From contig PAPM01000047.1 of assembly GCA_002708905.1 (NCBI GenBank), positions 124,001-188,000 on the forward strand: a stretch of DNA of 64,000 bases, in the 5' to 3' direction. The translations under genes were made by a program, and so were the position numbers. Below are positions 1 through 64,000 of this stretch, piece after piece. A model generated the notes under the pieces. The model was not told the DNA's origin, made no database searches, and was given only the letters and a program-made list of their open reading frames with translations. Source of the stretch: Pseudomonadales bacterium (GTDB lineage Bacteria; Pseudomonadota; Gammaproteobacteria; Pseudomonadales; Ketobacteraceae). Each line of letters begins with the position of its first letter. The stretch's first letter is position 1.

Positions 1-40
1 CAACTGGCCATGAGTACGGATGCTCTGGAACGGTCAGTAT

Positions 41-80
41 GTGTTGGTAAGGGATGCGAGCCCCTTACCAACACTTTTTT
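41..80 (+). terminator. Strong Rho-independent terminator
   Basis: A perfect 13-bp stem (41-53 pairing with 62-74) closes an 8-base loop and is followed at once by six T residues (75-80). It ends a plus-strand transcript whose gene lies mostly or wholly to the left of the window. Short open frames run in from the left edge with stops at 11-13, 48-50 and 85-87, so the identity and end of that gene cannot be decided. Confidence 0.85.
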
Positions 81-138
81 AACTTAGGGTCCGGCTTTCG
101 GGGTTAGTTGGCGAGAATACATTCAACATGGAACTACG

Positions 139-348
139 ATGCAAGCTGTGAAACTTGATATCCATACTGCCCTGCAGCAGGCCCAAGGCTGGCTGAAATA
201 TGAGGGTATCGTGCAGGTTCAAACCTCCAAAACGCCCAATGGAGACACCATTGTGGTGCTCACCAACTGCAACCCAGCCGCTATTACGGCCCCCGTTCCT
301 TCCTATTTTCAGGGTTTTCCTGTCATTTTTTGTCAAACCCGCCCCTAA
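139..348 (+). CDS. Small hypothetical protein (69 aa)
   Basis: I do not recognise this protein with certainty. It has a helix-like first third, then a beta-type stretch (GIVQVQTSK, GDTIVVLTNC) and a proline-rich end with FQGFPVIF. That layout resembles small domains with a V-x-V strand, NG turn, IVV strand and a 'P-x-x-x-x-G-x-PV' ending, but this is only a resemblance. The start is an ATG with a weak GGAA eight bases before it. It sits between a strong terminator and the promoter of the cyclase-like gene, so if expressed it needs its own promoter, which I could not identify. It has two cysteines, no signal peptide and no membrane segment. It could also be a non-coding stretch. Confidence 0.4.
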   Translation: MQAVKLDIHTALQQAQGWLKYEGIVQVQTSKTPNGDTIVVLTNCNPAAITAPVPSYFQGFPVIFCQTRP

Positions 349-357
349 AATGTGGCA

Positions 358-386
358 TTGGCATCCTAAATCGCGCGGTTTATACT
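358..386 (+). promoter_or_regulatory. Sigma70-type promoter of the cyclase/AAA/TPR gene
   Basis: TTGGCA at 358-363 and TATACT at 381-386 are separated by 17 bp, each one base from consensus. Transcription would start near 393 and give a leader of about 107 bases before the ATG at 500. Confidence 0.65.
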
Positions 387-419
387 TGAATCAATAAGTA
401 GTACAGTCGTTCAAAAAAC

Positions 420-445
420 GGCCCAGCTCGCATTAAAATTGGGCC
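420..445 (+). other. Leader hairpin before the cyclase/AAA/TPR gene
   Basis: GGCCCA (420-425) pairs with TGGGCC (440-445) around a 14-base loop, inside the predicted leader of the gene at 500. No T-run follows, so it is not an intrinsic terminator. It may affect translation or be incidental. Confidence 0.4.
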
Positions 446-499
446 AAATGGTGTTTTGCGCGCTGCACGAGTCTAGCGGACAGGATTCGGGAACATTAC

Positions 500-3400
500 A
501 TGCGATGCCCAAGTTGTGGGGCTGATAACCCTGCGTTTCACGCTTTCTGTTACCAATGTGGTAGCAAAGTTGCTCAATCTTCGACCCCGGAAGGCGAATA
601 TTCTGCGCCACGAACCCAGGATCTGCAGCCTGAGCTTAAAAAAGTCTCCATTTTATTCGTCGATATCACCAACTCAGTACAGCTGATACACAAGCTGAAG
701 GCTGAGGACAGTGCGGATTACCTGGACCCCACCATTTCGGCCCTCAAACAAAACGCGCATCGCTACGGCGGCATGATTAACCGGGTTGACGGCGATGGCA
801 TGATGGTTATTTTCGGTGCTCCTGTGGCCTATGAGGACCACGCTGTGCGGGCCTGTTACGCTGCACTGGATATGCTGAAATCGGTACAGGCCGAATTCGA
901 GCGTACCGGTATTGCTGTTCGCATCGGAATCCACTCCGGCGAAGTATTGATGAAGCCTTTCTATAATGATTTCTCAGTTGATTATGAAGCGTTGGGGCCC
1001 ACCGTGTACCTGGCACATCGCATGGAAGTGTTGGCCAGTCCAAATACCGCCGTTATTTCCAAAGAAACCTACAACGCCGCTCAAAAGCTGATCAAGGTGC
1101 GTGAGCTTGGGCCGGTCCAGGTCAAAGGGCTGGATGAACCGGTCGAATTGTTCAAGATACAAGGCAAGATTCGGCAGGAAGACAGTAGCGACAGCAAATT
1201 GGGCGACACCCCCTTCATTGGTCGCGAGCATGAATTCAAATTGATCCAGCAGAACCTGATGGAGACCTGGGATCATTGCGGTCGATGCGTGGCTATCTGT
1301 GCAGAACCCGGTGTGGGTAAATCCAGGTTGGTGACCCGTTTCCTCCACAGCGTGGACCCCACTCAATTCAATGTATTAACCACCGCCTGCGATTCCCACA
1401 ATCGCAGCACAGCCTATTTGCCCTATTCAAACATTATACGTTGCTGGTTGAATGTGCAGGATTCAGATTCACAACTGGACATAGCGCAAAAGCTCCGAGA
1501 CAGAATTGCCAATCTGAAGGAGACCTTTGCCGAGCATCTATCCGCTTATCACTTTCTGCTGGATCTGCCGATCCAGAATCAGAGCTGGAATAACCTGGAG
1601 CCGGTACAAAAACGACAACGGGCCAGGAAAGCCATGCGGGCGTTGCTGGAGGAACTGGCGAGCCAGAAGCCGCTGGTGATTTTGTTGGAGGACCTGCACT
1701 GGATCGACGGCGAAAGTCAGACCCTGCTGGAACAGCTGGTGAAATCGGTTCATGAGCATACCATCATGCTGATCGTGACCTACCGCCCCGAATACCAGGC
1801 CAGCTGGCTGAACGAGAACGTCAGTTTGCTCGAGCTGAAACCGTTTACCGACCTGGAATCCAGTGATTATCTCAAAGGGGTGTTGGGTAAGGATCCCAGC
1901 CTGACCACGCTGCGGGATGAAATCAGCCGCCGCTGCGAAGGCAACCCGCTCTACATTGAGGAAATGATCCACCATTTAATGGACAGTAACCTGATCTGGG
2001 GGCATCCGGGACAATACACCTCCGGTTTGAACACGCTTCCGGATACCTTACCCCTCACCATTCATTCAGTCATCTCCACCCGTATTGATCGACGGTCGAA
2101 GCTGGCAAAAAATATCCTGCAGGCCGCATCCGCCATCGGCCAACGCTTTTCCACCGGCCTATTGGACTACATTACGGACATCCCCAGGGATTACGCCAAA
2201 CATGCCATCGATGAACTGATCCAGTGTGGCCTGATCATCAAGACCAGCGAGGGTTTGAATGATGAATACCAGTTCAAACATGCCCTGGTACACCAGGTTA
2301 CTTACGATTCCATTCCCCGCGAGCGCAAACGCCTGATTCATGCCAGCCTGGTCAATGCCATCGAGTCGCTCCACAAGGAACGTCTGGAGGAGCACGTCTA
2401 CCGGTTGGCGGAACATGCCTATATGGGCCAGTACTGGCACAAGGCGGTGGAATACTACCTGAAGGCCTGCTATCACGCGATTGGACGGTCTTCACATCAT
2501 CAGGCGGTACTGTTGTTGGATCGTGGACTGGAAGCGCTGCGCCACCTCCCTTTGAATAAAGATACACTTGGCCAGCGCATCGATTTCCTGGCGGTGGGCA
2601 TGAATGCGCTGATCCCCCTGGGGGAACAGGACCGATTGGTGCGGGATCTCAAAGAGGCCGAAAAACTCTGTGACGCAGTCGGGGAGCCCAAACGTACCTG
2701 CTCCATTCTGTGTCAGCTCACCAATGCCCTGTGGATGGTTGGCAAGCACAATGAAGCGTTCAGTGCGTCAAGCCGCGCAGTGGAACTGGCCAATGAAATA
2801 GAACATGCACCTCTGCAAATCGCAGCTAACTACAATCACGCCATGGTGCACCATGCCATGGGTGACTTTGAAAACTGTATCCGCCTGGAACAGGGTATTC
2901 TGCGTGTGCTGTCCGGTGATATGGAAGTGAGCCGCCTTGGATGGACCGGATACCCCAGTGTGTTTTGCCGAACCTTCTACGGCAACAGCCTGGTGGAATT
3001 AGGTCGCCTGGCGGAAGCTGAGAATGTCATTCGACGGGGGATTGAAATCGCAGAAGGGGCTCAACACCCATACTCCAAGGCCATGATCTACGATACCTAT
3101 GGCTACTACCTGCTTTCAGTGGGGGACTACAATACTGCCCGCAGTATCCTGGACACCGCCCTCACCATCTGCGACGAATTTGCCATTCACACCATGGTCC
3201 CGGCCGTATCAGCCAAACTTGGCGAGGCCCTGATTGCCAGTGGCGAATTGCAATTGGCTGAAAAGGTGCTGGAACAGGCGGTCCAACCCAGCTGCTACCG
3301 TAAAGGTGGTCGTTACACCTGGTTCTATCTGTTCAAGGCCATGGCGGCGTTACAACTGGCCCTGGACAACGTGGATAAGGCGCACCTTTATGCGCGCAAG

Positions 3401-3718
3401 GCCTTCACCGTCACCAGCGAAACCAATGAGAAAGCGCACCATGGCTGGGCTTGTCTCACCCTGGCCAAAGTTCACAACGCCATGGATCAGCAACTGCAGG
3501 CCGATAAACTGGTGGATCTGGCGCTGGACATTGCAAAGCAGAAGAATATGGCCCTACTGGGATACAACACCGCCTATTACCATGCGGAAGAGCTACAACG
3601 TCGTGAAGATCATGATGCCAGTCTGGTGTACATGGAACTGGCCCATGAATTCGCAACCTTCACAGGCCATCGTCCCTTTCTGGATAAGCTCAGTTTTCTG
3701 AAAGAACGTATCGCCTGA
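500..3718 (+). CDS. Zinc ribbon / class III nucleotide cyclase-like / AAA ATPase / TPR protein
   Basis: Large cytoplasmic signalling protein of 1072 aa. Residues 3-20 form a zinc ribbon (C3, C6, C17, C20). A class III cyclase domain follows at about 47-215: the metal-binding aspartates D55 (FVDITNS) and D99 (VDGDGMM) and the arginine R174 (LAHRME) are present, but the position that is normally the transition-state asparagine is Y170 (TVYLAHR), so activity is uncertain. An orphan AAA/STAND-type ATPase comes next, with Walker A AEPGVGKS at 268-275 and Walker B ILLEDLHWID near 393-403. The C-terminal half (about 620-1072) is helical TPR-like repeat. Such proteins are thought to link protein or ligand binding by the TPR region to nucleotide signalling. 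The ATG is preceded by a poor ribosome site. Its TGA directly abuts the stop of the convergent DyP-P450 gene. Confidence 0.88.
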   Translation: MRCPSCGADNPAFHAFCYQCGSKVAQSSTPEGEYSAPRTQDLQPELKKVSILFVDITNSVQLIHKLKAEDSADYLDPTISALKQNAHRYGGMINRVDGDGMMVIFGAPVAYEDHAVRACYAALDMLKSVQAEFERTGIAVRIGIHSGEVLMKPFYNDFSVDYEALGPTVYLAHRMEVLASPNTAVISKETYNAAQKLIKVRELGPVQVKGLDEPVELFKIQGKIRQEDSSDSKLGDTPFIGREHEFKLIQQNLMETWDHCGRCVAICAEPGVGKSRLVTRFLHSVDPTQFNVLTTACDSHNRSTAYLPYSNIIRCWLNVQDSDSQLDIAQKLRDRIANLKETFAEHLSAYHFLLDLPIQNQSWNNLEPVQKRQRARKAMRALLEELASQKPLVILLEDLHWIDGESQTLLEQLVKSVHEHTIMLIVTYRPEYQASWLNENVSLLELKPFTDLESSDYLKGVLGKDPSLTTLRDEISRRCEGNPLYIEEMIHHLMDSNLIWGHPGQYTSGLNTLPDTLPLTIHSVISTRIDRRSKLAKNILQAASAIGQRFSTGLLDYITDIPRDYAKHAIDELIQCGLIIKTSEGLNDEYQFKHALVHQVTYDSIPRERKRLIHASLVNAIESLHKERLEEHVYRLAEHAYMGQYWHKAVEYYLKACYHAIGRSSHHQAVLLLDRGLEALRHLPLNKDTLGQRIDFLAVGMNALIPLGEQDRLVRDLKEAEKLCDAVGEPKRTCSILCQLTNALWMVGKHNEAFSASSRAVELANEIEHAPLQIAANYNHAMVHHAMGDFENCIRLEQGILRVLSGDMEVSRLGWTGYPSVFCRTFYGNSLVELGRLAEAENVIRRGIEIAEGAQHPYSKAMIYDTYGYYLLSVGDYNTARSILDTALTICDEFAIHTMVPAVSAKLGEALIASGELQLAEKVLEQAVQPSCYRKGGRYTWFYLFKAMAALQLALDNVDKAHLYARKAFTVTSETNEKAHHGWACLTLAKVHNAMDQQLQADKLVDLALDIAKQKNMALLGYNTAYYHAEELQRREDHDASLVYMELAHEFATFTGHRPFLDKLSFLKERIA

Positions 3719-6694
3719 TCAACCGGGATCACAGCGCAACAACATTGCCGCCGGCATGTTGTACTTGTAGGTCATATCCCCCAGATTACCTGCGGCAGGA
3801 CGCACGTTGGACAGGGTCAGCAGCATTTTCAGCGCTTCCCGGATCTCCAACATAGCGACATGATGACCCATGCAGGCATGGGGCGTTCCATCCATAAAAA
3901 TAAAGGGTTCCTGATCAGTGGGCACTTTATTTTTCAGGTTCGCGCCCATGGTAACCTGGGAAACCAGCAACACCACGGAGCCCGGCTCAATATTCAACAC
4001 TTCGCCAACCGATGAAGTGTAGGTCGCGCCATTGGTACAATAGCGTGGCAGAACAGGTGCAACCGGATTCATACGCAAGCAGGTAACAATGTCCTCATCC
4101 AGCATGGGGTCCAGCTTCGCCTCCATTGCTACACGTTGGGGCTCCCTCGCCATGCGCCAGGCTTCCAGGAATTGCCTGACCTGTTCCTTAACGGTCTCCT
4201 TCGCCTGCTCCGGGACGTCCGGTTTGTTGGCGGCCAAAAACTGCAGACCACTCACCAGATCCTTACCCAGATCCAAAAGCGTTTTTACTACCGTACTGAT
4301 GCCTTTGGCGGTGGTATCGGTACTGCCTACCATGAGCTCAAGCACACTCTGGCGCACAGCGATCATCAGATGCTGGTCGCTATAACCATAGTGCTGCTGG
4401 TACATGCTGATAAAACGCGACACCATTGTGCCGTCCTCTTTAGGATGGGCAATGCGATCTCTGATCTGAGCCTCCAGATGGTCCAGCAACTCGGACGAGG
4501 CGTTCTTCGCCAGCTCGGTTAGATAATCTGCGTTGTACAGGTTGAGAAACACTTCGATAAACAGCATTCGCACCCAGAACAACAGCGTTTGATCCGGCGT
4601 AGTACTGAAGCCAAGCGAGGCATAGTTTTCCTGCCATACCGGAGGTAACTCGGAAAATCCGGCACGATCAAAGAAATGGGCGATCTGGGTTTTCGAAAGC
4701 ACTTCACCCGGCTTTTCCTGCGGTGCAGCGACCCCATAGAAGTCTTTGATCACAGCCAAGGGCAGCACTCTACCCAGGCCTTCCACCAATTCCAATTGTC
4801 CCGAACTTAAAAAACCATCTCTGATGGCTTCAAGTTGGGGTTTTAAAATATTCTTTAATTGATCCTGGTAGCCCTGGTGCTCTACCTGCTTGCCCGATTC
4901 CGCTTTCAGTTGCACCCGTTCAGGGGTATTGGGCCGGGACAACAACATACTGCTCCGGGTCAGATTGTAGATTTTTTTAGCGTAATGATCATTGGTAAAC
5001 AAGCTGGGCTGATTAAGAATGCTGAACACATCTTGCGGGTGGGCGAAATAATAGTAATAGCGATCTGCCTGCCCATTGGCGACCCGCAACTTCACAAAGC
5101 GCTTGCCGGTCAACAATGCACCCGCATCAACGTAGCTGGCCACATCCAAAGGATCAGAGGCATCCGGCTTAAACGGGATGATGTGTTGCTTGGGGATTTT
5201 GAACGGATTGATGGGCTGTGCCAGTCCGGCGATCAAACCCAGTGCCTTGCGACCCGGGGTAAAAAAGTATTCGCCACCTTTAACATGCACATATTGTTTC
5301 AAACCGAAGATCGGCATCCTTTCCCCATTAAAGGAGAACTGCCCCAGATCTTCTGGCCCCCTGCTGCCGACAATGGGGTCGATGATGGGGCTGGGCATGT
5401 GCATGAAGTCACAATTATTGATCCAGCTTTTCTGGATAAATTCAAATTGGGAATCAATCCGGGCGTTATAGCAGAAAAAGTGCAGACCACGGGATTCCTC
5501 GGGCGCTGACTGGGCACACTCATCTGGCTTGATAAACGTCCCATAGGGCATACCCCGCCGAATAATTCGGTGCTGATCCACCAGCCGGGTGCCTTCATCC
5601 ACCCCGTCATTTAGCGTCAGGCGGGGGTTTACCCGTCGCACGTGGGATGTGAAGGGGCAACGCTCTCCTTCCGCATCATCATGGAAGTCAAAATCATTCT
5701 GCTTAGGTTGCGGATGGCCGGACACCAGTGGCGTGCCATCGTATTGTCGCCCCACCAACTTCGCAGCTAATTCAGCATCATCTTTACAGTAATCCCGGAA
5801 ACCCGCCACATCCTGCTCCAGCTTTCGATACACCAGAAAGGAGCCGTTCATGGTGAGATCCTGAAAGGCGGATTTGGCTGGATCTGTTTGTTTGGGCGTA
5901 AGTGGATTCAGTCTGGTTTTATCTTCTTCGTCGAGATTTTTCAGGTCAAGCTCATCAAGATACCCCAGCAGGAATTCGCCTGCAGCGAGGGGTTCCCATT
6001 TCGCTTTGGCGTGTTCTTTTTTTCCCGCGATCGCACTGCCCGGCATACCGTCAGCCACCCTCGGTTGGGATATACCATCCACAAAGCCAAAGTGCTCCCG
6101 AATGCGACGCTCATGACGAATCACATGAGCCTGCTCACGGGCCAGGCAATGGGTGCCGGGAAACTCACCCCCTGCGTTCAGCAATGGCGAAACACAGGCA
6201 TCAATTTTCTTGAAATGCGCTTCCCGGTCCGCTTCACTCCACTCTTCCGGGGGCTTGGCGAACTCGTCTTCCAATGAAGGTACATAATTAACCGCCAGGA
6301 AAACATGGATATGGGGGCTGCCATAAAAGCCTTCCCACTGAGTTGGGTAATCTCCCCACTGATCGCCAATGAACTGGGCCCGTCGTGCCATGCCCTCCCG
6401 AAAAGCGGGCGGGAACTGCTGAATTAGATGATCCGGCAACCCCATGCGTTTTAATCCGCTGTAGCTAAAGCCAATATTGACAAAACAGGGGTTCTGCAAG
6501 GCGACACCGCCTTCTTCATGCAAGTCCCCATCGGATACCAGCAGTCCGCGGAACGGGTCGGAGCTAATAAAGCGGGAAAACTGGAGTGGGTCAGTGACAG
6601 TGAGAAAGAAATAGCGTGCCGCCGATGGTCTGGCACTGCGTATGATGTGAGCCTGAATATCGTCAAGCTGAAGTAGATTTTTTCCCGAGTTCAC
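3719..6694 (-). CDS. DyP-type peroxidase fused to a cytochrome P450-like domain
   Basis: A 991-aa protein with two predicted haem domains. The N-terminal half (about 20-480) is a DyP-type peroxidase of the long class: GFVDGIS (203-209, distal D206), proximal-ligand region CPFTSHVRR with H351, and HRIIRRGMPYG with the distal arginine near R379/R380. The C-terminal part (about 515-991) is P450-like: I-helix GSTDTT (790-795), K-helix TCLRMNP where the normal ExxR glutamate is T871 while R874 remains, and a haem loop GTPHACMG with the presumed thiolate C941, one residue longer than the usual G-x-H-x-C spacing, then VAMLE. There is no signal peptide or Tat motif. The 21-bp gap to the 198-aa upstream gene suggests one transcript. 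Peroxide-driven oxidation of a lipid or other hydrophobic substrate is a guess; no ferredoxin or reductase gene is nearby. Separate natural domains are well known; the fusion I do not recall as characterised. Confidence 0.85.
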   Translation of the reverse strand: MNSGKNLLQLDDIQAHIIRSARPSAARYFFLTVTDPLQFSRFISSDPFRGLLVSDGDLHEEGGVALQNPCFVNIGFSYSGLKRMGLPDHLIQQFPPAFREGMARRAQFIGDQWGDYPTQWEGFYGSPHIHVFLAVNYVPSLEDEFAKPPEEWSEADREAHFKKIDACVSPLLNAGGEFPGTHCLAREQAHVIRHERRIREHFGFVDGISQPRVADGMPGSAIAGKKEHAKAKWEPLAAGEFLLGYLDELDLKNLDEEDKTRLNPLTPKQTDPAKSAFQDLTMNGSFLVYRKLEQDVAGFRDYCKDDAELAAKLVGRQYDGTPLVSGHPQPKQNDFDFHDDAEGERCPFTSHVRRVNPRLTLNDGVDEGTRLVDQHRIIRRGMPYGTFIKPDECAQSAPEESRGLHFFCYNARIDSQFEFIQKSWINNCDFMHMPSPIIDPIVGSRGPEDLGQFSFNGERMPIFGLKQYVHVKGGEYFFTPGRKALGLIAGLAQPINPFKIPKQHIIPFKPDASDPLDVASYVDAGALLTGKRFVKLRVANGQADRYYYYFAHPQDVFSILNQPSLFTNDHYAKKIYNLTRSSMLLSRPNTPERVQLKAESGKQVEHQGYQDQLKNILKPQLEAIRDGFLSSGQLELVEGLGRVLPLAVIKDFYGVAAPQEKPGEVLSKTQIAHFFDRAGFSELPPVWQENYASLGFSTTPDQTLLFWVRMLFIEVFLNLYNADYLTELAKNASSELLDHLEAQIRDRIAHPKEDGTMVSRFISMYQQHYGYSDQHLMIAVRQSVLELMVGSTDTTAKGISTVVKTLLDLGKDLVSGLQFLAANKPDVPEQAKETVKEQVRQFLEAWRMAREPQRVAMEAKLDPMLDEDIVTCLRMNPVAPVLPRYCTNGATYTSSVGEVLNIEPGSVVLLVSQVTMGANLKNKVPTDQEPFIFMDGTPHACMGHHVAMLEIREALKMLLTLSNVRPAAGNLGDMTYKYNMPAAMLLRCDPG

Positions 6695-6715
6695 AGGCGT
6701 GCTCCGGATTAATTG

Positions 6716-7312
6716 TTAGTTTAGGTAGGTTTGGTTCTCTTTAACGAACGTATCGAACGCCTTGCGAAAGTCGTCGCAACATCCTTTGCTCTCTTTCGCA
6801 TACCAATCCGCCATAAAACGATCAAAATTGGCTTTGAACCGGCGCAGGGATTGTCTGCGAAGCAGTGACTCATCCGGAATCGCTGCATAGAACGCGGTGG
6901 TCTGAACCTGGTGCGATTTCACGTATTGCCAGAATGCGTCGAAGTCACGACACCCTTTTTCGGGATAACCAACACAATTACCCCAGACCCGATCCATATC
7001 GTCGGCAATGAGGGTCGAGAAATCCCTCAGGTATTGCCACATGCTACCGTCATAGTTAGAGGTAAAAATCAGCTTGTCCTCTCCGGACGACGGGTCTTCC
7101 CAAATAATCCAGCGGGCAAAATGTATGGTCTGCACCAAACGAATGGGTGTTGGTATCCCTTTCAATTCCCGATTCAGTACCGAATCCAAAACTTTTTGCA
7201 GTTGTTGTTTGTATGTCAGCACACCCTCCGGCGTGCGGCCCCTTCTTATGGTGGTAATGACGGTTAACTCATTCACACCACCCAGAAAACGAGAATCCTG
7301 AACGTGTGACAT
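6716..7312 (-). CDS. Conserved unknown protein, partner of the DyP-P450 fusion
   Basis: A 198-aa soluble protein with no signal peptide. It has a beta-alpha-beta style N-terminus (ELTVITTIRRG), then IHFARWIIWE and LIFTSNYDGS strands and a helical C-terminus rich in aromatic residues. The strand order and the FARW / FTSNYDG motifs are reminiscent of dimeric alpha/beta-barrel (ferredoxin-like) folds, the same broad fold as DyP peroxidases and chlorite dismutases, but I see no haem-ligand signature. It lies 21 bp upstream of the fusion gene on the same strand and is probably transcribed first. A role as an accessory, substrate-delivery or small-molecule-binding protein for the haem enzyme is inferred from position only. 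Confidence 0.6.
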   Translation of the reverse strand: MSHVQDSRFLGGVNELTVITTIRRGRTPEGVLTYKQQLQKVLDSVLNRELKGIPTPIRLVQTIHFARWIIWEDPSSGEDKLIFTSNYDGSMWQYLRDFSTLIADDMDRVWGNCVGYPEKGCRDFDAFWQYVKSHQVQTTAFYAAIPDESLLRRQSLRRFKANFDRFMADWYAKESKGCCDDFRKAFDTFVKENQTYLN

Positions 7313-7573
7313 CCAGTGGTCCTTGATGGTTTATTGAAAGAATAATTACGAAAAAAATGAGAACTACTTCACTTTTACCACCTAATCAAAGCACTTGATT
7401 GCGTATATGTAAACAGCTTTTCGCGTTTTATGTATTTTGCGGCTGCGCAACAATTGTTCTTGCAAAAAAACACATTAATTTTCGATCACTTAAGAAAATA
7501 TTTACTACACTTACAGCAGTTTAGGGCTAAATGCCCTCTTGTTGTTCGCGTAGTGCAAGGCAGGCCGGGGGGC

Positions 7574-9976
7574 GTGTTGAAGTTTCGCTTGTTTCAACCT
7601 TTGCTGTTTGTAATGCTGGCCGTTCTCTGCGGGCGGGGCTTCGCATCGCCCTATATTGTGCCCATTAAAGCCTCAGAGGTGCAGGACATGCCTCTGGGTA
7701 AACGGCTGCAAATTCTGGAGGACCCTTCCGGCACCCTGTTGGTGGAAGATGTACGTTCCCCGGACATCAGCAGGCAATTTGAACCCTTGTTTGTGGATAC
7801 CCCCTACCTGGGTCGGACTCACTCTGTATTCTGGTTCCGATTTGATTTGGATTTCAGTGCGAATGACTCTGACCTGATTCTGGAACTGGGTTACCCCCAC
7901 CTGAAACACATCACCCTGTACCGATATGAGAACGATCAACTGGTTGACCAGGAGAGCGCCGGCTACGGCGACCCGAACACGACGAAATTGCATTGTTCCC
8001 GCCCGTGCTTTGACATTCCGCAAAGCGATGGCGTCCAAACGCTGTACTTACGGGTAAACAGCGATTCTCCCCTGTTTGTTCCCATTAACCTGCGCAACCC
8101 GAATAGCCAGCTGAAGAGCGAGCGCATCATGATGGCACTGTCGGCTTTGTTCTACGGTGCATTTATGGTGATGGGGCTGTTCAATCTGTTTCTGTATTTT
8201 TCCACCCGCAAGAGCAGCTATATCTATTACGTGGCTTACATTATTTCCGTCGCGCTTTGGACACTATCCCATGATGGTGTGCTCAGGGAAATGCTGTTTA
8301 TGCAGTACGAGGCTCTTGCTTCCTACCGGGTACACTTTATTTTCACCCTGCTGAGCCTGTGCATGGGGGCTATTTTCTGCCAGAAGTTCCTGAACACAGC
8401 TGAAAATATGCCGCTGCATCACAAGGCTTTCAGTTTTCTGGTTCTGATGGGCGTCGTTGACATTATTCTGATCATTATGACAAGCAAGGTACAGCTGCCC
8501 AACTCTGCCAACCTGTTGACCATTCTCCTGTGTGTTGCGGGGCTCTCGGCGGGAAGTGTAGGTATCATGAGAGGCCTGAAAACAGCCCGCTTTTTCCTCA
8601 TAGCATGGCTTAGCGTTATTGTCGGCAGTGCCAGTTGGGTGCTCACCATCTCAGGCGTATTCCCCCTCAACAAAATCACCTTGTTCAGCGTGCATATGGG
8701 CGCCCTGCTGGAAACCATTCTGCTGGGGCTGGCATTGGGGGACCGCATCAATGTGCTGCAGGCTGAACGCATCCAGGTGGAAAAGGAGGCCAAGCGGCGG
8801 CTGGAGGAAAACAATATCAAGCTGGCCGCCAGCAACCGCTTTAAAGACGAGTTCCTGTCCACCGTCAGCCATGAACTGCGCACCCCCATGAACGGAATCT
8901 TTGGTGCCTACGAACTACTTGAACACACGGACCTGAATACTGAGCAGGTGAAGTACCTGAGCACCATCAGCCGCTCCAGTCGGGATATGATGGGTATGAT
9001 CGAGAACATCCTGACCTACACCCAACTGGAATCCGGTATTGCCAAGCCCAACACCCATCCGTTCCGCATCAAAGAGTGCCTGCAGGAAATCGCCATGCAC
9101 TACCGCGGCCGCGCCGCCATGCAGGATCTGGATTTCGATTTTCGGCTGGATAACAATATTCCCATGACCCTGGAAGGGGATGAGGACAAGCTCCGATTGT
9201 TACTGGATCACTTGCTGGATAATGCCTTTAAGTTTACCGATCAAGGCTTCGTTCGATTTGAGGTGACCCACCTGCAATCCAGTGAGGCCGATCAGGAGAA
9301 GCTGATGTTCGTGATCCGGGACTCCGGCTGCGGTGTACCGGAATCGTTGCAATCCGACATATTTAATTCCTTTAAGCAGGCGGATGGTTCCTTGACCCGA
9401 CGTAAAGGCGGTTTGGGGATCGGACTGGCGTTGTGCCAACGGATCATCAGTATTCTACAGGGCAAGCTGGAGTTCAAATCCGTGGTTAACGAGGGGACAC
9501 AGGTGGTACTGACCCTGCCCTTCCGTCCGGCTGAGGATCAGTTTCGCCAAGCCAATCAGATATCCACCACCATCAAGCCGGAAAACACGGATATTCTGGT
9601 GGTGGAAGACAACTACGTCAACAAGCTGGTTATGGAAGGCCAATTAAGAAAACTGGGCTTTCAGGTATTCTCGGCGGGTAACGGACGCGAAGCGGTCAGC
9701 ATGATGGAAAAGCGGGAATACGACCTGGTCTTTATGGATTGCCAGATGCCAATCATGGATGGTTTCGAAGCAGCCCGGCGTATACGCCAGCTCAACAACC
9801 GCAATGCTTCGATTCCCATTATCGCGGTCACCGCCAATACCAACCCGGGCGACCGGGAGCACTGTATTGCCGCCGGCATGAATGACTACATCAAGAAGCC
9901 CTTCAACCAAGCGGTGCTGATTGCTGCCATTAACCGTTGGCTAAGTTACGATACCGAGGCCCAGCAGCTGGCTTGA
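7574..9976 (+). CDS. Hybrid sensor histidine kinase with 7TMR-DISM receptor
   Basis: Membrane receptor kinase of about 800 aa. After a signal peptide (LLFVMLAVLCGRGFA) comes a periplasmic 7TMR-DISMED2-like jellyroll domain, seven hydrophobic helices, a short coiled coil, a HisKA domain with the phosphorylated His in FLSTVSHELRTPMNG, an HATPase domain with G-boxes (DSGCGVP, GGLGIGLAL) and a C-terminal receiver with acceptor Asp in LVFMDCQMPIMDG and the conserved lysine in YIKKPF. The reading frame is open from 7430, but the upstream part looks non-coding; the GTG at 7574 (or TTG 7577) follows a purine-rich GGCCGGGG and puts the signal peptide at the N-terminus. No response regulator gene is adjacent, so the output partner is unknown. 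DISM receptors are thought to sense carbohydrates or similar ligands. Confidence 0.88.
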   Translation: MLKFRLFQPLLFVMLAVLCGRGFASPYIVPIKASEVQDMPLGKRLQILEDPSGTLLVEDVRSPDISRQFEPLFVDTPYLGRTHSVFWFRFDLDFSANDSDLILELGYPHLKHITLYRYENDQLVDQESAGYGDPNTTKLHCSRPCFDIPQSDGVQTLYLRVNSDSPLFVPINLRNPNSQLKSERIMMALSALFYGAFMVMGLFNLFLYFSTRKSSYIYYVAYIISVALWTLSHDGVLREMLFMQYEALASYRVHFIFTLLSLCMGAIFCQKFLNTAENMPLHHKAFSFLVLMGVVDIILIIMTSKVQLPNSANLLTILLCVAGLSAGSVGIMRGLKTARFFLIAWLSVIVGSASWVLTISGVFPLNKITLFSVHMGALLETILLGLALGDRINVLQAERIQVEKEAKRRLEENNIKLAASNRFKDEFLSTVSHELRTPMNGIFGAYELLEHTDLNTEQVKYLSTISRSSRDMMGMIENILTYTQLESGIAKPNTHPFRIKECLQEIAMHYRGRAAMQDLDFDFRLDNNIPMTLEGDEDKLRLLLDHLLDNAFKFTDQGFVRFEVTHLQSSEADQEKLMFVIRDSGCGVPESLQSDIFNSFKQADGSLTRRKGGLGIGLALCQRIISILQGKLEFKSVVNEGTQVVLTLPFRPAEDQFRQANQISTTIKPENTDILVVEDNYVNKLVMEGQLRKLGFQVFSAGNGREAVSMMEKREYDLVFMDCQMPIMDGFEAARRIRQLNNRNASIPIIAVTANTNPGDREHCIAAGMNDYIKKPFNQAVLIAAINRWLSYDTEAQQLA

Positions 9977-9991
9977 CCCTCTACCAGTTCA

Positions 9992-11332
9992 CTACCAATT
10001 CAAAGGCAGGCTGATGAGGAAGCGAGCGCCCCCCAAAGCAGATTCTTCAATGGTAAGCTCACCTCCGGATGCAGTAACAATATCGCTTACCACCGCCAGA
10101 CCAATCCCCTGCCCCGTTTCCCGCTCATCACGACGCACTCCCCGGCTCAACACCTTTGCCTTATCGCCGGGCTGAATACCGGGACCATTGTCCTCCACAT
10201 AAAGCCGGATCCGGCCCGAATGAATATGACCGCCCACCCTGATCCGATCACCGCCGTATTTGCAGGCATTGTCCATCAGGTTTCCCAACACTTCCAGCGT
10301 GTCACCTTCGTCCCAAGGCATTCTCAAGCCGGGGCGAATATCCTGCTCAAACTGAATGGACTTGTCCGCATAGACCTTGGTTAACACCGCAATCATGCGC
10401 TGGTACATCTCCAGGAGCACAGCACCCTGCCCACTCACCTGCGGTACGGCTGATATGGCGCGCTTCAGCTGGTAGTTCACAATCTCATCCATACGCCGGA
10501 CCTGCTCATCCAGTGTTTCCCGATGCTGGATCAACGCCGAGCTGTTACTGGTGTCCAAGCCTTTTAACACCGCTAGGGGTGTCTTCAGACTATGGGCCAG
10601 ATTTCCCAGACTGTGCTTGTAGCGCTCCCGCATGGAACGCTCATGTTCCACCAGACGATTTAAGTTATTCACCACCGGCATTACTTCTGAGGGATAAACC
10701 CTGGCAATACTCTGCTGACGCCCCTGCTCAACCCCATCCAGCTCTCTGGCCAAACGACGGAAAGGACGAAACCCCAGGTTCAGCAATAAAAACACCAGCA
10801 CGATGGCCGCCAGCACCAAACCACCCAGCCATACCCATAGGGTGGTCTCGAAACTCTTGATTTGCGCAATGTATGGCTGCTCCCATTCGCGCACGACAAA
10901 GGTGTAAGGCGAAGCGGCGGCGCCTTCTTCCCAGAACACATTAATACTGAGCTGGTAGTACTGCTTGCCGGTCTGATCTGCCACGGTCTGGAAAAGCCAT
11001 TGGCCCGGGTCCGATTGCGGCGGCGCCGGGAACTGTTCCAGCAGCACGGAGCGCGAGCGCCAAATGACTTTGCCGTCATGTACAACCACCGCCAGCAGCC
11101 CGGAATTCAACTGATTAAAACGCGGATCCGCAAGATCAGCCGGCAAGGTCAGCTCGCCTTCGACATAGTCGGCGGTGGCGATAAAGCCGAACATCTGGAG
11201 TTTCAGCTGCTCCCGGGCACGATCCACAATACTGGCCTGGAACGACTGTCGCAGAATCCAACCGGCACTGATGGAAAACACCGCGAGAATCAGTGCAGCG
11301 GCCAACACAAACCGTGTTCTCAGAGACAACAA
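9992..11332 (-). CDS. Sensor histidine kinase, PhoQ-like
   Basis: Inner-membrane kinase of 446 aa with an N-terminal helix (ALILAVFSISAGWIL), a periplasmic sensor of roughly 130 residues, a second helix (LGGLVLAAIVLVFLLLNLG), a HAMP-like linker, a HisKA segment with the phosphorylated His in NLAHSLKTPLAVL and an HATPase domain (DNACKYGG, DNGPGIQPGD, GQGIGLAVV). The NLAHSLKTPL form is typical of the PhoQ-like kinases of pseudomonads and relatives. It is the last gene of the minus-strand unit that starts with the PepSY protein, three bases after the response regulator gene, so the two form a two-component system. The actual signal (Mg, peptides, lipid state) cannot be read from sequence. Its stop lies 15 bp from the stop of the hybrid kinase. 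Confidence 0.88.
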   Translation of the reverse strand: MLSLRTRFVLAAALILAVFSISAGWILRQSFQASIVDRAREQLKLQMFGFIATADYVEGELTLPADLADPRFNQLNSGLLAVVVHDGKVIWRSRSVLLEQFPAPPQSDPGQWLFQTVADQTGKQYYQLSINVFWEEGAAASPYTFVVREWEQPYIAQIKSFETTLWVWLGGLVLAAIVLVFLLLNLGFRPFRRLARELDGVEQGRQQSIARVYPSEVMPVVNNLNRLVEHERSMRERYKHSLGNLAHSLKTPLAVLKGLDTSNSSALIQHRETLDEQVRRMDEIVNYQLKRAISAVPQVSGQGAVLLEMYQRMIAVLTKVYADKSIQFEQDIRPGLRMPWDEGDTLEVLGNLMDNACKYGGDRIRVGGHIHSGRIRLYVEDNGPGIQPGDKAKVLSRGVRRDERETGQGIGLAVVSDIVTASGGELTIEESALGGARFLISLPLNW

Positions 11333-11335
11333 CCT

Positions 11336-12010
11336 TCAGGCCTCCAGAGCGAAGCGGTAACCTCGACCCCGCAGGGTTTCAATCGGTTTGAGCCGGTTAT
11401 CCGGATCCAGTTTCTTGCGCAAGCGCCCGACAAACACTTCAATGGTGTTGCTGTCACGATCAAAGTCCTGAGCGTAAATGTGTTCGGTCAACACCGTTTT
11501 GGAAACCACTTCTCCGGGGCGCAGCATCAGGTATTCAAGCACTTTGTACTCAAAGCTGGTGAGTTCCACCGCAGCACCGTTCAACAGCACTTTTTGGGCT
11601 GCAGTGTCCAGCTCAATCCCCCCTACCGAGACCACGGGTTTGGCATGTCCGGCGGAACGGCGGATCAACGCATTCAGGCGGGCAAAAACCTCTTCCATCT
11701 CGAATGGTTTTACGACGTAATCATCGGCCCCCGATTCCAAACCGTCGACTTTGTCCTGCCAATGTCCACGGGCGGTTAATATCAGGATCGGATAATTGAT
11801 ATCCTGCTGCCGCAACGACTTTATGAGATCAATGCCGCTCAGTTTGGGTAATCCCAGATCAATAATAGCAACATCATACTGATACTCTGTGCCGTAATAG
11901 CGGCCTTCTTCACCATCAATCGCCAGATCAACACTATAGCCTTTCTTCTCCAGCGCGGTCTTGACCTGTTCGCGCAGATGCATCTCGTCTTCTACCACCA
12001 AAACTCGCAC
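11336..12010 (-). CDS. Response regulator, OmpR/PhoP family
   Basis: A 224-aa transcription factor with a receiver domain (acidic pocket VVEDE, acceptor Asp in IIDLGLPKLSG, switch Thr in ILTARG, Lys in YVVKPF) and a C-terminal OmpR-type winged helix (LTSFEYKVLEYLMLRPGEVVSK cut here to key residues; recognition region DSNTIEVFVGRLRKKL). It is partner of the kinase gene that begins three bases downstream and follows the PepSY gene by six bases. The receiver and DNA-binding sequences are close to the PhoP/QseB-like group. A short inverted repeat (ATTAA-N4-TTAAT at 12366-12379) upstream of the operon may be its binding site, but that is untested. Confidence 0.9.
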   Translation of the reverse strand: MRVLVVEDEMHLREQVKTALEKKGYSVDLAIDGEEGRYYGTEYQYDVAIIDLGLPKLSGIDLIKSLRQQDINYPILILTARGHWQDKVDGLESGADDYVVKPFEMEEVFARLNALIRRSAGHAKPVVSVGGIELDTAAQKVLLNGAAVELTSFEYKVLEYLMLRPGEVVSKTVLTEHIYAQDFDRDSNTIEVFVGRLRKKLDPDNRLKPIETLRGRGYRFALEA

Positions 12011-12016
12011 GGCGAA

Positions 12017-12289
12017 TTACCCTCCCTTGCCACCGGAATCTTTATCCACGAACACTGTTTTTATTCGACCTTCAGGCAACAACACCTTCACCCGATAAAC
12101 CTCTCTGCCATCGCGCTCTTCCAGCGTGACCCTGAGAACCTTGCCGCCGGTCTTCTGTACCACTCTGGCTGCAGCCTCAGAGGGGCCTATATCCGCAAGC
12201 AGGACATGCGGCTCCCAGGCATGGGTGGACAAGGGTAAACTGCACACCAACAAGAGGAAGACACTGACAATGTGATTTTTAAATCTCAT
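12017..12289 (-). CDS. Periplasmic PepSY-domain protein
   Basis: A secreted protein of 90 aa: signal peptide MRFKNHIVSVFLLLVCSLPL ending at STHA, then a single PepSY-type domain (IGPSEAAARVVQKTGGKVLRV, with the E-R-DGREVYRVKVL core). The start is set at the ATG at 12289 because it puts a normal signal peptide at the N-terminus and has GGAG about 12 bases upstream; the frame stays open ten codons further to 12319. It is the first gene of a three-gene unit with a PhoP/PhoQ-like pair. PepSY proteins next to such systems are common and are thought to modulate the kinase or proteases in the periplasm; no catalytic residues are expected. Confidence 0.8.
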   Translation of the reverse strand: MRFKNHIVSVFLLLVCSLPLSTHAWEPHVLLADIGPSEAAARVVQKTGGKVLRVTLEERDGREVYRVKVLLPEGRIKTVFVDKDSGGKGG

Positions 12290-12365
12290 GAACCCGGAAA
12301 ACTCCAATAACGTAGACACACCTTAACGCACCTATTGTGAACCAAGCCTGAACTGACTGCCCCCA

Positions 12366-12379
12366 ATTAACACGTTAAT
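12366..12379. promoter_or_regulatory. Inverted repeat ATTAA-N4-TTAAT upstream of the PepSY/two-component operon
   Basis: ATTAA (12366-12370) and TTAAT (12375-12379) are symmetric around CACG. It lies about 80 bp upstream of the PepSY start, a plausible position for autoregulation by the OmpR-type regulator. Read on the minus strand it also contains two TTAA(C/T) half-sites. Binding is not shown. Confidence 0.3.
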
Positions 12380-12395
12380 GAAAGTCGATGGTAGG

Positions 12396-12425
12396 GTGAA
12401 AACCTTCTCTCGAAAAGGTTTTCAC
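12396..12425. repeat. Perfect 11-bp inverted repeat / hairpin
   Basis: GTGAAAACCTT (12396-12406) pairs exactly with AAGGTTTTCAC (12415-12425) around an 8-base loop. Neither strand has a T-run after it, so it is not a classical terminator. It lies between the divergent PepSY operon and the 35-aa gene and could be an operator, an RNA structure or a factor-dependent end. Confidence 0.6.
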
Positions 12426-12539
12426 TGAATATTCATAACCTTATCAGCAAGGATAGACGAATGGCACGAGCGTTGCTGTATACATTTAGCGATCAAGCAT
12501 CTCGCTTATCACTATCACGCAACCGCCTGGAGGCATGTC

Positions 12540-12647
12540 ATGAGTATCAAGGAATCCGCTACGTTCTTATTTGAAATCACTCATCCGGAGCAGGCCGCTG
12601 GCTTCTCTGCTCTGAAAGAATACCTCGAAAACATGTATTTCGCTTAA
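12540..12647 (+). CDS. Candidate 35-aa small protein
   Basis: A complete tiny gene: GGAGG at 12529-12533, six bases, ATG at 12540, 35 sense codons and TAA at 12645-12647. The product begins MSIKESATFLFEI and ends EYLENMYFA; it is soluble, acidic and probably a short helix. A strong intrinsic terminator follows 54 bp downstream, so ribosome site, frame and terminator form one small transcription unit. A possible -10 (TATACA, 12479-12484) lies about 50 bp upstream but without a convincing -35. I recognise no family. It could also be a regulatory RNA that happens to contain the frame. Confidence 0.5.
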   Translation: MSIKESATFLFEITHPEQAAGFSALKEYLENMYFA

Positions 12648-12700
12648 CCCGGCGCCAATTCATTGTACAAAACCTGACATTACTCTTCCCGTTTAGCTTC

Positions 12701-12727
12701 AAAGCCAGCGTCAGCTGGCTTTTTTTT
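12701..12727 (+). terminator. Rho-independent terminator of the 35-aa gene
   Basis: AAAGCCAGC (12701-12709) pairs with GCTGGCTTT (12714-12722) around a GTCA loop, with T residues continuing to 12727. It separates the small gene from the promoter of the next operon. Confidence 0.85.
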
Positions 12728-12777
12728 GCTTATCTTTCAGATACTTGCCAACAAAAAAACAAAATATGGACGAACCT

Positions 12778-12807
12778 TTGACAAAACCGCTCAACAGGCG
12801 CTATGAT
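12778..12807 (+). promoter_or_regulatory. Near-consensus sigma70 promoter of the light-response operon
   Basis: TTGACA (12778-12783) is a perfect -35 and TATGAT (12802-12807) a near-perfect -10, spaced by 18 bp. Transcription would start near 12814. Such a strong promoter usually needs a repressor; see the overlapping TTGTC/GACAA repeats. The promoter also decides the start of the first gene: an in-frame ATG at 12803 lies inside the -10 box and cannot be translated from this transcript. Confidence 0.75.
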
Positions 12808-12811
12808 TGCC

Positions 12812-12835
12812 TTGTCTAGGACAATACATGGACAA
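12812..12835. promoter_or_regulatory. Operator-like repeats at the transcription start of the light operon
   Basis: TTGTC (12812-12816) and GACAA (12820-12824) form an inverted repeat with a TAG centre; another GACAA lies at 12831-12835, and one at 12780-12784 overlaps the -35 box. Half-sites therefore flank and cover the promoter, as expected for a MerR-family repressor of the LitR/CarH type encoded at the end of the operon. I recall T(G/A)TACA-type half-sites for such regulators, which these do not match exactly, so the assignment is tentative. Confidence 0.4.
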
Positions 12836-12841
12836 CAAATC

Positions 12842-13804
12842 ATGACACAGGCAGTCAAAATTCCAATCGGTATCAGCCGGTGCTTGCTGGGCGAGAACGT
12901 TCGCTACAACGGCGATCACAAACACAATCGCTTTTGCACTTCGGTTTTGTCGGACTACTTCGACTTTGTACCCACCTGCCCCGAGGTGGAAATCGGCATG
13001 TCAGTGCCCCGCAAGCCCATCCGTCTGGTGGACTTCGGCAACGACATCCGGGCGGTAGAATCAGATGATCCCAGCAAGGATTACAGCATTCCACTGCAGC
13101 AGAAAGGTCATGACTATGCCACTGGCAACAACGATATCTGTGGCTTCATAGCGACTCCCAATTCCCCCAGCTGCGGCGTGTTCGGGGTGAAGCTGTATTT
13201 ACCGAACGGTAATCCGATCAACAAGACGGAAGGACTGTTCGCCCGTGCGCTGCGCAGAGCCAATCCGCTCTTGCCTATTGAAGAGTCGGGGCGTTTGAAT
13301 GACGCCGGCTTGCGGGAGAACTTCATAGTCCGTGTCTTCACCCTGTATCGCTGGAAGCAAATGCTTGAGTCCGGTCTGAGCGCAGCCGCACTGGTAGACT
13401 TCCATAGTCGTAACAAATACCTGGTTATGTCGAGAAATTATGAGGCGTACAAAACCCTTGGCAGAATGGTGGCGCGACTGGACAAACCGGATCTGAAGAA
13501 GACGGCAGACACCTACATAGAAACTTTGATGGCGGCGTTGGCTGTGCCACCCAAACGTGGCTCCCAGTGCAACGTACTACAGCACCTGATGGGATACCTC
13601 AAACACGAGCTCAGTGGCCGGGACAAGCAGGAATTACTCGCCAGTATTGAAGACTACAGAAAGGGAATCATTCCGTTAATTGTGCCGATCGCGCTGCTCC
13701 GGCATCACTTCGAAAAAGAAGCCGAGCAACACACATATCCGTTGCAACAGCATTACCTGGCGCCCTATCCCCATGAATTGGGGCTGCGTAGCCACGTGCA
13801 TTAG
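12842..13804 (+). CDS. DUF523-DUF1722 protein (YbgA-like)
   Basis: A 320-aa cytoplasmic protein made of an N-terminal DUF523 domain (about 5-150: IGISRCLLGENVRYNG, CPEVEIGM, SPSCGV, with conserved cysteines) and a C-terminal DUF1722/YbgA domain (about 190-310: FHSRNKYLVMSRN, QHLMGYLKHELSGRDKQEL). Its biochemical role is not known to me; the cysteine motifs suggest metal or sulfur chemistry. The family is often found next to photolyase and B12-MerR regulator genes, as here: photolyase follows after 11 bp. Start chosen at ATG 12842 because the earlier in-frame ATG (12803) lies inside the promoter -10 box. It is the first gene of the light-type operon. Confidence 0.85.
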   Translation: MTQAVKIPIGISRCLLGENVRYNGDHKHNRFCTSVLSDYFDFVPTCPEVEIGMSVPRKPIRLVDFGNDIRAVESDDPSKDYSIPLQQKGHDYATGNNDICGFIATPNSPSCGVFGVKLYLPNGNPINKTEGLFARALRRANPLLPIEESGRLNDAGLRENFIVRVFTLYRWKQMLESGLSAAALVDFHSRNKYLVMSRNYEAYKTLGRMVARLDKPDLKKTADTYIETLMAALAVPPKRGSQCNVLQHLMGYLKHELSGRDKQELLASIEDYRKGIIPLIVPIALLRHHFEKEAEQHTYPLQQHYLAPYPHELGLRSHVH

Positions 13805-13815
13805 GAGCTGGAATA

Positions 13816-15240
13816 ATGCTGAACGCTATTTGGTTCCGAAACGATCTTAGACTCTACGACAACCCTGCATTGTGCGCGGCCGGGCAGAGCAGTCATCCGA
13901 TTGTTGCCTTCTATTTTTTCACCCCTGAACAATTCAGGCTCCATGATGTTGGTGAAACCAAACAACGCTTCATTTTGGAAACCCTGGCAGAACTGCAAAA
14001 GGACCTGGCAGCCCTTAACATTCCTCTGATAGCCATGTTGAGCAGCGACTACAGCAACAGCGAGAACCTGCTGGGGAAATTGTGCGACCGTTACAACGTG
14101 CAAACGGTATTTGCCAACCGAGAACTGGAGCTGAATGAAAGGATACGGGATCGGGCCGCAGTCCAACGTTTAGAGAAGGCAGGCAAATCAATTCAGTTTT
14201 ATCAGGACCAAACCATATTGCCCGTGGGTGAGGTTCTGACGGCGGAAGGCACCCCTTATCGAGTATTCACCCCTTTCAAAAGAGCCTGGCTGAAGCAGGC
14301 CGCTGCCACCACCCTGGCCAGCGCGCCTCCGCCGAAACGGCAAACAGCCCTGGACATCGAGCCCACTTCAGTGGAGGAGATACTGTCCTGGCAATCACCG
14401 ACTCACGCCAACCGCTTTTGGCAGGCCGGCAGCCATGAAGCCTTCAAACGCCTGGACAACTTTTGTAATTCTGTCATAGACCGCTACCAACGGGAACGGG
14501 ACCTGCCGTCACTGGAATCCACCAGCCAGTTGTCGCCGTACCTGGGAGTAGGCGCAATATCCCTGCGCACATGCCTGCTGCAGGCTTTGCAGTACAACCA
14601 CCACGAATGGGACTCAGGAAATCAAGGCATCCTGACCTGGATTAATGAACTGATCTGGAGAGAATTCTACAAAAACCTCTCCTATCATTATCCCGAACTC
14701 AGTAAAGGGGAAGCCTTCAATTCCGCAACCAAACACATACCCTGGTCGCGAGACACTGAAATACTCCAGCGTTGGCAGAAAGGGATGACCGGGTTTCCCC
14801 TGGTGGACGCCGGCATGCGGCAGTTGAACCATCTGGGTTGGATGCACAACCGGCTGCGTATGGTAACAGCCATGTTCCTCACCAAGCAGCTCTTCATCGA
14901 TTGGCATCTGGGGGAAGCCTACTTCATGCAAAACCTGATCGATGCAGACTACGCTGCCAACAACGGCGGCTGGCAATGGTCTGCCTCAACCGGCGCTGAT
15001 GCCGCCCCCTATTTCCGTGTCTTCAATCCTGTCCGCCAATCGCAGCGCTTTGACGCCAATGGCGACTTCATTCGCAAGTGGGTACCCGAATTGGCGGGCC
15101 TGGGTCCTCGCCAAATCCACGACCCATCGCCGATAGAGCGGCAGATTGCAGGATACCCACTACCCATCGTTGATCACAAGAGTTCGGTGGAATACGTAAA
15201 ACAGGCTTTCAAAACGGCACAAGCCATGGAGTCCGTGTAA
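13816..15240 (+). CDS. phrB: Deoxyribodipyrimidine photolyase, class I
   Basis: A 474-aa DNA repair enzyme that splits cyclobutane pyrimidine dimers using blue light. The N-terminal antenna domain starts IWFRNDLRLYDNPAL; the C-terminal FAD-binding domain carries WINELIWREFYKNL, WMHNRLRMVTAMFL, DWHLGE-containing and NNGGWQWSASTGADA motifs, all typical of class I CPD photolyases, and the length matches (E. coli 472 aa). The ATG follows AGGAG by eight bases. The stop TAA shares one base with the ATG of the SDR gene, showing translational coupling. Placement in a B12-MerR operon predicts light-induced expression. A cryptochrome-DASH identity is less likely from length and motifs. Confidence 0.95.
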   Translation: MLNAIWFRNDLRLYDNPALCAAGQSSHPIVAFYFFTPEQFRLHDVGETKQRFILETLAELQKDLAALNIPLIAMLSSDYSNSENLLGKLCDRYNVQTVFANRELELNERIRDRAAVQRLEKAGKSIQFYQDQTILPVGEVLTAEGTPYRVFTPFKRAWLKQAAATTLASAPPPKRQTALDIEPTSVEEILSWQSPTHANRFWQAGSHEAFKRLDNFCNSVIDRYQRERDLPSLESTSQLSPYLGVGAISLRTCLLQALQYNHHEWDSGNQGILTWINELIWREFYKNLSYHYPELSKGEAFNSATKHIPWSRDTEILQRWQKGMTGFPLVDAGMRQLNHLGWMHNRLRMVTAMFLTKQLFIDWHLGEAYFMQNLIDADYAANNGGWQWSASTGADAAPYFRVFNPVRQSQRFDANGDFIRKWVPELAGLGPRQIHDPSPIERQIAGYPLPIVDHKSSVEYVKQAFKTAQAMESV

Positions 15241-16004
15241 TGGAACTGGAAAACAAAGTTATCTGGATCACCGGCGCTTCGAGCGGAATTGGGCGAGCAC
15301 TAGCGGTTCAACTGGCACAGGAAAACACCGTCATAGCCAGCGGGCGTTCCTGGGAAAAATTGTTGAAACTGAAAGAGGAAGTTCCTGAAATTGTGATTCG
15401 GCAAGCCGATGTCACCCAACCATCGGAACTCGCTTACACCTGTCGCTTTATCGAACAGTTGTTCGGCAAACTGGATATGCTCATTGCCAACGCCGGTCAC
15501 TGTGAATACATGGACGTGCGAAGCTTTGACAGCAGCATTGCCTGGCGCATGATGGAAACCAACTACATGGGGTTTGTGTATTCATTGGAAGCCAGCCTCC
15601 CATTGTTACGCCGGGCCGAATCCCCTCACGTCGTCGCCATGAGCAGCAGCTCTGTCTTTGCCGGCTTGCCCCGCGCCGAAGCCTACAGTGCATCGAAAGC
15701 GGCCATCTCCCAATTTATGGAATCCCTCGCCGCTGACCTGAAGCCGGAGGGGTTCACTCTGAGCGTTATTCATCCCGGGTTTGTAGACACTGAACTCACC
15801 CGGCACAACGACTTCCCCATGCCGTTGATCATGACGCCGGACAAGGCGGCCAAGCGCATCATACAGGGCATCACACGTGAGCAGTTCTCAATCGATTTTC
15901 CCAGAGCTCTCACCTGGCTGCTGCGTTGTTTGAAGTCGACACCGTTCTTCGTACGCCATCGTATTACCGGCAGCTTATCCAGGAATGCACAACATGAACT
16001 ATAA
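15240..16004 (+). CDS. Short-chain dehydrogenase/reductase of the light operon
   Basis: A 254-aa NAD(P)-dependent oxidoreductase with the Rossmann motif TGASSGIG (about 12-19), NNAG-equivalent NAG (IANAGHCEY), catalytic Ser region VVAMSSSSVF and the YSASK (Tyr-x-x-x-Lys) pair. The substrate is unknown. It overlaps the photolyase stop by one base and the next frame by 11 bases, so it is co-translated with its neighbours. SDR genes recur in light- and singlet-oxygen-induced clusters together with a FAD oxidoreductase, a DUF1365 protein and a CFA-synthase-like enzyme, suggesting a role in making a modified membrane lipid, but the reaction is an inference. Confidence 0.88.
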   Translation: MELENKVIWITGASSGIGRALAVQLAQENTVIASGRSWEKLLKLKEEVPEIVIRQADVTQPSELAYTCRFIEQLFGKLDMLIANAGHCEYMDVRSFDSSIAWRMMETNYMGFVYSLEASLPLLRRAESPHVVAMSSSSVFAGLPRAEAYSASKAAISQFMESLAADLKPEGFTLSVIHPGFVDTELTRHNDFPMPLIMTPDKAAKRIIQGITREQFSIDFPRALTWLLRCLKSTPFFVRHRITGSLSRNAQHEL

Positions 16005-17298
16005 ACGAATCGCTGTTATCGGCAGCGGCATATCCGGCCTTACCACCAGCTACCTGTTGCAAAGCCAATATGAGGTGACCCTCTTCGAGGAGCAGGATTA
16101 TCTCGGTGGACACACCAACACCGTGGATATAGAGGTTGACAATACCATCTATCCGGTCAACACCGGCTTCATCGTGTTCAACGACTGGACCTATCCGAAC
16201 TTTATCCGCCTGATGGATCATCTGGGCGTGCAAAGCGAGGATTCAGATATGAGCTTCAGTGTACGCTGTGATCAGAGCAACCTGGAATATAACGGCTCCA
16301 ATTTGAATACATTGTTTTGCCAACGCCGGAACCTGATCAACCTCCGGTTCTGGCGCATGCTGAAAGACATCATGCGGTTCAACAAGGAGGCCACTCAACA
16401 TTATCTGGGGGGCGATCTTGAATCCGGTATTACGCTGCAGGAGTACCTGGATGAGCAGGGATACGGTGAGACCTTTCGACGCTACTACGTCATTCCCATG
16501 GGCTCAGCTATATGGTCAGCACCTGAAGCAGACATGATGGCATTCCCTGCTGCATTCTTTGTCCGCTTCTTCCATCACCACGGATTGCTATCCATCGATA
16601 ATCGCCCCCAATGGCGGGTGATCAGCGGTGGCTCCAGAACCTACGTCGACGTGTTGAAGGAAAAACTCCAGGGACCGGTTTTGATCAATCGCGCGGTAAA
16701 GTCAGTAACCCGTCACGCACAGGGTGTCACCCTGACCGATGGCAAAGGGTATCATCATCACTTTGATGCTGTGGTATTGGCCTGCCACAGCGACCAGGCG
16801 CTCGCCATGCTGGAACAACCCAGTAGCGAAGAGGTCTCCATCCTGGGAGCGATACCCTATCAGGATAACAGTGTCGTACTCCATACCGACACCCGCCTGC
16901 TTCCCAGAAGCCGAAATGGATGGGCCGCCTGGAACTACCGAATTCCGGACAGCCCCGATCAACCGGTTACCGTAACCTACAACATGAACATACTGCAGAA
17001 CTTCAACTCAGACACGACATTCTGCGTGAGTTTGAATCAAGATGAATCCATCGATCCGAGCAAGATACTGCGGCGCTACCGCTACAGTCACCCTGCTTTC
17101 ACCATTGCAGGAAGTGAAGCCCAGAATCAATTCGAGCTGATTAATGGCAAACAACATACCTTTTACTGTGGAGCCTATTGGTTCAACGGTTTTCATGAGG
17201 ATGGGGTCAATAGCGCCATACGGGTTGCTCGATCCCTTAACGTGAACTTTGACGACATGGTACCGGCATGCGCAGCGCAATCTATCAAGGCGTCATAA
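15994..17298 (+). CDS. FAD-dependent amine-oxidase-like oxidoreductase
   Basis: A 434-aa flavoprotein. The N-terminus has the dinucleotide-binding motif IAVIGSGISGLTTSYLL, followed by the family's acidic ribose-binding FEEQDYLGGHTNTV and the PVNTGFIVFN stretch typical of this NAD(P)/FAD group; the C-terminus carries FYCGAYWFNGFHEDGVNSAIRVA split across the FAD-binding end. Homologues sit next to DUF1365 and CFA-synthase genes and are implicated in fatty-acid modification (furan fatty acids in alphaproteobacteria), which I recall rather than show. ATG 15994 is preferred to 15985 because AGGA (15981-15984) is then nine bases upstream. It overlaps the SDR gene before and the DUF1365 gene after. 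Confidence 0.88.
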   Translation: MNYKRIAVIGSGISGLTTSYLLQSQYEVTLFEEQDYLGGHTNTVDIEVDNTIYPVNTGFIVFNDWTYPNFIRLMDHLGVQSEDSDMSFSVRCDQSNLEYNGSNLNTLFCQRRNLINLRFWRMLKDIMRFNKEATQHYLGGDLESGITLQEYLDEQGYGETFRRYYVIPMGSAIWSAPEADMMAFPAAFFVRFFHHHGLLSIDNRPQWRVISGGSRTYVDVLKEKLQGPVLINRAVKSVTRHAQGVTLTDGKGYHHHFDAVVLACHSDQALAMLEQPSSEEVSILGAIPYQDNSVVLHTDTRLLPRSRNGWAAWNYRIPDSPDQPVTVTYNMNILQNFNSDTTFCVSLNQDESIDPSKILRRYRYSHPAFTIAGSEAQNQFELINGKQHTFYCGAYWFNGFHEDGVNSAIRVARSLNVNFDDMVPACAAQSIKAS

Positions 17299-18014
17299 GC
17301 CATCAAAGGCGACAGGGGCCGGAGCACAGCTTTGCCTATCCGATCTTTATGGCGTACCTGGACCTCGATGAGCTGACAGACTTTTTCAGCCTGTCCCCGG
17401 CCTGGTCGATGGAGCGCTTCAACTGGGCGAGTTTCCATCGAAATGACTATCTGAACCCCTCCATCCCGGATCTCAAGCAGGCTGTGGTCGATACCATAAA
17501 GCGCAACACCGGCACGGACTTCGACGGTCGGGTTTGCATGTTGGGGCACGTCCGCTATTTCGGTATAGGCTTTAATCCTGCTACCTTTTACTTCTGTTTC
17601 GACAATGACGAGCTTAAGTATGTCATTACCGAAGTGACCAACACGCCGTGGAATGAAAAGCATGCTTATGTGCTGTCCGCAAACGATATTAACCGCCGTC
17701 AAGCCACGGCAAAAACGTTCCACGTCTCTCCATTTTTGGATATGGACATGGAATACCATTGGCGCATCAGTCCGCCTTTACAAAGCACAACGATTTCCAT
17801 TACCAATGTGCAGAATGGACAACCCGTTTTTAATGCCACCTTGAAGATGGACAGGCTGGAAGCCACGCCACGCAACCTGAACACCATTCTACTGAAGTTC
17901 CCTGCCGTCACGCTCAAGACCATAACCGGCATCTACTGGCATGCACTACGTCTCTGGTTGAAAGGTGCACCCATTTACCAACATCCCAAAACGTTCGAGG
18001 ACCACACATCATGA
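17268..18014 (+). CDS. DUF1365 family protein
   Basis: A 248-aa protein of the DUF1365 family: begins SAIYQGVISHQRRQGPEHSF with the H-x-F-x-Y-x-x-F/Y-x-x-x-x-D-L-D-E pattern (FAYPIFMAYLDLDEL), then FGIGFNPATFYFCFD and VTNTPWNEKHAYVL, all family hallmarks. No reaction is established to my knowledge; it almost always sits between an FAD oxidoreductase and a cyclopropane-fatty-acid-synthase-like methyltransferase, as here. It overlaps the upstream gene by 31 bases and the downstream gene by four (ATGA), so the three products are probably made in fixed ratio and may act on the same lipid. Confidence 0.9.
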   Translation: MRSAIYQGVISHQRRQGPEHSFAYPIFMAYLDLDELTDFFSLSPAWSMERFNWASFHRNDYLNPSIPDLKQAVVDTIKRNTGTDFDGRVCMLGHVRYFGIGFNPATFYFCFDNDELKYVITEVTNTPWNEKHAYVLSANDINRRQATAKTFHVSPFLDMDMEYHWRISPPLQSTTISITNVQNGQPVFNATLKMDRLEATPRNLNTILLKFPAVTLKTITGIYWHALRLWLKGAPIYQHPKTFEDHTS

Positions 18015-19270
18015 ACTCCAATGCCATAACCACGGCTGCCCCGGTCAAGGGCATAAAAAAAATTTCAAAAGCACTTCTGTTCAATGTTTTTGAGAAAGTT
18101 CAATACGGCACCCTGACCATCACAGACCCGGAAGGAAAATATACCTTCTGCGGCAACACCGATGCTGATTCGGTTCATGCCGAATTAACCATCACAGACC
18201 CTGCCTGTTATTCCGACATACTCTTCGGTGGCAGCATCGGTGCTGGTGAGTCGTATATGTCTGGTGACTGGACGTCCCCCAACACCACCGATGTGATTCG
18301 ATTCATGAGTCAAAACCTGAATACAGTTGAACGCCTGGATTCCGGACTGGCATTGCTCTCAAAACCAGCCCAGCTTATCTATCACCTCGGCAATCGCAAT
18401 ACAGAGAAAGGCGCCCGCCGCAACATCGCGGCGCACTACGATTTAGGTAACGATATGTTCAAATTGTTCCTTGATCCCACCATGATGTACTCCTCGGCGA
18501 TCTTTCCCGACCCGGCATCAACGTTGGAAGAAGCCTCGCTCTACAAGCTGAAAAGGATCTGCCAAAAACTGGACCTGAAGCCCTCTGACCATCTGGTGGA
18601 AATCGGTACCGGCTGGGGGGGTATGGCCGTATACGCAGCCAAGCACTATGGATGCAGGGTCACCACGACCACCATATCGCAGCAACAATATGATTACGCC
18701 AAGGCACAGATCCAGCAGGCAAACGTCGGACATCTGGTTACCTTGTTGAAGCAGGACTACCGCAACCTGCAGGGTAAGTACGACAAGTTGGTATCTATCG
18801 AGATGATCGAAGCTGTGGGACATCAGTACTATCCCGATTATTTCCGCACTGTGGGCCATTTACTCAAAGAAGATGGCCTCGCGTTGATTCAGGCCATCAC
18901 CATTGACGATAAGCGATACGAAAAGGCCAAGAACAATATCGATTGGATTCAGCGTTATATCTTTCCCGGTGCCTGTCTGCCGTCAATTAAAGCCCTGACC
19001 GAGGTCAGCGGCAAAAACAGCAACCTGGAATTAACCCATCTGGAGGACATTACACCCCACTATGCCCGCACCCTGGAGCTGTGGCGGGAGAATTTCTTCC
19101 ACAACGTCGACGCCATTCGCGACCTTGGCTACAACGAAGAGTTCATTCGCATGTGGGACTACTACTTTTGCTACTGCGAAGGTGGTTTCGCCGAACGCGT
19201 CATCGGTGATGTACAAATGCTGTTTGCGAAGCCGCTCTACCGCGGCGCCACGGTCCTGGGTCAACTTTAA
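18011..19270 (+). CDS. Cyclopropane-fatty-acyl-phospholipid synthase family methyltransferase
   Basis: A 419-aa SAM-dependent enzyme of the CFA synthase family. It has the AHYDLGNDMFKLFLD motif, the SAM-binding loop VEIGTGWGGMAVYAA, a central ISQQQYDYAKAQI stretch and the C-terminal WDYYFCYCEGGF with family cysteines. Classical CFA synthases put a methylene bridge on unsaturated phospholipid chains; members in light- or singlet-oxygen-induced clusters may instead methylate fatty acids as a step to furan fatty acids. The ATG overlaps the DUF1365 stop by four bases. Whether the product is a cyclopropane or another modified chain cannot be read from the sequence. Confidence 0.92.
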   Translation: MNSNAITTAAPVKGIKKISKALLFNVFEKVQYGTLTITDPEGKYTFCGNTDADSVHAELTITDPACYSDILFGGSIGAGESYMSGDWTSPNTTDVIRFMSQNLNTVERLDSGLALLSKPAQLIYHLGNRNTEKGARRNIAAHYDLGNDMFKLFLDPTMMYSSAIFPDPASTLEEASLYKLKRICQKLDLKPSDHLVEIGTGWGGMAVYAAKHYGCRVTTTTISQQQYDYAKAQIQQANVGHLVTLLKQDYRNLQGKYDKLVSIEMIEAVGHQYYPDYFRTVGHLLKEDGLALIQAITIDDKRYEKAKNNIDWIQRYIFPGACLPSIKALTEVSGKNSNLELTHLEDITPHYARTLELWRENFFHNVDAIRDLGYNEEFIRMWDYYFCYCEGGFAERVIGDVQMLFAKPLYRGATVLGQL

Positions 19271-19303
19271 AATGGACTGCCAACTAACCTGGAGGATGGA
19301 ATC

Positions 19304-20092
19304 GTGAAACCTGTTGCCGACCTTAGAATCAGGAGCCATGTAAAACTGACCATGCCGCTCCTGTTATTTTTACTTTGCCTGCTTTCGAGTGTTGCCTGGT
19401 CACAGTCGGCCACCATCGTCGGCTACGCCTACGATGTCAGAAAAGGCGCTCTCTACTACACCGAAGCCTACCGAAATTACTATGACCAACAAGGCAAACT
19501 GACCCAGAGCGAAGTGGTTTACCATGGTCCGGATAAATCCACTGTGCTGGCGACGAAGCAACTCAAGTACGAAAAGCATCCGTATGCTCCCGAGTTTACT
19601 TTTTCAAATCACGCCGCACAGTACGAAGAATCCCTGCAATGGCTGGATGGCAACACAGTGCTTCTGAGGACAAAGGAATCCGGAGACCCATGGCGCGAAA
19701 GCCGGGTGGAAATCGTAGAGCCCATTGTCGCTGACGCCGGCTTTGACGCATTTCTGAAAGATCACATGACAACGCTGCTGACCGGTACAACCCTGAATTT
19801 CAACTTCCTGAACCCGGCCCGTCTGGACTGGTTTCGTTTCAGCGCCGAAGCCGTGGAGCACTCAGCTACCACCATCACTCTCAGGGTGTATCCCCAAAAC
19901 ACCCTGCTGCGCTGGTTGGTGGACCCCATCTTATTGACCTATGAGTTACCTTCGACACAAGAGGGGTCGCCAAAACTGTTGCACTACAGCGGACTGACCA
20001 ACTTGAGCCTCGCCGGAGGCAGTCCGGTAGAAGCCAACATTTTTTACGAATACGAACAGGCGCAGCCACACCAGATTGTGATGCTGTTCTGA
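19304..20092 (+). CDS. Secreted protein of unknown function in the light operon
   Basis: A 262-aa protein I do not recognise. It starts with GTG, eight bases after a strong GGAGG (19291-19295), and has a signal peptide (LTMPLLLFLLCLLSSVAWSQ) after a polar N-region; the mature part is beta-rich with many aromatic residues (YAYDVRKGALYYTEAYRNYY, NFNFLNPARLDWFRF) and ends with no membrane anchor. It fits a periplasmic lipid- or ligand-binding fold, but that is speculation. The position between the CFA-family gene and the B12-MerR regulator ties it to the lipid-modifying part of the operon. Confidence 0.75.
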   Translation: MKPVADLRIRSHVKLTMPLLLFLLCLLSSVAWSQSATIVGYAYDVRKGALYYTEAYRNYYDQQGKLTQSEVVYHGPDKSTVLATKQLKYEKHPYAPEFTFSNHAAQYEESLQWLDGNTVLLRTKESGDPWRESRVEIVEPIVADAGFDAFLKDHMTTLLTGTTLNFNFLNPARLDWFRFSAEAVEHSATTITLRVYPQNTLLRWLVDPILLTYELPSTQEGSPKLLHYSGLTNLSLAGGSPVEANIFYEYEQAQPHQIVMLF

Positions 20093-20130
20093 AACAGTAC
20101 AATAGCGATACGAAAATTGAGGTCTCCGCA

Positions 20131-21030
20131 GTGCACACTATACAATCCGTAGCAGAGAAAACAGGTCTTACCCCCGATGTCATCCGCATCTGGGAGCGGC
20201 GCTACAACGTGGTAGCTCCGGAACGAACACCTTCCAATCAAAGGCTCTACAGTGACGACGATATCGAACGTCTGAACCTGTTGCGCCGGGTCACCGAGCA
20301 AGGTCGCCGCATCAGCGCGATCGCCAATCTCACGAACGAAGAGCTCAAGGACATTACAGATACGTTGCGTCCGCAGTCACGCCCACTTACCAACAGCAAC
20401 CTGGACGTGCAGCAGTCTATCTCCGACGCCATCGAGGCCATCACTGAACTGGATCCCATCCAGTTGGAGCGAATCCTGGGCCAGGCTTTTATCAGTCTGG
20501 GGTCTGTGGGCTTCATGATGAGCTTCATCGCACCATTAATGGATCAGGTGGGTGATCTCTGGCGCACCGGTGCGGTCCGAACCTGCCAGGAGCATTTCTC
20601 CAGTGCTCATGTGCGCTCATTCCTGGGACGCTACATGCTGGAGTCCAATACCGACACCAAGGGCCCCAGACTCATTGCCGCCACCCTGCCCGGCCAACTG
20701 CATGAACTGGGTGCCACCATGTCTGCAGTTGTTGCAGCGCAGATCGGCTGGAATGTTATTTACCTCGGAGCCGCAGTGCCGCTGGAGGAAATCCTGTTTA
20801 GCGCTGAGTGCAAAGACGCCCGCGCCATCGGCATCAGCCTGGGCTACCCAATGGATGATCCCAAAATACCGCTGATGCTCGAGGAACTGGTGCAGGGGCT
20901 TCCCAAAAAATGTCAGCTATTGGTGGGAGGCAGCAGCACTGCCCGTTACTCCGGCATGCTGTCACGGCTGGGTGCCCTGGAGATCACTGACCTTGAGCAC
21001 CTCTCACAGACCCTGGACAGCCTGCGCTAA
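20131..21030 (+). CDS. MerR-family regulator with B12-binding domain (LitR/CarH type)
   Basis: A 299-aa predicted photoreceptor-repressor. Residues 1-70 are a MerR winged helix (SVAEKTGLTPDVIRIWERRY). Residues 95-170 form the helical cap with the W-x9-EH motif (W144, E154, H155) that packs on adenosylcobalamin in CarH. Residues 178-299 are a B12-binding Rossmann domain in which H191 (PGQLHELG) matches the lower-axial-ligand histidine. The residue after W144 is Arg, where I recall His in Thermus CarH (the second ligand of the light state), so the lit form may differ. GTG start with GAGG eight bases before. Family members repress in the dark and release DNA in light. It ends the operon it probably controls. 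Confidence 0.88.
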   Translation: MHTIQSVAEKTGLTPDVIRIWERRYNVVAPERTPSNQRLYSDDDIERLNLLRRVTEQGRRISAIANLTNEELKDITDTLRPQSRPLTNSNLDVQQSISDAIEAITELDPIQLERILGQAFISLGSVGFMMSFIAPLMDQVGDLWRTGAVRTCQEHFSSAHVRSFLGRYMLESNTDTKGPRLIAATLPGQLHELGATMSAVVAAQIGWNVIYLGAAVPLEEILFSAECKDARAIGISLGYPMDDPKIPLMLEELVQGLPKKCQLLVGGSSTARYSGMLSRLGALEITDLEHLSQTLDSLR

Positions 21031-21167
21031 CTCGGTAAAACACCTGACAAAACCACCCCCACCAGGAGGACAAAATCAAATTAAATCCCTGCCACACTTG
21101 AAATTTCCCCACCCGGCACCGATATAGTTGGATATTTCCAAATTCTCAGAAAACGGGTGGACAGCTG

Positions 21168-23558
21168 GTGGTAAAAGACGATCAAGACCCAGATATCATC
21201 GAAGTCAGTGAAGAACAACTGGAACGGGGTCTGGCCCTGCCCGATTCATCACTGCCGGAACGTCTCTACGTTATTCCCATATCCAACAAACCCTTTTTTC
21301 CTGCCCAGGTTCAGCCCATCGTGGTGGACGACGAGCCCTGGGCTTCCACCATCGAGCGGGTCGCCAAGACACCGCACCGTTGTTTGGCACTGTGTTATGC
21401 CCCGGAACCGGATGACGGTGTGCTGCTGACGGACCGTTTTGAACGGATGGGCTGTGTGGTGCGTATTCACAACGTAGTGAGGGATGAAGGCAAGATCCAG
21501 TTTATCGCCCAAGGAATCCGTCGCACCTGGGTGCACCAGTGGCTGCACAAGTCTCCCCCCCTGATGGCCGGGGTCACCTACCCCTACCCCCGGGAGGAAG
21601 ACGCCCAGGAAGTGAAAGCCTATGGTATTGCCATCATTGATTCCATCAAGGAACTGGTTTCCATCAACCCGCTGTATACCGAAGAACTGCGGGATTATCT
21701 TGATCGTTTCAGTCCAAACGATGCCTCCCCGCTCACGGACTTTGCCGCTGGCCTGACCACCGCAGAGCCGGAAGACCTGCAGGAAGTGCTCGATGCAGTC
21801 CCCTTGTTAAAACGCATGGAAAAGGTATTGCTCCTGCTCAAGAAAGAGTTGGAAGTGGCACGGCTGCACTTACAGATTAACCGTCAGGTGAACGCCAAGC
21901 TGGAAGAGCACCAGCGTAACTTCTTCCTGCGGGAACAATTGAAGGTTATCCAGAAAGAGCTGGGCATCACCAAGGATGACAAGGAAAGCGACGTCGACGA
22001 GTTTCGGGAACGCCTGGACAAATGCGTGGTACCCGAAGCGGCGATGAAAAAGATCGACGACGAGCTGCACAAGCTGTCCATGCTGGAAATCGGTTCACCG
22101 GAATACGCGGTGACCCGCAACTATCTGGACTGGGCCACCTCCGTACCCTGGGGTATCACCTCAGAGGACATGCTGGATATAGAGCACGCCCGGGTGACCC
22201 TGGATAAACACCACGATGGCCTGGACGATGTTAAAGACCGTATTCTGGAGTTTCTTGCCGTGGGTGCCTATAAAGGCGAAATCAGTGGCTCTATCCTGCT
22301 GTTGGTGGGGCCTCCCGGCGTGGGTAAAACCTCCATCGGCAAATCCATTGCAGAAGCATTGGACCGCAAGTTCTACCGCTTCAGTCTGGGCGGCATGCGG
22401 GATGAGGCGGAGATCAAAGGCCATCGCCGCACCTATATCGGCGCCATGCCCGGCAAGCTGGTACAGGCCCTGAAAGATGTGGAGGTCAGCAACCCGGTCA
22501 TCATGCTGGATGAAATCGACAAGATCGGCGCATCCTACCAGGGCGACCCGGCTTCTGCACTACTGGAGGTACTGGACCCGGAGCAGAATAAAGAATTCCT
22601 GGATCACTACCTGGATTTGCGCCTGGATCTGTCCAACGTCCTGTTTGTGTGTACCGCCAACCAACTGGATACCATCCCCGGACCCCTGCTGGACCGGATG
22701 GATATGATCCGCCTGTCCGGCTACATCACCGAGGAAAAGCTGGCGATCGCGCAGAATCATCTGTGGCCCAAGTGTTTAACCCGTGCAGGCGTCAAGAAAT
22801 CCCTGCTCAAAATTTCCAAGCCCGCATTGCGCAATATCATCGAAGGTTATGCGCGGGAAGCCGGTGTGCGCAACCTGGAGAAAACGCTCAACAAGATAGT
22901 TCGCAAATCGGTGGTAAAACTGCTGAAGGCGCCTGATACCAAAATCAGTATTACGCCCGCCAATCTGGAAGAATATCTGGGCCCGCCCATCTTCCGCGAC
23001 GAAACCCCGATCCAGGGTATCGGTGTGGTGACGGGATTAGCCTGGACTTCCCTTGGTGGTGCCACCCTGCCCATCGAAGCCACTGTGGTCCACCGACGCA
23101 GTGCCGGAATGAAGATCACCGGCCAGTTGGGGGATGTGATGAAAGAATCTGCCGAGCTGGCGTACAGCTACTCCTCTTCTCATATAACAGAGTACGGAGG
23201 CACCGAAGAGTTTTTCGAAAAGGCGTTTATCCATTTGCACGTACCGGAGGGAGCCACCCCCAAAGACGGTCCCAGTGCCGGTATCACCATGACCACAGCC
23301 TTGATCTCCCTGGCCTCCAACAGAAAGCCGCGGCGCCCCATCGCCATGACCGGTGAAATCACGCTGACCGGCCAGGTGCTGGCGGTTGGGGGTATTCGCG
23401 AGAAAGTGATCGCCGCCCGCCGGCAGAAAATCAAAGAGCTGATACTGCCCAAAGCCAATCAGCGGGATTACGACGAACTGCCGGACTACATACGCAAGGG
23501 AATTACCGTGCACTTCGCCGATCACTACAGAGATGTATACCAAGTCGTCTTTGGCTAA
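21168..23558 (+). CDS. lon: ATP-dependent protease Lon
   Basis: A 796-aa Lon-type protease with an N-terminal substrate-binding domain (LYVIPISNKPFFPAQVQP), a coiled middle (QRNFFLREQLKVIQKELG), an AAA+ module with Walker A GPPGVGKT (381-388) and Walker B VIMLDEIDKIG, and a serine-lysine peptidase domain with S703 in DGPSAG and K746 in REKVIAARR. It degrades damaged and regulatory proteins in the cytoplasm. GTG start; no good ribosome site is visible. Pseudomonads carry a second Lon of nearly this length (AsrA, 798 aa), so this may be that paralogue rather than the main Lon. CTTGAAA at 21097-21103 hints at a heat-shock -35 box, but the -10 is weak. It is not obviously part of the light operon (137-bp gap). 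Confidence 0.92.
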   Translation: MVKDDQDPDIIEVSEEQLERGLALPDSSLPERLYVIPISNKPFFPAQVQPIVVDDEPWASTIERVAKTPHRCLALCYAPEPDDGVLLTDRFERMGCVVRIHNVVRDEGKIQFIAQGIRRTWVHQWLHKSPPLMAGVTYPYPREEDAQEVKAYGIAIIDSIKELVSINPLYTEELRDYLDRFSPNDASPLTDFAAGLTTAEPEDLQEVLDAVPLLKRMEKVLLLLKKELEVARLHLQINRQVNAKLEEHQRNFFLREQLKVIQKELGITKDDKESDVDEFRERLDKCVVPEAAMKKIDDELHKLSMLEIGSPEYAVTRNYLDWATSVPWGITSEDMLDIEHARVTLDKHHDGLDDVKDRILEFLAVGAYKGEISGSILLLVGPPGVGKTSIGKSIAEALDRKFYRFSLGGMRDEAEIKGHRRTYIGAMPGKLVQALKDVEVSNPVIMLDEIDKIGASYQGDPASALLEVLDPEQNKEFLDHYLDLRLDLSNVLFVCTANQLDTIPGPLLDRMDMIRLSGYITEEKLAIAQNHLWPKCLTRAGVKKSLLKISKPALRNIIEGYAREAGVRNLEKTLNKIVRKSVVKLLKAPDTKISITPANLEEYLGPPIFRDETPIQGIGVVTGLAWTSLGGATLPIEATVVHRRSAGMKITGQLGDVMKESAELAYSYSSSHITEYGGTEEFFEKAFIHLHVPEGATPKDGPSAGITMTTALISLASNRKPRRPIAMTGEITLTGQVLAVGGIREKVIAARRQKIKELILPKANQRDYDELPDYIRKGITVHFADHYRDVYQVVFG

Positions 23559-23590
23559 CAATTGTAACAACTTTTGCCTGTGCATAAGGA

Positions 23591-23619
23591 TCGACAGTTA
23601 AGCTGCCGGTCCCTATTAT
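23591..23619 (+). promoter_or_regulatory. Promoter of the carbonic anhydrase gene
   Basis: TCGACA (23591-23596) and TATTAT (23614-23619) are spaced by exactly 17 bp, one and one base from consensus. Transcription would start near 23626, 30 bases before the ATG. Confidence 0.55.
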
Positions 23620-23655
23620 GGCCCCATATCATTACAAAAGACCGGGTTAAAACAG

Positions 23656-24300
23656 ATGCATAAGTTACAGACGCTACTGGACAATAACATCAAGTGGGCG
23701 GACAGCATTACCCAGGAGGATCCTGAGTTCTTTAAACGCCTCTCCGAAGCGCAGTCTCCGGAGTACCTTTGGATCGGTTGCTCAGACAGCCGCGTGCCCG
23801 CCAATGAAATTGTCGGTTTACTGCCCGGGGAAATTTTCGTGCACCGCAATATCGCCAATCTGGTGGTGCATACCGATTTCAACTGTATGTCAGTGATTGA
23901 ATTCTCGGTAAAGGTGCTGAAAGTGAAGCACATCATCGTCTGCGGCCACTATGGATGCGGTGGTGTGAAAGCGGCGGTAGACAACACCTCCCACGGCCTG
24001 ATCGATAACTGGCTCTACAGCATTAAAAATCTCTACTACCGCAATAAATACCGCATGGATTCACTGACGACGGAGGAAGCTCGCCACAATTACCTGTGTG
24101 AGCTGAACGTGATTCAGCAGGTGAAGAACGTGGCCCATTCCCATGTGGTGCAGGATGCCTGGTCCAAAGGTCAGGACCTGACTATTCACGGCTGGATCTA
24201 CAGCTTAAAAGACGGCCTGGTGAATGACCTGGGTGTGGACATTCACTCGCCGGAAGACCTGGCAGATGAATATCGGGTTACCAACCCTGTTCAGGAGTAA
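23656..24300 (+). CDS. can: Beta-class carbonic anhydrase
   Basis: A 214-aa zinc enzyme that interconverts CO2 and bicarbonate in the cytoplasm. The ligands C42 and D44 (GCSDSRVP) and H98 and C101 (CGHYGCGG) occupy the same numbers as I recall for E. coli Can, and the length is close to its 220 aa. It has its own promoter and a strong terminator directly after the stop, so it is a single-gene unit. Bicarbonate supply would feed carboxylases such as the PEP carboxylase encoded at 36.5-39.2 kb. Confidence 0.95.
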   Translation: MHKLQTLLDNNIKWADSITQEDPEFFKRLSEAQSPEYLWIGCSDSRVPANEIVGLLPGEIFVHRNIANLVVHTDFNCMSVIEFSVKVLKVKHIIVCGHYGCGGVKAAVDNTSHGLIDNWLYSIKNLYYRNKYRMDSLTTEEARHNYLCELNVIQQVKNVAHSHVVQDAWSKGQDLTIHGWIYSLKDGLVNDLGVDIHSPEDLADEYRVTNPVQE

Positions 24301-24331
24301 ATAAAAAGGGGGACAGAGTCCCCCTTTTTAT
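24301..24331. terminator. Bidirectional intrinsic terminator
   Basis: A perfect 13-bp stem (24301-24313 with 24319-24331) has A-rich and T-rich ends, so it works on both strands: it ends the carbonic anhydrase transcript and the convergent porin transcript. Confidence 0.88.
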
Positions 24332-24345
24332 TTATCAGGTCGTGA

Positions 24346-25548
24346 TTAGAAGGTCATACCAACCCAGACCCACAACTTGTCGGTATCCACTTTGGTGTCA
24401 CCTGCCGTATAAGCCGCATACTTGATACCAGCATTGTAGTTGCTACCGAAGTTGGTGCTGTACACCAGGTCGATTTCATCGCCCAGGTCATCAATGCCAC
24501 CGGACTCTTCATCCGCTTCGAACTCGTGATAAACCACAGCCCAGTTACCGCCGGCCAGCTTACCACCCAGAGAGACATACAGGTCTACCAGACCTTGCGC
24601 AGGCGTACCCAGGAACTGATCGGCCCAACCGTTGAACTTATGCAGGGTAGCCAACGGCGTGGAGAAGCCGTAGGAACCGTCATCCGAGCCAAGCACTTCG
24701 TAACCCAGAGTTGCTTTCAGGCCACTGAACGCGAAGGCACCTTCCGCCAACATATAATCGGCATCGAAATCAGCCCCGGTGTTATCATCCTTTTCCTGCG
24801 TGGCAAATTCCAGGGCATAACTGAATGCGCCGCTGGTACCGGCAAAGCGGACACCTATCGTGTCAATTGTCGGCTCTGTCGGGGTATCAACCTCCTCCAG
24901 GAAATAACCGTAACCGGTCAGTGTGCCCACTGGAGTTTTGTAGCCTACGTTCAGAATGTGGTCCTTTGACTTTCTATCATCGGTTTCAGCTGCAATACGG
25001 TTTCGCTTGAACAAATAGGCGTAGGTGACAGTCAGGTCTTCCATCGGCGTGAACACAGTAGTCAACGCATCAAATGTCTGACGATCCTGACGCCAGCCCA
25101 CGTGACCGACAAAACGGTGGTTGTCCAAGGTAAATACCTGGCGACCGTATTTAGCTGTCACCCAATCGGCGCTGTATTTTATATGGGCTTGTTCTACTTC
25201 TGTCGTTTCAGGATCTCCGATAATGGAGTATCCAGGAGTTGCAGGAGCGTATTCATCCATGCCGCCAACAATCCGAACATCTTCGAATTCAATCATTGCG
25301 CTGAAGCCGCTCATGGCCCCGGTAGTGTAACCAACGCGGGAACGAAGAGTGAGAGCCTCTGCATCCTTAAGAGTATTGTCCTGTTCTACGCTTTCATAAC
25401 GCAGGCGAAAATCTCCGGATGCTTTGCCGCTGGTTAGTGCTTCAGCGAACGCGTCGGCCGCCATCGCGTTGTAGGGAATTGCGATGCCCATCGCACTCAG
25501 CAAAGAACTGATGGCAACTGCTTTCGCCATTGGTTTGGTGTTAGCCAT
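24346..25548 (-). CDS. Outer-membrane porin-like beta-barrel protein
   Basis: A 400-aa outer-membrane protein: signal peptide with AISSLLSAMGIAIPYNAMA cleavage region, then alternating amphipathic strands (GDFRLRYESVEQ, FSAMIEFEDVRI, WVTAKYGRQVF, LTVTYAYLFKRN) ending in the aromatic residue F (VWVGMTF), the usual barrel-assembly signal. The RLRYE/ LTLRSRVGY layout resembles alginate-export or OprO-like porins. The substrate is unknown. The ATG follows AGGAG by seven bases on the minus strand. It is a single-gene unit between a long leader and the shared terminator. Confidence 0.85.
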   Translation of the reverse strand: MANTKPMAKAVAISSLLSAMGIAIPYNAMAADAFAEALTSGKASGDFRLRYESVEQDNTLKDAEALTLRSRVGYTTGAMSGFSAMIEFEDVRIVGGMDEYAPATPGYSIIGDPETTEVEQAHIKYSADWVTAKYGRQVFTLDNHRFVGHVGWRQDRQTFDALTTVFTPMEDLTVTYAYLFKRNRIAAETDDRKSKDHILNVGYKTPVGTLTGYGYFLEEVDTPTEPTIDTIGVRFAGTSGAFSYALEFATQEKDDNTGADFDADYMLAEGAFAFSGLKATLGYEVLGSDDGSYGFSTPLATLHKFNGWADQFLGTPAQGLVDLYVSLGGKLAGGNWAVVYHEFEADEESGGIDDLGDEIDLVYSTNFGSNYNAGIKYAAYTAGDTKVDTDKLWVWVGMTF

Positions 25549-25908
25549 GGTGGTACTCCTTAGAGATTCTTAAAGTACAGTCAAAAAACAAATAACAAAT
25601 CACAGATGTATTGCCTGTGCCCCCACAAATCACCATGCTGAAAAACGGATACTGGCTTTTCATTGGCCTGCACGGCTTTAATCACATACCACACTGCACC
25701 AAAGTGACTGTCATCACTTTGCAACAATACAGCCTCGAAATAGCAATAGTCGGGCCAAAATCCGGCGCCCATTTTTAGGGCAGCGCTGAATGCACCTTGT
25801 CGCGACCGAAAATGACAAATCATTCACCCTGCAGGGCAAGGGAGTTTTTTCACCCTGAAACTGATTTATAGTGTTCTCTGTCAATGCTCATTCACGAGGA
25901 AAAAAGTC
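25549..25908. other. Intergenic region between porin and SDR genes
   Basis: A 360-bp divergent promoter region. The porin ribosome site is at its left end and GAGGA for the SDR gene at its right end, with a possible -10 (TATAGT, 25867-25872) lacking a good -35. A frame of 80 codons on the minus strand (25581-25823) shows no coding character or ribosome site. I see no RNA gene or clear operator. Confidence 0.5.
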
Positions 25909-26754
25909 ATGTCTAAAGCGCTCGACAACCTGGCAGGAAAAACACTCTTTATCACCGGTGCCAGCCGGGGAATCGGCAAGGAAATCGGCCTGAAAGCCGC
26001 ACGGGACGGGGCCAATGTGGTGATCGCGGCCAAAACCACAGAACCCCACCCAAAGCTTGAAGGGACGATCTATACCGCGGCGGAAGAAATCGAGGCGGCC
26101 GGTGGTAAAGCACTGCCCCTGGTGGTGGATGTGCGGCATGAGGAACTGGTCGCCGAAGCCATGCAGAAGGCGGTTGATACGTTTGGTGGGATCGACATTT
26201 TGGTGAACAATGCCAGTGCCATCAATCTCTCCAACACTCTGTCGGTGGATATGAAGCGCTTCGATTTGATGCACCAGATTAATTTTCGGGGCACTTTTCT
26301 CTGTTCCAAACTTGCGGTCCCGCACCTAAAAAATGCAGAAAATCCACACGTGCTCAATCTTGCGCCACCTCTTAGCACAAACTCCCGTTGGTTCTCCCCT
26401 CACCTGGCTTACAGCATGGCGAAATTCGGCATGAGTTTCTGTGTATTGGGTATGGCAGAGGAATTCAGCCGCGATGAAATCGCCTTCAACGCACTCTGGC
26501 CCCGCACCGCTATTGCCACCGCCGCGGTACAGAACCACTTGGGCGGAGACACTACGGTGAAACTGTCCCGCTTGCCCACCATCATGGCAGACGCTGCTTA
26601 TGAAATTTTCAAGCGGCCCAGTGCTGAATGCACTGGCAATTTCTTCATCGACGATGAGGTGATGGCCTCCGCCGGCGTGACCGATCTGCGCCATTACCAA
26701 GTGGACCAGTCGCTGGAAGTAAACCAACTGATACCTGACTTCTTCATCGACTGA
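25909..26754 (+). CDS. SDR oxidoreductase, HSDL2-like
   Basis: A 281-aa short-chain dehydrogenase with TGASRGIGKEIG (about 15-26), NNASAINL in place of NNAG, and the Tyr-Lys pair in YSMAKFGMS. The long form and the segments NALWPRTAIATAA and LGMAEEF match the hydroxysteroid-dehydrogenase-like 2 group, associated with lipid metabolism. At the usual catalytic-serine strand the sequence reads NLAPPL, with alanine where human HSDL2 has serine as I recall, so catalysis may be altered. ATG follows GAGGAAAAAAG. A 9-bp GC-rich hairpin lies after the stop. It faces another SDR gene convergently. Confidence 0.87.
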   Translation: MSKALDNLAGKTLFITGASRGIGKEIGLKAARDGANVVIAAKTTEPHPKLEGTIYTAAEEIEAAGGKALPLVVDVRHEELVAEAMQKAVDTFGGIDILVNNASAINLSNTLSVDMKRFDLMHQINFRGTFLCSKLAVPHLKNAENPHVLNLAPPLSTNSRWFSPHLAYSMAKFGMSFCVLGMAEEFSRDEIAFNALWPRTAIATAAVQNHLGGDTTVKLSRLPTIMADAAYEIFKRPSAECTGNFFIDDEVMASAGVTDLRHYQVDQSLEVNQLIPDFFID

Positions 26755-26767
26755 ATGAGATAGGCGA

Positions 26768-26791
26768 TGGCGCCCTGCTTGGAGGGCGCCA
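26768..26791. terminator. GC-rich hairpin between convergent SDR genes
   Basis: TGGCGCCCT (26768-26776) pairs with AGGGCGCCA (26783-26791) around a 6-base loop. There is no T-run on either strand, so it may slow polymerase or protect mRNA ends more than terminate on its own. Confidence 0.5.
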
Positions 26792-26795
26792 AGTG

Positions 26796-27557
26796 TTAAT
26801 AACCGGAAAGCACCTTCATCAGAGTGCGGGTAGCCACGTCAGGCAGGTACTTGCGGGCAGTGCGCAGCACCTTGTACTCCAGACCCACCGGTCGGTGCAG
26901 ATCATGGGTAGAGAGCGCCGCGAACACCTGTTGGGCAATATCATCGGCATCCAGCTTAACGCCCAGCCGCTTGATAATCTGGCTCTCCTTACCAGCCAGC
27001 ATCGGCGTCCTCACGAACGGTGGCTCAATATCCATCACCGTAATGTCGTGCCGAGCCCACTCCACGTTCAGGGATTCAGTAAACCCCTTCACCCAAAATT
27101 TGGAGGCGGAATAACTGGCAAATCCCGGCACACCAAACAGCGAAGATGCGGAGGACATGTTCACAACACGGGCGCCTTTGGTATCCCGCAGATATGGAAA
27201 CGCTACATAACAGCAATTAAGCAAGCCGCGATTATTAATGTCCAGAATCTGGTGGTGACGGTGCAGGTCGATGGACTCAAAATCCCCGATTTCCAACACG
27301 CCGGCGCAATTGAACAAGACATCCAGCTGGGGAACGGTTTTCATGTACCCGCTGATCGCGGTAGATACCATATCCGCGTTGGTAACATCCGCCACCTGAA
27401 TGCAGTAACGACTTTCATCCCAGTCCCGTGTCAACTCCGCCAGAGGTTCCCGATTAACATCAAGCAACCCCAGATTCCAATCATTGTCGTACAGCAAGTT
27501 TGCAACTGCACGCCCAATGCCGGACCCGGCGCCTGTTATCAAGATCGTCTTCATCAA
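26796..27557 (-). CDS. SDR oxidoreductase
   Basis: A 253-aa classical short-chain dehydrogenase: TGAGSGIG (about 8-15), NCAG (FNCAGVLEIG), catalytic Ser in VVNMSSASSLFG and YSASK. The aspartate in LGLLDVNREPL at the end of strand 2 points to NAD preference. The substrate is unknown. The gene is divergent from the acylphosphatase gene with a 92-bp gap and convergent with the HSDL2-like SDR gene, with which it shares no operon. Confidence 0.87.
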   Translation of the reverse strand: MMKTILITGAGSGIGRAVANLLYDNDWNLGLLDVNREPLAELTRDWDESRYCIQVADVTNADMVSTAISGYMKTVPQLDVLFNCAGVLEIGDFESIDLHRHHQILDINNRGLLNCCYVAFPYLRDTKGARVVNMSSASSLFGVPGFASYSASKFWVKGFTESLNVEWARHDITVMDIEPPFVRTPMLAGKESQIIKRLGVKLDADDIAQQVFAALSTHDLHRPVGLEYKVLRTARKYLPDVATRTLMKVLSGY

Positions 27558-27649
27558 TGGATACCCTCTTCAATTTGCTGGAGATTCTACAGTATATTAG
27601 ACGACAGCGTCTTATGCAGATTACCAGAAGCAAACAGCAGGCTTGCAAG

Positions 27650-27931
27650 ATGAGTGAACCGATACGAATCCATGTACTGGTAAGCGGGCGGGTCCAGGGA
27701 GTTTATTACCGGGCCTCAACCCGGGAACAGGCTCTGCAACTGGGGCTGACCGGTTGGGTACGCAATCTCAGTGACGGCAGGGTGGAGTTCGAAGCCCAAG
27801 GCCCGGCAGCGCAAGTGAATCGACTGATTGCCTGGGCCGGTAAAGGCCCGGATCATGCTAAAGTCGATGCGGTGGTTCAGAAGGAGATCCCGTCGCTCCC
27901 GGGAGAAAAAAGCTTCCAGATTACTCGCTGA
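27650..27931 (+). CDS. Acylphosphatase
   Basis: A 93-aa enzyme that hydrolyses acyl phosphates. It shows the acylphosphatase signatures VSGRVQGVYYRASTREQA (catalytic arginine in GRVQG-x-x-x-R) and GWVRNLSDGRVEFEAQG (catalytic asparagine in VRNLSDG). The start is ATG 27650, giving the normal family length; the frame stays open upstream to 27500 but that part overlaps the divergent SDR gene and lacks family sequence. The last codons overlap the convergent radical SAM gene by 11 bases. Confidence 0.93.
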   Translation: MSEPIRIHVLVSGRVQGVYYRASTREQALQLGLTGWVRNLSDGRVEFEAQGPAAQVNRLIAWAGKGPDHAKVDAVVQKEIPSLPGEKSFQITR

Positions 27932-29039
27932 AACGCACGCCTACCCGTTTCCGCCCCCAATTCCCCGGCTCACTGTCAAAGCGCCCGGCAACCGCTGTAC
28001 CACAATGCAGACAATGACCTGCTGCGCTCAGATGCCAACCGGTCAACTCATACCAATCGCGCTCAATCACCGGTTTACCACAACCCGGACAGTAGGTGGT
28101 GTCTCCCTCCCGATTGTGGACATTGCCGGTATAGACATTCTGCAAGCCCTGGGCAAGAGCGATCTCGCGGGCCTTCACCAGGGTCGCTTTGGGTGTTGCC
28201 GGTACGTCCAGCATTTTATAGTCCGGATGAAAGGCGGAAAAATGCAACGGAACTTCCGCCCCCAGATTCGTCCTGATCCAGGACGCCAGGGACTCCAACT
28301 CCGAAGGGGAATCATTATGGCCGGGGATGACCAGCGTCGTGATCTCAAGCCAGATGTCCGTCTGATGATAGATGTGCTGCAGGGTTTCCAAAACCGGCGC
28401 CAGATGAGCACCGGTCAACTTCCAATAGAACTCCTCATTAAAGGATTTCAAATCAATGTTCGCCGCATCCATGTGCTGATAAAACTGGTTTCTCGCCTCC
28501 GGCGAGTGATAACCGGCTGACACAGCCACCGAAAGAACACCCCGTTCCCGACAGGCCTTGGCCACATCGATCGCGTACTCCTGGAATATCACCGGATCGT
28601 TGTAGGTGTAAGCCACGCTTTTACAACCGGCGTCCACCGCCGCCTGTGCGATCATGTCAGGAGTGGCCTTGCTGGCCAGGGTATCCATTTCCCTCGATTT
28701 GGAAATATCCCAGTTCTGGCAGAACTTGCACGAAAGATTGCAGCCCGCCGTGCCGAAAGATAATACCGAAGATCCGGGATAGAAATGGTTAAGAGGCTTC
28801 TTCTCAATAGGATCTACGCAGAAGCCGCTGGAACGTCCATAGGTGGTGGAGACGATAGCGCCATTCAGGTTGGCCCGAACGAAGCAGAGCCCCCTTTGGC
28901 CTTCCCGCAGTTTGCAGGCACGGGGGCAAACATCACATTGCACACGACCATCCGACAGCGTCTGCCAAAACTCCGTGGAATGAATAAAGGGGCTGTCAGG
29001 ATTAATCCCATCAGCAGGGAAAACGTCTGGACCGGTCAT
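27921..29039 (-). CDS. amrS: AmmeMemoRadiSam-type radical SAM enzyme
   Basis: A 372-aa iron-sulfur enzyme. The cluster motif is CNLSCKFCQNW (C-x3-C-x2-C) near residues 100-110. Extra cysteines in QCDVCPRACKLREGQRGLC at the N-terminus and CPGCG / CLHCG near the C-terminus suggest additional metal sites. The pattern CPRxCxL...GxCxxR and YNDP fits the AmmeMemoRadiSam group, usually found with AMMECR1 and Memo-like genes. Neither partner is beside it here. The reaction is unknown. Its 3' end overlaps the convergent acylphosphatase gene. It is followed upstream by the unrelated membrane/TPR gene. Confidence 0.88.
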   Translation of the reverse strand: MTGPDVFPADGINPDSPFIHSTEFWQTLSDGRVQCDVCPRACKLREGQRGLCFVRANLNGAIVSTTYGRSSGFCVDPIEKKPLNHFYPGSSVLSFGTAGCNLSCKFCQNWDISKSREMDTLASKATPDMIAQAAVDAGCKSVAYTYNDPVIFQEYAIDVAKACRERGVLSVAVSAGYHSPEARNQFYQHMDAANIDLKSFNEEFYWKLTGAHLAPVLETLQHIYHQTDIWLEITTLVIPGHNDSPSELESLASWIRTNLGAEVPLHFSAFHPDYKMLDVPATPKATLVKAREIALAQGLQNVYTGNVHNREGDTTYCPGCGKPVIERDWYELTGWHLSAAGHCLHCGTAVAGRFDSEPGNWGRKRVGVRFSE

Positions 29040-29094
29040 GCTACCTCCCGGTATAAAAGGACTATTCCCTATAATGCTGTCAAGTTGCCGAATT

Positions 29095-30519
29095 TCAAGA
29101 GCTGCACTGGCTCAACAACTGATCAACCTCGGCTAAACCGTTGAAATCAGGATATTTCGCTTTGATAAACTTGAGGTACTGGGCAGCCTTTTCTTTTTGC
29201 TGAAAGCCGTCCAGCAGCGCCCTGGCCATCACCAGATAGGCTTCCGGTATGCGATCATAGTGGGGAGCGGTTTTATGCAGGTTCGCCAGCAGTTGGCACA
29301 CTTGTTTGAATTTTCCACGGTTAAAGAACTGGTGAGCCAGATTGACAGCCACGTCCGGGTCATCCGGTTTGAAACTCGGATTCAGGGCCTCATAACTCCC
29401 GAACAGAAAATACAACCGGGAATCATCCCCCAATTGGTTCAACACCGTCATGTAACGCTGACCATGGGCAAGTGCCTGTTCTTTATCTTCCATCGCCAGC
29501 AACAATCGGGCTAGCTTTTCATGATGCCGAACACTGTTGGGATTCGCCATCAGGTGTCTGGTCAGAAGGTCCGCCGCCTGTTGATACTGACCTTCCTTCA
29601 CCAGTATTTCTGACTTGGCATCCACCGGTTCTATAACAAGGCGCCTCCGCTCACGCACCTGTTGGTCTTCGGCGATAAACCCGATTTCGGACTGATACTG
29701 GAAAATGACGTACCCCATCAGGTGGTAGCCGACCATCAGAAAATACAAAGTCACCCCAACAAACACCGGCACAAACAACTCTACCGAAATCTCTTCTGCA
29801 AACACCTCAAAAAGCGCGGCCTCCGCCCCCAACAACAGAAACAAAAAGGCGTACAACAACAGGTAAGACCAACCGATACTGCGTATCAGGTGGGATATGG
29901 CAGCGGGGGAGATAGCTGAGCCGATGGATTTCTCCGTCGCCAGAATCATCATGCTGGCTGGCGCAACAAAAATTACAATGGCATTGGCCAGCACATCAAA
30001 AAAGTCACTATGCAGCAAAGACACCAGAATAGTGAATCCGGCAAAGACCAGCTGCACGACGATCTGTTGGAACAACACCCCAAATCCGGATTCCGAGAAG
30101 GTTTCCTGTAATGTTGGCGGATCAAACCGCCCTTCAGCACTGTGCTCAATAATCATAAACCCATAACGGGTAATACAGGCTAACAGCAACAACCCGCCAA
30201 TCACAAAAAACACAAAAGAGGTCATGTCGACCAGGCCCACCAGCGCCCAGGTCAATACCATGAAAACAGCAATCACCAGCAGGCTATCCTGCTTTAAGGG
30301 GAATCGAAAGAAGGCGCCCAGGCGATCCCAAAAAGGTTGGGCCGTGTTGGAACTGCCCAGGTAATCCAGTTCCTCTCCGGTCACGAGGCACTTCGCCTGC
30401 CCCAAACCACCCAGGGTTTCTCCACTGTCCACACAGCGTTCACAATAAGCTATATGGCGGTTGGAGCTGTACCAGAGCGCCGGCTCCAACGGATGATACT
30501 TACAGAATTGACGGACCAT
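29095..30519 (-). CDS. B-box-like zinc / membrane / TPR protein
   Basis: A 474-aa inner-membrane protein of unknown role. The N-terminus has a B-box-like zinc-binding pattern (C6, H9, then YCERC and a later C) as in KYHPLEPALWYSSNRHIAYC. Residues about 80-290 hold six or so hydrophobic helices resembling DUF4013-type proteins. The C-terminal part (about 300-474) is TPR-like (LVKEGQYQQAADLLTRHL, YLVMARALLDGFQQKEKAA), probably cytoplasmic. The combination suggests a scaffold or assembly factor, but there is no catalytic signature. It may share a transcript with the radical SAM gene 55 bp downstream. Confidence 0.72.
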   Translation of the reverse strand: MVRQFCKYHPLEPALWYSSNRHIAYCERCVDSGETLGGLGQAKCLVTGEELDYLGSSNTAQPFWDRLGAFFRFPLKQDSLLVIAVFMVLTWALVGLVDMTSFVFFVIGGLLLLACITRYGFMIIEHSAEGRFDPPTLQETFSESGFGVLFQQIVVQLVFAGFTILVSLLHSDFFDVLANAIVIFVAPASMMILATEKSIGSAISPAAISHLIRSIGWSYLLLYAFLFLLLGAEAALFEVFAEEISVELFVPVFVGVTLYFLMVGYHLMGYVIFQYQSEIGFIAEDQQVRERRRLVIEPVDAKSEILVKEGQYQQAADLLTRHLMANPNSVRHHEKLARLLLAMEDKEQALAHGQRYMTVLNQLGDDSRLYFLFGSYEALNPSFKPDDPDVAVNLAHQFFNRGKFKQVCQLLANLHKTAPHYDRIPEAYLVMARALLDGFQQKEKAAQYLKFIKAKYPDFNGLAEVDQLLSQCSS

Positions 30520-30796
30520 ACCCCCTCCCCATTATTGGTTGAAGTATAGCACTGCTGACGACTGGATTATTCAATGGCCAGATTGCGCCGACCAGATTGT
30601 GGCGATAAGAAAGCAAGGCTTCACCGGCAACAAAATTATCCAGCCAATAATTCCCACAAATGATATTTACAAAAACAGTGCGAAACGGAACAAAATGCCA
30701 GCGACATTTTTCCTTACCGCGACGTTTCCTATTGAGAATTTCCGTTACAATCCAGGCTTTGATTATCCCGTTTGTTGTTTATACGGATCCTTCCTT

Positions 30797-31345
30797 ATGA
30801 AGTCTTCTCACTTTTTGCTCACAGCCTCATCTTTATTCTGTATGTTGAACAGCCAGCTTCACGCCGAAGAGAAACAGGTCTATGTGGGGGCAAAATATGG
30901 GCAGTACGATTTCAACCTTGAGCGCATGGCCGCAGTTGACCAGGGCCAGGGGTTTGCCATCTTCGGGAATCTGGACCTGAGCAAAGGGCTCGCGTTGGAG
31001 TTCGAGTACGGGGACAGTGGTAATGCGGATTTTGAATATGATGGTAGCACCATCAAGGGCGGAGAAATCCGACTACAACACATCGGGGCCTATGGCGTTT
31101 ATCGTACCCCCGGGACATTTTATGGCAAAGTGAAACTGGGTGTCTCGGTTAATCATCTTGACGCAACCAATCTGAACTGCCCCTACGGCTTTTGCACTGA
31201 CACCATTTCAAAGGATGACGGCGCAACTGTCTACGGTCTGGGGGCTGGGCTGAACTTTGCCAAACAATTTCGAGCCGAGCTGGAATACACTGCCCTCGAC
31301 AGCGACGTGGATTCATTCCAGTTGGGCATACTATTCGGGCTCTGA
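30797..31345 (+). CDS. Small outer-membrane beta-barrel protein
   Basis: A 182-aa protein with a signal peptide (SHFLLTASSLFCMLNSQLHA) and an eight-strand-like barrel (YVGAKYGQYDF, GLALEFEYGDSG, IRLQHIGAYGVY, GKVKLGVSVNHL, FRAELEYTALDSD, FQLGILFGL) that ends without a terminal phenylalanine but with a leucine. It resembles the OmpA/OmpW-type barrels found in many gammaproteobacteria. The frame extends upstream to 30539 but that part has no signal-peptide logic; ATG 30797 is chosen. NCPYGFC holds two cysteines that may form a disulfide. A strong terminator follows. Confidence 0.78.
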   Translation: MKSSHFLLTASSLFCMLNSQLHAEEKQVYVGAKYGQYDFNLERMAAVDQGQGFAIFGNLDLSKGLALEFEYGDSGNADFEYDGSTIKGGEIRLQHIGAYGVYRTPGTFYGKVKLGVSVNHLDATNLNCPYGFCTDTISKDDGATVYGLGAGLNFAKQFRAELEYTALDSDVDSFQLGILFGL

Positions 31346-31392
31346 CCGATATCTGATATCGCCCCCGGTTACTGGTATTCAACAACCAATAA

Positions 31393-31424
31393 AAAAGCCC
31401 GCCATCAAACAATGGCGGGCTTTT
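31393..31424. terminator. Bidirectional intrinsic terminator
   Basis: AAAAGCCCGCCAT (31393-31405) pairs perfectly with ATGGCGGGCTTTT (31412-31424) around a 6-base loop. A- and T-rich flanks serve the barrel gene on the plus strand and the fatty-acid operon on the minus strand. Confidence 0.88.
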
Positions 31425-31442
31425 CCGGCTGGAACGGGAAAC

Positions 31443-33587
31443 TTACTCGAAGATTTCGCCTTTTTCCGCTTTTTCCACCAACAACGCAGGTGGCGCGAAG
31501 CGCTCACCATACTTGTCAGCCAGTTCCTGTGCACGAGCCACAAACTCACGCAGGCCGTACTGGTTGATGTATTGAACAACACCGCCAGTCCAGGGTGGGA
31601 AACCGATACCCATGATGGAGCCAATGTTGGCGTCCGCCACTTTCTCGATAACACCCTCTTCCATGCAGCGCACCGTTTCCAGTGACTGAACGAACAGGAA
31701 GCGCTCTTTCATATCCTCAAAAGGAATCTCTTTGCTGCCGGCACCGAAGGCTTCCTTCAGGCCAGGCCACAACGTTTTCTTGCCGCCCTGTGGATAGTCA
31801 TAGAAACCTTTGCCTGCCAGCTTACCGGCGCGGTCGAACTCATCGATCATGCGATCAATAACAGAGTCAGAGGCCGTTTTCGGCATCTCCTTGCCTTCTG
31901 CTTTCAACGCCGCTTCTGTCGCCAGGCGAATGTTACGCATGGTTTGCAGGTTCAGCTCGTCACTGATAGCCAGCGTACCGACCGGGAATCCAGCCAGAGA
32001 AGCCGCTTTCTCGATGGAAGCCGGATGCAAACCTTCCGCCAGCATACCCAGACCCTCATTAACATAGGTTCCGATTACACGGGTAGTGAAGAAACCGCGG
32101 GCATCGTTCACCACGATCGGCGTCTTGCGAATCTGCAGCACATAGTCGATAGACTTGGCCAACGCTTCATCGGAGGTTTGCTTGCCGCAGATGATCTCAA
32201 CCAATGGCATTTTATCTACCGGAGAGAAGAAGTGCAGACCGATGAAATTGGCTGGACGGCAAGATGCTTCCGCCAGACCGGTGATGGGCAGACTGGAAGT
32301 ATTTGAAGCCATCACGCCGGTTTCCAGCATCTGCGCTTCCGCTTCCTGAGTAACGGCTGCTTTCAGTTCAGTCTTCTCGAACACCGCCTCGATCACCAGG
32401 TCACACCCCTGCAGATCTTCTGCATTGGCAGTAGGCTTGATCAGGCTGAGGATGCCATCGGCTTTTTCCTGGGTCATCTTGCCGCGTGAAACCGCCTTAT
32501 CCAGCAACTTCTTGCTGTAATCCTTACCTTTTTGCGCGTTCTCTTCAGAGATGTCTTTCAGCACCACTTCGATACCGGCCATAGCAGAAGAGTAAGCAAT
32601 ACCGGCACCCATCATACCCGCTCCCAGGATACCCACTTTCTTGGTGGTGTACTTATCAAAGCCCTGGGGACGGCTGCCGCCTTTGCTGATCTGCTGCAGG
32701 TTGAAGAAAAACGCAGTGATCATGTTGGTGGCAACTTTACCGGTTGCCAGGCTGGTGAAATAGCGGCCTTCAATTTTGAAAGCGGTATCAACATCCACCT
32801 GCAGGGATTCCACAGCGGTAGACAGAATCGCTTCGGGTGCAGGCATGCAACCCTTGGTTTTGGATTTCAGCATGGCTGGAATGATCGGCAGTTTCATGGC
32901 CAATGCCGGAGAAGCAGGAGTACCACCGGGCACCTTGTAACCTTTGGTATCCCATGGCTGCTGCACTTTGGGATTCGCCTTACACCAGGCTTTTGCCTTC
33001 GCCATCATGTCATCAGCATCATCCGCCAACTCATGAATCAAACCGGCTTTCAACGCACCTTCCGGGTTTACCTGCTTGCCTTCCAGCAGGAAAGGAGATG
33101 CTGCTTCCAGACCCAGCAGACGGGTCAGACGCACCACACCACCACCACCTGGCAACAGACCCAGGGTTACTTCCGGCAGACCGATTTTGGTCTTGCGATC
33201 ATTAATGGCAACTCGATAATTACAGGCCAGGCAGATTTCATAGCCGCCACCCAGTGCAGCACCATTAATAGCCGCAACTACTGGTGCCTGGATTTTTTCC
33301 AGACGGCGCAGCTGGGCTTTTACGGCCATGGAGTCATCGTAGAATTCCTGGGCCACTTCAGGTGTGGCCTTGATCAGGCTATTAAGATCACCACCAGCGA
33401 AGAAGGTTTTCTTGGCAGAGGTGATTACCACACCCGCCAGGTTCTCTTCTTTTTCCAGACGCGCGATACACTCGTCCATGGACTTGCCATAGGTTTCGTT
33501 CATGGTGTTGGCGGACTGTCCAGGCATGTCCATCGTCAGCACAACGATGTTATCACTGTCTTTTTCGTAACGAATAGCTTCACTCAT
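31443..33587 (-). CDS. Bifunctional enoyl-CoA hydratase / 3-hydroxyacyl-CoA dehydrogenase
   Basis: A 714-aa beta-oxidation enzyme, alpha subunit type. The N-terminal crotonase domain has AINGAALGGGYEICLACNY and the glutamate in GLPEVTLGLLPGGGG; the NAD-binding domain has GILGAGMMGAGIAY (about 325-338) and VIEAVFEKTELK; the catalytic His lies in NFIGLHFFSPVDKMPLVE, and two C-terminal HAD domains follow. It turns enoyl-CoA into 3-ketoacyl-CoA for the thiolase encoded 17 bp upstream. Length matches FadB/FadJ (about 715-730 aa); which of these, or a pathway-specific paralogue, is unclear. ATG follows GGAGAAGAACA. Confidence 0.95.
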   Translation of the reverse strand: MSEAIRYEKDSDNIVVLTMDMPGQSANTMNETYGKSMDECIARLEKEENLAGVVITSAKKTFFAGGDLNSLIKATPEVAQEFYDDSMAVKAQLRRLEKIQAPVVAAINGAALGGGYEICLACNYRVAINDRKTKIGLPEVTLGLLPGGGGVVRLTRLLGLEAASPFLLEGKQVNPEGALKAGLIHELADDADDMMAKAKAWCKANPKVQQPWDTKGYKVPGGTPASPALAMKLPIIPAMLKSKTKGCMPAPEAILSTAVESLQVDVDTAFKIEGRYFTSLATGKVATNMITAFFFNLQQISKGGSRPQGFDKYTTKKVGILGAGMMGAGIAYSSAMAGIEVVLKDISEENAQKGKDYSKKLLDKAVSRGKMTQEKADGILSLIKPTANAEDLQGCDLVIEAVFEKTELKAAVTQEAEAQMLETGVMASNTSSLPITGLAEASCRPANFIGLHFFSPVDKMPLVEIICGKQTSDEALAKSIDYVLQIRKTPIVVNDARGFFTTRVIGTYVNEGLGMLAEGLHPASIEKAASLAGFPVGTLAISDELNLQTMRNIRLATEAALKAEGKEMPKTASDSVIDRMIDEFDRAGKLAGKGFYDYPQGGKKTLWPGLKEAFGAGSKEIPFEDMKERFLFVQSLETVRCMEEGVIEKVADANIGSIMGIGFPPWTGGVVQYINQYGLREFVARAQELADKYGERFAPPALLVEKAEKGEIFE

Positions 33588-33604
33588 TGTTCTTCTCCTG
33601 CCCC

Positions 33605-34816
33605 TTACACGCGCTCAATGATGGTTGCGATGCCAATACCTGCACCCACGCACAGAGTACACAGACCGCGTTTCTGGCCACGACGCTCCAGCTCATCCAG
33701 CACAGTACCCAAAATCATGGCACCGGTGGCACCCAGTGGGTGACCCATAGCTATGGAACCGCCGTTAACGTTAACCTTTTCGGCCGGCACGCCAGACTCC
33801 TTGATGAAACGCATCACAACAGAGGCAAACGCTTCGTTGACTTCGAACAGGTCGATGTCGTCATAGGTCAGGCCGGCTTTCGCCAGCGCCTTGTTGGCAG
33901 CCGGATAGGGGCCGGTCAACATGATGGTGGGATCAGTACTGGTGATCGCAGTAGCCACAATGCGACCACGGGGCGTCAGGCCCATTTCTTCACCCTTGGC
34001 TTTAGAGCCGATCAACACCAACGCGGCACCATCGACGATACCGGAGGAGTTACCCGGTGTGTGAACGTGATTGATGCGTTCAACCATGTGGTACTTCTGC
34101 AGGGCAACCGCATCGAAGCCCATCTCTCCCATCATGGTGAAAGAAGGATTCAAGGAATTCAGTCCTTCGACTGTTGTGCTGGGGCGCAGATAATCGTCCT
34201 GTGCCAGAATGGTCAAACCATTCATGTCTTTTACCGGCACCACAGACTTGTCGAAATAACCAGACTTTTGCGCTGCCGCCGCTTTCATTTGGGATTGGTA
34301 GGCAAAGTTATCCACATCTTCCCGGGAGAAACCTTCGATGGTGGCAATCAGGTCGGCCGAGATACCCTGGGTAACAAAATCGGTCATCAGGTTGGTCTGC
34401 GGGTCCATCGCCCAGGCACCACCATCCGATCCCATGGGAACTCGGGACATGGACTCAACGCCACCCGCAATCACCAGATCTTCCCAACCGGAAGCCACTT
34501 TTTGAGCCGCAGTATTCACTGCTTCCAGACCGGATGCACAGAAACGGTTGAGCTGAACCCCTGCCACTGTGGTGTCCCAACCTGCTTTCATCAACGCCGT
34601 TTTAGGAAGCACAGCACCCTGATCACCCACCGGACTAACAATACCCATCACCAGATCGTCCACCTGAGCGGTGTCCAGACCTGGGTTACGCTCTTTCAGC
34701 GCGTTCAGCAGATTCACGACCAGGTCAACGGGCTTGACTTCGTGCAGTGACCCATCCTGTTTGCCCTTTGAGCGCGGCGTACGCACCGCATCAAAGACAT
34801 AGGCTTCTGTAGACAT
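33605..34816 (-). CDS. Acetyl-CoA acetyltransferase / 3-ketoacyl-CoA thiolase
   Basis: A 403-aa thiolase with the nucleophile C93 in NRFCASGLE, the NEAFASVVM motif, [15 protein letters not shown] with the catalytic His, and the second cysteine in LCVGAGIG. It cleaves 3-ketoacyl-CoA with CoA to end each beta-oxidation turn and is first in the operon with the hydratase/dehydrogenase gene. ATG is preceded by AGAGGAA. The [13 protein letters not shown]-type region is near SSTDPT-like loops of degradative thiolases. Fatty acid or hydrocarbon use by the organism is suggested, not proved. Confidence 0.95.
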
Positions 34817-35119
34817 TCAACCATTCCTCTTTGTTTTTGATGTGAGCCCAGTAATAACGGGCTATGACCCACTGGACACTCAGGTTGCATACCTTGCTCT
34901 TTTTGCCTTTTCTGCGCAATGACCTCACCGCTCAGGGGTTGTGACCAAAACGACCAAGGCTATTTGTTACTCTTAATGTTACCTTTTGAAACACACAAAA
35001 CGTGAATTGGTTACTAGACTTCCCAAAATTATGGTGTACACTTGTAAACAATGAAGCTGAGAGAACAATTTTCTTAACCTTCATTAAACGGTAAACACGC
35101 ATGGATAAGATGGATTAGG

Positions 35120-35155
35120 CTGATCATTCTAAATATTGATCCTAGAATTGATCAG
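35120..35155. repeat. Long interrupted inverted repeat
   Basis: CTGATCATTCTA (35120-35131) pairs with TAGAATTGATCAG (35143-35155) with a single-base bulge, around AATATTGATCC. TGATC occurs three times within it. Its position before the small membrane protein promoter suggests an operator; it could also fold in RNA. Confidence 0.55.
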
Positions 35156-35161
35156 AACCGC

Positions 35162-35190
35162 TGGAAACAGTGGGATTGTTAGCCTATATA
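35162..35190 (+). promoter_or_regulatory. Possible promoter of the small membrane protein gene
   Basis: TGGAAA (35162-35167) and TATATA (35185-35190) are spaced by 17 bp, four of six matches each. Transcription would start near 35197, next to the palindrome at 35200-35214. Confidence 0.35.
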
Positions 35191-35199
35191 TTTAAGGAC

Positions 35200-35214
35200 G
35201 GCGAAAATTTCGCC
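35200..35214. repeat. Perfect 15-base palindrome
   Basis: GGCGAAA and TTTCGCC flank a single central A. It would lie at the start of the predicted leader of the small membrane protein gene, where it may act as operator. Confidence 0.5.
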
Positions 35215-35325
35215 TAACTTAGTAAAGGTAACGCGACGGAACTCCAACAAATAAAAAGGTCACGTTATCGGGTTAGCAAAGTCTGGCTTATCAAATGTTG
35301 TGTCAGATACACAAAGGAGTTCACT

Positions 35326-35547
35326 ATGAAACTGGCAACATCAACTGTAAGACAATTGGCAATCGACAGCCTGTCTTTCATGGCAGTTTTGGCACTAACC
35401 GTTGGTGGATTTTGGGGATTGTTCCTTGTGGACGCGTCCTTTTTCACCATGGTGGTTTTCGGACTGCTAATGGTTCCTGCTTTGCTGAGCAGCACCTACT
35501 ACCTCGGCAAAGACATCAACGAAGCCACGCATAAGCTGATTGCGTGA
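35326..35547 (+). CDS. Small two-helix membrane protein
   Basis: A 73-aa protein with two hydrophobic segments (SFMAVLALTVGGFWGLFLV and FTMVVFGLLMVPALLSSTYY) and a short polar tail (GKDINEATHKLIA). A perfect AAGGAG lies six bases before the ATG, so translation should be efficient. No family is recognised. The long upstream region with inverted repeats and the 3' hairpin at 35556-35595 mark it as an independent, probably regulated gene. Confidence 0.75.
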   Translation: MKLATSTVRQLAIDSLSFMAVLALTVGGFWGLFLVDASFFTMVVFGLLMVPALLSSTYYLGKDINEATHKLIA

Positions 35548-35555
35548 GGACCTTC

Positions 35556-35595
35556 GTCGCGGCCAACGCGTGAGATTACTCCGCGTGGCTGCGAC
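35556..35595 (+). terminator. Long GC-rich hairpin after the small membrane protein gene
   Basis: GTCGCGGCCAACGCG (35556-35570) pairs with CGCGTGGCTGCGAC (35582-35595) with one mismatch and one bulge. Only TTGG follows, so termination strength is doubtful. Confidence 0.45.
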
Positions 35596-35628
35596 TTGGT
35601 ATTACCTTAGAGTCTTTTTCAAAGACCA

Positions 35629-36459
35629 TCAATCTGGCGGGTTCAACGTGATGATGATGTCATCAGGCTGATCTGTCCAACCATTAAAATTAAAGGTTAC
35701 CCGAGCCAAAAATTGAACAGGATCTGTTCCAGTTCCAGGCTCTGGCAACAATTCTGTCCCCAGACATCTCACTTTCTCATAGGCTAAGCCGGTGTCATTT
35801 ACGCGAAGTGCCCAGTCGCAATCCACATTAACGGGAGTTTTAACTTCATTCAAAGCCGCTTCAGCAGTATCCGGGTCATAGTTTGGATAGGAACTGACAT
35901 TGAAGATCTGGTCCCCTTCGAAAATCACTGTAGTAAAATTCGCATAGTTGGGAATTGAATCGCTGGCTTCCAGCGTAATGGTGGTCTCCTCTTCCGGGTC
36001 AAAATTCGGATATGAGGCATCGTCTTCCTGAGCTTCAAGCGTTGGACGCTGATAATAATAACTTGAGTTCCATACTTCAGGGCCGATCACCCCATTATCA
36101 TACTGAAAAACATGAACTTCGAACCCTATACCCTTGTAACTCACCTCTATGCTTTCATATGTAGGATTCGTGAATCTTACCGAGAAAGTGACATTAGTCA
36201 CGGAACGATTGCAATAACCCGCATCAGAGCTATCTAAAACCGCTTGTCCGTTCTCATAAACATCAGGATTACAATAAACCCCACCGTCATCCGCAGATGA
36301 CACTTCTTGCCAGTCCAAAGTGACCGTTTTAGGTTCAAGCACCCCATTGACTCGAAACTCAACATAAGGATCCCTGGGCGCTTTATCATCATTATTTGAG
36401 CCACCACAGCCAGCCACCAGCACCACCCCCGCCAGCACGCCAAAACGCATAAAATTCAT
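35629..36459 (-). CDS. Lipoprotein of unknown function
   Basis: A 276-aa exported lipoprotein: MNFMRFGVLAGVVLVAGCGG has a signal sequence with lipobox LVAGC (Cys about 18), followed by GSNNDD, a linker whose acidic residues do not forbid outer-membrane transport. The mature part is acidic, beta-rich and contains four cysteines (VYCNPDV, GYCNRSV, VDCDWAL, VRCLGT) that may form disulfides. Codon and residue use look less biased than in neighbours, as in poorly conserved accessory genes. I know no function. It is downstream of ppc on the same strand, behind a terminator-like hairpin. Confidence 0.7.
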   Translation of the reverse strand: MNFMRFGVLAGVVLVAGCGGSNNDDKAPRDPYVEFRVNGVLEPKTVTLDWQEVSSADDGGVYCNPDVYENGQAVLDSSDAGYCNRSVTNVTFSVRFTNPTYESIEVSYKGIGFEVHVFQYDNGVIGPEVWNSSYYYQRPTLEAQEDDASYPNFDPEEETTITLEASDSIPNYANFTTVIFEGDQIFNVSSYPNYDPDTAEAALNEVKTPVNVDCDWALRVNDTGLAYEKVRCLGTELLPEPGTGTDPVQFLARVTFNFNGWTDQPDDIIITLNPPD

Positions 36460-36465
36460 TCACTT

Positions 36466-36505
36466 CTCCAAAATAAACTAGGCCCGCGGAAATGACTCGC
36501 AGGCC
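36466..36505 (-). terminator. Terminator-like hairpin after ppc
   Basis: GGCC-GCG (36481-36488) pairs with CGC-GGCC (36498-36505), one C-A mismatch, 9-base loop. On the minus strand it is followed by TAGTTTATTTT, a loose T-run. It would separate ppc from the lipoprotein gene. Confidence 0.4.
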
Positions 36506-36545
36506 CAAGGCGATGCATTTAATCAGTCAGCATCAAAAAACTCAA

Positions 36546-39194
36546 CTATCCGGTGTTGCGCATACCCGCTGCGATCCCGGCCACAGTAATCATCAAGGCC
36601 CTGGTTTCCTCCGGCAGCTCCTGCGCTTTCAGGCGCCCGGTACGCATCAACTCCACCTGCAACATGTGCAGGGGGTCCAGATAAGGGTTACGCACTTCTA
36701 TAGACCGCCGAATCACGGCATTGTTCTGAAGCAGGCTACTGTGTCCGGTGATGGCGTTCACCAAATCCACCATATCGGCCAGCCGCGAACGCAATTCCTG
36801 GCCCAGTTGGCGGTCTTCCGGCTGTGCCAGGCGGCGCTCATAATAGGCGGCAATCTGGGGATCAGACTTGGCCAACACCATTTCCAGCATGCCGACAATC
36901 ATGCGAAAAAACGGCCAGCGCTCGTACATTTCATGGAGCAGCCCGCCCTTCCCTTTCTGCAGAGCCTGGTGAAAGGCTTCATCAGCGCCCAACCAACCGG
37001 GCAGCATCAGACGCATCTGAGTCCAGGCGAATACCCAGGGAATCGCCCGCAGAGTTTCGATTCCTCCATCCTTGCGGCGCTTGGCGGGCCGGCTGCCCAG
37101 GGGCAGACGCTGTAATTCCTGCTCTGGTGTGGCGTGGCGGAAGTAGCTCAGAAAGCGGGGATCTTCACGCACCAGCCTGCGATAGGATTCCATTCCCGCT
37201 TGCGCCAGATCCGCCATTGCATCCCGCCATTCCTGAGGCGGTGCCGGTTTCTCCAACAAGGTCGCCTCCAGAGTCGCTGCAATGTATCGCTGCAGAGTGC
37301 GTATCGCCACCCCGAACGGGGTGAACTTGGCTCGAATCACTTCACCCTGTTCCGTGATTCGAATTCGACCATTCACCGCCCCCGGCGGCTGGGACAGAAT
37401 GGCTTCATGGGACGGCGCACCACCGCGACTGGTGGAACCGCCGCGGCCATGGAACAGGGTGAGTTGTACTTTGTATTCTTGGCACAATGCAGTGAGTTGC
37501 TCCTGGGCCTGATATTGCACCCAGGCGGCCGCCAGAAAGCCACCATCCTTGGCTGAATCGGAATACCCGATCATGACCTCCTGCTGGCCATTAATGTGTT
37601 CCCGATACCAATCAATCTGAAACAGCCGATGCAGGGTTTCCCTGGCATGCTCCAGGTCATCCAGCGTTTCAAACAAGGGAACAACCCGCATCAGCCGATC
37701 CATGCCCGCTTCTTTCTGCAACAGCAGGACGGCCAGCACATCCGATGGCACATGAGCCATGGATATTACATACGCCCCCAATGCATCAATGGATTGTTCC
37801 GCCAGCATCTGGAACGTATCCAATACTTCGCGCACTTCTTCACTGCATTGCAGGTGGCGGGGAATCAAAGGGCGGTTGCTGTTTAACTCGCCGATCAGGA
37901 AGCGCTGTTTTTCTTCTTCGCTCCACTGACTGTAGTCGCCCAAACCGATGGCATTGGTAATCGCCGCCATCGCATCCCCGTGGCGGGTGGATTCCTGCCG
38001 GATATCGAGACGAAGCAAGGTGACACCAAAAGTGTTGATGCGCCGGATGGTATCCAGCAGCTCCCCGTTGGCAATTTCAGAAATGCCGCATTCCATCAAG
38101 GAACGGTGGCAAAGCTTGAGTGGTTCCAATAATTCCTGCTGGTTCAGGATGGGAGTCTCACCATGCCACTCTTCCCCCGCCAGCTGGGCAGTCAGGTATT
38201 CCTTGGTGGCAAACAATCGATCCCGGAGCGGTTTAATCAAGGCCCGGTATGGTTCGCGGGAATCACCCACCACCTGACGTAATTCATCCGTGCAATGCAC
38301 CGCGGAGAGCACCATCAGCAGATCTTCAAAATCGCGACTAAGCAGGTCCGCGGCCATCCAGCGGGCCAGGGTCAACACTTCTCTGGTCACATGCGCGGTA
38401 ACATTGGGATTGCCATCCCGATCCCCCCCCATCCAGGAAGAAAAAGTGAAAGGCGAAAAGTCCATGGGCAGGCTGCGATTCAGGTTAGCCTGACACCATT
38501 CATCCAGTTCACGAAGATATTCCGGTACCGCGTCCCACAACGTTTGCTCGATGGTCACAAATCCCCAGCGGGCTTCATCCACGGGCGTCGGTCTTTCTTG
38601 TCGTATTTCATCAGAATTCCAGGCGGAAACGATTTTGCGCTTGAGGGTTTCCATTACCCGGTTGCGCTCTATATCGGTCAGGTTGACCGTATCGAGCCTT
38701 TCCAGACAATCAGTGATGTCATCGTATTTACGAATCAGTGTGCGCCGGGTCACTTCCGTGGGATGAGCGGTCAACACCAGATCGATAGAAAGTTCCTGCA
38801 GGGTTGCAAACAACTGGTCATCCGAGATTTTGGCCCGCTGCAACCGAGGATGCAGCTCCGCCATGGTCGCCCGCTGATCCTTGCGCTGACTCTGCTGATA
38901 TTCGCGGCGACGACGCACCCGATGATACTGCTCAGCAAGATTGGCCAAATTGAGAAAATGGCTGAAGGCCCGTGCCACCGGCACCAGCAGTTGCGGTTCC
39001 AGACGGGACAACTTCTCAAACAACTTCTGGGAGTGGTCTTCATGGCCGCCGCGGGCATGTTTGGCCAGCTTGCGTATCTCTTCCACCAATTCCAGCAGGA
39101 CCGGGCTTTCCTGTTCCTGCAGAGTGTTTCCCAACAAGCGTCCTAATAAACGGACATCCTGTCGCAGCGGGGCATGGGCATCGACTTCAGACAT
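36546..39194 (-). CDS. ppc: Phosphoenolpyruvate carboxylase
   Basis: An 882-aa cytoplasmic enzyme that makes oxaloacetate from PEP and bicarbonate to refill the TCA cycle. Signatures: VLTAHPTEVTRRTL with the catalytic His, FHGRGGSTSRGGAP (mobile loop), SWMGGDRDGNPNVT, and the invariant C-terminal MRNTG. The length equals the bacterial norm (E. coli 883). The second ATG (39194) is preferred because AGGA then lies eight bases upstream; the ATG at 39203 touches it directly. It is flanked by the diguanylate cyclase gene, 56 bp upstream on the same strand. Confidence 0.96.
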   Translation of the reverse strand: MSEVDAHAPLRQDVRLLGRLLGNTLQEQESPVLLELVEEIRKLAKHARGGHEDHSQKLFEKLSRLEPQLLVPVARAFSHFLNLANLAEQYHRVRRRREYQQSQRKDQRATMAELHPRLQRAKISDDQLFATLQELSIDLVLTAHPTEVTRRTLIRKYDDITDCLERLDTVNLTDIERNRVMETLKRKIVSAWNSDEIRQERPTPVDEARWGFVTIEQTLWDAVPEYLRELDEWCQANLNRSLPMDFSPFTFSSWMGGDRDGNPNVTAHVTREVLTLARWMAADLLSRDFEDLLMVLSAVHCTDELRQVVGDSREPYRALIKPLRDRLFATKEYLTAQLAGEEWHGETPILNQQELLEPLKLCHRSLMECGISEIANGELLDTIRRINTFGVTLLRLDIRQESTRHGDAMAAITNAIGLGDYSQWSEEEKQRFLIGELNSNRPLIPRHLQCSEEVREVLDTFQMLAEQSIDALGAYVISMAHVPSDVLAVLLLQKEAGMDRLMRVVPLFETLDDLEHARETLHRLFQIDWYREHINGQQEVMIGYSDSAKDGGFLAAAWVQYQAQEQLTALCQEYKVQLTLFHGRGGSTSRGGAPSHEAILSQPPGAVNGRIRITEQGEVIRAKFTPFGVAIRTLQRYIAATLEATLLEKPAPPQEWRDAMADLAQAGMESYRRLVREDPRFLSYFRHATPEQELQRLPLGSRPAKRRKDGGIETLRAIPWVFAWTQMRLMLPGWLGADEAFHQALQKGKGGLLHEMYERWPFFRMIVGMLEMVLAKSDPQIAAYYERRLAQPEDRQLGQELRSRLADMVDLVNAITGHSSLLQNNAVIRRSIEVRNPYLDPLHMLQVELMRTGRLKAQELPEETRALMITVAGIAAGMRNTG

Positions 39195-39250
39195 GGGCTG
39201 CATCCTGTGATCTCACATTAACTACATAATGAAGAGAACAACGCCCTTAA

Positions 39251-41143
39251 TCAAGGGTTTGCAGCCTCGGCCTCCTGCTGGTAGACCTGAACGCAGTTGC
39301 GGCCACTCTTTTTCGCTTTGTACAGTGCTTCGTCGGCTTTCACCAACAGCATCTCGCCGGTTTCTCTGCCATCAGGAACTACTGTGTGAAGGCCGATACT
39401 GACCGTAACAGGAATCCGCTGTTTGCCAGACCAGAACGAAGCAAAGTGTATATGGCCCCGAATGGATTCCGCCACTTTCAGCCCTGCTTCTTCATCCGTT
39501 GCCGGCAACAGGAGAATGAATTCCTCACCACCATAGCGCACCAGCACATCCAGGTTGCGACGGGAGAATCGCTGGAGCATAACCGCAATTTTTTTCAGGC
39601 ATTCATCCCCCACCAGGTGCCCGAACTGATCATTGATCTTTTTGAAGTGATCAGCGTCAATCACCAGTACCCCAAGGGACGCACGGGTTTGCTGGCACTG
39701 TTTGATCAACTCCGGAAATCGCAGGTCCAGAAAACGCCGGTTACCTACCCCGGTCAAAGCATCCGTCAAGGTGTCCTTTGCCAGCTTCTCATTGCTCTGC
39801 TTGAGCTGGTCCAGCATCGAGTTTAAGTCCCTGGTTTTCTGATCTACACGACGATCCAGTTCATCCCGGGCCGAAGCGGCAATCTGCTCTTTTTCCCTGG
39901 TGAGTTCAGTGACCTCCTGCGCCAGCTCCAAAGCCTGCTTGAGTGCCCGGTTCTTCTCCGTCCGTTCACGCTGCATGCGTGCAGCCAATGCCGAAGTCAC
40001 CATCAGATTGCCCAGTGATAAGCCGGCGGCATGAATATATTCAATGGCAATAGAGAATTTGATCCACCCCAGTTGCGCGGCCACATAGCAACAGGTGCCA
40101 ACGATCAGCACAGACCACCCGGCCATCAGATAACGCGCCCAGTAATTATTGGTAAAACACTGATGTACCAAGACGAGCACCGCGTAAACACAAACCAGAA
40201 TTTCGAAAGGATAAACAAGAGGTAGCACCAATCGTTCAGGCAGCAGCACAGTGGGAATCACGGCCAGACCAAACAAGGTAACAAAAGCATCGGTGGGACG
40301 GGCGAGCCATGGAATCCTGTTCTTCAAGTCGATGAACAGGACCGCAAATCGGCCGGCGAAATACACCGTCGCGAGGATTCCCAACCCATAACCTTTGTCG
40401 TTTAGAAAAACCTGCTGCCCCCAAAGGTATTGGGAACCAAAGCCGCTGATACTGGCCTGGTAGAACATGGCGGAGACAATAAATGCCGCATTGAAAAGAT
40501 TGGTTTTGTCTCTTAGGAAATACCATACATAGACATTATAAAAGGCCAGCACGGCCATCATGCCAAAGAACAGCCCGTAAAAGGCCTGAGCACGAAACTC
40601 ATTCCTGAAGAACGCTTCCGGAGCAAGAAAACTTACCGGAAAAATCAGGGCGCCATCACTTCTCAGGCGGACATATACCTCGTACTCACCCGCTTGGGAC
40701 ACACTAAAAGGGAACAGGGGAAAGCGGTGATCCAAGGCGTGCTGGATAAATTCCTGATGATCGCCTCCCACCCCATGGGCCAACAGGTTGTTGCCCTGCA
40801 AGGTCGATTGAACAAGGTAGAAATCCACAAAATCCAGGAATGGTGAGGCCAGCTCCAGGTAGATTCGTTGTTGCTGATCGGAAGCAACCGAGAACCTGAA
40901 TCTCAGCCACAGCGTATTCGACGTGTAGCCTCTCTGCACCGCGCCTTCCACCGACTCCGCGCGCCATGGATGCTCCTGGTCCAAAACATCGCGCAGCGAC
41001 AAATCTCCGGATTCATCCACCAGATATTGATAACCGGGCGAAACCAGAAAAGACGAACTGTTATCTGCCCAAGCTGAACTGGCCAGAACAAGAAGCAACG
41101 CACCCAATAGAAACCGCAACGGGCGCGTCAAGCAATTGAACAT
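39251..41143 (-). CDS. Diguanylate cyclase with 7TMR-DISM receptor
   Basis: A 630-aa membrane enzyme that would make c-di-GMP. Signal peptide (FLLGALLLVLASSAWA), a periplasmic 7TMR-DISMED2-like domain (about 40-175), seven hydrophobic helices (about 185-380), a coiled coil (KNRALKQALELAQEV...), and a GGDEF domain with an intact active site RYGGEEF and an inhibitory-site RxxD (RNLD) five residues before it, so feedback inhibition by c-di-GMP is likely. Same receptor layout as the hybrid kinase at 7.6-10 kb. It is divergent from the NIT-like gene; two palindromes occupy the shared upstream region. A possible -10 (TATACT, minus strand 41208-41203) overlaps one of them. Confidence 0.9.
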   Translation of the reverse strand: MFNCLTRPLRFLLGALLLVLASSAWADNSSSFLVSPGYQYLVDESGDLSLRDVLDQEHPWRAESVEGAVQRGYTSNTLWLRFRFSVASDQQQRIYLELASPFLDFVDFYLVQSTLQGNNLLAHGVGGDHQEFIQHALDHRFPLFPFSVSQAGEYEVYVRLRSDGALIFPVSFLAPEAFFRNEFRAQAFYGLFFGMMAVLAFYNVYVWYFLRDKTNLFNAAFIVSAMFYQASISGFGSQYLWGQQVFLNDKGYGLGILATVYFAGRFAVLFIDLKNRIPWLARPTDAFVTLFGLAVIPTVLLPERLVLPLVYPFEILVCVYAVLVLVHQCFTNNYWARYLMAGWSVLIVGTCCYVAAQLGWIKFSIAIEYIHAAGLSLGNLMVTSALAARMQRERTEKNRALKQALELAQEVTELTREKEQIAASARDELDRRVDQKTRDLNSMLDQLKQSNEKLAKDTLTDALTGVGNRRFLDLRFPELIKQCQQTRASLGVLVIDADHFKKINDQFGHLVGDECLKKIAVMLQRFSRRNLDVLVRYGGEEFILLLPATDEEAGLKVAESIRGHIHFASFWSGKQRIPVTVSIGLHTVVPDGRETGEMLLVKADEALYKAKKSGRNCVQVYQQEAEAANP

Positions 41144-41206
41144 TGTGCCCCATCATGAATCTAATTATTTGAAAAACAACACTACCCCAAAGCGAACAGC
41201 GCAAGT

Positions 41207-41221
41207 ATACAATTATTGTAT
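41207..41221. promoter_or_regulatory. Perfect 15-base palindrome in a divergent promoter region
   Basis: ATACAAT and ATTGTAT flank a central T. It overlaps the possible -10 box of the diguanylate cyclase gene, an ideal place for repression. Confidence 0.5.
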
Positions 41222-41222
41222 C

Positions 41223-41257
41223 CTATGTTGATAGTGTGTAATAAACAGTCAACATAG
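41223..41257. promoter_or_regulatory. 9-bp inverted repeat with 17-bp spacer
   Basis: CTATGTTGA (41223-41231) and TCAACATAG (41249-41257) are exact inverted copies. The 26-bp centre-to-centre distance between arms, roughly two and a half helical turns, suits a dimeric regulator or a transcriptional hairpin. It lies between two divergent genes. Confidence 0.5.
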
Positions 41258-41329
41258 CCTGGCATAACTATTGCGTTACTGCTTGCCATAGGACAAAAAA
41301 GCTTAACTTTTCGATGGTTGAAATGTGCG

Positions 41330-42292
41330 ATGGGCCAAATAGAACACTGCTTACAAGACGCTGATATGCCAGAAAACCTTACAAAACACAGCACTTTAGC
41401 TCAAGAATTATTCAAAGCCCACACGCTGAGAATGGCGCAGCTGGATTTGATGGTTACAATTCTAAACCTAAGCCGCTTCATTCAGCGCCATCGTGGTGCA
41501 ACACTGGCACTACTAGGGGGCGATAACAGCTTTCGCAACCAGGTGGAAGCGCTCCAAAAACAGACATCAACCCAGTTCGAGTATCTGCAGTGCCTCAATA
41601 ACTCCGCAGACAAGCCCCTGGCCGATAACGACTACGAGCAATTAACGTTGGGCTGGCTTACGATCATCAAGGATTGGGAGAACGACGATCTGCACCACAG
41701 CTTCGAGTTCCACTCCCATCTGCTGGAACTCATCATCCGCATTGCCCGCCAGTTGAATGAGCAGGTGCTGGCGACCCCTGCCGGACTGGAGCATAACGAA
41801 GCGCTACGCAGTCGCGCCGACAAAAGCTTTACTTACCCACTCCATGGGCTGGTACAAACCTGTGTCATCGACCTCTATGAACTGGTGGAATACCTGGCGA
41901 GAATCCGCGGTATCGGTACCCATATGGCGGTCATCGGCCAAACCGACAAGGAACTGGGTGGCCGGGTCTCTTTCTGGCTGCAGGAATTCCGCTATCGCAA
42001 GGAACGTTTTGACCAGAATATCCAGTTGATATCGAGTCAGTATCTGCCCTGCATTCCCGGCTTGAAATCCCTGCCCAATCTCAATATGAAACTGAATTAT
42101 TTCATCAGTTTGCTGGGCCATGAAATGGATTCCGAGCGCACCTTCCAGGTGCCCAGCCACAAACTTTTCCTGATGGGTACAGAGATTATTGATGGCCATC
42201 TGGCGGTCATGGATCAGGCTAATGCAGTGGTTCGTGATCAACTGTACGCGATGAACCAGATGATGCTGGAACGATTGTCCGCAGACAACTGA
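41330..42292 (+). CDS. Soluble NIT-like (nitrate/nitrite-sensing-like) helical protein
   Basis: A 320-aa all-helical protein without membrane segment or signal peptide. The stretch FIQRHRGATLALLGGDNSF matches the 'Q-R-x-R-G-x-S/T-x-x-x-L-x-x-G' core of NIT sensor domains, and VEYLARIRGIGTHMAVIG resembles the second signature (E-R-G-x-x-x-x-x-x). NIT domains are normally periplasmic parts of receptors; here the domain stands alone and cytosolic, with an added C-terminal helical region. The frame is open to a TTG at 41318; no start has a good ribosome site and ATG 41330 (or 41366) is my choice. It is divergent from the diguanylate cyclase gene. Confidence 0.65.
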   Translation: MGQIEHCLQDADMPENLTKHSTLAQELFKAHTLRMAQLDLMVTILNLSRFIQRHRGATLALLGGDNSFRNQVEALQKQTSTQFEYLQCLNNSADKPLADNDYEQLTLGWLTIIKDWENDDLHHSFEFHSHLLELIIRIARQLNEQVLATPAGLEHNEALRSRADKSFTYPLHGLVQTCVIDLYELVEYLARIRGIGTHMAVIGQTDKELGGRVSFWLQEFRYRKERFDQNIQLISSQYLPCIPGLKSLPNLNMKLNYFISLLGHEMDSERTFQVPSHKLFLMGTEIIDGHLAVMDQANAVVRDQLYAMNQMMLERLSADN

Positions 42293-42320
42293 CCTTCACC
42301 AGAGCAACCAACGCGTAACG

Positions 42321-43196
42321 CTAGATCACATAGATCAATAGTGCCGGCAGCAGCAGGAATGAGAGCAGGGTCGAAACCACCACCATGCCGGCAACCACTT
42401 GGGGCTCGCGCCCATAACGCATGGCGAACAGATAGTTAAAGACTGCTACCGGCATCGCACTCTGCAGGATTACGACGCCGCGGGCAACGCCGGTCAGCCC
42501 GAACCCGGTGGCCACCCCCAAGCCTACGGCGACACCAATGCCCAGGCGTAACAGGGCAAATACCACGCTTTTTCCCAGATGGGATACCTGCATATTCGCC
42601 AGGCTCACCCCCAGGGTAATCAGCATCAGGGGTATCGTCATGTCGCCCAGAATCGACACCGTATTCTGCGCCCATTTCGGCAGCGACAGTCCCCCATAGA
42701 TCATCACCAGCGCCGCTGCGATGGAATAAATAATCGGATTTCTGATCATTTCCTGAAAAACGGATCGCCCGCTAACCAGCGCGATCCCCAAGGTGAAGTG
42801 CACCAGGGACAACATCATGAATACGGCGAGCGCCAACACCAGGCCCCGGTCACCAAAGGCAAACAAACACACCGGCAATCCCATATTGCCGGCATTGGGA
42901 AACACCAGCGGCCCAAGCAAAGCTCTCATGGACTGCCGGCTCAAGGCAATGACAATCGCCGCCAGCAACAGGGTAACCATGATCAAAACCAGAGTGACCC
43001 AGAACATTTCCTCGATGACAGAGCGGGAAACGGCTCCATTGGTCATGGCAGCTACCACCAGGCAAGGCGCGCCGATGCACATGACCAGGCGAGTCACCAT
43101 ATCGGTGTCATAGGGAACATTGAGCTTTTTCCAGCAAAAACCCACCAGAATACAAATCATCACCGGACCGGTGACAGGTAACAGCGTCTGCAGCAT
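42321..43196 (-). CDS. AEC-family transporter (auxin efflux carrier type)
   Basis: A 291-aa inner-membrane protein with about ten hydrophobic helices. The N-terminal CILVGFCWKKL and the PNAGNMGLPVCLFAFG motif in the middle are typical of the AEC family, which moves small organic acids such as malate or malonate. It shows an internal two-fold repeat (IPLMLITLGVSLANM near the second half). It stands alone and is divergent from mnmC; its substrate is unknown. Confidence 0.85.
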   Translation of the reverse strand: MLQTLLPVTGPVMICILVGFCWKKLNVPYDTDMVTRLVMCIGAPCLVVAAMTNGAVSRSVIEEMFWVTLVLIMVTLLLAAIVIALSRQSMRALLGPLVFPNAGNMGLPVCLFAFGDRGLVLALAVFMMLSLVHFTLGIALVSGRSVFQEMIRNPIIYSIAAALVMIYGGLSLPKWAQNTVSILGDMTIPLMLITLGVSLANMQVSHLGKSVVFALLRLGIGVAVGLGVATGFGLTGVARGVVILQSAMPVAVFNYLFAMRYGREPQVVAGMVVVSTLLSFLLLPALLIYVI

Positions 43197-43258
43197 AAGG
43201 TCCTGATTCGACTATGTTATGATGGCGCACAGTATAACCCATGGTATTGAATTGTCCG

Positions 43259-45295
43259 ATGCAAGAACCGGTTTCCCGTTCCAGAATCATCCAGAGCGCC
43301 CAGGTCGAGTGGCAAAACCTTACACCGGTGTCACATGCGTTTGATGATGTCTATTTTTCCCGGGATTGTGGAATCGACGAAACCCAGTATGTGTTTCTGC
43401 AGCAGAATGGATTGCATGAACGCTGGAAGGACGACACTCTGACCAGCTTCACCATCGCCGAAACCGGCTTCGGCACCGGGCTGAATTTCTTCTGCGCCGC
43501 CGATTTCTGGCAGCAACAAAAACAACAGGGAGCATTGTCAGCGGAAGCCCACCTGCATTTTGTCAGTGTGGAAAAATACCCCCTGAGCCGGAAAGATATG
43601 GAACAGGCCGGCGATCAGTGGCCTCAGTTCCAATGGATAACCCGGCATTTGCTGGAGCAGTACCCTGCCCTGACCCGCGGTTTTCATCGGCTGCACTTTT
43701 TCGACGCCAACATCACGCTCACCTTGATATTGGATGACGCTATTACCGGCTTCAGTGAACTGGATGGGGTGGTGGATGCCTGGTTCCTGGATGGGTTTGC
43801 TCCGGCGAAAAACCCGGGCATGTGGCAGCCAGAGCTGTTTGAGCAAATCAGCCGTTTGAGCCACTTCCATACTACGGTTGCTACCTTTACTGCGGCGGGT
43901 ATCGTCCGGCGGGGGCTGCAGGAAGTGGGCTTCACCATTGAGAAGGTGCCCGGTTTCGGCCGCAAGCGGGATATGCTGCGAGGCCAAATGCAGTCTGAAA
44001 CGGCCCAGGTAGAACTGCCTCCGGACGCCAAACCCTGGTTCCGTTTCAATTACCGCCGGCATCGGCAACCCAAGGGCAAGGCGGCGATTGTGGGTGCGGG
44101 TCTGGCCGGCGCTACCGTAGCCAACAGCCTGGCCCGCCGGGGCTGGCAGGTTACCGTATTTGAGAAAGAAGCGGTTATCGCCAACCAGGGCTCGGGGAAC
44201 CCAACCGGAATCACCTTTACCAAACTCAGCCTGCACGATACCCCGCAAAACCGGTTCTACCAGTGGGCCTATCTCTATGCCTGTCGTTACCTGCTGAACA
44301 CACTTACGCAAAACGATGTGGCAAAGGGTCTGGACTGGAATCTTAATGGCGTACTGCGACTGGCATACGATAAAAAGGAAGCGGCCGAACAAGCAGCCCT
44401 GTTGGCGGAACCCTATTGGCCGGCGGAGCTGATGGAGGGCCTCAGCGCTGAGCAAATTGAGCATCAACTGGGAATAAAGACACCTTTTAACGGTATGTTG
44501 CTGCGCGGCGGAGGTTGGATTAACCCAAATGCTCTTTGCGCAGCTTTACTAAAGCACAGCAATATTGATCTGCAAACCGGCAGAGAGATCACCTCACTGA
44601 ACCGGTGGAACGAACGTTGGTATCTGGATGATGATGGCCCCTTTGACAATGGACCCTTTGATGCCGTTATCCTGACCAGCGCCTTCGGCGTCAATCAATT
44701 TGAACAAGCACGCCATCTGCCGTTGAAAGCCGTGCGGGGCCAGATCACTTATTGCCCGGCAACAGTGACCTCAGACACCCTGCAGTATGCCGTCAATTAT
44801 CAGGGTTACATCAATCCGGCTCGGCACGGTTACCATTGCGTCGGCGCAACCTTTAACCCGAAAATCGACACGCCACAGGAACGCCCGCAAGATCACCAGT
44901 GGAACCTTGACCAATTACATAATGCGTTACCCGAACTGGCTGAAGCCCTGACGCCACCTCCTGAGGCTGTCACCAGGGGCCGGGTGGGATTTCGCTGCCA
45001 AACCCCGGATTATCTGCCCGTAGTTGGCCCCTTGCCGGACGCTGATTGGTACCGCGAAGCGTACCATGACCTGAGTAAAGGCTTCCTCAAACGTACTTTC
45101 TCCTATGGAAACCATCTTGATGGGTTGCTGGTAAGCTGTGGTCATGGTTCCAGGGGCATCACTTCATCATGCTTTTCCGCCGAGATTATCGCCTCCTACC
45201 TGACGGGAGAGCCCCAGCCCCTGGACCGGGAAACCCTTTTTGCCATTCACCCTGCACGATTTCTGATTCGGAATATAATTAGAAGACAACAATAA
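43259..45295 (+). CDS. mnmC: Bifunctional tRNA wobble-uridine modification protein MnmC
   Basis: A 678-aa enzyme for the last steps of mnm5s2U34 in tRNA. The N-terminal SAM methyltransferase half (about 1-250) has DDVYFS-x-x-x-G-x-x-E-T-x-YVFL and ETGFGTGLNFF; the C-terminal FAD oxidase half has AAIVGAGLAGATVANSLARRG and TGITFTKLS-type PNG region, plus GRVGFRCQTPDYLPVVG. Domain order and length match E. coli MnmC (668 aa). ATG 43259 aligns best with the E. coli start; an ATG at 43241 is in frame, neither has a clear ribosome site. The rhodanese gene follows after 18 bp. Confidence 0.94.
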   Translation: MQEPVSRSRIIQSAQVEWQNLTPVSHAFDDVYFSRDCGIDETQYVFLQQNGLHERWKDDTLTSFTIAETGFGTGLNFFCAADFWQQQKQQGALSAEAHLHFVSVEKYPLSRKDMEQAGDQWPQFQWITRHLLEQYPALTRGFHRLHFFDANITLTLILDDAITGFSELDGVVDAWFLDGFAPAKNPGMWQPELFEQISRLSHFHTTVATFTAAGIVRRGLQEVGFTIEKVPGFGRKRDMLRGQMQSETAQVELPPDAKPWFRFNYRRHRQPKGKAAIVGAGLAGATVANSLARRGWQVTVFEKEAVIANQGSGNPTGITFTKLSLHDTPQNRFYQWAYLYACRYLLNTLTQNDVAKGLDWNLNGVLRLAYDKKEAAEQAALLAEPYWPAELMEGLSAEQIEHQLGIKTPFNGMLLRGGGWINPNALCAALLKHSNIDLQTGREITSLNRWNERWYLDDDGPFDNGPFDAVILTSAFGVNQFEQARHLPLKAVRGQITYCPATVTSDTLQYAVNYQGYINPARHGYHCVGATFNPKIDTPQERPQDHQWNLDQLHNALPELAEALTPPPEAVTRGRVGFRCQTPDYLPVVGPLPDADWYREAYHDLSKGFLKRTFSYGNHLDGLLVSCGHGSRGITSSCFSAEIIASYLTGEPQPLDRETLFAIHPARFLIRNIIRRQQ

Positions 45296-45313
45296 CTTCT
45301 GAGGGAGTAGACC

Positions 45314-45706
45314 ATGAAGGCACTCAGTAAGCGTATCCAACTGGTCAGCCTGCTGCTGATTTTGACCACCCCATGGGCTTATGCGGACTATAAGGGCGAG
45401 CTGAACCAAACTCAGGCCCAGGAGCAAATAGCATCCGGAGTCATAACCGCCATCGATGTACGCTCCGCGGAAGAATACAAAGCCGGCCATGTTCCGGGAG
45501 CACTCAATGTTCCCCATAACCAGATCGAAGACCATCTGGATCAAATCAGTCACCTGAAGGATAAACCGGTATTGCTGTATTGCCGCAGCGGCCGGCGTGC
45601 CAGTATGGCGGAAGCCACCCTTACCGAGCTGGGGTTCACCCAGCTGTATCATTTGGAGGGGGACATGCAGGGCTGGAGTAAAAACCGGTTGCCGGAGGAA
45701 AAATAG
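45314..45706 (+). CDS. Periplasmic rhodanese-domain protein
   Basis: A 130-aa protein with a signal peptide (LVSLLLILTTPWAYA) and one rhodanese domain with the active-site loop YCRSGRRA (catalytic Cys) and the family's DVRSAEEY and HVPGALNVPH motifs. It could move sulfur or handle thiols outside the cytoplasm; PspE is a comparable single-domain secreted rhodanese. GAGGGAG lies before the ATG. It follows mnmC by 18 bp and is probably co-transcribed, although its export argues against a direct part in tRNA thiolation. Confidence 0.88.
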   Translation: MKALSKRIQLVSLLLILTTPWAYADYKGELNQTQAQEQIASGVITAIDVRSAEEYKAGHVPGALNVPHNQIEDHLDQISHLKDKPVLLYCRSGRRASMAEATLTELGFTQLYHLEGDMQGWSKNRLPEEK

Positions 45707-45771
45707 CTTGGCAACATGGTTCAATCCAATACGCGAACCATCTCCAATAACAAGCATAAATCGAGTCGCGC

Positions 45772-47955
45772 TTGAAAGCTGTCAATCCGCAAACACATAC
45801 CATCCTGGTGGTGGACGCCAACGATAAAAGCCGAATCGCCACCAGCGACTACCTGAGCGAAGCTGGCTTTAACACTGTGGAAGCCAAAAACGCCAAGCTG
45901 GCGACAGTGTATTTCAAGCAGATTCAACCAGACCTGATTTTGATGGATATCGATCTCCCCGACGCACAGGGAGGTCTTGAATTATGTACGCAGTTAACCG
46001 TCCTCGCTGCCACCATCAATGCGCCGGTCATTGTACTTTCCAGACATAACGATATGGATTTAGCGGCTGCCGTATTTGATGCCGGTGCAGCAGATTTTGT
46101 GGTTCACCCCATCAACTATCTGGTATTGGTGCAACGCTGCCGGTACCAAATACGTGGCAGCATGAATCTCAATTCGCTCAAGCGCCGGGAGCGCATTCTG
46201 GAACATGCAGAACGAATCGCCAACATAGGCAGTTGGGAGTGGAACAGCAAAAGCGGAGAACTGCACGTCTCGAAGGAATTCAACCGCATTCTTGGATTTG
46301 ACGAGAGCCGCCTCACCAGCGTCCGGGATGTATTGGAGAAATTGCCGGAGTCGGAGCGGCTCAAGATAATTCGTCATTTTCAGCAGCCCAACAGCAAACA
46401 CCAGACGAAGATAACCCTGCACCACCGCGTCGGTAGCGAGACAGGGTTGGGGCGCACACTGCGTCATGAAGCCCGGTTTGTTCTGCACAACGATAAAGAT
46501 TATACGGTGTATGGCACCATTCATGACATAACGGAAGAAATTGCCCACAAAGATCAGATCCTGCAGTTGGCGTATTACGATACGTTGACCCAACTCCCCA
46601 ATCGAACTTTTTTCAAAACCCACCTGGATCACGCTATCAAGCAGGCCCGTAAGAGTGGCCATCTACTGGCGGTTGTTTTGCTGGACCTTGACCTCTTTAC
46701 GCGGATTAATAATTCTCTTGGCCATGACGCTGGTGATGAGTTGCTGAAGAAAGTCTCCAATCGGCTGTTACGCACCTTTGATGACAATCGCTGTACTGCA
46801 TTGAATATGCACGCCATCGATCCCCAGGCGCCGATAGAAACCATGTCGGATAAAATCGCCCGCCTCGAAGGTGATCAGTTTGCGGTACTCATCAATCGTT
46901 TCGAACGCCTGGACGATGTCATTCTGTTTGTGCAGAAGATGCTGAAACAACTGGTGACGCCATTCAGTTTACAGGGCAATAATATTGTCCTGACCGCCAG
47001 TGCCGGCATAGCACTTTACCCAGTTAACGGCCTGGGCGCGGAAATGATCCTGCGCAACGCCGATGCAGCCATGCACTTCGCCAAATCCCAGGGGCGCAAT
47101 AATTTTCATTTCTATTCCAGCGACATTGATTTCAAATCCAAGGAGCGTTTGTCAGTTGAAAATGATCTGCGCCACGCCATCCGCCACAACGAGCTGGAAC
47201 TGCATTACCAGCCGAAATTGCATCTTAAGAGCGGCAGCATCCAATCCGTGGAAGCCCTGGTGCGCTGGCAACACCCGGTGCGGGGCCTGGTCAGTCCATC
47301 ACAGTTTGTACCCATGGCTGAAGAAATCGGCCTGATCAATGAACTCGGAGAATGGTTGATCAACAAAGCCTGCCTGCAGGCCAAACAATGGAACGAAAGC
47401 GGTCTACAGCCTATACGAATCGCCATCAATCTCTCCCCAATTCAGTTTCGGGGCAGTCCACTGGTACAGATGATTCGCAATGCACTGCTGACCTATCGGC
47501 TGGCGCCATCGCAACTGGAAGTGGAGGTTACCGAAACGGTATTGCTGGAGGACACCAATCGGGTGTTACGAACCCTGGATGGCATTCGCAATTTGGGTGT
47601 CAAAGTGGCGCTGGACGATTTTGGCACCGGGTACTCATCCTTGAGCTATCTAACCCGTTTTCCATTTAACACTTTAAAAATTGATCGCAGCTTTGTATCC
47701 CAGTGCATACAGAAAGGGCAGGCAGCTGCCATTATCCACACCATTATCCAGCTTTGTAAAAACCTGAATCTGGAAGTTGTAGCGGAAGGGGTAGAGAAGT
47801 ATGAAGAACTTAAGTTCCTGTTGGATCACCGTTGCGATGTGGTACAGGGCCATTACTTCAGCCCGGCCTTAGGCGCCAATGAACTGGCAGATTATATTCG
47901 AAATCAGTCGTGGGTTACCCTGCTTTCCACCCCGGAAATGGTCATTGACCGTTAA
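45772..47955 (+). CDS. REC-PAS-GGDEF-EAL c-di-GMP phosphodiesterase-like protein
   Basis: A 727-aa cytoplasmic response protein. The receiver (about 8-130) keeps the acceptor Asp (LMDIDLP) but has His where the conserved Lys is expected (VVHPINY). A PAS domain follows (RIANIGSWEWNSKSGELHVS). The GGDEF domain reads RLEGDQFAVL, so it is degenerate and unlikely to make c-di-GMP. The EAL domain keeps SVEALVRWQHP, ETVLLED, DDFGTGYSSL and VVAEGVE, so it should cleave c-di-GMP. The TTG start at 45772 is uncertain, with only a short GAG upstream, but gives a normal receiver N-terminus. No kinase gene is adjacent. It lies 66 bp after the rhodanese gene. Confidence 0.9.
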   Translation: MKAVNPQTHTILVVDANDKSRIATSDYLSEAGFNTVEAKNAKLATVYFKQIQPDLILMDIDLPDAQGGLELCTQLTVLAATINAPVIVLSRHNDMDLAAAVFDAGAADFVVHPINYLVLVQRCRYQIRGSMNLNSLKRRERILEHAERIANIGSWEWNSKSGELHVSKEFNRILGFDESRLTSVRDVLEKLPESERLKIIRHFQQPNSKHQTKITLHHRVGSETGLGRTLRHEARFVLHNDKDYTVYGTIHDITEEIAHKDQILQLAYYDTLTQLPNRTFFKTHLDHAIKQARKSGHLLAVVLLDLDLFTRINNSLGHDAGDELLKKVSNRLLRTFDDNRCTALNMHAIDPQAPIETMSDKIARLEGDQFAVLINRFERLDDVILFVQKMLKQLVTPFSLQGNNIVLTASAGIALYPVNGLGAEMILRNADAAMHFAKSQGRNNFHFYSSDIDFKSKERLSVENDLRHAIRHNELELHYQPKLHLKSGSIQSVEALVRWQHPVRGLVSPSQFVPMAEEIGLINELGEWLINKACLQAKQWNESGLQPIRIAINLSPIQFRGSPLVQMIRNALLTYRLAPSQLEVEVTETVLLEDTNRVLRTLDGIRNLGVKVALDDFGTGYSSLSYLTRFPFNTLKIDRSFVSQCIQKGQAAAIIHTIIQLCKNLNLEVVAEGVEKYEELKFLLDHRCDVVQGHYFSPALGANELADYIRNQSWVTLLSTPEMVIDR

Positions 47956-47958
47956 TTT

Positions 47959-48198
47959 CTAGTTGCCGGCCGAGCGCCAATGCTGCGCCGTTACGATATG
48001 TATATTATCCATTTCCTGATCGTAAACAATAATGTACTCCTTCTTTTTAATCCCCTTCACGACCTGCTCCACCTTACGTGACAACGCCACTTCCTCTGCG
48101 CCGTAATCAGTACCGTCACGGGTAACAAATTCTTCCACCAACGCATGGAGCGTATCGGCTGCCAGCTGATCCCAGGGAATCTCAATCAGATTTTCCAT
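47959..48198 (-). CDS. YheU family protein (UPF0270)
   Basis: A 79-aa protein: IEIPWDQLAADTLHALVEEFVTRDGTDYG and a coil KVEQVVKGIKKKEYIIVYD are the family pattern (IPW-x-x-L-x-x-x-T-L-x-x-L-I/V-E-x-F-V-x-R-x-GTDYG). Function is unknown. ATG 48198 follows GGAAGA and overlaps the end of the PPK2 gene by 17 bases, so the two are translationally coupled. It ends the smc-to-yheU minus-strand run. Confidence 0.85.
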   Translation of the reverse strand: MENLIEIPWDQLAADTLHALVEEFVTRDGTDYGAEEVALSRKVEQVVKGIKKKEYIIVYDQEMDNIHIVTAQHWRSAGN

Positions 48199-49033
48199 TG
48201 TCGTCTTCCGCCAGTTGAACCTGTAAAACATCTTCCCCGAATTCCTCGATCACTTTGGCAATGACGGCGGGATCCAGAATGGTAATGCGTTTTGAATCGG
48301 TCACCTGCTGTAATTGATCCGCAATGATCGACAGGCATTTCACCCGGGCATACTGCTTGTCATCGGCAGGCACCACATACCAGGGCGCAGTCTTATTGGC
48401 GGTCTTGTTCAGCATGTCCTCGTAGGCGTTTTGATAGTCACTCCAATAATGACGGCTATCCAGATCCGCAGGCGTGATTTTCCAGCGTTTGGTCGGTTCC
48501 CGCAGGCGATCCATAAAGCGACTGTATTGTTCTTCTTTGGAAAGATTCAGGAACAACTTGATCAGCACCACACCATCGTCTGATAACTGACGCTCGAACT
48601 CCACCAATTCCCGGTAGGCCCGACTCCACTCGGCTTCATCGGCAAAGCCCTCCACCCGCTCCACCAAAACCCGACCATACCAGGAGCGATCAAAGATAGC
48701 GATTTCGCCGGGTTCCGGCAGTTTCTGCCAAAAACGATAGAGATAATGTCTGGACTGCTCCCACTCTGCCGGAGCACCAACCGGCCAAACCCGCACGCCG
48801 CGGGGATCAAGATGACGGGTAAGACGCCGGATGACTCCGCCTTTTCCTGCAGTGTCGGTGCCCTCCATGAGGATGATGACGCGCTTGCGTTCACGAAACA
48901 GGGCCTGCTGGGCGCGCAGCAACTGCAGTTGCAGCTCATCGATTTTATCGCGGGCTTTTTCTACTTTGCGCTTGGGCGCTGTACCAAGATCCTTCAGTTT
49001 TACCGGATCACCGCTTAGCTTGACCACTTTCAC
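48182..49033 (-). CDS. Polyphosphate kinase 2 family protein
   Basis: A 283-aa cytoplasmic kinase that uses polyphosphate to phosphorylate nucleotides (or the reverse). Walker A is EGTDTAGKGG and the second motif FDRSWYGRVLVERVEGF, followed by FLNLSKEEQYSRFMDR and the lid WKITPADLDSR, all typical of PPK2. Class (ADP- or AMP-using) cannot be set confidently. The GTG at 49033 has AGGAGG nine bases upstream; GTGs at 49042 and 49051 are alternatives. The gene overlaps both neighbours: the membrane coiled-coil gene before and the YheU gene after. Confidence 0.9.
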   Translation of the reverse strand: MKVVKLSGDPVKLKDLGTAPKRKVEKARDKIDELQLQLLRAQQALFRERKRVIILMEGTDTAGKGGVIRRLTRHLDPRGVRVWPVGAPAEWEQSRHYLYRFWQKLPEPGEIAIFDRSWYGRVLVERVEGFADEAEWSRAYRELVEFERQLSDDGVVLIKLFLNLSKEEQYSRFMDRLREPTKRWKITPADLDSRHYWSDYQNAYEDMLNKTANKTAPWYVVPADDKQYARVKCLSIIADQLQQVTDSKRITILDPAVIAKVIEEFGEDVLQVQLAEDDNGKSD

Positions 49034-49625
49034 TTTGCTCACCCTCCTCACGCTTGGGCTCGAACAGCAGAGGATACAGGAACTCCTGGAATTCCCGGGT
49101 CATGCGGTCCATGGTGGCTTTATCTTCCATGATAATACCCCGCTTGTTCTGCTCATAGCCAATTAACTGGTTGGCAAGGTTATGGAACATGGCAATGCGT
49201 TTCTGCAGATACAGGCGACTGCCGCCGTCCATAAAGGGTTCCAGACCATAATAGGATTTGGCCAATTGATGCAGTGCCTGCTCCAGGTCCTGGCGATTTT
49301 TACGGCCTACCGCATTCCAGGCATCCTCCAATGCGCCCATGAATTCGGAGTAATGTTTCTGCCGCACTTCAAAGGAACGTTCGAAGCGCTCAGCCTCTGC
49401 ACGCTGATAGAGAAAATGGGCATACTGATCCAAAAATTTGGTTTGGGCATTTTCCTGTAATTGTTGCGCCCGAATCAGTTGCGCTCCCGCCACCTTGGTA
49501 ATCTCATAATTGAGGTAAGCCATATACGCTGTTAAACAAAAGGCGAGAATGACCAGTACCAAGCTGAACAATGGAAAACGATTTTCCTTCAGTGTTACAA
49601 CAGGATGATTTGTCTGTTCGGACAC
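49008..49625 (-). CDS. Single-span membrane protein with coiled coil, unknown
   Basis: A 205-aa protein with one N-terminal transmembrane helix (FSLVLVILAFCLTAYMAYL) and a long charged helical domain (QLQENAQTKFLDQYAHFLYQRAEAERFERSF broken here at key residues: Q-rich, aromatic), topology with the bulk probably periplasmic. No family is recognised. GTG 49625 is preferred because GGAGG lies five bases before it. It overlaps the ligA stop region and the start of the PPK2 gene, so it is expressed with them, but its job is not suggested by either neighbour. Confidence 0.65.
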   Translation of the reverse strand: MSEQTNHPVVTLKENRFPLFSLVLVILAFCLTAYMAYLNYEITKVAGAQLIRAQQLQENAQTKFLDQYAHFLYQRAEAERFERSFEVRQKHYSEFMGALEDAWNAVGRKNRQDLEQALHQLAKSYYGLEPFMDGGSRLYLQKRIAMFHNLANQLIGYEQNKRGIIMEDKATMDRMTREFQEFLYPLLFEPKREEGEQSESGQAKR

Positions 49626-49635
49626 AAGACCTCCA

Positions 49636-51696
<2,061 letters not shown>

Positions 51697-51762
51697 TTAT
51701 ACACATCAGGCGCCGTTGTCACGACGCCTGAAGGAAGGATATTAAAATGAAATTAACAGCGC

Positions 51763-52779
51763 TTAATGCTGCTTTTGACTGGCTTTATAGGAAAGGAAGC
51801 GGCGCTCAAAATCCAGCACCCGCTGGCGGTAATGCTCTGCCGTTTGCTGCCGCATGACGTTGTGATGCTCGTCTTTCACTTCTGCATCCAACAAATTGGC
51901 AATCTTGCGCGCCGAATCCATCATGATGTCGAAAGAATGAATGGGACGTTTGGGTCCGGGCAATTTCATAAACATGCAGATACCGGGCGTGCTGAATTCG
52001 TCCATTCTATCCACATCAAATACGCCCGGTTCCACCACATTGGCGGCACTGAACAGCAAACTGCCCTTGCCACTATGCTGTTCGTAACGATGGAAGATAT
52101 TCATGTCTCCGAAGCGGAAACCGCAGGACAACATCACCCGCAACAGGTCGTTGCCGGCCAATTCACCCTGTCGGGCCATCACATTGATGACCAATACTTC
52201 CTGCAGCTCCGGATCGATTTCCACCTCTGCCGGTTTGGGTTCAGCGCGACCACCGGTTTTCTTGGCCAGCTTGGCCTGCTGCTCTGCCCGGGAGGCAATC
52301 AACAGATCGTCGTCCGCAAACAGGTCGTTCTGGGTATGGGCATCCCCTTCGGGCGTCACCAACTCATCCACGTATTCCTGTTCCGGGGAAGGCTCCTCCC
52401 CCTTCGCAGCGGACACGGCAGCGGCAACACCGGAACGCCGGGTACGACGCTCAGCAACCACTTCTTCTTCAGCAAAGGTCACGTCATTATCATCATCCAG
52501 TGCCGAACCAAAACCGTCGCCCACTTCAGATTCAGCGGATGGGCGCGCCACCGACTCACCGATGGACCGACGCACACTTAAAGGAATTTTTCTGGCACCG
52601 CCATTGGGCAGTTCACCCCGGTAGAGCTCCCAATCATCTTCACAGCTGCCACCGATTTCGGAAGGTAATTCCAGCTCTCCCAGCTTCGATTTGCGCATAC
52701 GGCGATAACCGTCTGCCAGGATCCCTACAATTACCACTAAACCTACCAGTATCAAGACTTCTCTCAGGCCGAATTCCAT
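51763..52779 (-). CDS. zipA: Cell division protein ZipA
   Basis: A 338-aa inner-membrane protein that ties FtsZ to the membrane at the division site. It has one N-terminal transmembrane helix (LILVGLVVIVGILADGYRRMRKSK), a long charged, low-complexity linker (about 60-190) and a C-terminal FtsZ-binding domain (about 195-330: VLVINVMARQGELAGNDLLRVMLSCGFRFGDMNIFHRY is the family strand-helix pattern, key residues only). ATG 52779 is used; the codon before is TTG. It sits between smc and ligA. An imperfect hairpin (51706-51731) follows its stop. Confidence 0.95.
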   Translation of the reverse strand: MEFGLREVLILVGLVVIVGILADGYRRMRKSKLGELELPSEIGGSCEDDWELYRGELPNGGARKIPLSVRRSIGESVARPSAESEVGDGFGSALDDDNDVTFAEEEVVAERRTRRSGVAAAVSAAKGEEPSPEQEYVDELVTPEGDAHTQNDLFADDDLLIASRAEQQAKLAKKTGGRAEPKPAEVEIDPELQEVLVINVMARQGELAGNDLLRVMLSCGFRFGDMNIFHRYEQHSGKGSLLFSAANVVEPGVFDVDRMDEFSTPGICMFMKLPGPKRPIHSFDIMMDSARKIANLLDAEVKDEHHNVMRQQTAEHYRQRVLDFERRFLSYKASQKQH

Positions 52780-52906
52780 CAATCGAATCCTCGCGTCTTC
52801 TCTGTGGTTTCTGCTCGATCACACACTGATCGCATTTTTTTCACATCTATCAGAAACATAGAGCATATCCAATAAAAATAAAGCGAATACGTCAAATATT
52901 CGTTAA

Positions 52907-55900
52907 TTAAGCCACTGCCATCGCAGCGGCCTCTTCCACATCCACTGTCACCAGTCGAGATACCCCGGGCTCATGCATGGTAACCCCCATCAGCTGATGG
53001 GCCATTTCCATGGCGATCTTGTTGTGGGTAATGTAGATAAATTGCACTTTGGAGGACATCTCCTCCACCATTCGCGAGTAACGACCCACATTGGCATCAT
53101 CCAGCGGTGCATCCACCTCATCCAGCATACAGAATGGCGCCGGATTCAGCTGGAAGATGGAGAACACCAATGCAATCGCAGTCAACGCTTTTTCACCGCC
53201 ACTCAGCAGGTGAATGGTGCTGTTCTTTTTACCGGGCGGACGGGCCATGATGGCAACACCGGTGTCCAACAGGTCATCGCCGGTCAGTTCGAGATACGCG
53301 TGACCGCCACCAAACACTTTCGGGAACAGTTCGGACAAGCCAGCGGTCACCTTATCAAAGGTTTCCTTGAAGCGGGTCCGGGTCTCCCGGTCGATTTTGC
53401 GGATCGCGTTTTCCAGGGTATCCAGCGCCTGCATCAAATCGTCATGCTGGGCATCCAGGTAATTTTTCCGCTCCGACTGGGATTTAAATTCATCAATGGC
53501 CGCCAGATTGATGGCTCCCAAGCGGGAGATACGCGCTGCTATGCGCTCCAGTTCCTGGGTCCAATCCGGTTCATTGGCTTCCTGGGGCAATTCATTTACC
53601 ACCGTTTCCAGATCAAACTGGGATTCCGCCAATTGGGCCTGCAGGTTTTCCCGCTGCACCCGCATGCCCTGCCAATCCATGCGATGCCGTTCCAGTTCAG
53701 AACGAACACCCTGAGCCGACTGCTCTGCCTCGCCGCGTTTCTTCTCCGCACCACGCAAAACATGTTCGCATTCTTCCTGAGTACGGCGGGCAGCCGCCAG
53801 TTCTTCTTCCACTTTCAAACGGGCTTCCAGTTTTTCTTCCAGCTCAGCCTGCAATTCCACAAAAGGATCATCACCCAGCGCCAGCTGTTCTTCGATGCCG
53901 GTGCGGCGCTCCTGCATGGTGGCCAATTGCTGACGCAAACGTTCCAGCCCCTGCTTGAAGGAATCCTGTTTGGACTTCAACTGCTGCACCTGCAACGCCA
54001 GCTGGTGTGCTCGATCTTTGCCACCGCGGGCAGACTGTTTCACCTGATCCAGGCGATTTTTCAATTCATCACGCTGCTTCAGCAACGCTTCCCGCTGATC
54101 CGTATCCTGCGCCATCACATCCAGGGCTTCCTGCAGCACCAGTCGAGCCTCACCCAGGCTTTCCTGTTCGTGGGCCTGGTGTTCACGACACTCATCCAAT
54201 TCATTACTGATCCGCTCGCGGCGCATGCTGAACTGTTCCAGTCGCACCTGCTTGGCACTCAATTGCGCCTTGAGATCCGAGATGGAGCGGTTGAAATCCG
54301 TCAACTCCCGTTGGGCTTCCTCACGCTGCTCTTCCAGCTCGCGCAGGGACTCTCTACCATCCGTCAGGGTTTCAGTCAGCGTCTCCACTTTCATCTCCAG
54401 CTCTTCCAGGCGGGAGGTGGTCTCTTCCAATTCTTTCTGGCGCTTGAGGACGCTGTCTTCCTGGGCGGTATCCCGGGCCACCCGCATCCAGTTGGGACCA
54501 ATCCAGATGCCATCGGGGGTAATCAGGGATTCGCCGCCATTGAGCTGGCCTCGTAACTGCAGCGCCTGGGCTAAGTCATTGGCAACATAGACCCCGGCAG
54601 CAAGGGATTTTGCGGACTCTTCCCCTGCTATTTTTTCTGCGAGAGGGGTCAAACCCCGGTTGGATGGCAGAGTGGTCTGCCTACTGGTATCCAAAAAAGA
54701 GACCACGCCTTTTTCCAGGCCACTGACGACGGCAGTCACCGCATCCAGACCGTCAATGCACACGGCCTGTAGATAATCTCCCAGCACTGTCTCGACCGCT
54801 TTTTCCCAACCGGAAGCGGCCGTGACCTGTTGCGCCAAACGAGGCTTGTCATCCAGATTGTTCTGGGCCAGCCACTCCACGAGGTTGGATTCACCCATGG
54901 CGGCCTGTTGCAAGGCTTCCAGAGAGGCGTGTCGGCCCTTCAGAGTCTGCAATTCGCTTTTGGCGTGATCCAATTCCTGATTGATCTGGTTATTAGCCTC
55001 ACGCTTGGTTTTCATTTCTTCCTGAATGGATAAGACGCCGGCCTGCATGTCCTCAATCTTCATGTCCGCTTCACCCATGCGTTCTTCCAGCATGGCCACT
55101 TCTTCTTCCAGCGGACCGGCAGACAGGGTTTCCTGCTCGCCTTTCAAACGTTCAATGCGATCCCGCAAACGTTCCACCGATTGTTCCAAGTGCTGAATAC
55201 GGGACTGCTCCACCTGAGCCCGTTGACGGGGCTCGTTGGCTTTATGGTTGAAGTCATCCCATTGCTGCTGCCATTCCTGCATGCGGTCTTCCGCTTCGTG
55301 CAGATTTTCATTGGCGGCATCGGATTCCTCCTTCACCAATTCGTATTGTGGTTCAATCTCGGTGAGCTCGATGGTGACTTCTTCCAGCTGCTCTTCATCC
55401 ATGCGGATCTGCTCTTCACCGGCCCTACAGGCTTCGATGGTTTGCTGTAAATCCGTCCGCAGTTGGTTACCACGCTCTTTCGTATGCTGAATGGTCTGTT
55501 CCACCCGGGCGATGTCAGCACCGAGGCCATAGTAGCGCCCCTGCACTTCATTCAGCTTGTCGCTGAGCTCATGGTGCTGATCCCGCTGTTGTTCAATCTG
55601 GGCGTCCATGGCACGCTGATCGGCAATACAGGCTTCCAGTTTTACTTCCAGATCACGGATCTTGGTCTCGCTGCCCTGCACCAGGTCATTCAGGGATTTC
55701 CATTTCAGTGCCTGTAATTGCGCCCGCACCAGGCGTTCTTCTTCCTTGTACTGCTTGTATTTCTCAGCCGCGGCCGCCTGACGTTCCAGATGCTGCAGCT
55801 GACGGCCCAGCTCTTCCCGCAGATCTTCCAGACGCTCCAGGTTCTCCCGGGTACGGCGCATGCGGTGCTCGGTTTCCTTGCGACGCTCCTTGTACTTGGA

Positions 55901-56410
55901 AATGCCCGCAGCTTCCTCGATATAGACCCGCAGTTCTTCCGGCTTGGCTTCAATCAGGCGGGAGATCATGCCCTGTTCGATAATGGCGTAACTGCGGGGG
56001 CCCAGACCGGTGCCCAGGAAGATATCGGTGATGTCTTTACGACGGCACTTGGTGCCATTGAGGAAGTAGTTGGACTGCCCATCCCGGGTCACCTGACGCT
56101 TGATGGCAATCTCGTTGTAACTGGCGTATTCCCCGACGATGGTGTTGTCACTGTTGTCGAACACCAGCTCCACCGAGGCCTGGGTAGTGGGCTTGCGGGA
56201 GTTGGAGCCATTGAAGATAACGTCGGTCATGGATTCGCCCCGCAGGTGCTTGGCGGAACTCTCCCCCATCACCCAGCGCACCGCATCAATCACGTTGGAT
56301 TTACCACAACCATTGGGACCCACCACCGCGCTCAAGTTATTGGGGAACGACACTGTGGTGGGGTCCACAAACGATTTAAATCCAGCCAGTTTGATCGATT
56401 TCAAGCGCAT
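52907..56410 (-). CDS. smc: Chromosome segregation ATPase SMC
   Basis: A 1167-aa structural-maintenance-of-chromosomes ATPase. Walker A GPNGCGKSNVIDAVRW near residue 32, signature motif HLLSGGEKALTAIAL and Walker B FCMLDEVDAPLD near the C-terminus; between them two long coiled coils flank a hinge (about 510-650). It condenses and aligns the chromosome, normally with ScpA and ScpB, whose genes are not in this window. Enterobacteria use MukB instead, so this gene argues against that order. ATG is at the start of a 277-bp gap shared with cysZ. Confidence 0.97.
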   Translation of the reverse strand: MRLKSIKLAGFKSFVDPTTVSFPNNLSAVVGPNGCGKSNVIDAVRWVMGESSAKHLRGESMTDVIFNGSNSRKPTTQASVELVFDNSDNTIVGEYASYNEIAIKRQVTRDGQSNYFLNGTKCRRKDITDIFLGTGLGPRSYAIIEQGMISRLIEAKPEELRVYIEEAAGISKYKERRKETEHRMRRTRENLERLEDLREELGRQLQHLERQAAAAEKYKQYKEEERLVRAQLQALKWKSLNDLVQGSETKIRDLEVKLEACIADQRAMDAQIEQQRDQHHELSDKLNEVQGRYYGLGADIARVEQTIQHTKERGNQLRTDLQQTIEACRAGEEQIRMDEEQLEEVTIELTEIEPQYELVKEESDAANENLHEAEDRMQEWQQQWDDFNHKANEPRQRAQVEQSRIQHLEQSVERLRDRIERLKGEQETLSAGPLEEEVAMLEERMGEADMKIEDMQAGVLSIQEEMKTKREANNQINQELDHAKSELQTLKGRHASLEALQQAAMGESNLVEWLAQNNLDDKPRLAQQVTAASGWEKAVETVLGDYLQAVCIDGLDAVTAVVSGLEKGVVSFLDTSRQTTLPSNRGLTPLAEKIAGEESAKSLAAGVYVANDLAQALQLRGQLNGGESLITPDGIWIGPNWMRVARDTAQEDSVLKRQKELEETTSRLEELEMKVETLTETLTDGRESLRELEEQREEAQRELTDFNRSISDLKAQLSAKQVRLEQFSMRRERISNELDECREHQAHEQESLGEARLVLQEALDVMAQDTDQREALLKQRDELKNRLDQVKQSARGGKDRAHQLALQVQQLKSKQDSFKQGLERLRQQLATMQERRTGIEEQLALGDDPFVELQAELEEKLEARLKVEEELAAARRTQEECEHVLRGAEKKRGEAEQSAQGVRSELERHRMDWQGMRVQRENLQAQLAESQFDLETVVNELPQEANEPDWTQELERIAARISRLGAINLAAIDEFKSQSERKNYLDAQHDDLMQALDTLENAIRKIDRETRTRFKETFDKVTAGLSELFPKVFGGGHAYLELTGDDLLDTGVAIMARPPGKKNSTIHLLSGGEKALTAIALVFSIFQLNPAPFCMLDEVDAPLDDANVGRYSRMVEEMSSKVQFIYITHNKIAMEMAHQLMGVTMHEPGVSRLVTVDVEEAAAMAVA

Positions 56411-56441
56411 GAAACGTTCTTATCCTTATTGGAATTTGTTC

Positions 56442-56466
56442 AGCCGCTATACAAAACGGCTTTTTT
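56442..56466 (+). terminator. Possible plus-strand terminator in the smc leader
   Basis: AGCCG (56442-56446) and CGGCT (56457-56461) flank a 10-base loop and are followed by six T residues in the plus direction. It would stop transcription running antisense to smc, away from it toward cysZ. The stem is only 5 bp, so this may be coincidence. Confidence 0.35.
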
Positions 56467-56560
56467 AACAACATGTTTTAAGTACATGTGGTCTAAATAA
56501 CAAACCGCCTATTGTAGCGGGTTTTAGCGTCAGCACCACCCTGATAGCGGGGTAAAAATG

Positions 56561-56591
56561 CCGAATATTTCCGAATGTTTTCCGAATATTT
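56561..56591. repeat. Three tandem CCGAAT(A/G)TTT repeats upstream of cysZ
   Basis: CCGAATATTT (56561-56570), CCGAATGTTT (56571-56580) and CCGAATATTT (56582-56591) follow one another at 10-11 bp, one helical turn, so all copies face the same side of the DNA. They lie about 100 bp before the cysZ start and look like a regulator-binding array; AT-rich spacing could also bend DNA. Confidence 0.6.
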
Positions 56592-56687
56592 ATAGGAGCT
56601 TAAACGGGCCCCGTTCAGCCTCCGTTAAGACAGGCAGGAGGAGAATGTGGTAGGGTTTTGCGCATTGACCAAGCAGGAGCTGTAGCA

Positions 56688-57470
56688 ATGATTCAGGATT
56701 TACGGGAAGGGGTGAACTGTGTCTCGGAGGGGTTCTCGCTCGCCAAGCGCCGCAGTCTGCGGCCCTATATGATAGTCCCCCTTATCACCAACATCTTACT
56801 GTTCACCATCAGCGGTTATCTGGTTACCAGCTATGCCTATGAGTGGATTTCCGGCTGGACCACCGCAGTGGATCTATGGAGCTGGCTGGACTGGCTGGAG
56901 CCGTTTATTGATCAGTTGCTGGGGGCTCTGAAGTGGGTCATCTTTGCCGTGATCATTCTGGGATTGCTGTTTATTATGGGCTCCACGTTTACCATGTTCA
57001 CCCATTTGGTGGTCGGGCCCTTTATCGGCATCCTAGGGGAAAAAGCGGAGCGCGAGCTGCACAACCCAAGTTATCCCGAGCACACGTTGGGTCAAATCGC
57101 CCTGCGCACCCTGGCCCGGGAATTCCGCAAACTGATCTATTGGATCGTGCGGGCAGTCGGCTTGGGCGTGTTGTCCCTGATTCTGTATTTTATTCCCGGG
57201 GTGAATGCTGTGGTGCCGGTACTGTGGTTCCTGTTCGGTTCCTGGATTCTGGCAATGCAGTATCTGGACGTACCCGCAGACAATAACGGGCGCAGCTTTC
57301 AGGAAGTGCTGGCTTTGATGCGCCAGCATCGCACCTCAGTCATGGCGTTCGGTGCCGTGGTCATGGCCCTGACCTCGCTGCCCATCGTTAACCTGTTCAT
57401 TATTCCGGTGGCGGTATGCGGAGGGGTGGTGTTCTGGGTTAAAAAGGTTCAGCCCGAATTGGCTGGTTGA
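56688..57470 (+). CDS. cysZ: CysZ-like sulfate transporter
   Basis: A 260-aa inner-membrane protein with several hydrophobic segments (MIVPLITNILLFTISGYLV, WVIFAVIILGLLFIMGSTF, VLSLILYFIPGVNAVVPVLW, VMAFGAVVMALTSLPIVN). The DLREGVNCVSEGFSLAKRRSLRPYMIVPL start and PFIGILGEKAERELHN motif are those of CysZ, which brings in sulfate for cysteine synthesis. Length matches (E. coli 253). ATG 56688 is chosen over 56658 because AGGAG lies eight bases upstream. It is a single-gene unit. Tandem repeats upstream may control it. Confidence 0.88.
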   Translation: MIQDLREGVNCVSEGFSLAKRRSLRPYMIVPLITNILLFTISGYLVTSYAYEWISGWTTAVDLWSWLDWLEPFIDQLLGALKWVIFAVIILGLLFIMGSTFTMFTHLVVGPFIGILGEKAERELHNPSYPEHTLGQIALRTLAREFRKLIYWIVRAVGLGVLSLILYFIPGVNAVVPVLWFLFGSWILAMQYLDVPADNNGRSFQEVLALMRQHRTSVMAFGAVVMALTSLPIVNLFIIPVAVCGGVVFWVKKVQPELAG

Positions 57471-57492
57471 TGTGTCACTTTAATGAGCAACC

Positions 57493-57515
57493 GGCTGCCT
57501 CACGCCGAGGCAGCC
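57493..57515. terminator. Hairpin at the convergent end of cysZ and the GntR gene
   Basis: GGCTGCCTC (57493-57501) pairs perfectly with GAGGCAGCC (57507-57515) around ACGCC. It includes the GntR stop codon. No T-run follows in either direction, so it may act with Rho or as a 3' end stabiliser. Confidence 0.45.
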
Positions 57516-58171
57516 TCACTGGATTCGAGCCGTTTCAATACTGTCTCACATTGATGCTCACCAAACTGCACCAACTTCTGTTCGGCCCCATCCACGTCCC
57601 GCGCCAGAATACAGGCCATCAGTTCTTTGAAGAACACCATGGAGGTATCGATTTCGGCCCGATTCAGGTTAATCGCAAAATAGTAGGTACGGCGCACTGC
57701 GGGCTGCAGGTCTTCCAACATGTCCTCGAGGTACGGGTTATCCACAAACTGGTAGGCCATGCGGGCAAAATTGAAGGTGGCATCATAGAACTCCATCACC
57801 TGTCCGTTTGCCACATAGCCTTCCATCAGCTGCAACAATTCCAGGAAGGGCTCCAGCTCCCCGTCTTTCCAGTTCTGGGTGGCTCGCCGACATAGCTGGC
57901 CGATCAGTAAAATGTTCATTTCATACACGTCGCGGACGTGCTTGGGGGTCATCGCCGAGACCACGGCGCCCTTGCGGGGCACGATATCAATCAGGTAACG
58001 ACGGGAGAGGATCAGGTAAGCCTCCCGCACAGAGCCACGGCTGACGTTCAGTTCATTGGCTACCCTGAGTTCCTGAATACGATCACCGGGTTTGAGTTTT
58101 CCGGTAATGATAAGTTGACCGAGATGCTGGGCAATTTGCTCAGAAAGGCTGTCTGGTGCTTTAAAGCTCAT
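57500..58171 (-). CDS. GntR-family regulator with FCD domain
   Basis: A 223-aa repressor-type protein: N-terminal winged helix (LGQLIITGKLKPGDRIQELRVANEL, recognition VSRGSVREAYLILSRR) and a C-terminal all-helical FCD domain that normally binds an organic acid through metal-held histidines. Here the usual D-x3-H/H/H ligand set is not obvious in the C-terminal domain (few histidines apart from the tail GEHQC), so the ligand may differ. ATG 58171 gives the normal start; the longer frame to 58270 lacks homology. It is divergent from the periplasmic binding-protein gene, and two palindromes lie between them. Confidence 0.87.
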   Translation of the reverse strand: MSFKAPDSLSEQIAQHLGQLIITGKLKPGDRIQELRVANELNVSRGSVREAYLILSRRYLIDIVPRKGAVVSAMTPKHVRDVYEMNILLIGQLCRRATQNWKDGELEPFLELLQLMEGYVANGQVMEFYDATFNFARMAYQFVDNPYLEDMLEDLQPAVRRTYYFAINLNRAEIDTSMVFFKELMACILARDVDGAEQKLVQFGEHQCETVLKRLESSEAASA

Positions 58172-58211
58172 GTTAGAGAGGCTACTTCTTGTATAGTGTG
58201 TATCATGTCCT

Positions 58212-58225
58212 TTAGGCATGCCTAA
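58212..58225. promoter_or_regulatory. Perfect 14-bp palindrome TTAGGCATGCCTAA
   Basis: It is fully symmetric and lies 41 bp upstream of the GntR start, close to its possible promoter; CATG occurs again on both sides (58204-58207 and 58229-58232). A candidate autoregulatory operator. Confidence 0.5.
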
Positions 58226-58312
58226 GAGCATGTCAGCGTGGAGTTTCCTCATTGCCACCAACCCAGTCAAGTGTTTCTACTACAATCCGTGTACCTACGG
58301 ACTCACTGACCT

Positions 58313-58325
58313 ATTGTCCTACAAT
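58313..58325. promoter_or_regulatory. GntR/FadR-type operator candidate
   Basis: ATTGT-CCT-ACAAT fits the T-N-G-T-N3-A-C-N-A form typical of FadR-subfamily (FCD) GntR regulators. It sits between the GntR gene and the binding-protein gene it may control. Confidence 0.5.
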
Positions 58326-58508
58326 CATACAAACACTGCAAAGAAATTAAGTAATTTCGTAATTCACTATTAAAAACAATCGAATATCATCATCCTTCCG
58401 GCCAATTAACGACAGAGGGATGTGTGATATACATGAATTCTCTGAGCAGAGCGTTTTACTATGTGTCTGGTTTTTTTAAAACCTGTATTTAAAAAGAGGG
58501 AACCTGTC

Positions 58509-59522
58509 GTGTTGTCAAAAATAAGAAGATTGATGTTGCTGGCTGCCACCGCCATGGTGTTGCCGGTACAGGCCGCTGATTACTTGAAGCGTACGGTGTG
58601 CGTGTGGGATATCGTCGGCCGGGGGGGTCCAATTGCCCAGGCAGTGGAAGAGTTCAACCTGGAGGCCATCAAATGGGGTGTGGAGTTTGATATGCTGGTG
58701 AACTCCAGCGAAAAAATTGTGGTGGAGCAATTCCGTTCCAAGCAATGTGATGCCGCGTTTCTATCGGAACTGCGTATCCGTAACTTCGTTAAATTCACCG
58801 GCTCCCTCTATGCAGTAGGGGCCATGCCAGAGCGCAAGCACCTGCAGTTGATGTATCAATTACTGGCGTCACCGCAAATGGCCGACAAAATGCGGGTGGG
58901 CCCGTTTGAGATTGCGGGTATTGCACCGGCCGGCGAAGTGTATGTCTTCGTTCGGGATAAGAGTATTAACAGCCTGGACAAAGCCGTTGGTCGTAAAATT
59001 GCCGTGTTGGGAGACGATGTATACCAACAGCAAATGGTGGAGCTGATCGGCGGCACACCCATCAGCGTTACGGAAGCCACAGCAGGCAGTATGTTCAACA
59101 ACGGTGCGGTGGACGTCATGCCCGCGCCGGCGGTTGCCTACAACCCACTGGAACTGTACAAAGGCCTGGAACCCAGCGGCGGCATCATCAACTATCCCCT
59201 GGCCCAGATTTCGGGGCAGTTGATCATCTGGCACGAACGTTTTCCTGAAGGCTTTGGTCAGAAATCCCGTGAGTTCCATTTCGCCCAATTCGACCGGGTA
59301 ATGAAAGAAGTGGAGTCTGCCACCAACACCATCGATCCTAAATGGTGGGTAGAAATCCCCGAAGAAGACAAATCAAACTACGAAAAATTGATGGATGATG
59401 TTCGAATTGAAGCGGTGAAAGCGGATTATTGGGACGGCGATATGATCAAGCTGCAGCGCCGGGTGCGTTGTAAGTTCGATCCGACCCGAGCTGAATGTGC
59501 CAAGCCCCGGGATGTACTCTGA
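58509..59522 (+). CDS. Putative periplasmic solute-binding protein
   Basis: A 337-aa exported protein with signal peptide (LMLLAATAMVLPVQAADY) and a two-lobed binding-protein look: CVWDIVGRGGPIAQAVEEF near the N-terminus, then GPFEIAGIAPAGEVYVFVRD and GRKIAVLGDDVYQQQMVELIGGTP, as in TRAP/tripartite-type binding proteins. No transporter genes are adjacent, so it may act with a distant permease or with a different partner. The GTG at 58509 has GAGGG eight bases upstream; the frame extends to 58461. A strong terminator follows. It is probably controlled by the divergent GntR protein. Confidence 0.75.
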   Translation: MLSKIRRLMLLAATAMVLPVQAADYLKRTVCVWDIVGRGGPIAQAVEEFNLEAIKWGVEFDMLVNSSEKIVVEQFRSKQCDAAFLSELRIRNFVKFTGSLYAVGAMPERKHLQLMYQLLASPQMADKMRVGPFEIAGIAPAGEVYVFVRDKSINSLDKAVGRKIAVLGDDVYQQQMVELIGGTPISVTEATAGSMFNNGAVDVMPAPAVAYNPLELYKGLEPSGGIINYPLAQISGQLIIWHERFPEGFGQKSREFHFAQFDRVMKEVESATNTIDPKWWVEIPEEDKSNYEKLMDDVRIEAVKADYWDGDMIKLQRRVRCKFDPTRAECAKPRDVL

Positions 59523-59541
59523 TTATCAGTGAAGTCCCACA

Positions 59542-59574
59542 AAAAAGCCCGGCCTGTCTCGTGCCGGGCTTTTT
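59542..59574. terminator. Bidirectional intrinsic terminator
   Basis: AAAAAGCCCGGC (59542-59553) pairs perfectly with GCCGGGCTTTTT (59563-59574) around a 9-base loop. It ends the binding-protein gene on the plus strand and the ccm operon on the minus strand. Confidence 0.88.
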
Positions 59575-59588
59575 AATTTCAGATCACT

Positions 59589-60029
59589 TTAACTTTCTTT
59601 CTTCGGATGGCCCGCTTTCTCAATGGCTTCCTGCACTTCAGGGGGCACATAATTTTCATCGTGCTTGGCCAACACTTCATCCGCCTCCACCAGGGTACCG
59701 CTGATCAATTTGCCGTGTGCTATGATGCCCTGCCCCTCACGAAACAGGTCCGGGAGTATCCCTGCGTAGCGAACCGTAATCTGTTGGGCGTTGTCCGTTA
59801 GATCAAATGATACCTGTAAGTCCTCACCCCGCTTGACACTGCCGGGTACCACCAATCCACCGACGCGGATACGGCGCTGCAACGGTGCCTTGCCTTCAGC
59901 AATTTCGGATGGGGTAAAGAACAGGTTGATATTCTCCCGCAACGCAAAAGTCATCAGACCGGTTGCCAATCCCACCGCAACCAGGATACCCAATACGATA
60001 ATCAACCGCTGCTTGCGCTTTGGATTCAT
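59589..60029 (-). CDS. ccmE: Cytochrome c maturation haem chaperone CcmE
   Basis: A 146-aa membrane-anchored periplasmic haem chaperone. One N-terminal helix ([21 protein letters not shown]) precedes an OB-fold domain ([14 protein letters not shown]); H123 in [11 protein letters not shown] is the covalent haem-binding histidine. It receives haem from CcmC and hands it to the CcmF/H ligase. Its ATG overlaps the ccmD stop by four bases. It is the last gene of the ccm run visible before the terminator; ccmF, ccmG and ccmH are not in the window. Confidence 0.95.
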
Positions 60030-60205
60030 GATTCTAACTGCTCCCGTTTTGCTTTGCGTTTAATCTCTTCCACCAAACCCTTACGCCGAATCACCGGTGC
60101 CAGGATATTGGCGATCACCACCACCAACGTAATGCCGTAGGCGGACCAGACGTAGGGTCCGTGTTTGCCCATGGCAATAAAGTCAGCAAAGGTTTCAAAT
60201 TCCAT
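60026..60205 (-). CDS. ccmD: Haem exporter small subunit CcmD
   Basis: A 59-aa membrane protein with one helix ([21 protein letters not shown] region) and a basic tail ([17 protein letters not shown]), typical for CcmD, which helps release holo-CcmE from the CcmABC complex. ATG 60205 is preferred over 60223 because AGGAG lies seven bases upstream. It overlaps ccmE by four bases. Confidence 0.88.
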
Positions 60206-60215
60206 ATCAGGCTCC

Positions 60216-60959
60216 TCAGACACCGACTAGTTTTTTGACCCAGCTACTGCGCTGCTCCCGCAACAGGATCTCACACCGGGTGGACAAAATAACCAATACA
60301 GCGAACAAACAATAGAAACCGGCGATACAACTTAACAGGGTATACAACATTTCCGGATCGATGGCGGAACTGGTCATTCTTATAGACGCCGGCTGGTGTA
60401 ATGTGTTCCACCACTCTACCGAATACTTGATGATCGGAAGGTTGACCGCCCCCACAATGCTGAGTACGGCGGTGGCACGGGCCGCTGACTGGGCATTTTC
60501 AATAGCGGCATTCAGCGCCATCACCCCCAGATACAGAAACAGCAGAATCAGCATGGAAGTGAGCCGGGCATCCCATACCCACCAGGTACCCCAGGTAGGT
60601 TTACCCCAGATGGAACCTGTCACCAAACAGATAAAGGCAAATGAGGCCCCAATGGGGGCAACCGACTTGGCCACCATTTCCGCCATTTTCATGCGCCATA
60701 CCAAAACTACCACGCCAGCCACGGCCATCAGCATGTAACCGGACATGGCAATGCTGGCAGCCGGGACATGAATGTAGATCACCCGGTAACTGTTGCCTTG
60801 ATACTTTTCCGGAGGCGCGAAACCCAAACCGTAGATCAGCCCGGGAATCAGTAACAGCACCGACAACGCCACCAGCCAGGGCAACATCCTGCCGGTGATA
60901 TCATAGAAATACTTGGGGGAGCCGAACTTGTGATATAGCCGTTTCAGGGATTCAAACAC
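60216..60959 (-). CDS. ccmC: Haem exporter membrane protein CcmC
   Basis: A 247-aa protein with six hydrophobic helices and the haem-handling tryptophan-rich (WWD-like) loop WGTWWVWDARLTS, flanked by histidines (YIHVPAAS, NTLHQPASI). It presents haem to CcmE in the periplasm. GTG start with GAGG five bases before. It lies 10 bp before ccmD and 25 bp after ccmB on the minus strand. Confidence 0.95.
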   Translation of the reverse strand: MFESLKRLYHKFGSPKYFYDITGRMLPWLVALSVLLLIPGLIYGLGFAPPEKYQGNSYRVIYIHVPAASIAMSGYMLMAVAGVVVLVWRMKMAEMVAKSVAPIGASFAFICLVTGSIWGKPTWGTWWVWDARLTSMLILLFLYLGVMALNAAIENAQSAARATAVLSIVGAVNLPIIKYSVEWWNTLHQPASIRMTSSAIDPEMLYTLLSCIAGFYCLFAVLVILSTRCEILLREQRSSWVKKLVGV

Positions 60960-60984
60960 AGGAACCTCAAAATTTAATTACACG

Positions 60985-61710
60985 CTACTGGCTGGTGACG
61001 CTGATGCGCAGGGCAGCCCCGATGGCAAAGGGAGCAAAGGTCAATGCCATGATCAGGAACGCAGCCAGATACGCCAACTGCCCCGCATATGGCAGGGTCA
61101 TGGACGCCGCTTCCACGGCGCTGGTACCAAAAATCAAAACCGGGATGTAGAGCGGTAGGGCGATCACCGCCACCAACACACCCCCTTTACGCAAACCTAC
61201 CGTTAACGCCGCACCAATGGCGCTGATCATACTTAACACCGGCGTGCCCAGCAGCAGGCTGTAGAGGGTTACCTTTACCGTATCGCCATCCATAAACAGC
61301 ATGATGCTGAGAATCGGCGCCACCAATATCAAGGGTATCGCCGTCACCAGCCAATGGGCGATCACTTTGCCAAACGCCAGCACAAATAAAGGCTGGGGGC
61401 TAAGCAACGCCAGCTCCAGCGAACCGTCATCGAAGTCCTGCCGAAACAGGCTGTCCACCGACAGCAGGGTCGACAGCAAGGCAGCAATCCAGATAACACC
61501 CGGTCCGATCTTTTGCAGGGTGGACGGTTCGGGCCCAATTCCCAGCGGGAACAGTGCGATGACCATGATAAAAAAGAACAACGGATTTACCATGTCTGAG
61601 CGTTGCCGGAATGCGATCAGCAGATCGCGCTTCATCACGGCGAGCATACCGGACCACATGGACGGCACTTCTTCCGCTTGCACAGGCTGAGACACTAATG
61701 GATCCGCCAT
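60985..61710 (-). CDS. ccmB: Haem exporter permease CcmB
   Basis: A 241-aa ABC-type permease with six hydrophobic helices. MKRDLLIAFRQRSDMVNPLFFFIMVIALFPLGIGP at the start, key motif RQDFDDGSLELALLSPQP, and GTPVLSMISAIGAALTVGLRKGG near the end are the CcmB hallmarks. It pairs with CcmA in a complex that drives release of holo-CcmE. It overlaps the ccmA stop by 16 bases. Confidence 0.95.
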   Translation of the reverse strand: MADPLVSQPVQAEEVPSMWSGMLAVMKRDLLIAFRQRSDMVNPLFFFIMVIALFPLGIGPEPSTLQKIGPGVIWIAALLSTLLSVDSLFRQDFDDGSLELALLSPQPLFVLAFGKVIAHWLVTAIPLILVAPILSIMLFMDGDTVKVTLYSLLLGTPVLSMISAIGAALTVGLRKGGVLVAVIALPLYIPVLIFGTSAVEAASMTLPYAGQLAYLAAFLIMALTFAPFAIGAALRISVTSQ

Positions 61711-62354
61711 GTTCCCTTCCCCAGGCCCAATTGCAATTTTCGGATGGCAGAGAGCTCCAACGCATGATGAGTAGTGATCAATACGGAACCACCCATCTCC
61801 GCATGACTCTGGATCAGACCTTCAAGTTGCTCCACTCCCTTGCGGTCGATGGCGGTGAACGGTTCGTCCAATACCCAGAGGCGGGCCGGTTCCACAAACA
61901 GCCGGGCCAGCGCTACACGGCGCTTCTGACCGGCCGAGAGACTGTACACCGGCACATCTTCGTAACTGTGGAGACCTACACTCTTTAAAGCCTGGTCAAT
62001 ACGCTCATCCAGCCCAGCCAGTTTTGGGGAAACCCCCTTTAATTGCAGAATCCAGCGCAGATTTTCCCGCGGTGACAACGAAAATTTGACGCCCGTGAGG
62101 TGTCCGAAATACAAGGTATCGCTGCGAAACCGGCTATCCACCTGGTGGCGGGCTTCTCCCTGCCAGCGGATGTCCCCTTCATAATCATCGGAGAGACCAC
62201 AGAGAATGCGCAACAGGGTGGTTTTGCCACTGCCATTGGGGCCTTCAATCTGCATTACCTCCCCCGGATGGAGAGTAAAATCCAGGTCGCGGATCAGGAC
62301 CCGGTCATCCCGCTCACAAAACAGTTTCACCGTCTGCAAAAGTGCTGTGGTCAC
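61695..62354 (-). CDS. ccmA: Haem exporter ATPase CcmA
   Basis: A 219-aa ABC ATPase with Walker A GPNGSGKTTLL (about 37-47), signature LSAGQKRRVALARL and Walker B LWVLDEPFTAID. It uses ATP in the CcmAB complex during cytochrome c maturation. GTG start. It is first in the ccmABCDE run; no good promoter is obvious on the minus strand in the 90-bp divergent gap to the TauE/SafE gene. Confidence 0.95.
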   Translation of the reverse strand: MTTALLQTVKLFCERDDRVLIRDLDFTLHPGEVMQIEGPNGSGKTTLLRILCGLSDDYEGDIRWQGEARHQVDSRFRSDTLYFGHLTGVKFSLSPRENLRWILQLKGVSPKLAGLDERIDQALKSVGLHSYEDVPVYSLSAGQKRRVALARLFVEPARLWVLDEPFTAIDRKGVEQLEGLIQSHAEMGGSVLITTHHALELSAIRKLQLGLGKGTWRIH

Positions 62355-62377
62355 AAAGTCAGCCTAATTATTCTTGG

Positions 62378-62405
62378 TTGGTCGTTCAACGCGGCCCATT
62401 ATAAC
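62378..62405 (+). promoter_or_regulatory. Possible promoter of the TauE/SafE gene
   Basis: TTGGTC (62378-62383) and TATAAC (62400-62405) are spaced by 16 bp. Transcription would start near 62412, 36 bases before ATG 62448. Confidence 0.35.
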
Positions 62406-62447
62406 CAAACTTTGTACCGCTTGCCGTCCTGTATTTCATCCCCTACC

Positions 62448-63239
62448 ATGAGCTCCCGTTTTCCGATCCCTGTGCCCGCCTCCATGGACATTGATGCCCT
62501 TCACCTAATCCTGCTGATCGTGTCCGGCATCGCCGCCGGCTTCGTCAACACCATTGCCGGCGGGGGTTCCATCTTCACCCTGCCCGCCCTGATTTTGCTG
62601 GGAATGCCGGCGGATGTAGCCAATGGCACCAACCGGGTGGGGGTCCTGATGCAGTCACTGGCCGCTGTGCGGGGATTTGACCGCCATAACAAGTTGGATC
62701 GTGAATCGGTTTTGCCCATTGTGCTGCCCACCATTGTGGGTTCCCTGGTGGGCTCCTCGGTGGCTTCGGTGATTCCCGCCGAGGTGCTGAAGCCCATCTT
62801 GCTGGGCACCATGATGGCGATGACACTGTTGATCGTCTTGAAACCCAGCACTATTCCAGTGACCGATGAGCCCATCTATAACCTGCAGCAACGTCCCTCA
62901 GCGGTAGCATGGCTGTTTTTGGCAGGGCTCTACGGCGGTTTTGTGCAAGCGGGCGTGGGATTCATTCTACTCACCGCACTGGCAGGCGTGCTGCGCTATG
63001 ATCTGTTGCGGGCCAATGCCCTGAAGATGATGTGCACCCTGGTGTTCAGCATCGTAGCCCTGGGCGTGTTTATCTATCAGGATCAGGTAATGTGGATACC
63101 CGGCTTGATTGTGGGCCTGGGCTCCATCGTGGGCGTACAGCTGAGTGTTAAATTCGCCATCTCGGCCCAGCAGAAAACCCTGAAATGGATTCTGTTGGGC
63201 ATGGCCATGCTGGTGTGTGCGGCAGCACTGCTAAAATGA
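62448..63239 (+). CDS. TauE/SafE family membrane exporter
   Basis: A 263-aa inner-membrane protein with about eight helices. The GFVNTIAGGGSIFTLPALILLG and ANGTNRVGVLMQSL motifs in the first half, and GGFVQAGVGFILLTALAG with RANALKMM in the second, mark the TauE/SafE family that moves sulfite, sulfoacetate or other anions. ATG 62448 is chosen; ATG 62484 is an alternative close to the first helix, and neither has a clear ribosome site. The frame is open to 62100 but that part is antisense to ccmA. It stands alone, so the substrate is unknown. Confidence 0.85.
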   Translation: MSSRFPIPVPASMDIDALHLILLIVSGIAAGFVNTIAGGGSIFTLPALILLGMPADVANGTNRVGVLMQSLAAVRGFDRHNKLDRESVLPIVLPTIVGSLVGSSVASVIPAEVLKPILLGTMMAMTLLIVLKPSTIPVTDEPIYNLQQRPSAVAWLFLAGLYGGFVQAGVGFILLTALAGVLRYDLLRANALKMMCTLVFSIVALGVFIYQDQVMWIPGLIVGLGSIVGVQLSVKFAISAQQKTLKWILLGMAMLVCAAALLK

Positions 63240-63304
63240 TATCCGAACCCCGGAACCCATCCGAACTATACTGAATTCATGAACAGCATCTTGGTGATTA
63301 GCTC

Positions 63305-64000
63305 ATGATTGACTTGCCCGGAACCCCGGGAGCCGGGAACAGCGCAAGCGCGCCGGGAACCAAGTCTGTTGCGGAGATCAAGTCTGCCGCTGGACTGGCA
63401 CGCCATCAGGTAAGCCAGGCCATTCAGGCTGTGGTACTGGAAGCCAAGCTCACCCAGGAAGCCGGCTCAACCAGTAAAGCAGTCTACGAAATCCTGTTAC
63501 GGGCTAGTGCAGCACCGGGTACAGCGCCGCCGTTGACAGCCAGTGGCGACGGCACTGCCCCGCCGACCAACCAGCCAACGGCTAACCCGTTAACCCAGAT
63601 CACAACCCAAGCCATTAATGCACTGCGCCTGGGACAAACCCTGCTGATTAAAACCAACGGTGAAATATCCCTGCCCCCGGGTACTCAACTGCTGGCCTCG
63701 GTGTCCACCAATAAGGGAGTGGTCATTAACCGGGTTCTGCCAGCGCAATTGGCGGCCACACTGAATCAGGCGTTGCGGGAACTGGTTCCCCAGCAACAGA
63801 GCATGAGCCCGTTATTCCAGACTCTGGAACAACTGGTGAACAGCTCCGCTTCTCCCAAAATAAATAACGCGGTAGTCACACTCACCGCCTCACTCCTGCA
63901 ATTGCTGCCCAAGCTCGAACAACTTAAAACCGCAGAACAGGTGCGCCAAGCCATCAGCAACAGTGGCCTGTTTCTGGAAAACAAGATTCTGAAATCAATA
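63305..64000 (+). CDS. FliK-like flagellar hook-length protein, N-terminal part
   Basis: The frame runs from ATG 63305 to the end of the window (232 codons) and continues beyond. The visible part is Ala/Gln/Pro/Thr-rich with a low-complexity N-terminus (LPGTPGAGNSASAPGTKS) and a helical section ending SNSGLFLENKIL, close to the 'NSGLFLE-x-K' motif of FliK-like proteins that lie near ccm genes in pseudomonads. FliK proteins measure hook length and switch flagellar export through a C-terminal domain, not visible here. There is no good ribosome site. A -10-like TATACT lies at 63267-63272. Confidence 0.7.
   Translation, partial: MIDLPGTPGAGNSASAPGTKSVAEIKSAAGLARHQVSQAIQAVVLEAKLTQEAGSTSKAVYEILLRASAAPGTAPPLTASGDGTAPPTNQPTANPLTQITTQAINALRLGQTLLIKTNGEISLPPGTQLLASVSTNKGVVINRVLPAQLAATLNQALRELVPQQQSMSPLFQTLEQLVNSSASPKINNAVVTLTASLLQLLPKLEQLKTAEQVRQAISNSGLFLENKILKSI

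Follow-up and report, generated by a model that had tools for sequence, protein, structure and literature searches.

A DyP peroxidase-P450 fusion protein in Ketobacteraceae as one arrangement of a conserved bacterial haem protein module

A predicted two-haem fusion enzyme

The 64,000-nucleotide stretch of DNA analysed here (the window) derives from a Ketobacter-type marine bacterium (Ketobacteraceae) and encodes, in a single stop-free frame on the reverse strand (3719..6694), a 991-aa protein that most likely represents a two-haem fusion enzyme, in which a DyP peroxidase with a predicted histidine-ligated haem is followed by a strongly diverged cytochrome P450 with a predicted cysteine-ligated haem. 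A conserved bacterial module, of which this fusion represents one form, consists of a DyP peroxidase, a small partner protein of an unnamed family (K198) and a second haem protein, either a P450 or a catalase-like protein.

The gene begins with a GTG start codon, 7 bases downstream of a ribosome-binding-like GGAG (6702..6705, reverse strand) that is also found at the related loci L002 and L003, and is matched over its whole length by homologues in six further Ketobacteraceae genomes. Its product comprises a DyP half (approximately residues 1-490; 5225..6694), a junction of about 40 residues that the alignment places at 5105..5224 and that contains no long flexible linker, and a divergent P450 half (approximately residues 531-991; 3722..5104) recognized by profile matches and by its position in the P450 tree, all on the reverse strand. 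A sequence-only reading of the window had noted two haem-protein signatures in one 991-aa frame; the frame was confirmed and its strand added, and all motifs then quoted (GFVDGIS, CPFTSHVRR, HRIIRRGMPYG, GSTDTT and PHACMG) are present in the fusion protein. DyP and p450 are the only Pfam families found in the window protein, animal haem peroxidase (PF03098) being absent, and neither Pfam nor NCBIfam models identified a fused reductase or ferredoxin domain as present in the self-sufficient P450s CYP102, CYP116 and CYP505. An AlphaFold2 model of the full chain, built from three sequences, reached a mean pLDDT of 33.8.

The DyP half matches DyP_N (31.8 bits; Pfam cut-off 27.5), Dyp_perox_C (28.9 bits; cut-off 20) and the NCBIfam model Dyp_perox_fam (TIGR01413; 104.2 bits vs a cut-off of 100.5), and its best PDB matches are the DyP structures 8re3 (E 4.9e-37), 7anv and 4au9, with a further match to 2d3q. 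The GxxDG motif with the catalytic Asp206 is present as GFVDG (6074..6088, reverse strand) and reads G[FY]xDG in all seven fusions compared. Based on alignment to 8re3, His351 within TSHVRR (5642..5644, reverse strand) is the predicted proximal haem ligand and Arg379 within HRIIRRG (5558..5560, reverse strand) the predicted distal arginine, both of which are invariant in the seven fusions. The DyP identity proposed earlier for the first half is thus borne out by curated models scoring above their cut-offs and by retention of the catalytic Asp, His and Arg. The window DyP shares the GxxDG, SHxRR and HRIIRRG motifs with advanced-type (class C/D, type V) DyPs; however, known members of this type are single-enzyme proteins, whereas the window DyP is joined to a P450. 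DyP peroxidases occur widely, and for most of them the role in nature is not known. The genome from which the window was taken also encodes a second, separate DyP peroxidase (G000:C15:79408-80241, 312-aa frame).

An atypical P450 half

The Pfam p450 model (PF00067) scored 16.1 bits (E 0.005) on the window protein, below its cut-off of 22.8, but 23.5-31.7 bits, above the cut-off, on the P450 halves of four relatives; it was not listed for the two fusions of the sister genus (L144 and L145). A model search of both halves, as suggested by the sequence-only reading, therefore supported the DyP half directly and the P450 half in four relatives but not in the window protein itself. A profile of five Ketobacter second halves retrieved P450s as all of its listed PDB matches (best E 1.7e-5), and the Ketobacter P450-half profile aligned over 343 columns with stand-alone P450s linked to DyP genes (hhalign E 1.4e-21), which identifies the second half as P450-related. 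A CYP74- or CYP152-like identity was considered and dropped, as the stand-alone DyP-linked P450s have ordinary bacterial P450s, and no member of either family, as their 60 best PDB matches.

The I-helix motif GSTDTT (residues 790-795; 4310..4327) and, within the haem-thiolate loop FMDGTPHACMG (3866..3898), Cys941 and the HxCMG sequence are invariant in all seven fusions, and a K-helix NPVAPxxPR stretch is conserved among them. In contrast, the K-helix ExxR motif has been lost: according to the alignment of the seven fusions, its position in the window protein reads TCLR (4073..4084; all three on the reverse strand), with Glu lost and Arg kept, and in the five fusions of the window's genus Glu is replaced by Thr or Asp (TCLR/DCLR). 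Both residues are gone in the fused P450 halves of L144 and L145 (KCLY and LCLY), in which the cysteine and STDTT are kept. Most stand-alone and giant-chain P450s (see below) have an intact ExxR and a G-x-x-P-T I-helix, and the Cys-loop of the Ketobacter fusions is changed relative to the loop of these relatives, which is close to FGxGxHxCxG. Owing to its Asp-Thr I-helix, changed Cys-loop and lost ExxR, the window P450 is atypical even within its own group. An Asp/Glu-Thr acid-alcohol pair in the I-helix is a trait of O2-using P450s, and in most relatives Pro occupies the place of the acid. The Cys loop and I-helix had been correctly recognized in the sequence-only reading, which missed the ExxR loss and the contrast between Asp-Thr here and Pro-Thr in the relatives.

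The ExxR motif is nearly universal among P450s, with CYP157 as a known exception (PMC3990721, PMC3599690). Like the window P450, CYP157 of Streptomyces lacks a canonical ExxR and is linked to signalling genes (PMC3599690, PMC3990721); however, CYP157 keeps the Glu and loses the Arg, whereas in the Ketobacter fusions the Glu goes first, and CYP157 is not fused to a DyP. As ExxR exceptions are documented, homology stands and, judged by its sequence, the window half is a homologous but atypical P450 that has lost ExxR.

Conservation of the fusion in Ketobacteraceae

The fusion was identified, free of internal stops and at 52-78% identity, in 7 of 15 Ketobacteraceae genomes, including five of the six genomes of the window's genus and both genomes of a second genus (L002 and G923 denote the same contig, as do L003 and G127). 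In comparison with L002, dN/dS was 0.079 for the DyP half, 0.080 for the junction (residues 486-540) and 0.075 for the P450 half, and purifying selection thus acts on both sides of the junction. Relatives in other families do encode the DyP and P450 parts as separate genes; nevertheless, the recurrence of the fusion in seven genomes, the conserved junction and the dN/dS of about 0.08 reject two genes joined by sequencing error, local read-through or a chance frame, an explanation to which we assign next to no probability. The genome survey proposed by the sequence-only reading hence recovered the same fusion in two genera, and neither of the outcomes that it had named as fatal, a C-terminal half that fails to match the P450 fold or a local read-through of genes separate in all relatives, came true.

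K198 and the wider module

The gene for K198 (198 aa; 6716..7312) shares the reverse strand with the fusion gene, from whose start it is separated by 21 bases on the upstream side, and K198 was encountered at each fusion locus for which the flanks were inspected. No relative of K198 was found in Pfam, NCBIfam or the PDB. Profile searches for K198 gave matches in 6 of 369 genomes from the class and in 26 of 398 from the phylum, and in six-frame reading a DyP gene adjoins K198 in all 37 K198 loci. As 24 of these loci were chosen through a K198 match, the search itself does not account for the link. Double-K198 proteins and giant chains contain a transmembrane-like stretch between two K198 domains, and K198 may assist DyP either as a partner without haem or as an adaptor to the membrane. 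The predicted beta-alpha-beta pattern of K198 is compatible with a ferredoxin-like fold; the AlphaFold2 model, built from three sequences, was poor (mean pLDDT 47.0).

Within the scope of the survey (Pseudomonadota and plasmids), the 37 loci comprise 5 with the Ketobacter fusion, 11 with a separate P450, 5 encoding giant chains, 10 with a catalase-like protein and 6 with neither partner, counts that do not equal independent events. At the separate-P450 loci, the genes for P450, K198, K198 and DyP form a single run in most cases. The five giant chains (L080 4602-8834, L081, L082, L083 and L050) are 1411-1530 aa long and are arranged as P450, (K198), transmembrane segment, K198 and DyP; the first K198 exceeds the threshold in L080 only, and its duplication in the others is partly assigned by analogy. 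Giants were also observed in named organisms, namely Novosphingobium (L131), Sulfitobacter (L135) and Pararhizobium (L136); together with the five above, these chains span about 1400-1640 aa and have one or more transmembrane segments and a domain order opposite to that of the window fusion. These named giants are encoded on plasmids. The protein from Novosphingobium aromaticivorans (WP_011907039.1) is annotated as a DyP protein only and those from Sulfitobacter and Pararhizobium as P450s only; DyP-P450 fusions are thus present in databases under one-domain names. An acidobacterial plasmid encodes K198, K198 and DyP without a P450.

None of the 37 K198 loci contains both a P450 and a catalase-like protein, a mutual exclusion with a hypergeometric probability of 3e-4 outside Ketobacter when kinship among loci is ignored. 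The label 'catalase-like' is tentative: we take these proteins to belong to the y4iL-type family, no curated Pfam or NCBIfam family names them, and their PDB match to catalase has an E-value of 0.97. In L091, DyP is itself fused to a catalase-like protein (7688-10387, 900 aa), and with the animal haem peroxidase and the further catalase-like gene of the same cluster, the haem-protein genes or domains number four. Proteins of about 1000 aa with an animal haem peroxidase domain, each adjoining a catalase-like gene, are encoded in L033 (12904-15924), L051 (11274-14507) and L091 (3272-6295); the domain was tested with Pfam in L091 and assigned by similarity in L033 and L051. Furthermore, the K198-DyP-P450 cluster of L087 includes a patatin-like phospholipase and a FadL-type transporter (6708-7736 and 9050-10390), and a GMC oxidoreductase occurs in the L030 cluster.

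In the P450 tree, the Ketobacter halves (support 100/100) and the giants (100/99) form separate groups, and all 21 DyP-linked P450s are placed together against 17 other P450s with a support of 88/65, which is suggestive of a single clade of Ketobacter and other DyP-linked P450s; a clade of Ketobacter and stand-alone P450s without the giants was neither supported nor rejected (p-AU 0.125). In the DyP tree, the Ketobacter proteins and the giants again form one group each, placed apart from one another; branches are long and the position of the Ketobacter group is unsure. Because the groups are apart in the trees and their domain order is opposite, two separate DyP-P450 fusion events are likely from the sequences. 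Among 195 genomes of the order, the sole stand-alone match of the window P450 half is a P450 in G059, located three genes from a DyP.

Cyclase-domain and other regulatory neighbours

The fusion gene lies tail to tail, with abutting stop codons, with a gene on the forward strand (500..3718) encoding a zinc ribbon, a class III cyclase domain (Guanylate_cyc, 75.6 bits), an AAA_16 domain (79.4 bits; both Pfam) and TPRs. A cyclase-type gene in the same convergent position was found in both fusion genera, at each fusion locus for which the flanks were inspected, as well as in L094 (G811; 31-38% identity), where P450, K198 and DyP are separate. In L080, L081 and L136, the gene immediately preceding the giant is of the cyclase-TPR type, and SARP-like/TPR regulators take the place of the cyclase in L131 and, by sequence, in L050, L082 and L083. 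The number of cyclase domains per genome ranges from one in G721 (the neighbour of the giant) and three in G601 to seven in Ketobacter and eighteen in G811, and in G721 and G601 the association does not look like chance. The presence of this neighbour hints that the module's output may be under regulation or may act as a signal. Both this gene adjoining the fusion and K198 as a part of the system had been overlooked in the sequence-only reading.

Possible functions of the module

We tentatively favour a two-haem cascade that would use peroxide or hydroperoxide. The DyP haem would take up H2O2 or an organic hydroperoxide to yield an oxidized or radical product, this intermediate would be handed over inside one chain or complex, and the second haem could isomerize, cleave or oxygenate the DyP product or use its peroxide oxygen. 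The recurring partnership, in split operons, in a fusion of opposite order and with interchange of P450 and catalase-like protein, speaks for a chemistry in which both haems take part. Peroxide-coupled or sequential oxidation, as previously proposed, is hence plausible, but the argument originally made for it finds no support: redox partner genes are indeed lacking from the window, whereas 15 Fer2 domains are encoded elsewhere in the genome.

A peroxide basis for the shared chemistry is suggested by the ability of P450s and catalase-related proteins to rearrange hydroperoxides, by the lack of the I-helix acid in most relatives and by lipid-type neighbours, among which the GMC oxidoreductase of L030 is counted. 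The animal haem peroxidase domain has the fold of fatty-acid dioxygenases, and its presence in L091, L033 and L051, the patatin and FadL genes in L087 and the transmembrane segments between K198 domains hint at lipids; the substrate is probably lipophilic. Rearrangement of fatty-acid hydroperoxides is known from two classes, P450s (CYP74 and dioxygenase-linked CYPs) and catalase-related haem proteins such as the Nostoc lyase (PMC13049297). On the other hand, the Asp-Thr pair in the I-helix of the fused P450 fits ordinary O2 activation, the loss of ExxR makes haem binding by the P450 half uncertain, and lipid-type genes are absent from the Ketobacter locus and present in few clusters.

The Asp-Thr pair would suit a conventional monooxygenase with a guard, in which the P450 uses O2 and unlinked ferredoxins, and DyP removes leaked H2O2 or oxidizes the P450 product. 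Consistent with this, the STDTT acid-alcohol pair is retained in all seven fusions, and the window's genome contains, besides its Fer2 domains, 16 P450 matches. We nevertheless regard this explanation as rather unlikely, given that no ferredoxin gene is located within the window, that the acid is replaced by Pro in most of the stand-alone and giant P450s, and that DyP-K198 also pairs with the catalase-like protein, which is unable to act as a P450-kind O2 monooxygenase.

The stepwise ExxR loss, with Glu lost first and Arg also lost in the sister genus, where Pfam sees no P450, would fit a P450 half that is no longer an enzyme and uses its haem, or its fold only, as a sensor, scaffold or DyP activator, perhaps feeding the protein of the adjoining cyclase gene. 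Activators derived from P450s exist (the NCBIfam P450 models matched by the stand-alone relatives include TIGR04515, far below its cut-off), and the ExxR-less CYP157 P450s are linked to signalling conservons (PMC3599690). However, the Cys ligand, HxC, STDTT and NPVAPxxPR are conserved, and the P450-half dN/dS against L002 reflects strong constraint, which leaves a non-enzymatic role improbable.

An extension of the two-haem cascade, which we consider somewhat unlikely, is that DyP-K198-P450 (or -catalase-like) represents a separately evolved haem-haem oxylipin-type machine, in which DyP would make or activate a hydroperoxide, the P450 or catalase-like haem would rearrange it, and a cyclase-domain or TPR regulator would exert control. 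Such a machine would then parallel, on a DyP basis, cyclooxygenase plus prostacyclin synthase and the fungal Ppo enzymes.

Relationship to known systems and implications

Peroxidase-P450 fusions in both domain orders are known from fungi and oomycetes (PMC5919972). The fungal Ppo, linoleate diol synthase and allene oxide synthase fusions (CYP6001-6005) resemble the window protein in combining an N-terminal haem peroxidase-like domain with a C-terminal P450 that has an HxCxG Cys-loop (PMC13049297, PMC5919972). However, their peroxidase half belongs to the animal peroxidase/cyclooxygenase superfamily, whereas that of the window is a DyP; because these folds are unrelated, the likeness is one of analogy and not homology. 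Oomycete CYP5619 has an N-terminal P450 and a C-terminal peroxidase and is thus P450-first like the giant P450-K198-K198-DyP chains, but its peroxidase/dioxygenase half is of another family, and neither K198 nor a transmembrane segment has been described for it. The clusters in L091, L033 and L051 are comparable to the Nostoc pair of a 10S-dioxygenase and a catalase-related hydroperoxide lyase (PMC13049297) in combining a haem (di)oxygenase with a catalase-related haem protein, although the Nostoc pair consists of separate genes and includes neither DyP nor P450.

Full-text searches of open papers yielded no description of a DyP-P450 fusion, in line with the earlier remark that a characterized DyP-P450 is not known. 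By sequence, the window fusion appears new by its partner, DyP, and known by its design, and it falls outside the fungal family because it lacks the peroxidase domain that defines that family.

The recurrent pairing of DyP and P450 in many distant bacteria suggests a peroxide-based oxidation system that has so far escaped description. A fixed partnership of DyP with a P450 or catalase-like protein, fused more than once, offers a handle on one role of DyP peroxidases, namely coupled two-haem chemistry, and K198 is an unnamed family that marks such DyP systems. A P450 lineage with its Cys intact and ExxR lost represents a test case for what ExxR is needed for. If the fusion is peroxide-driven, it would constitute a self-contained oxygenation catalyst that requires neither NAD(P)H nor a redox partner.
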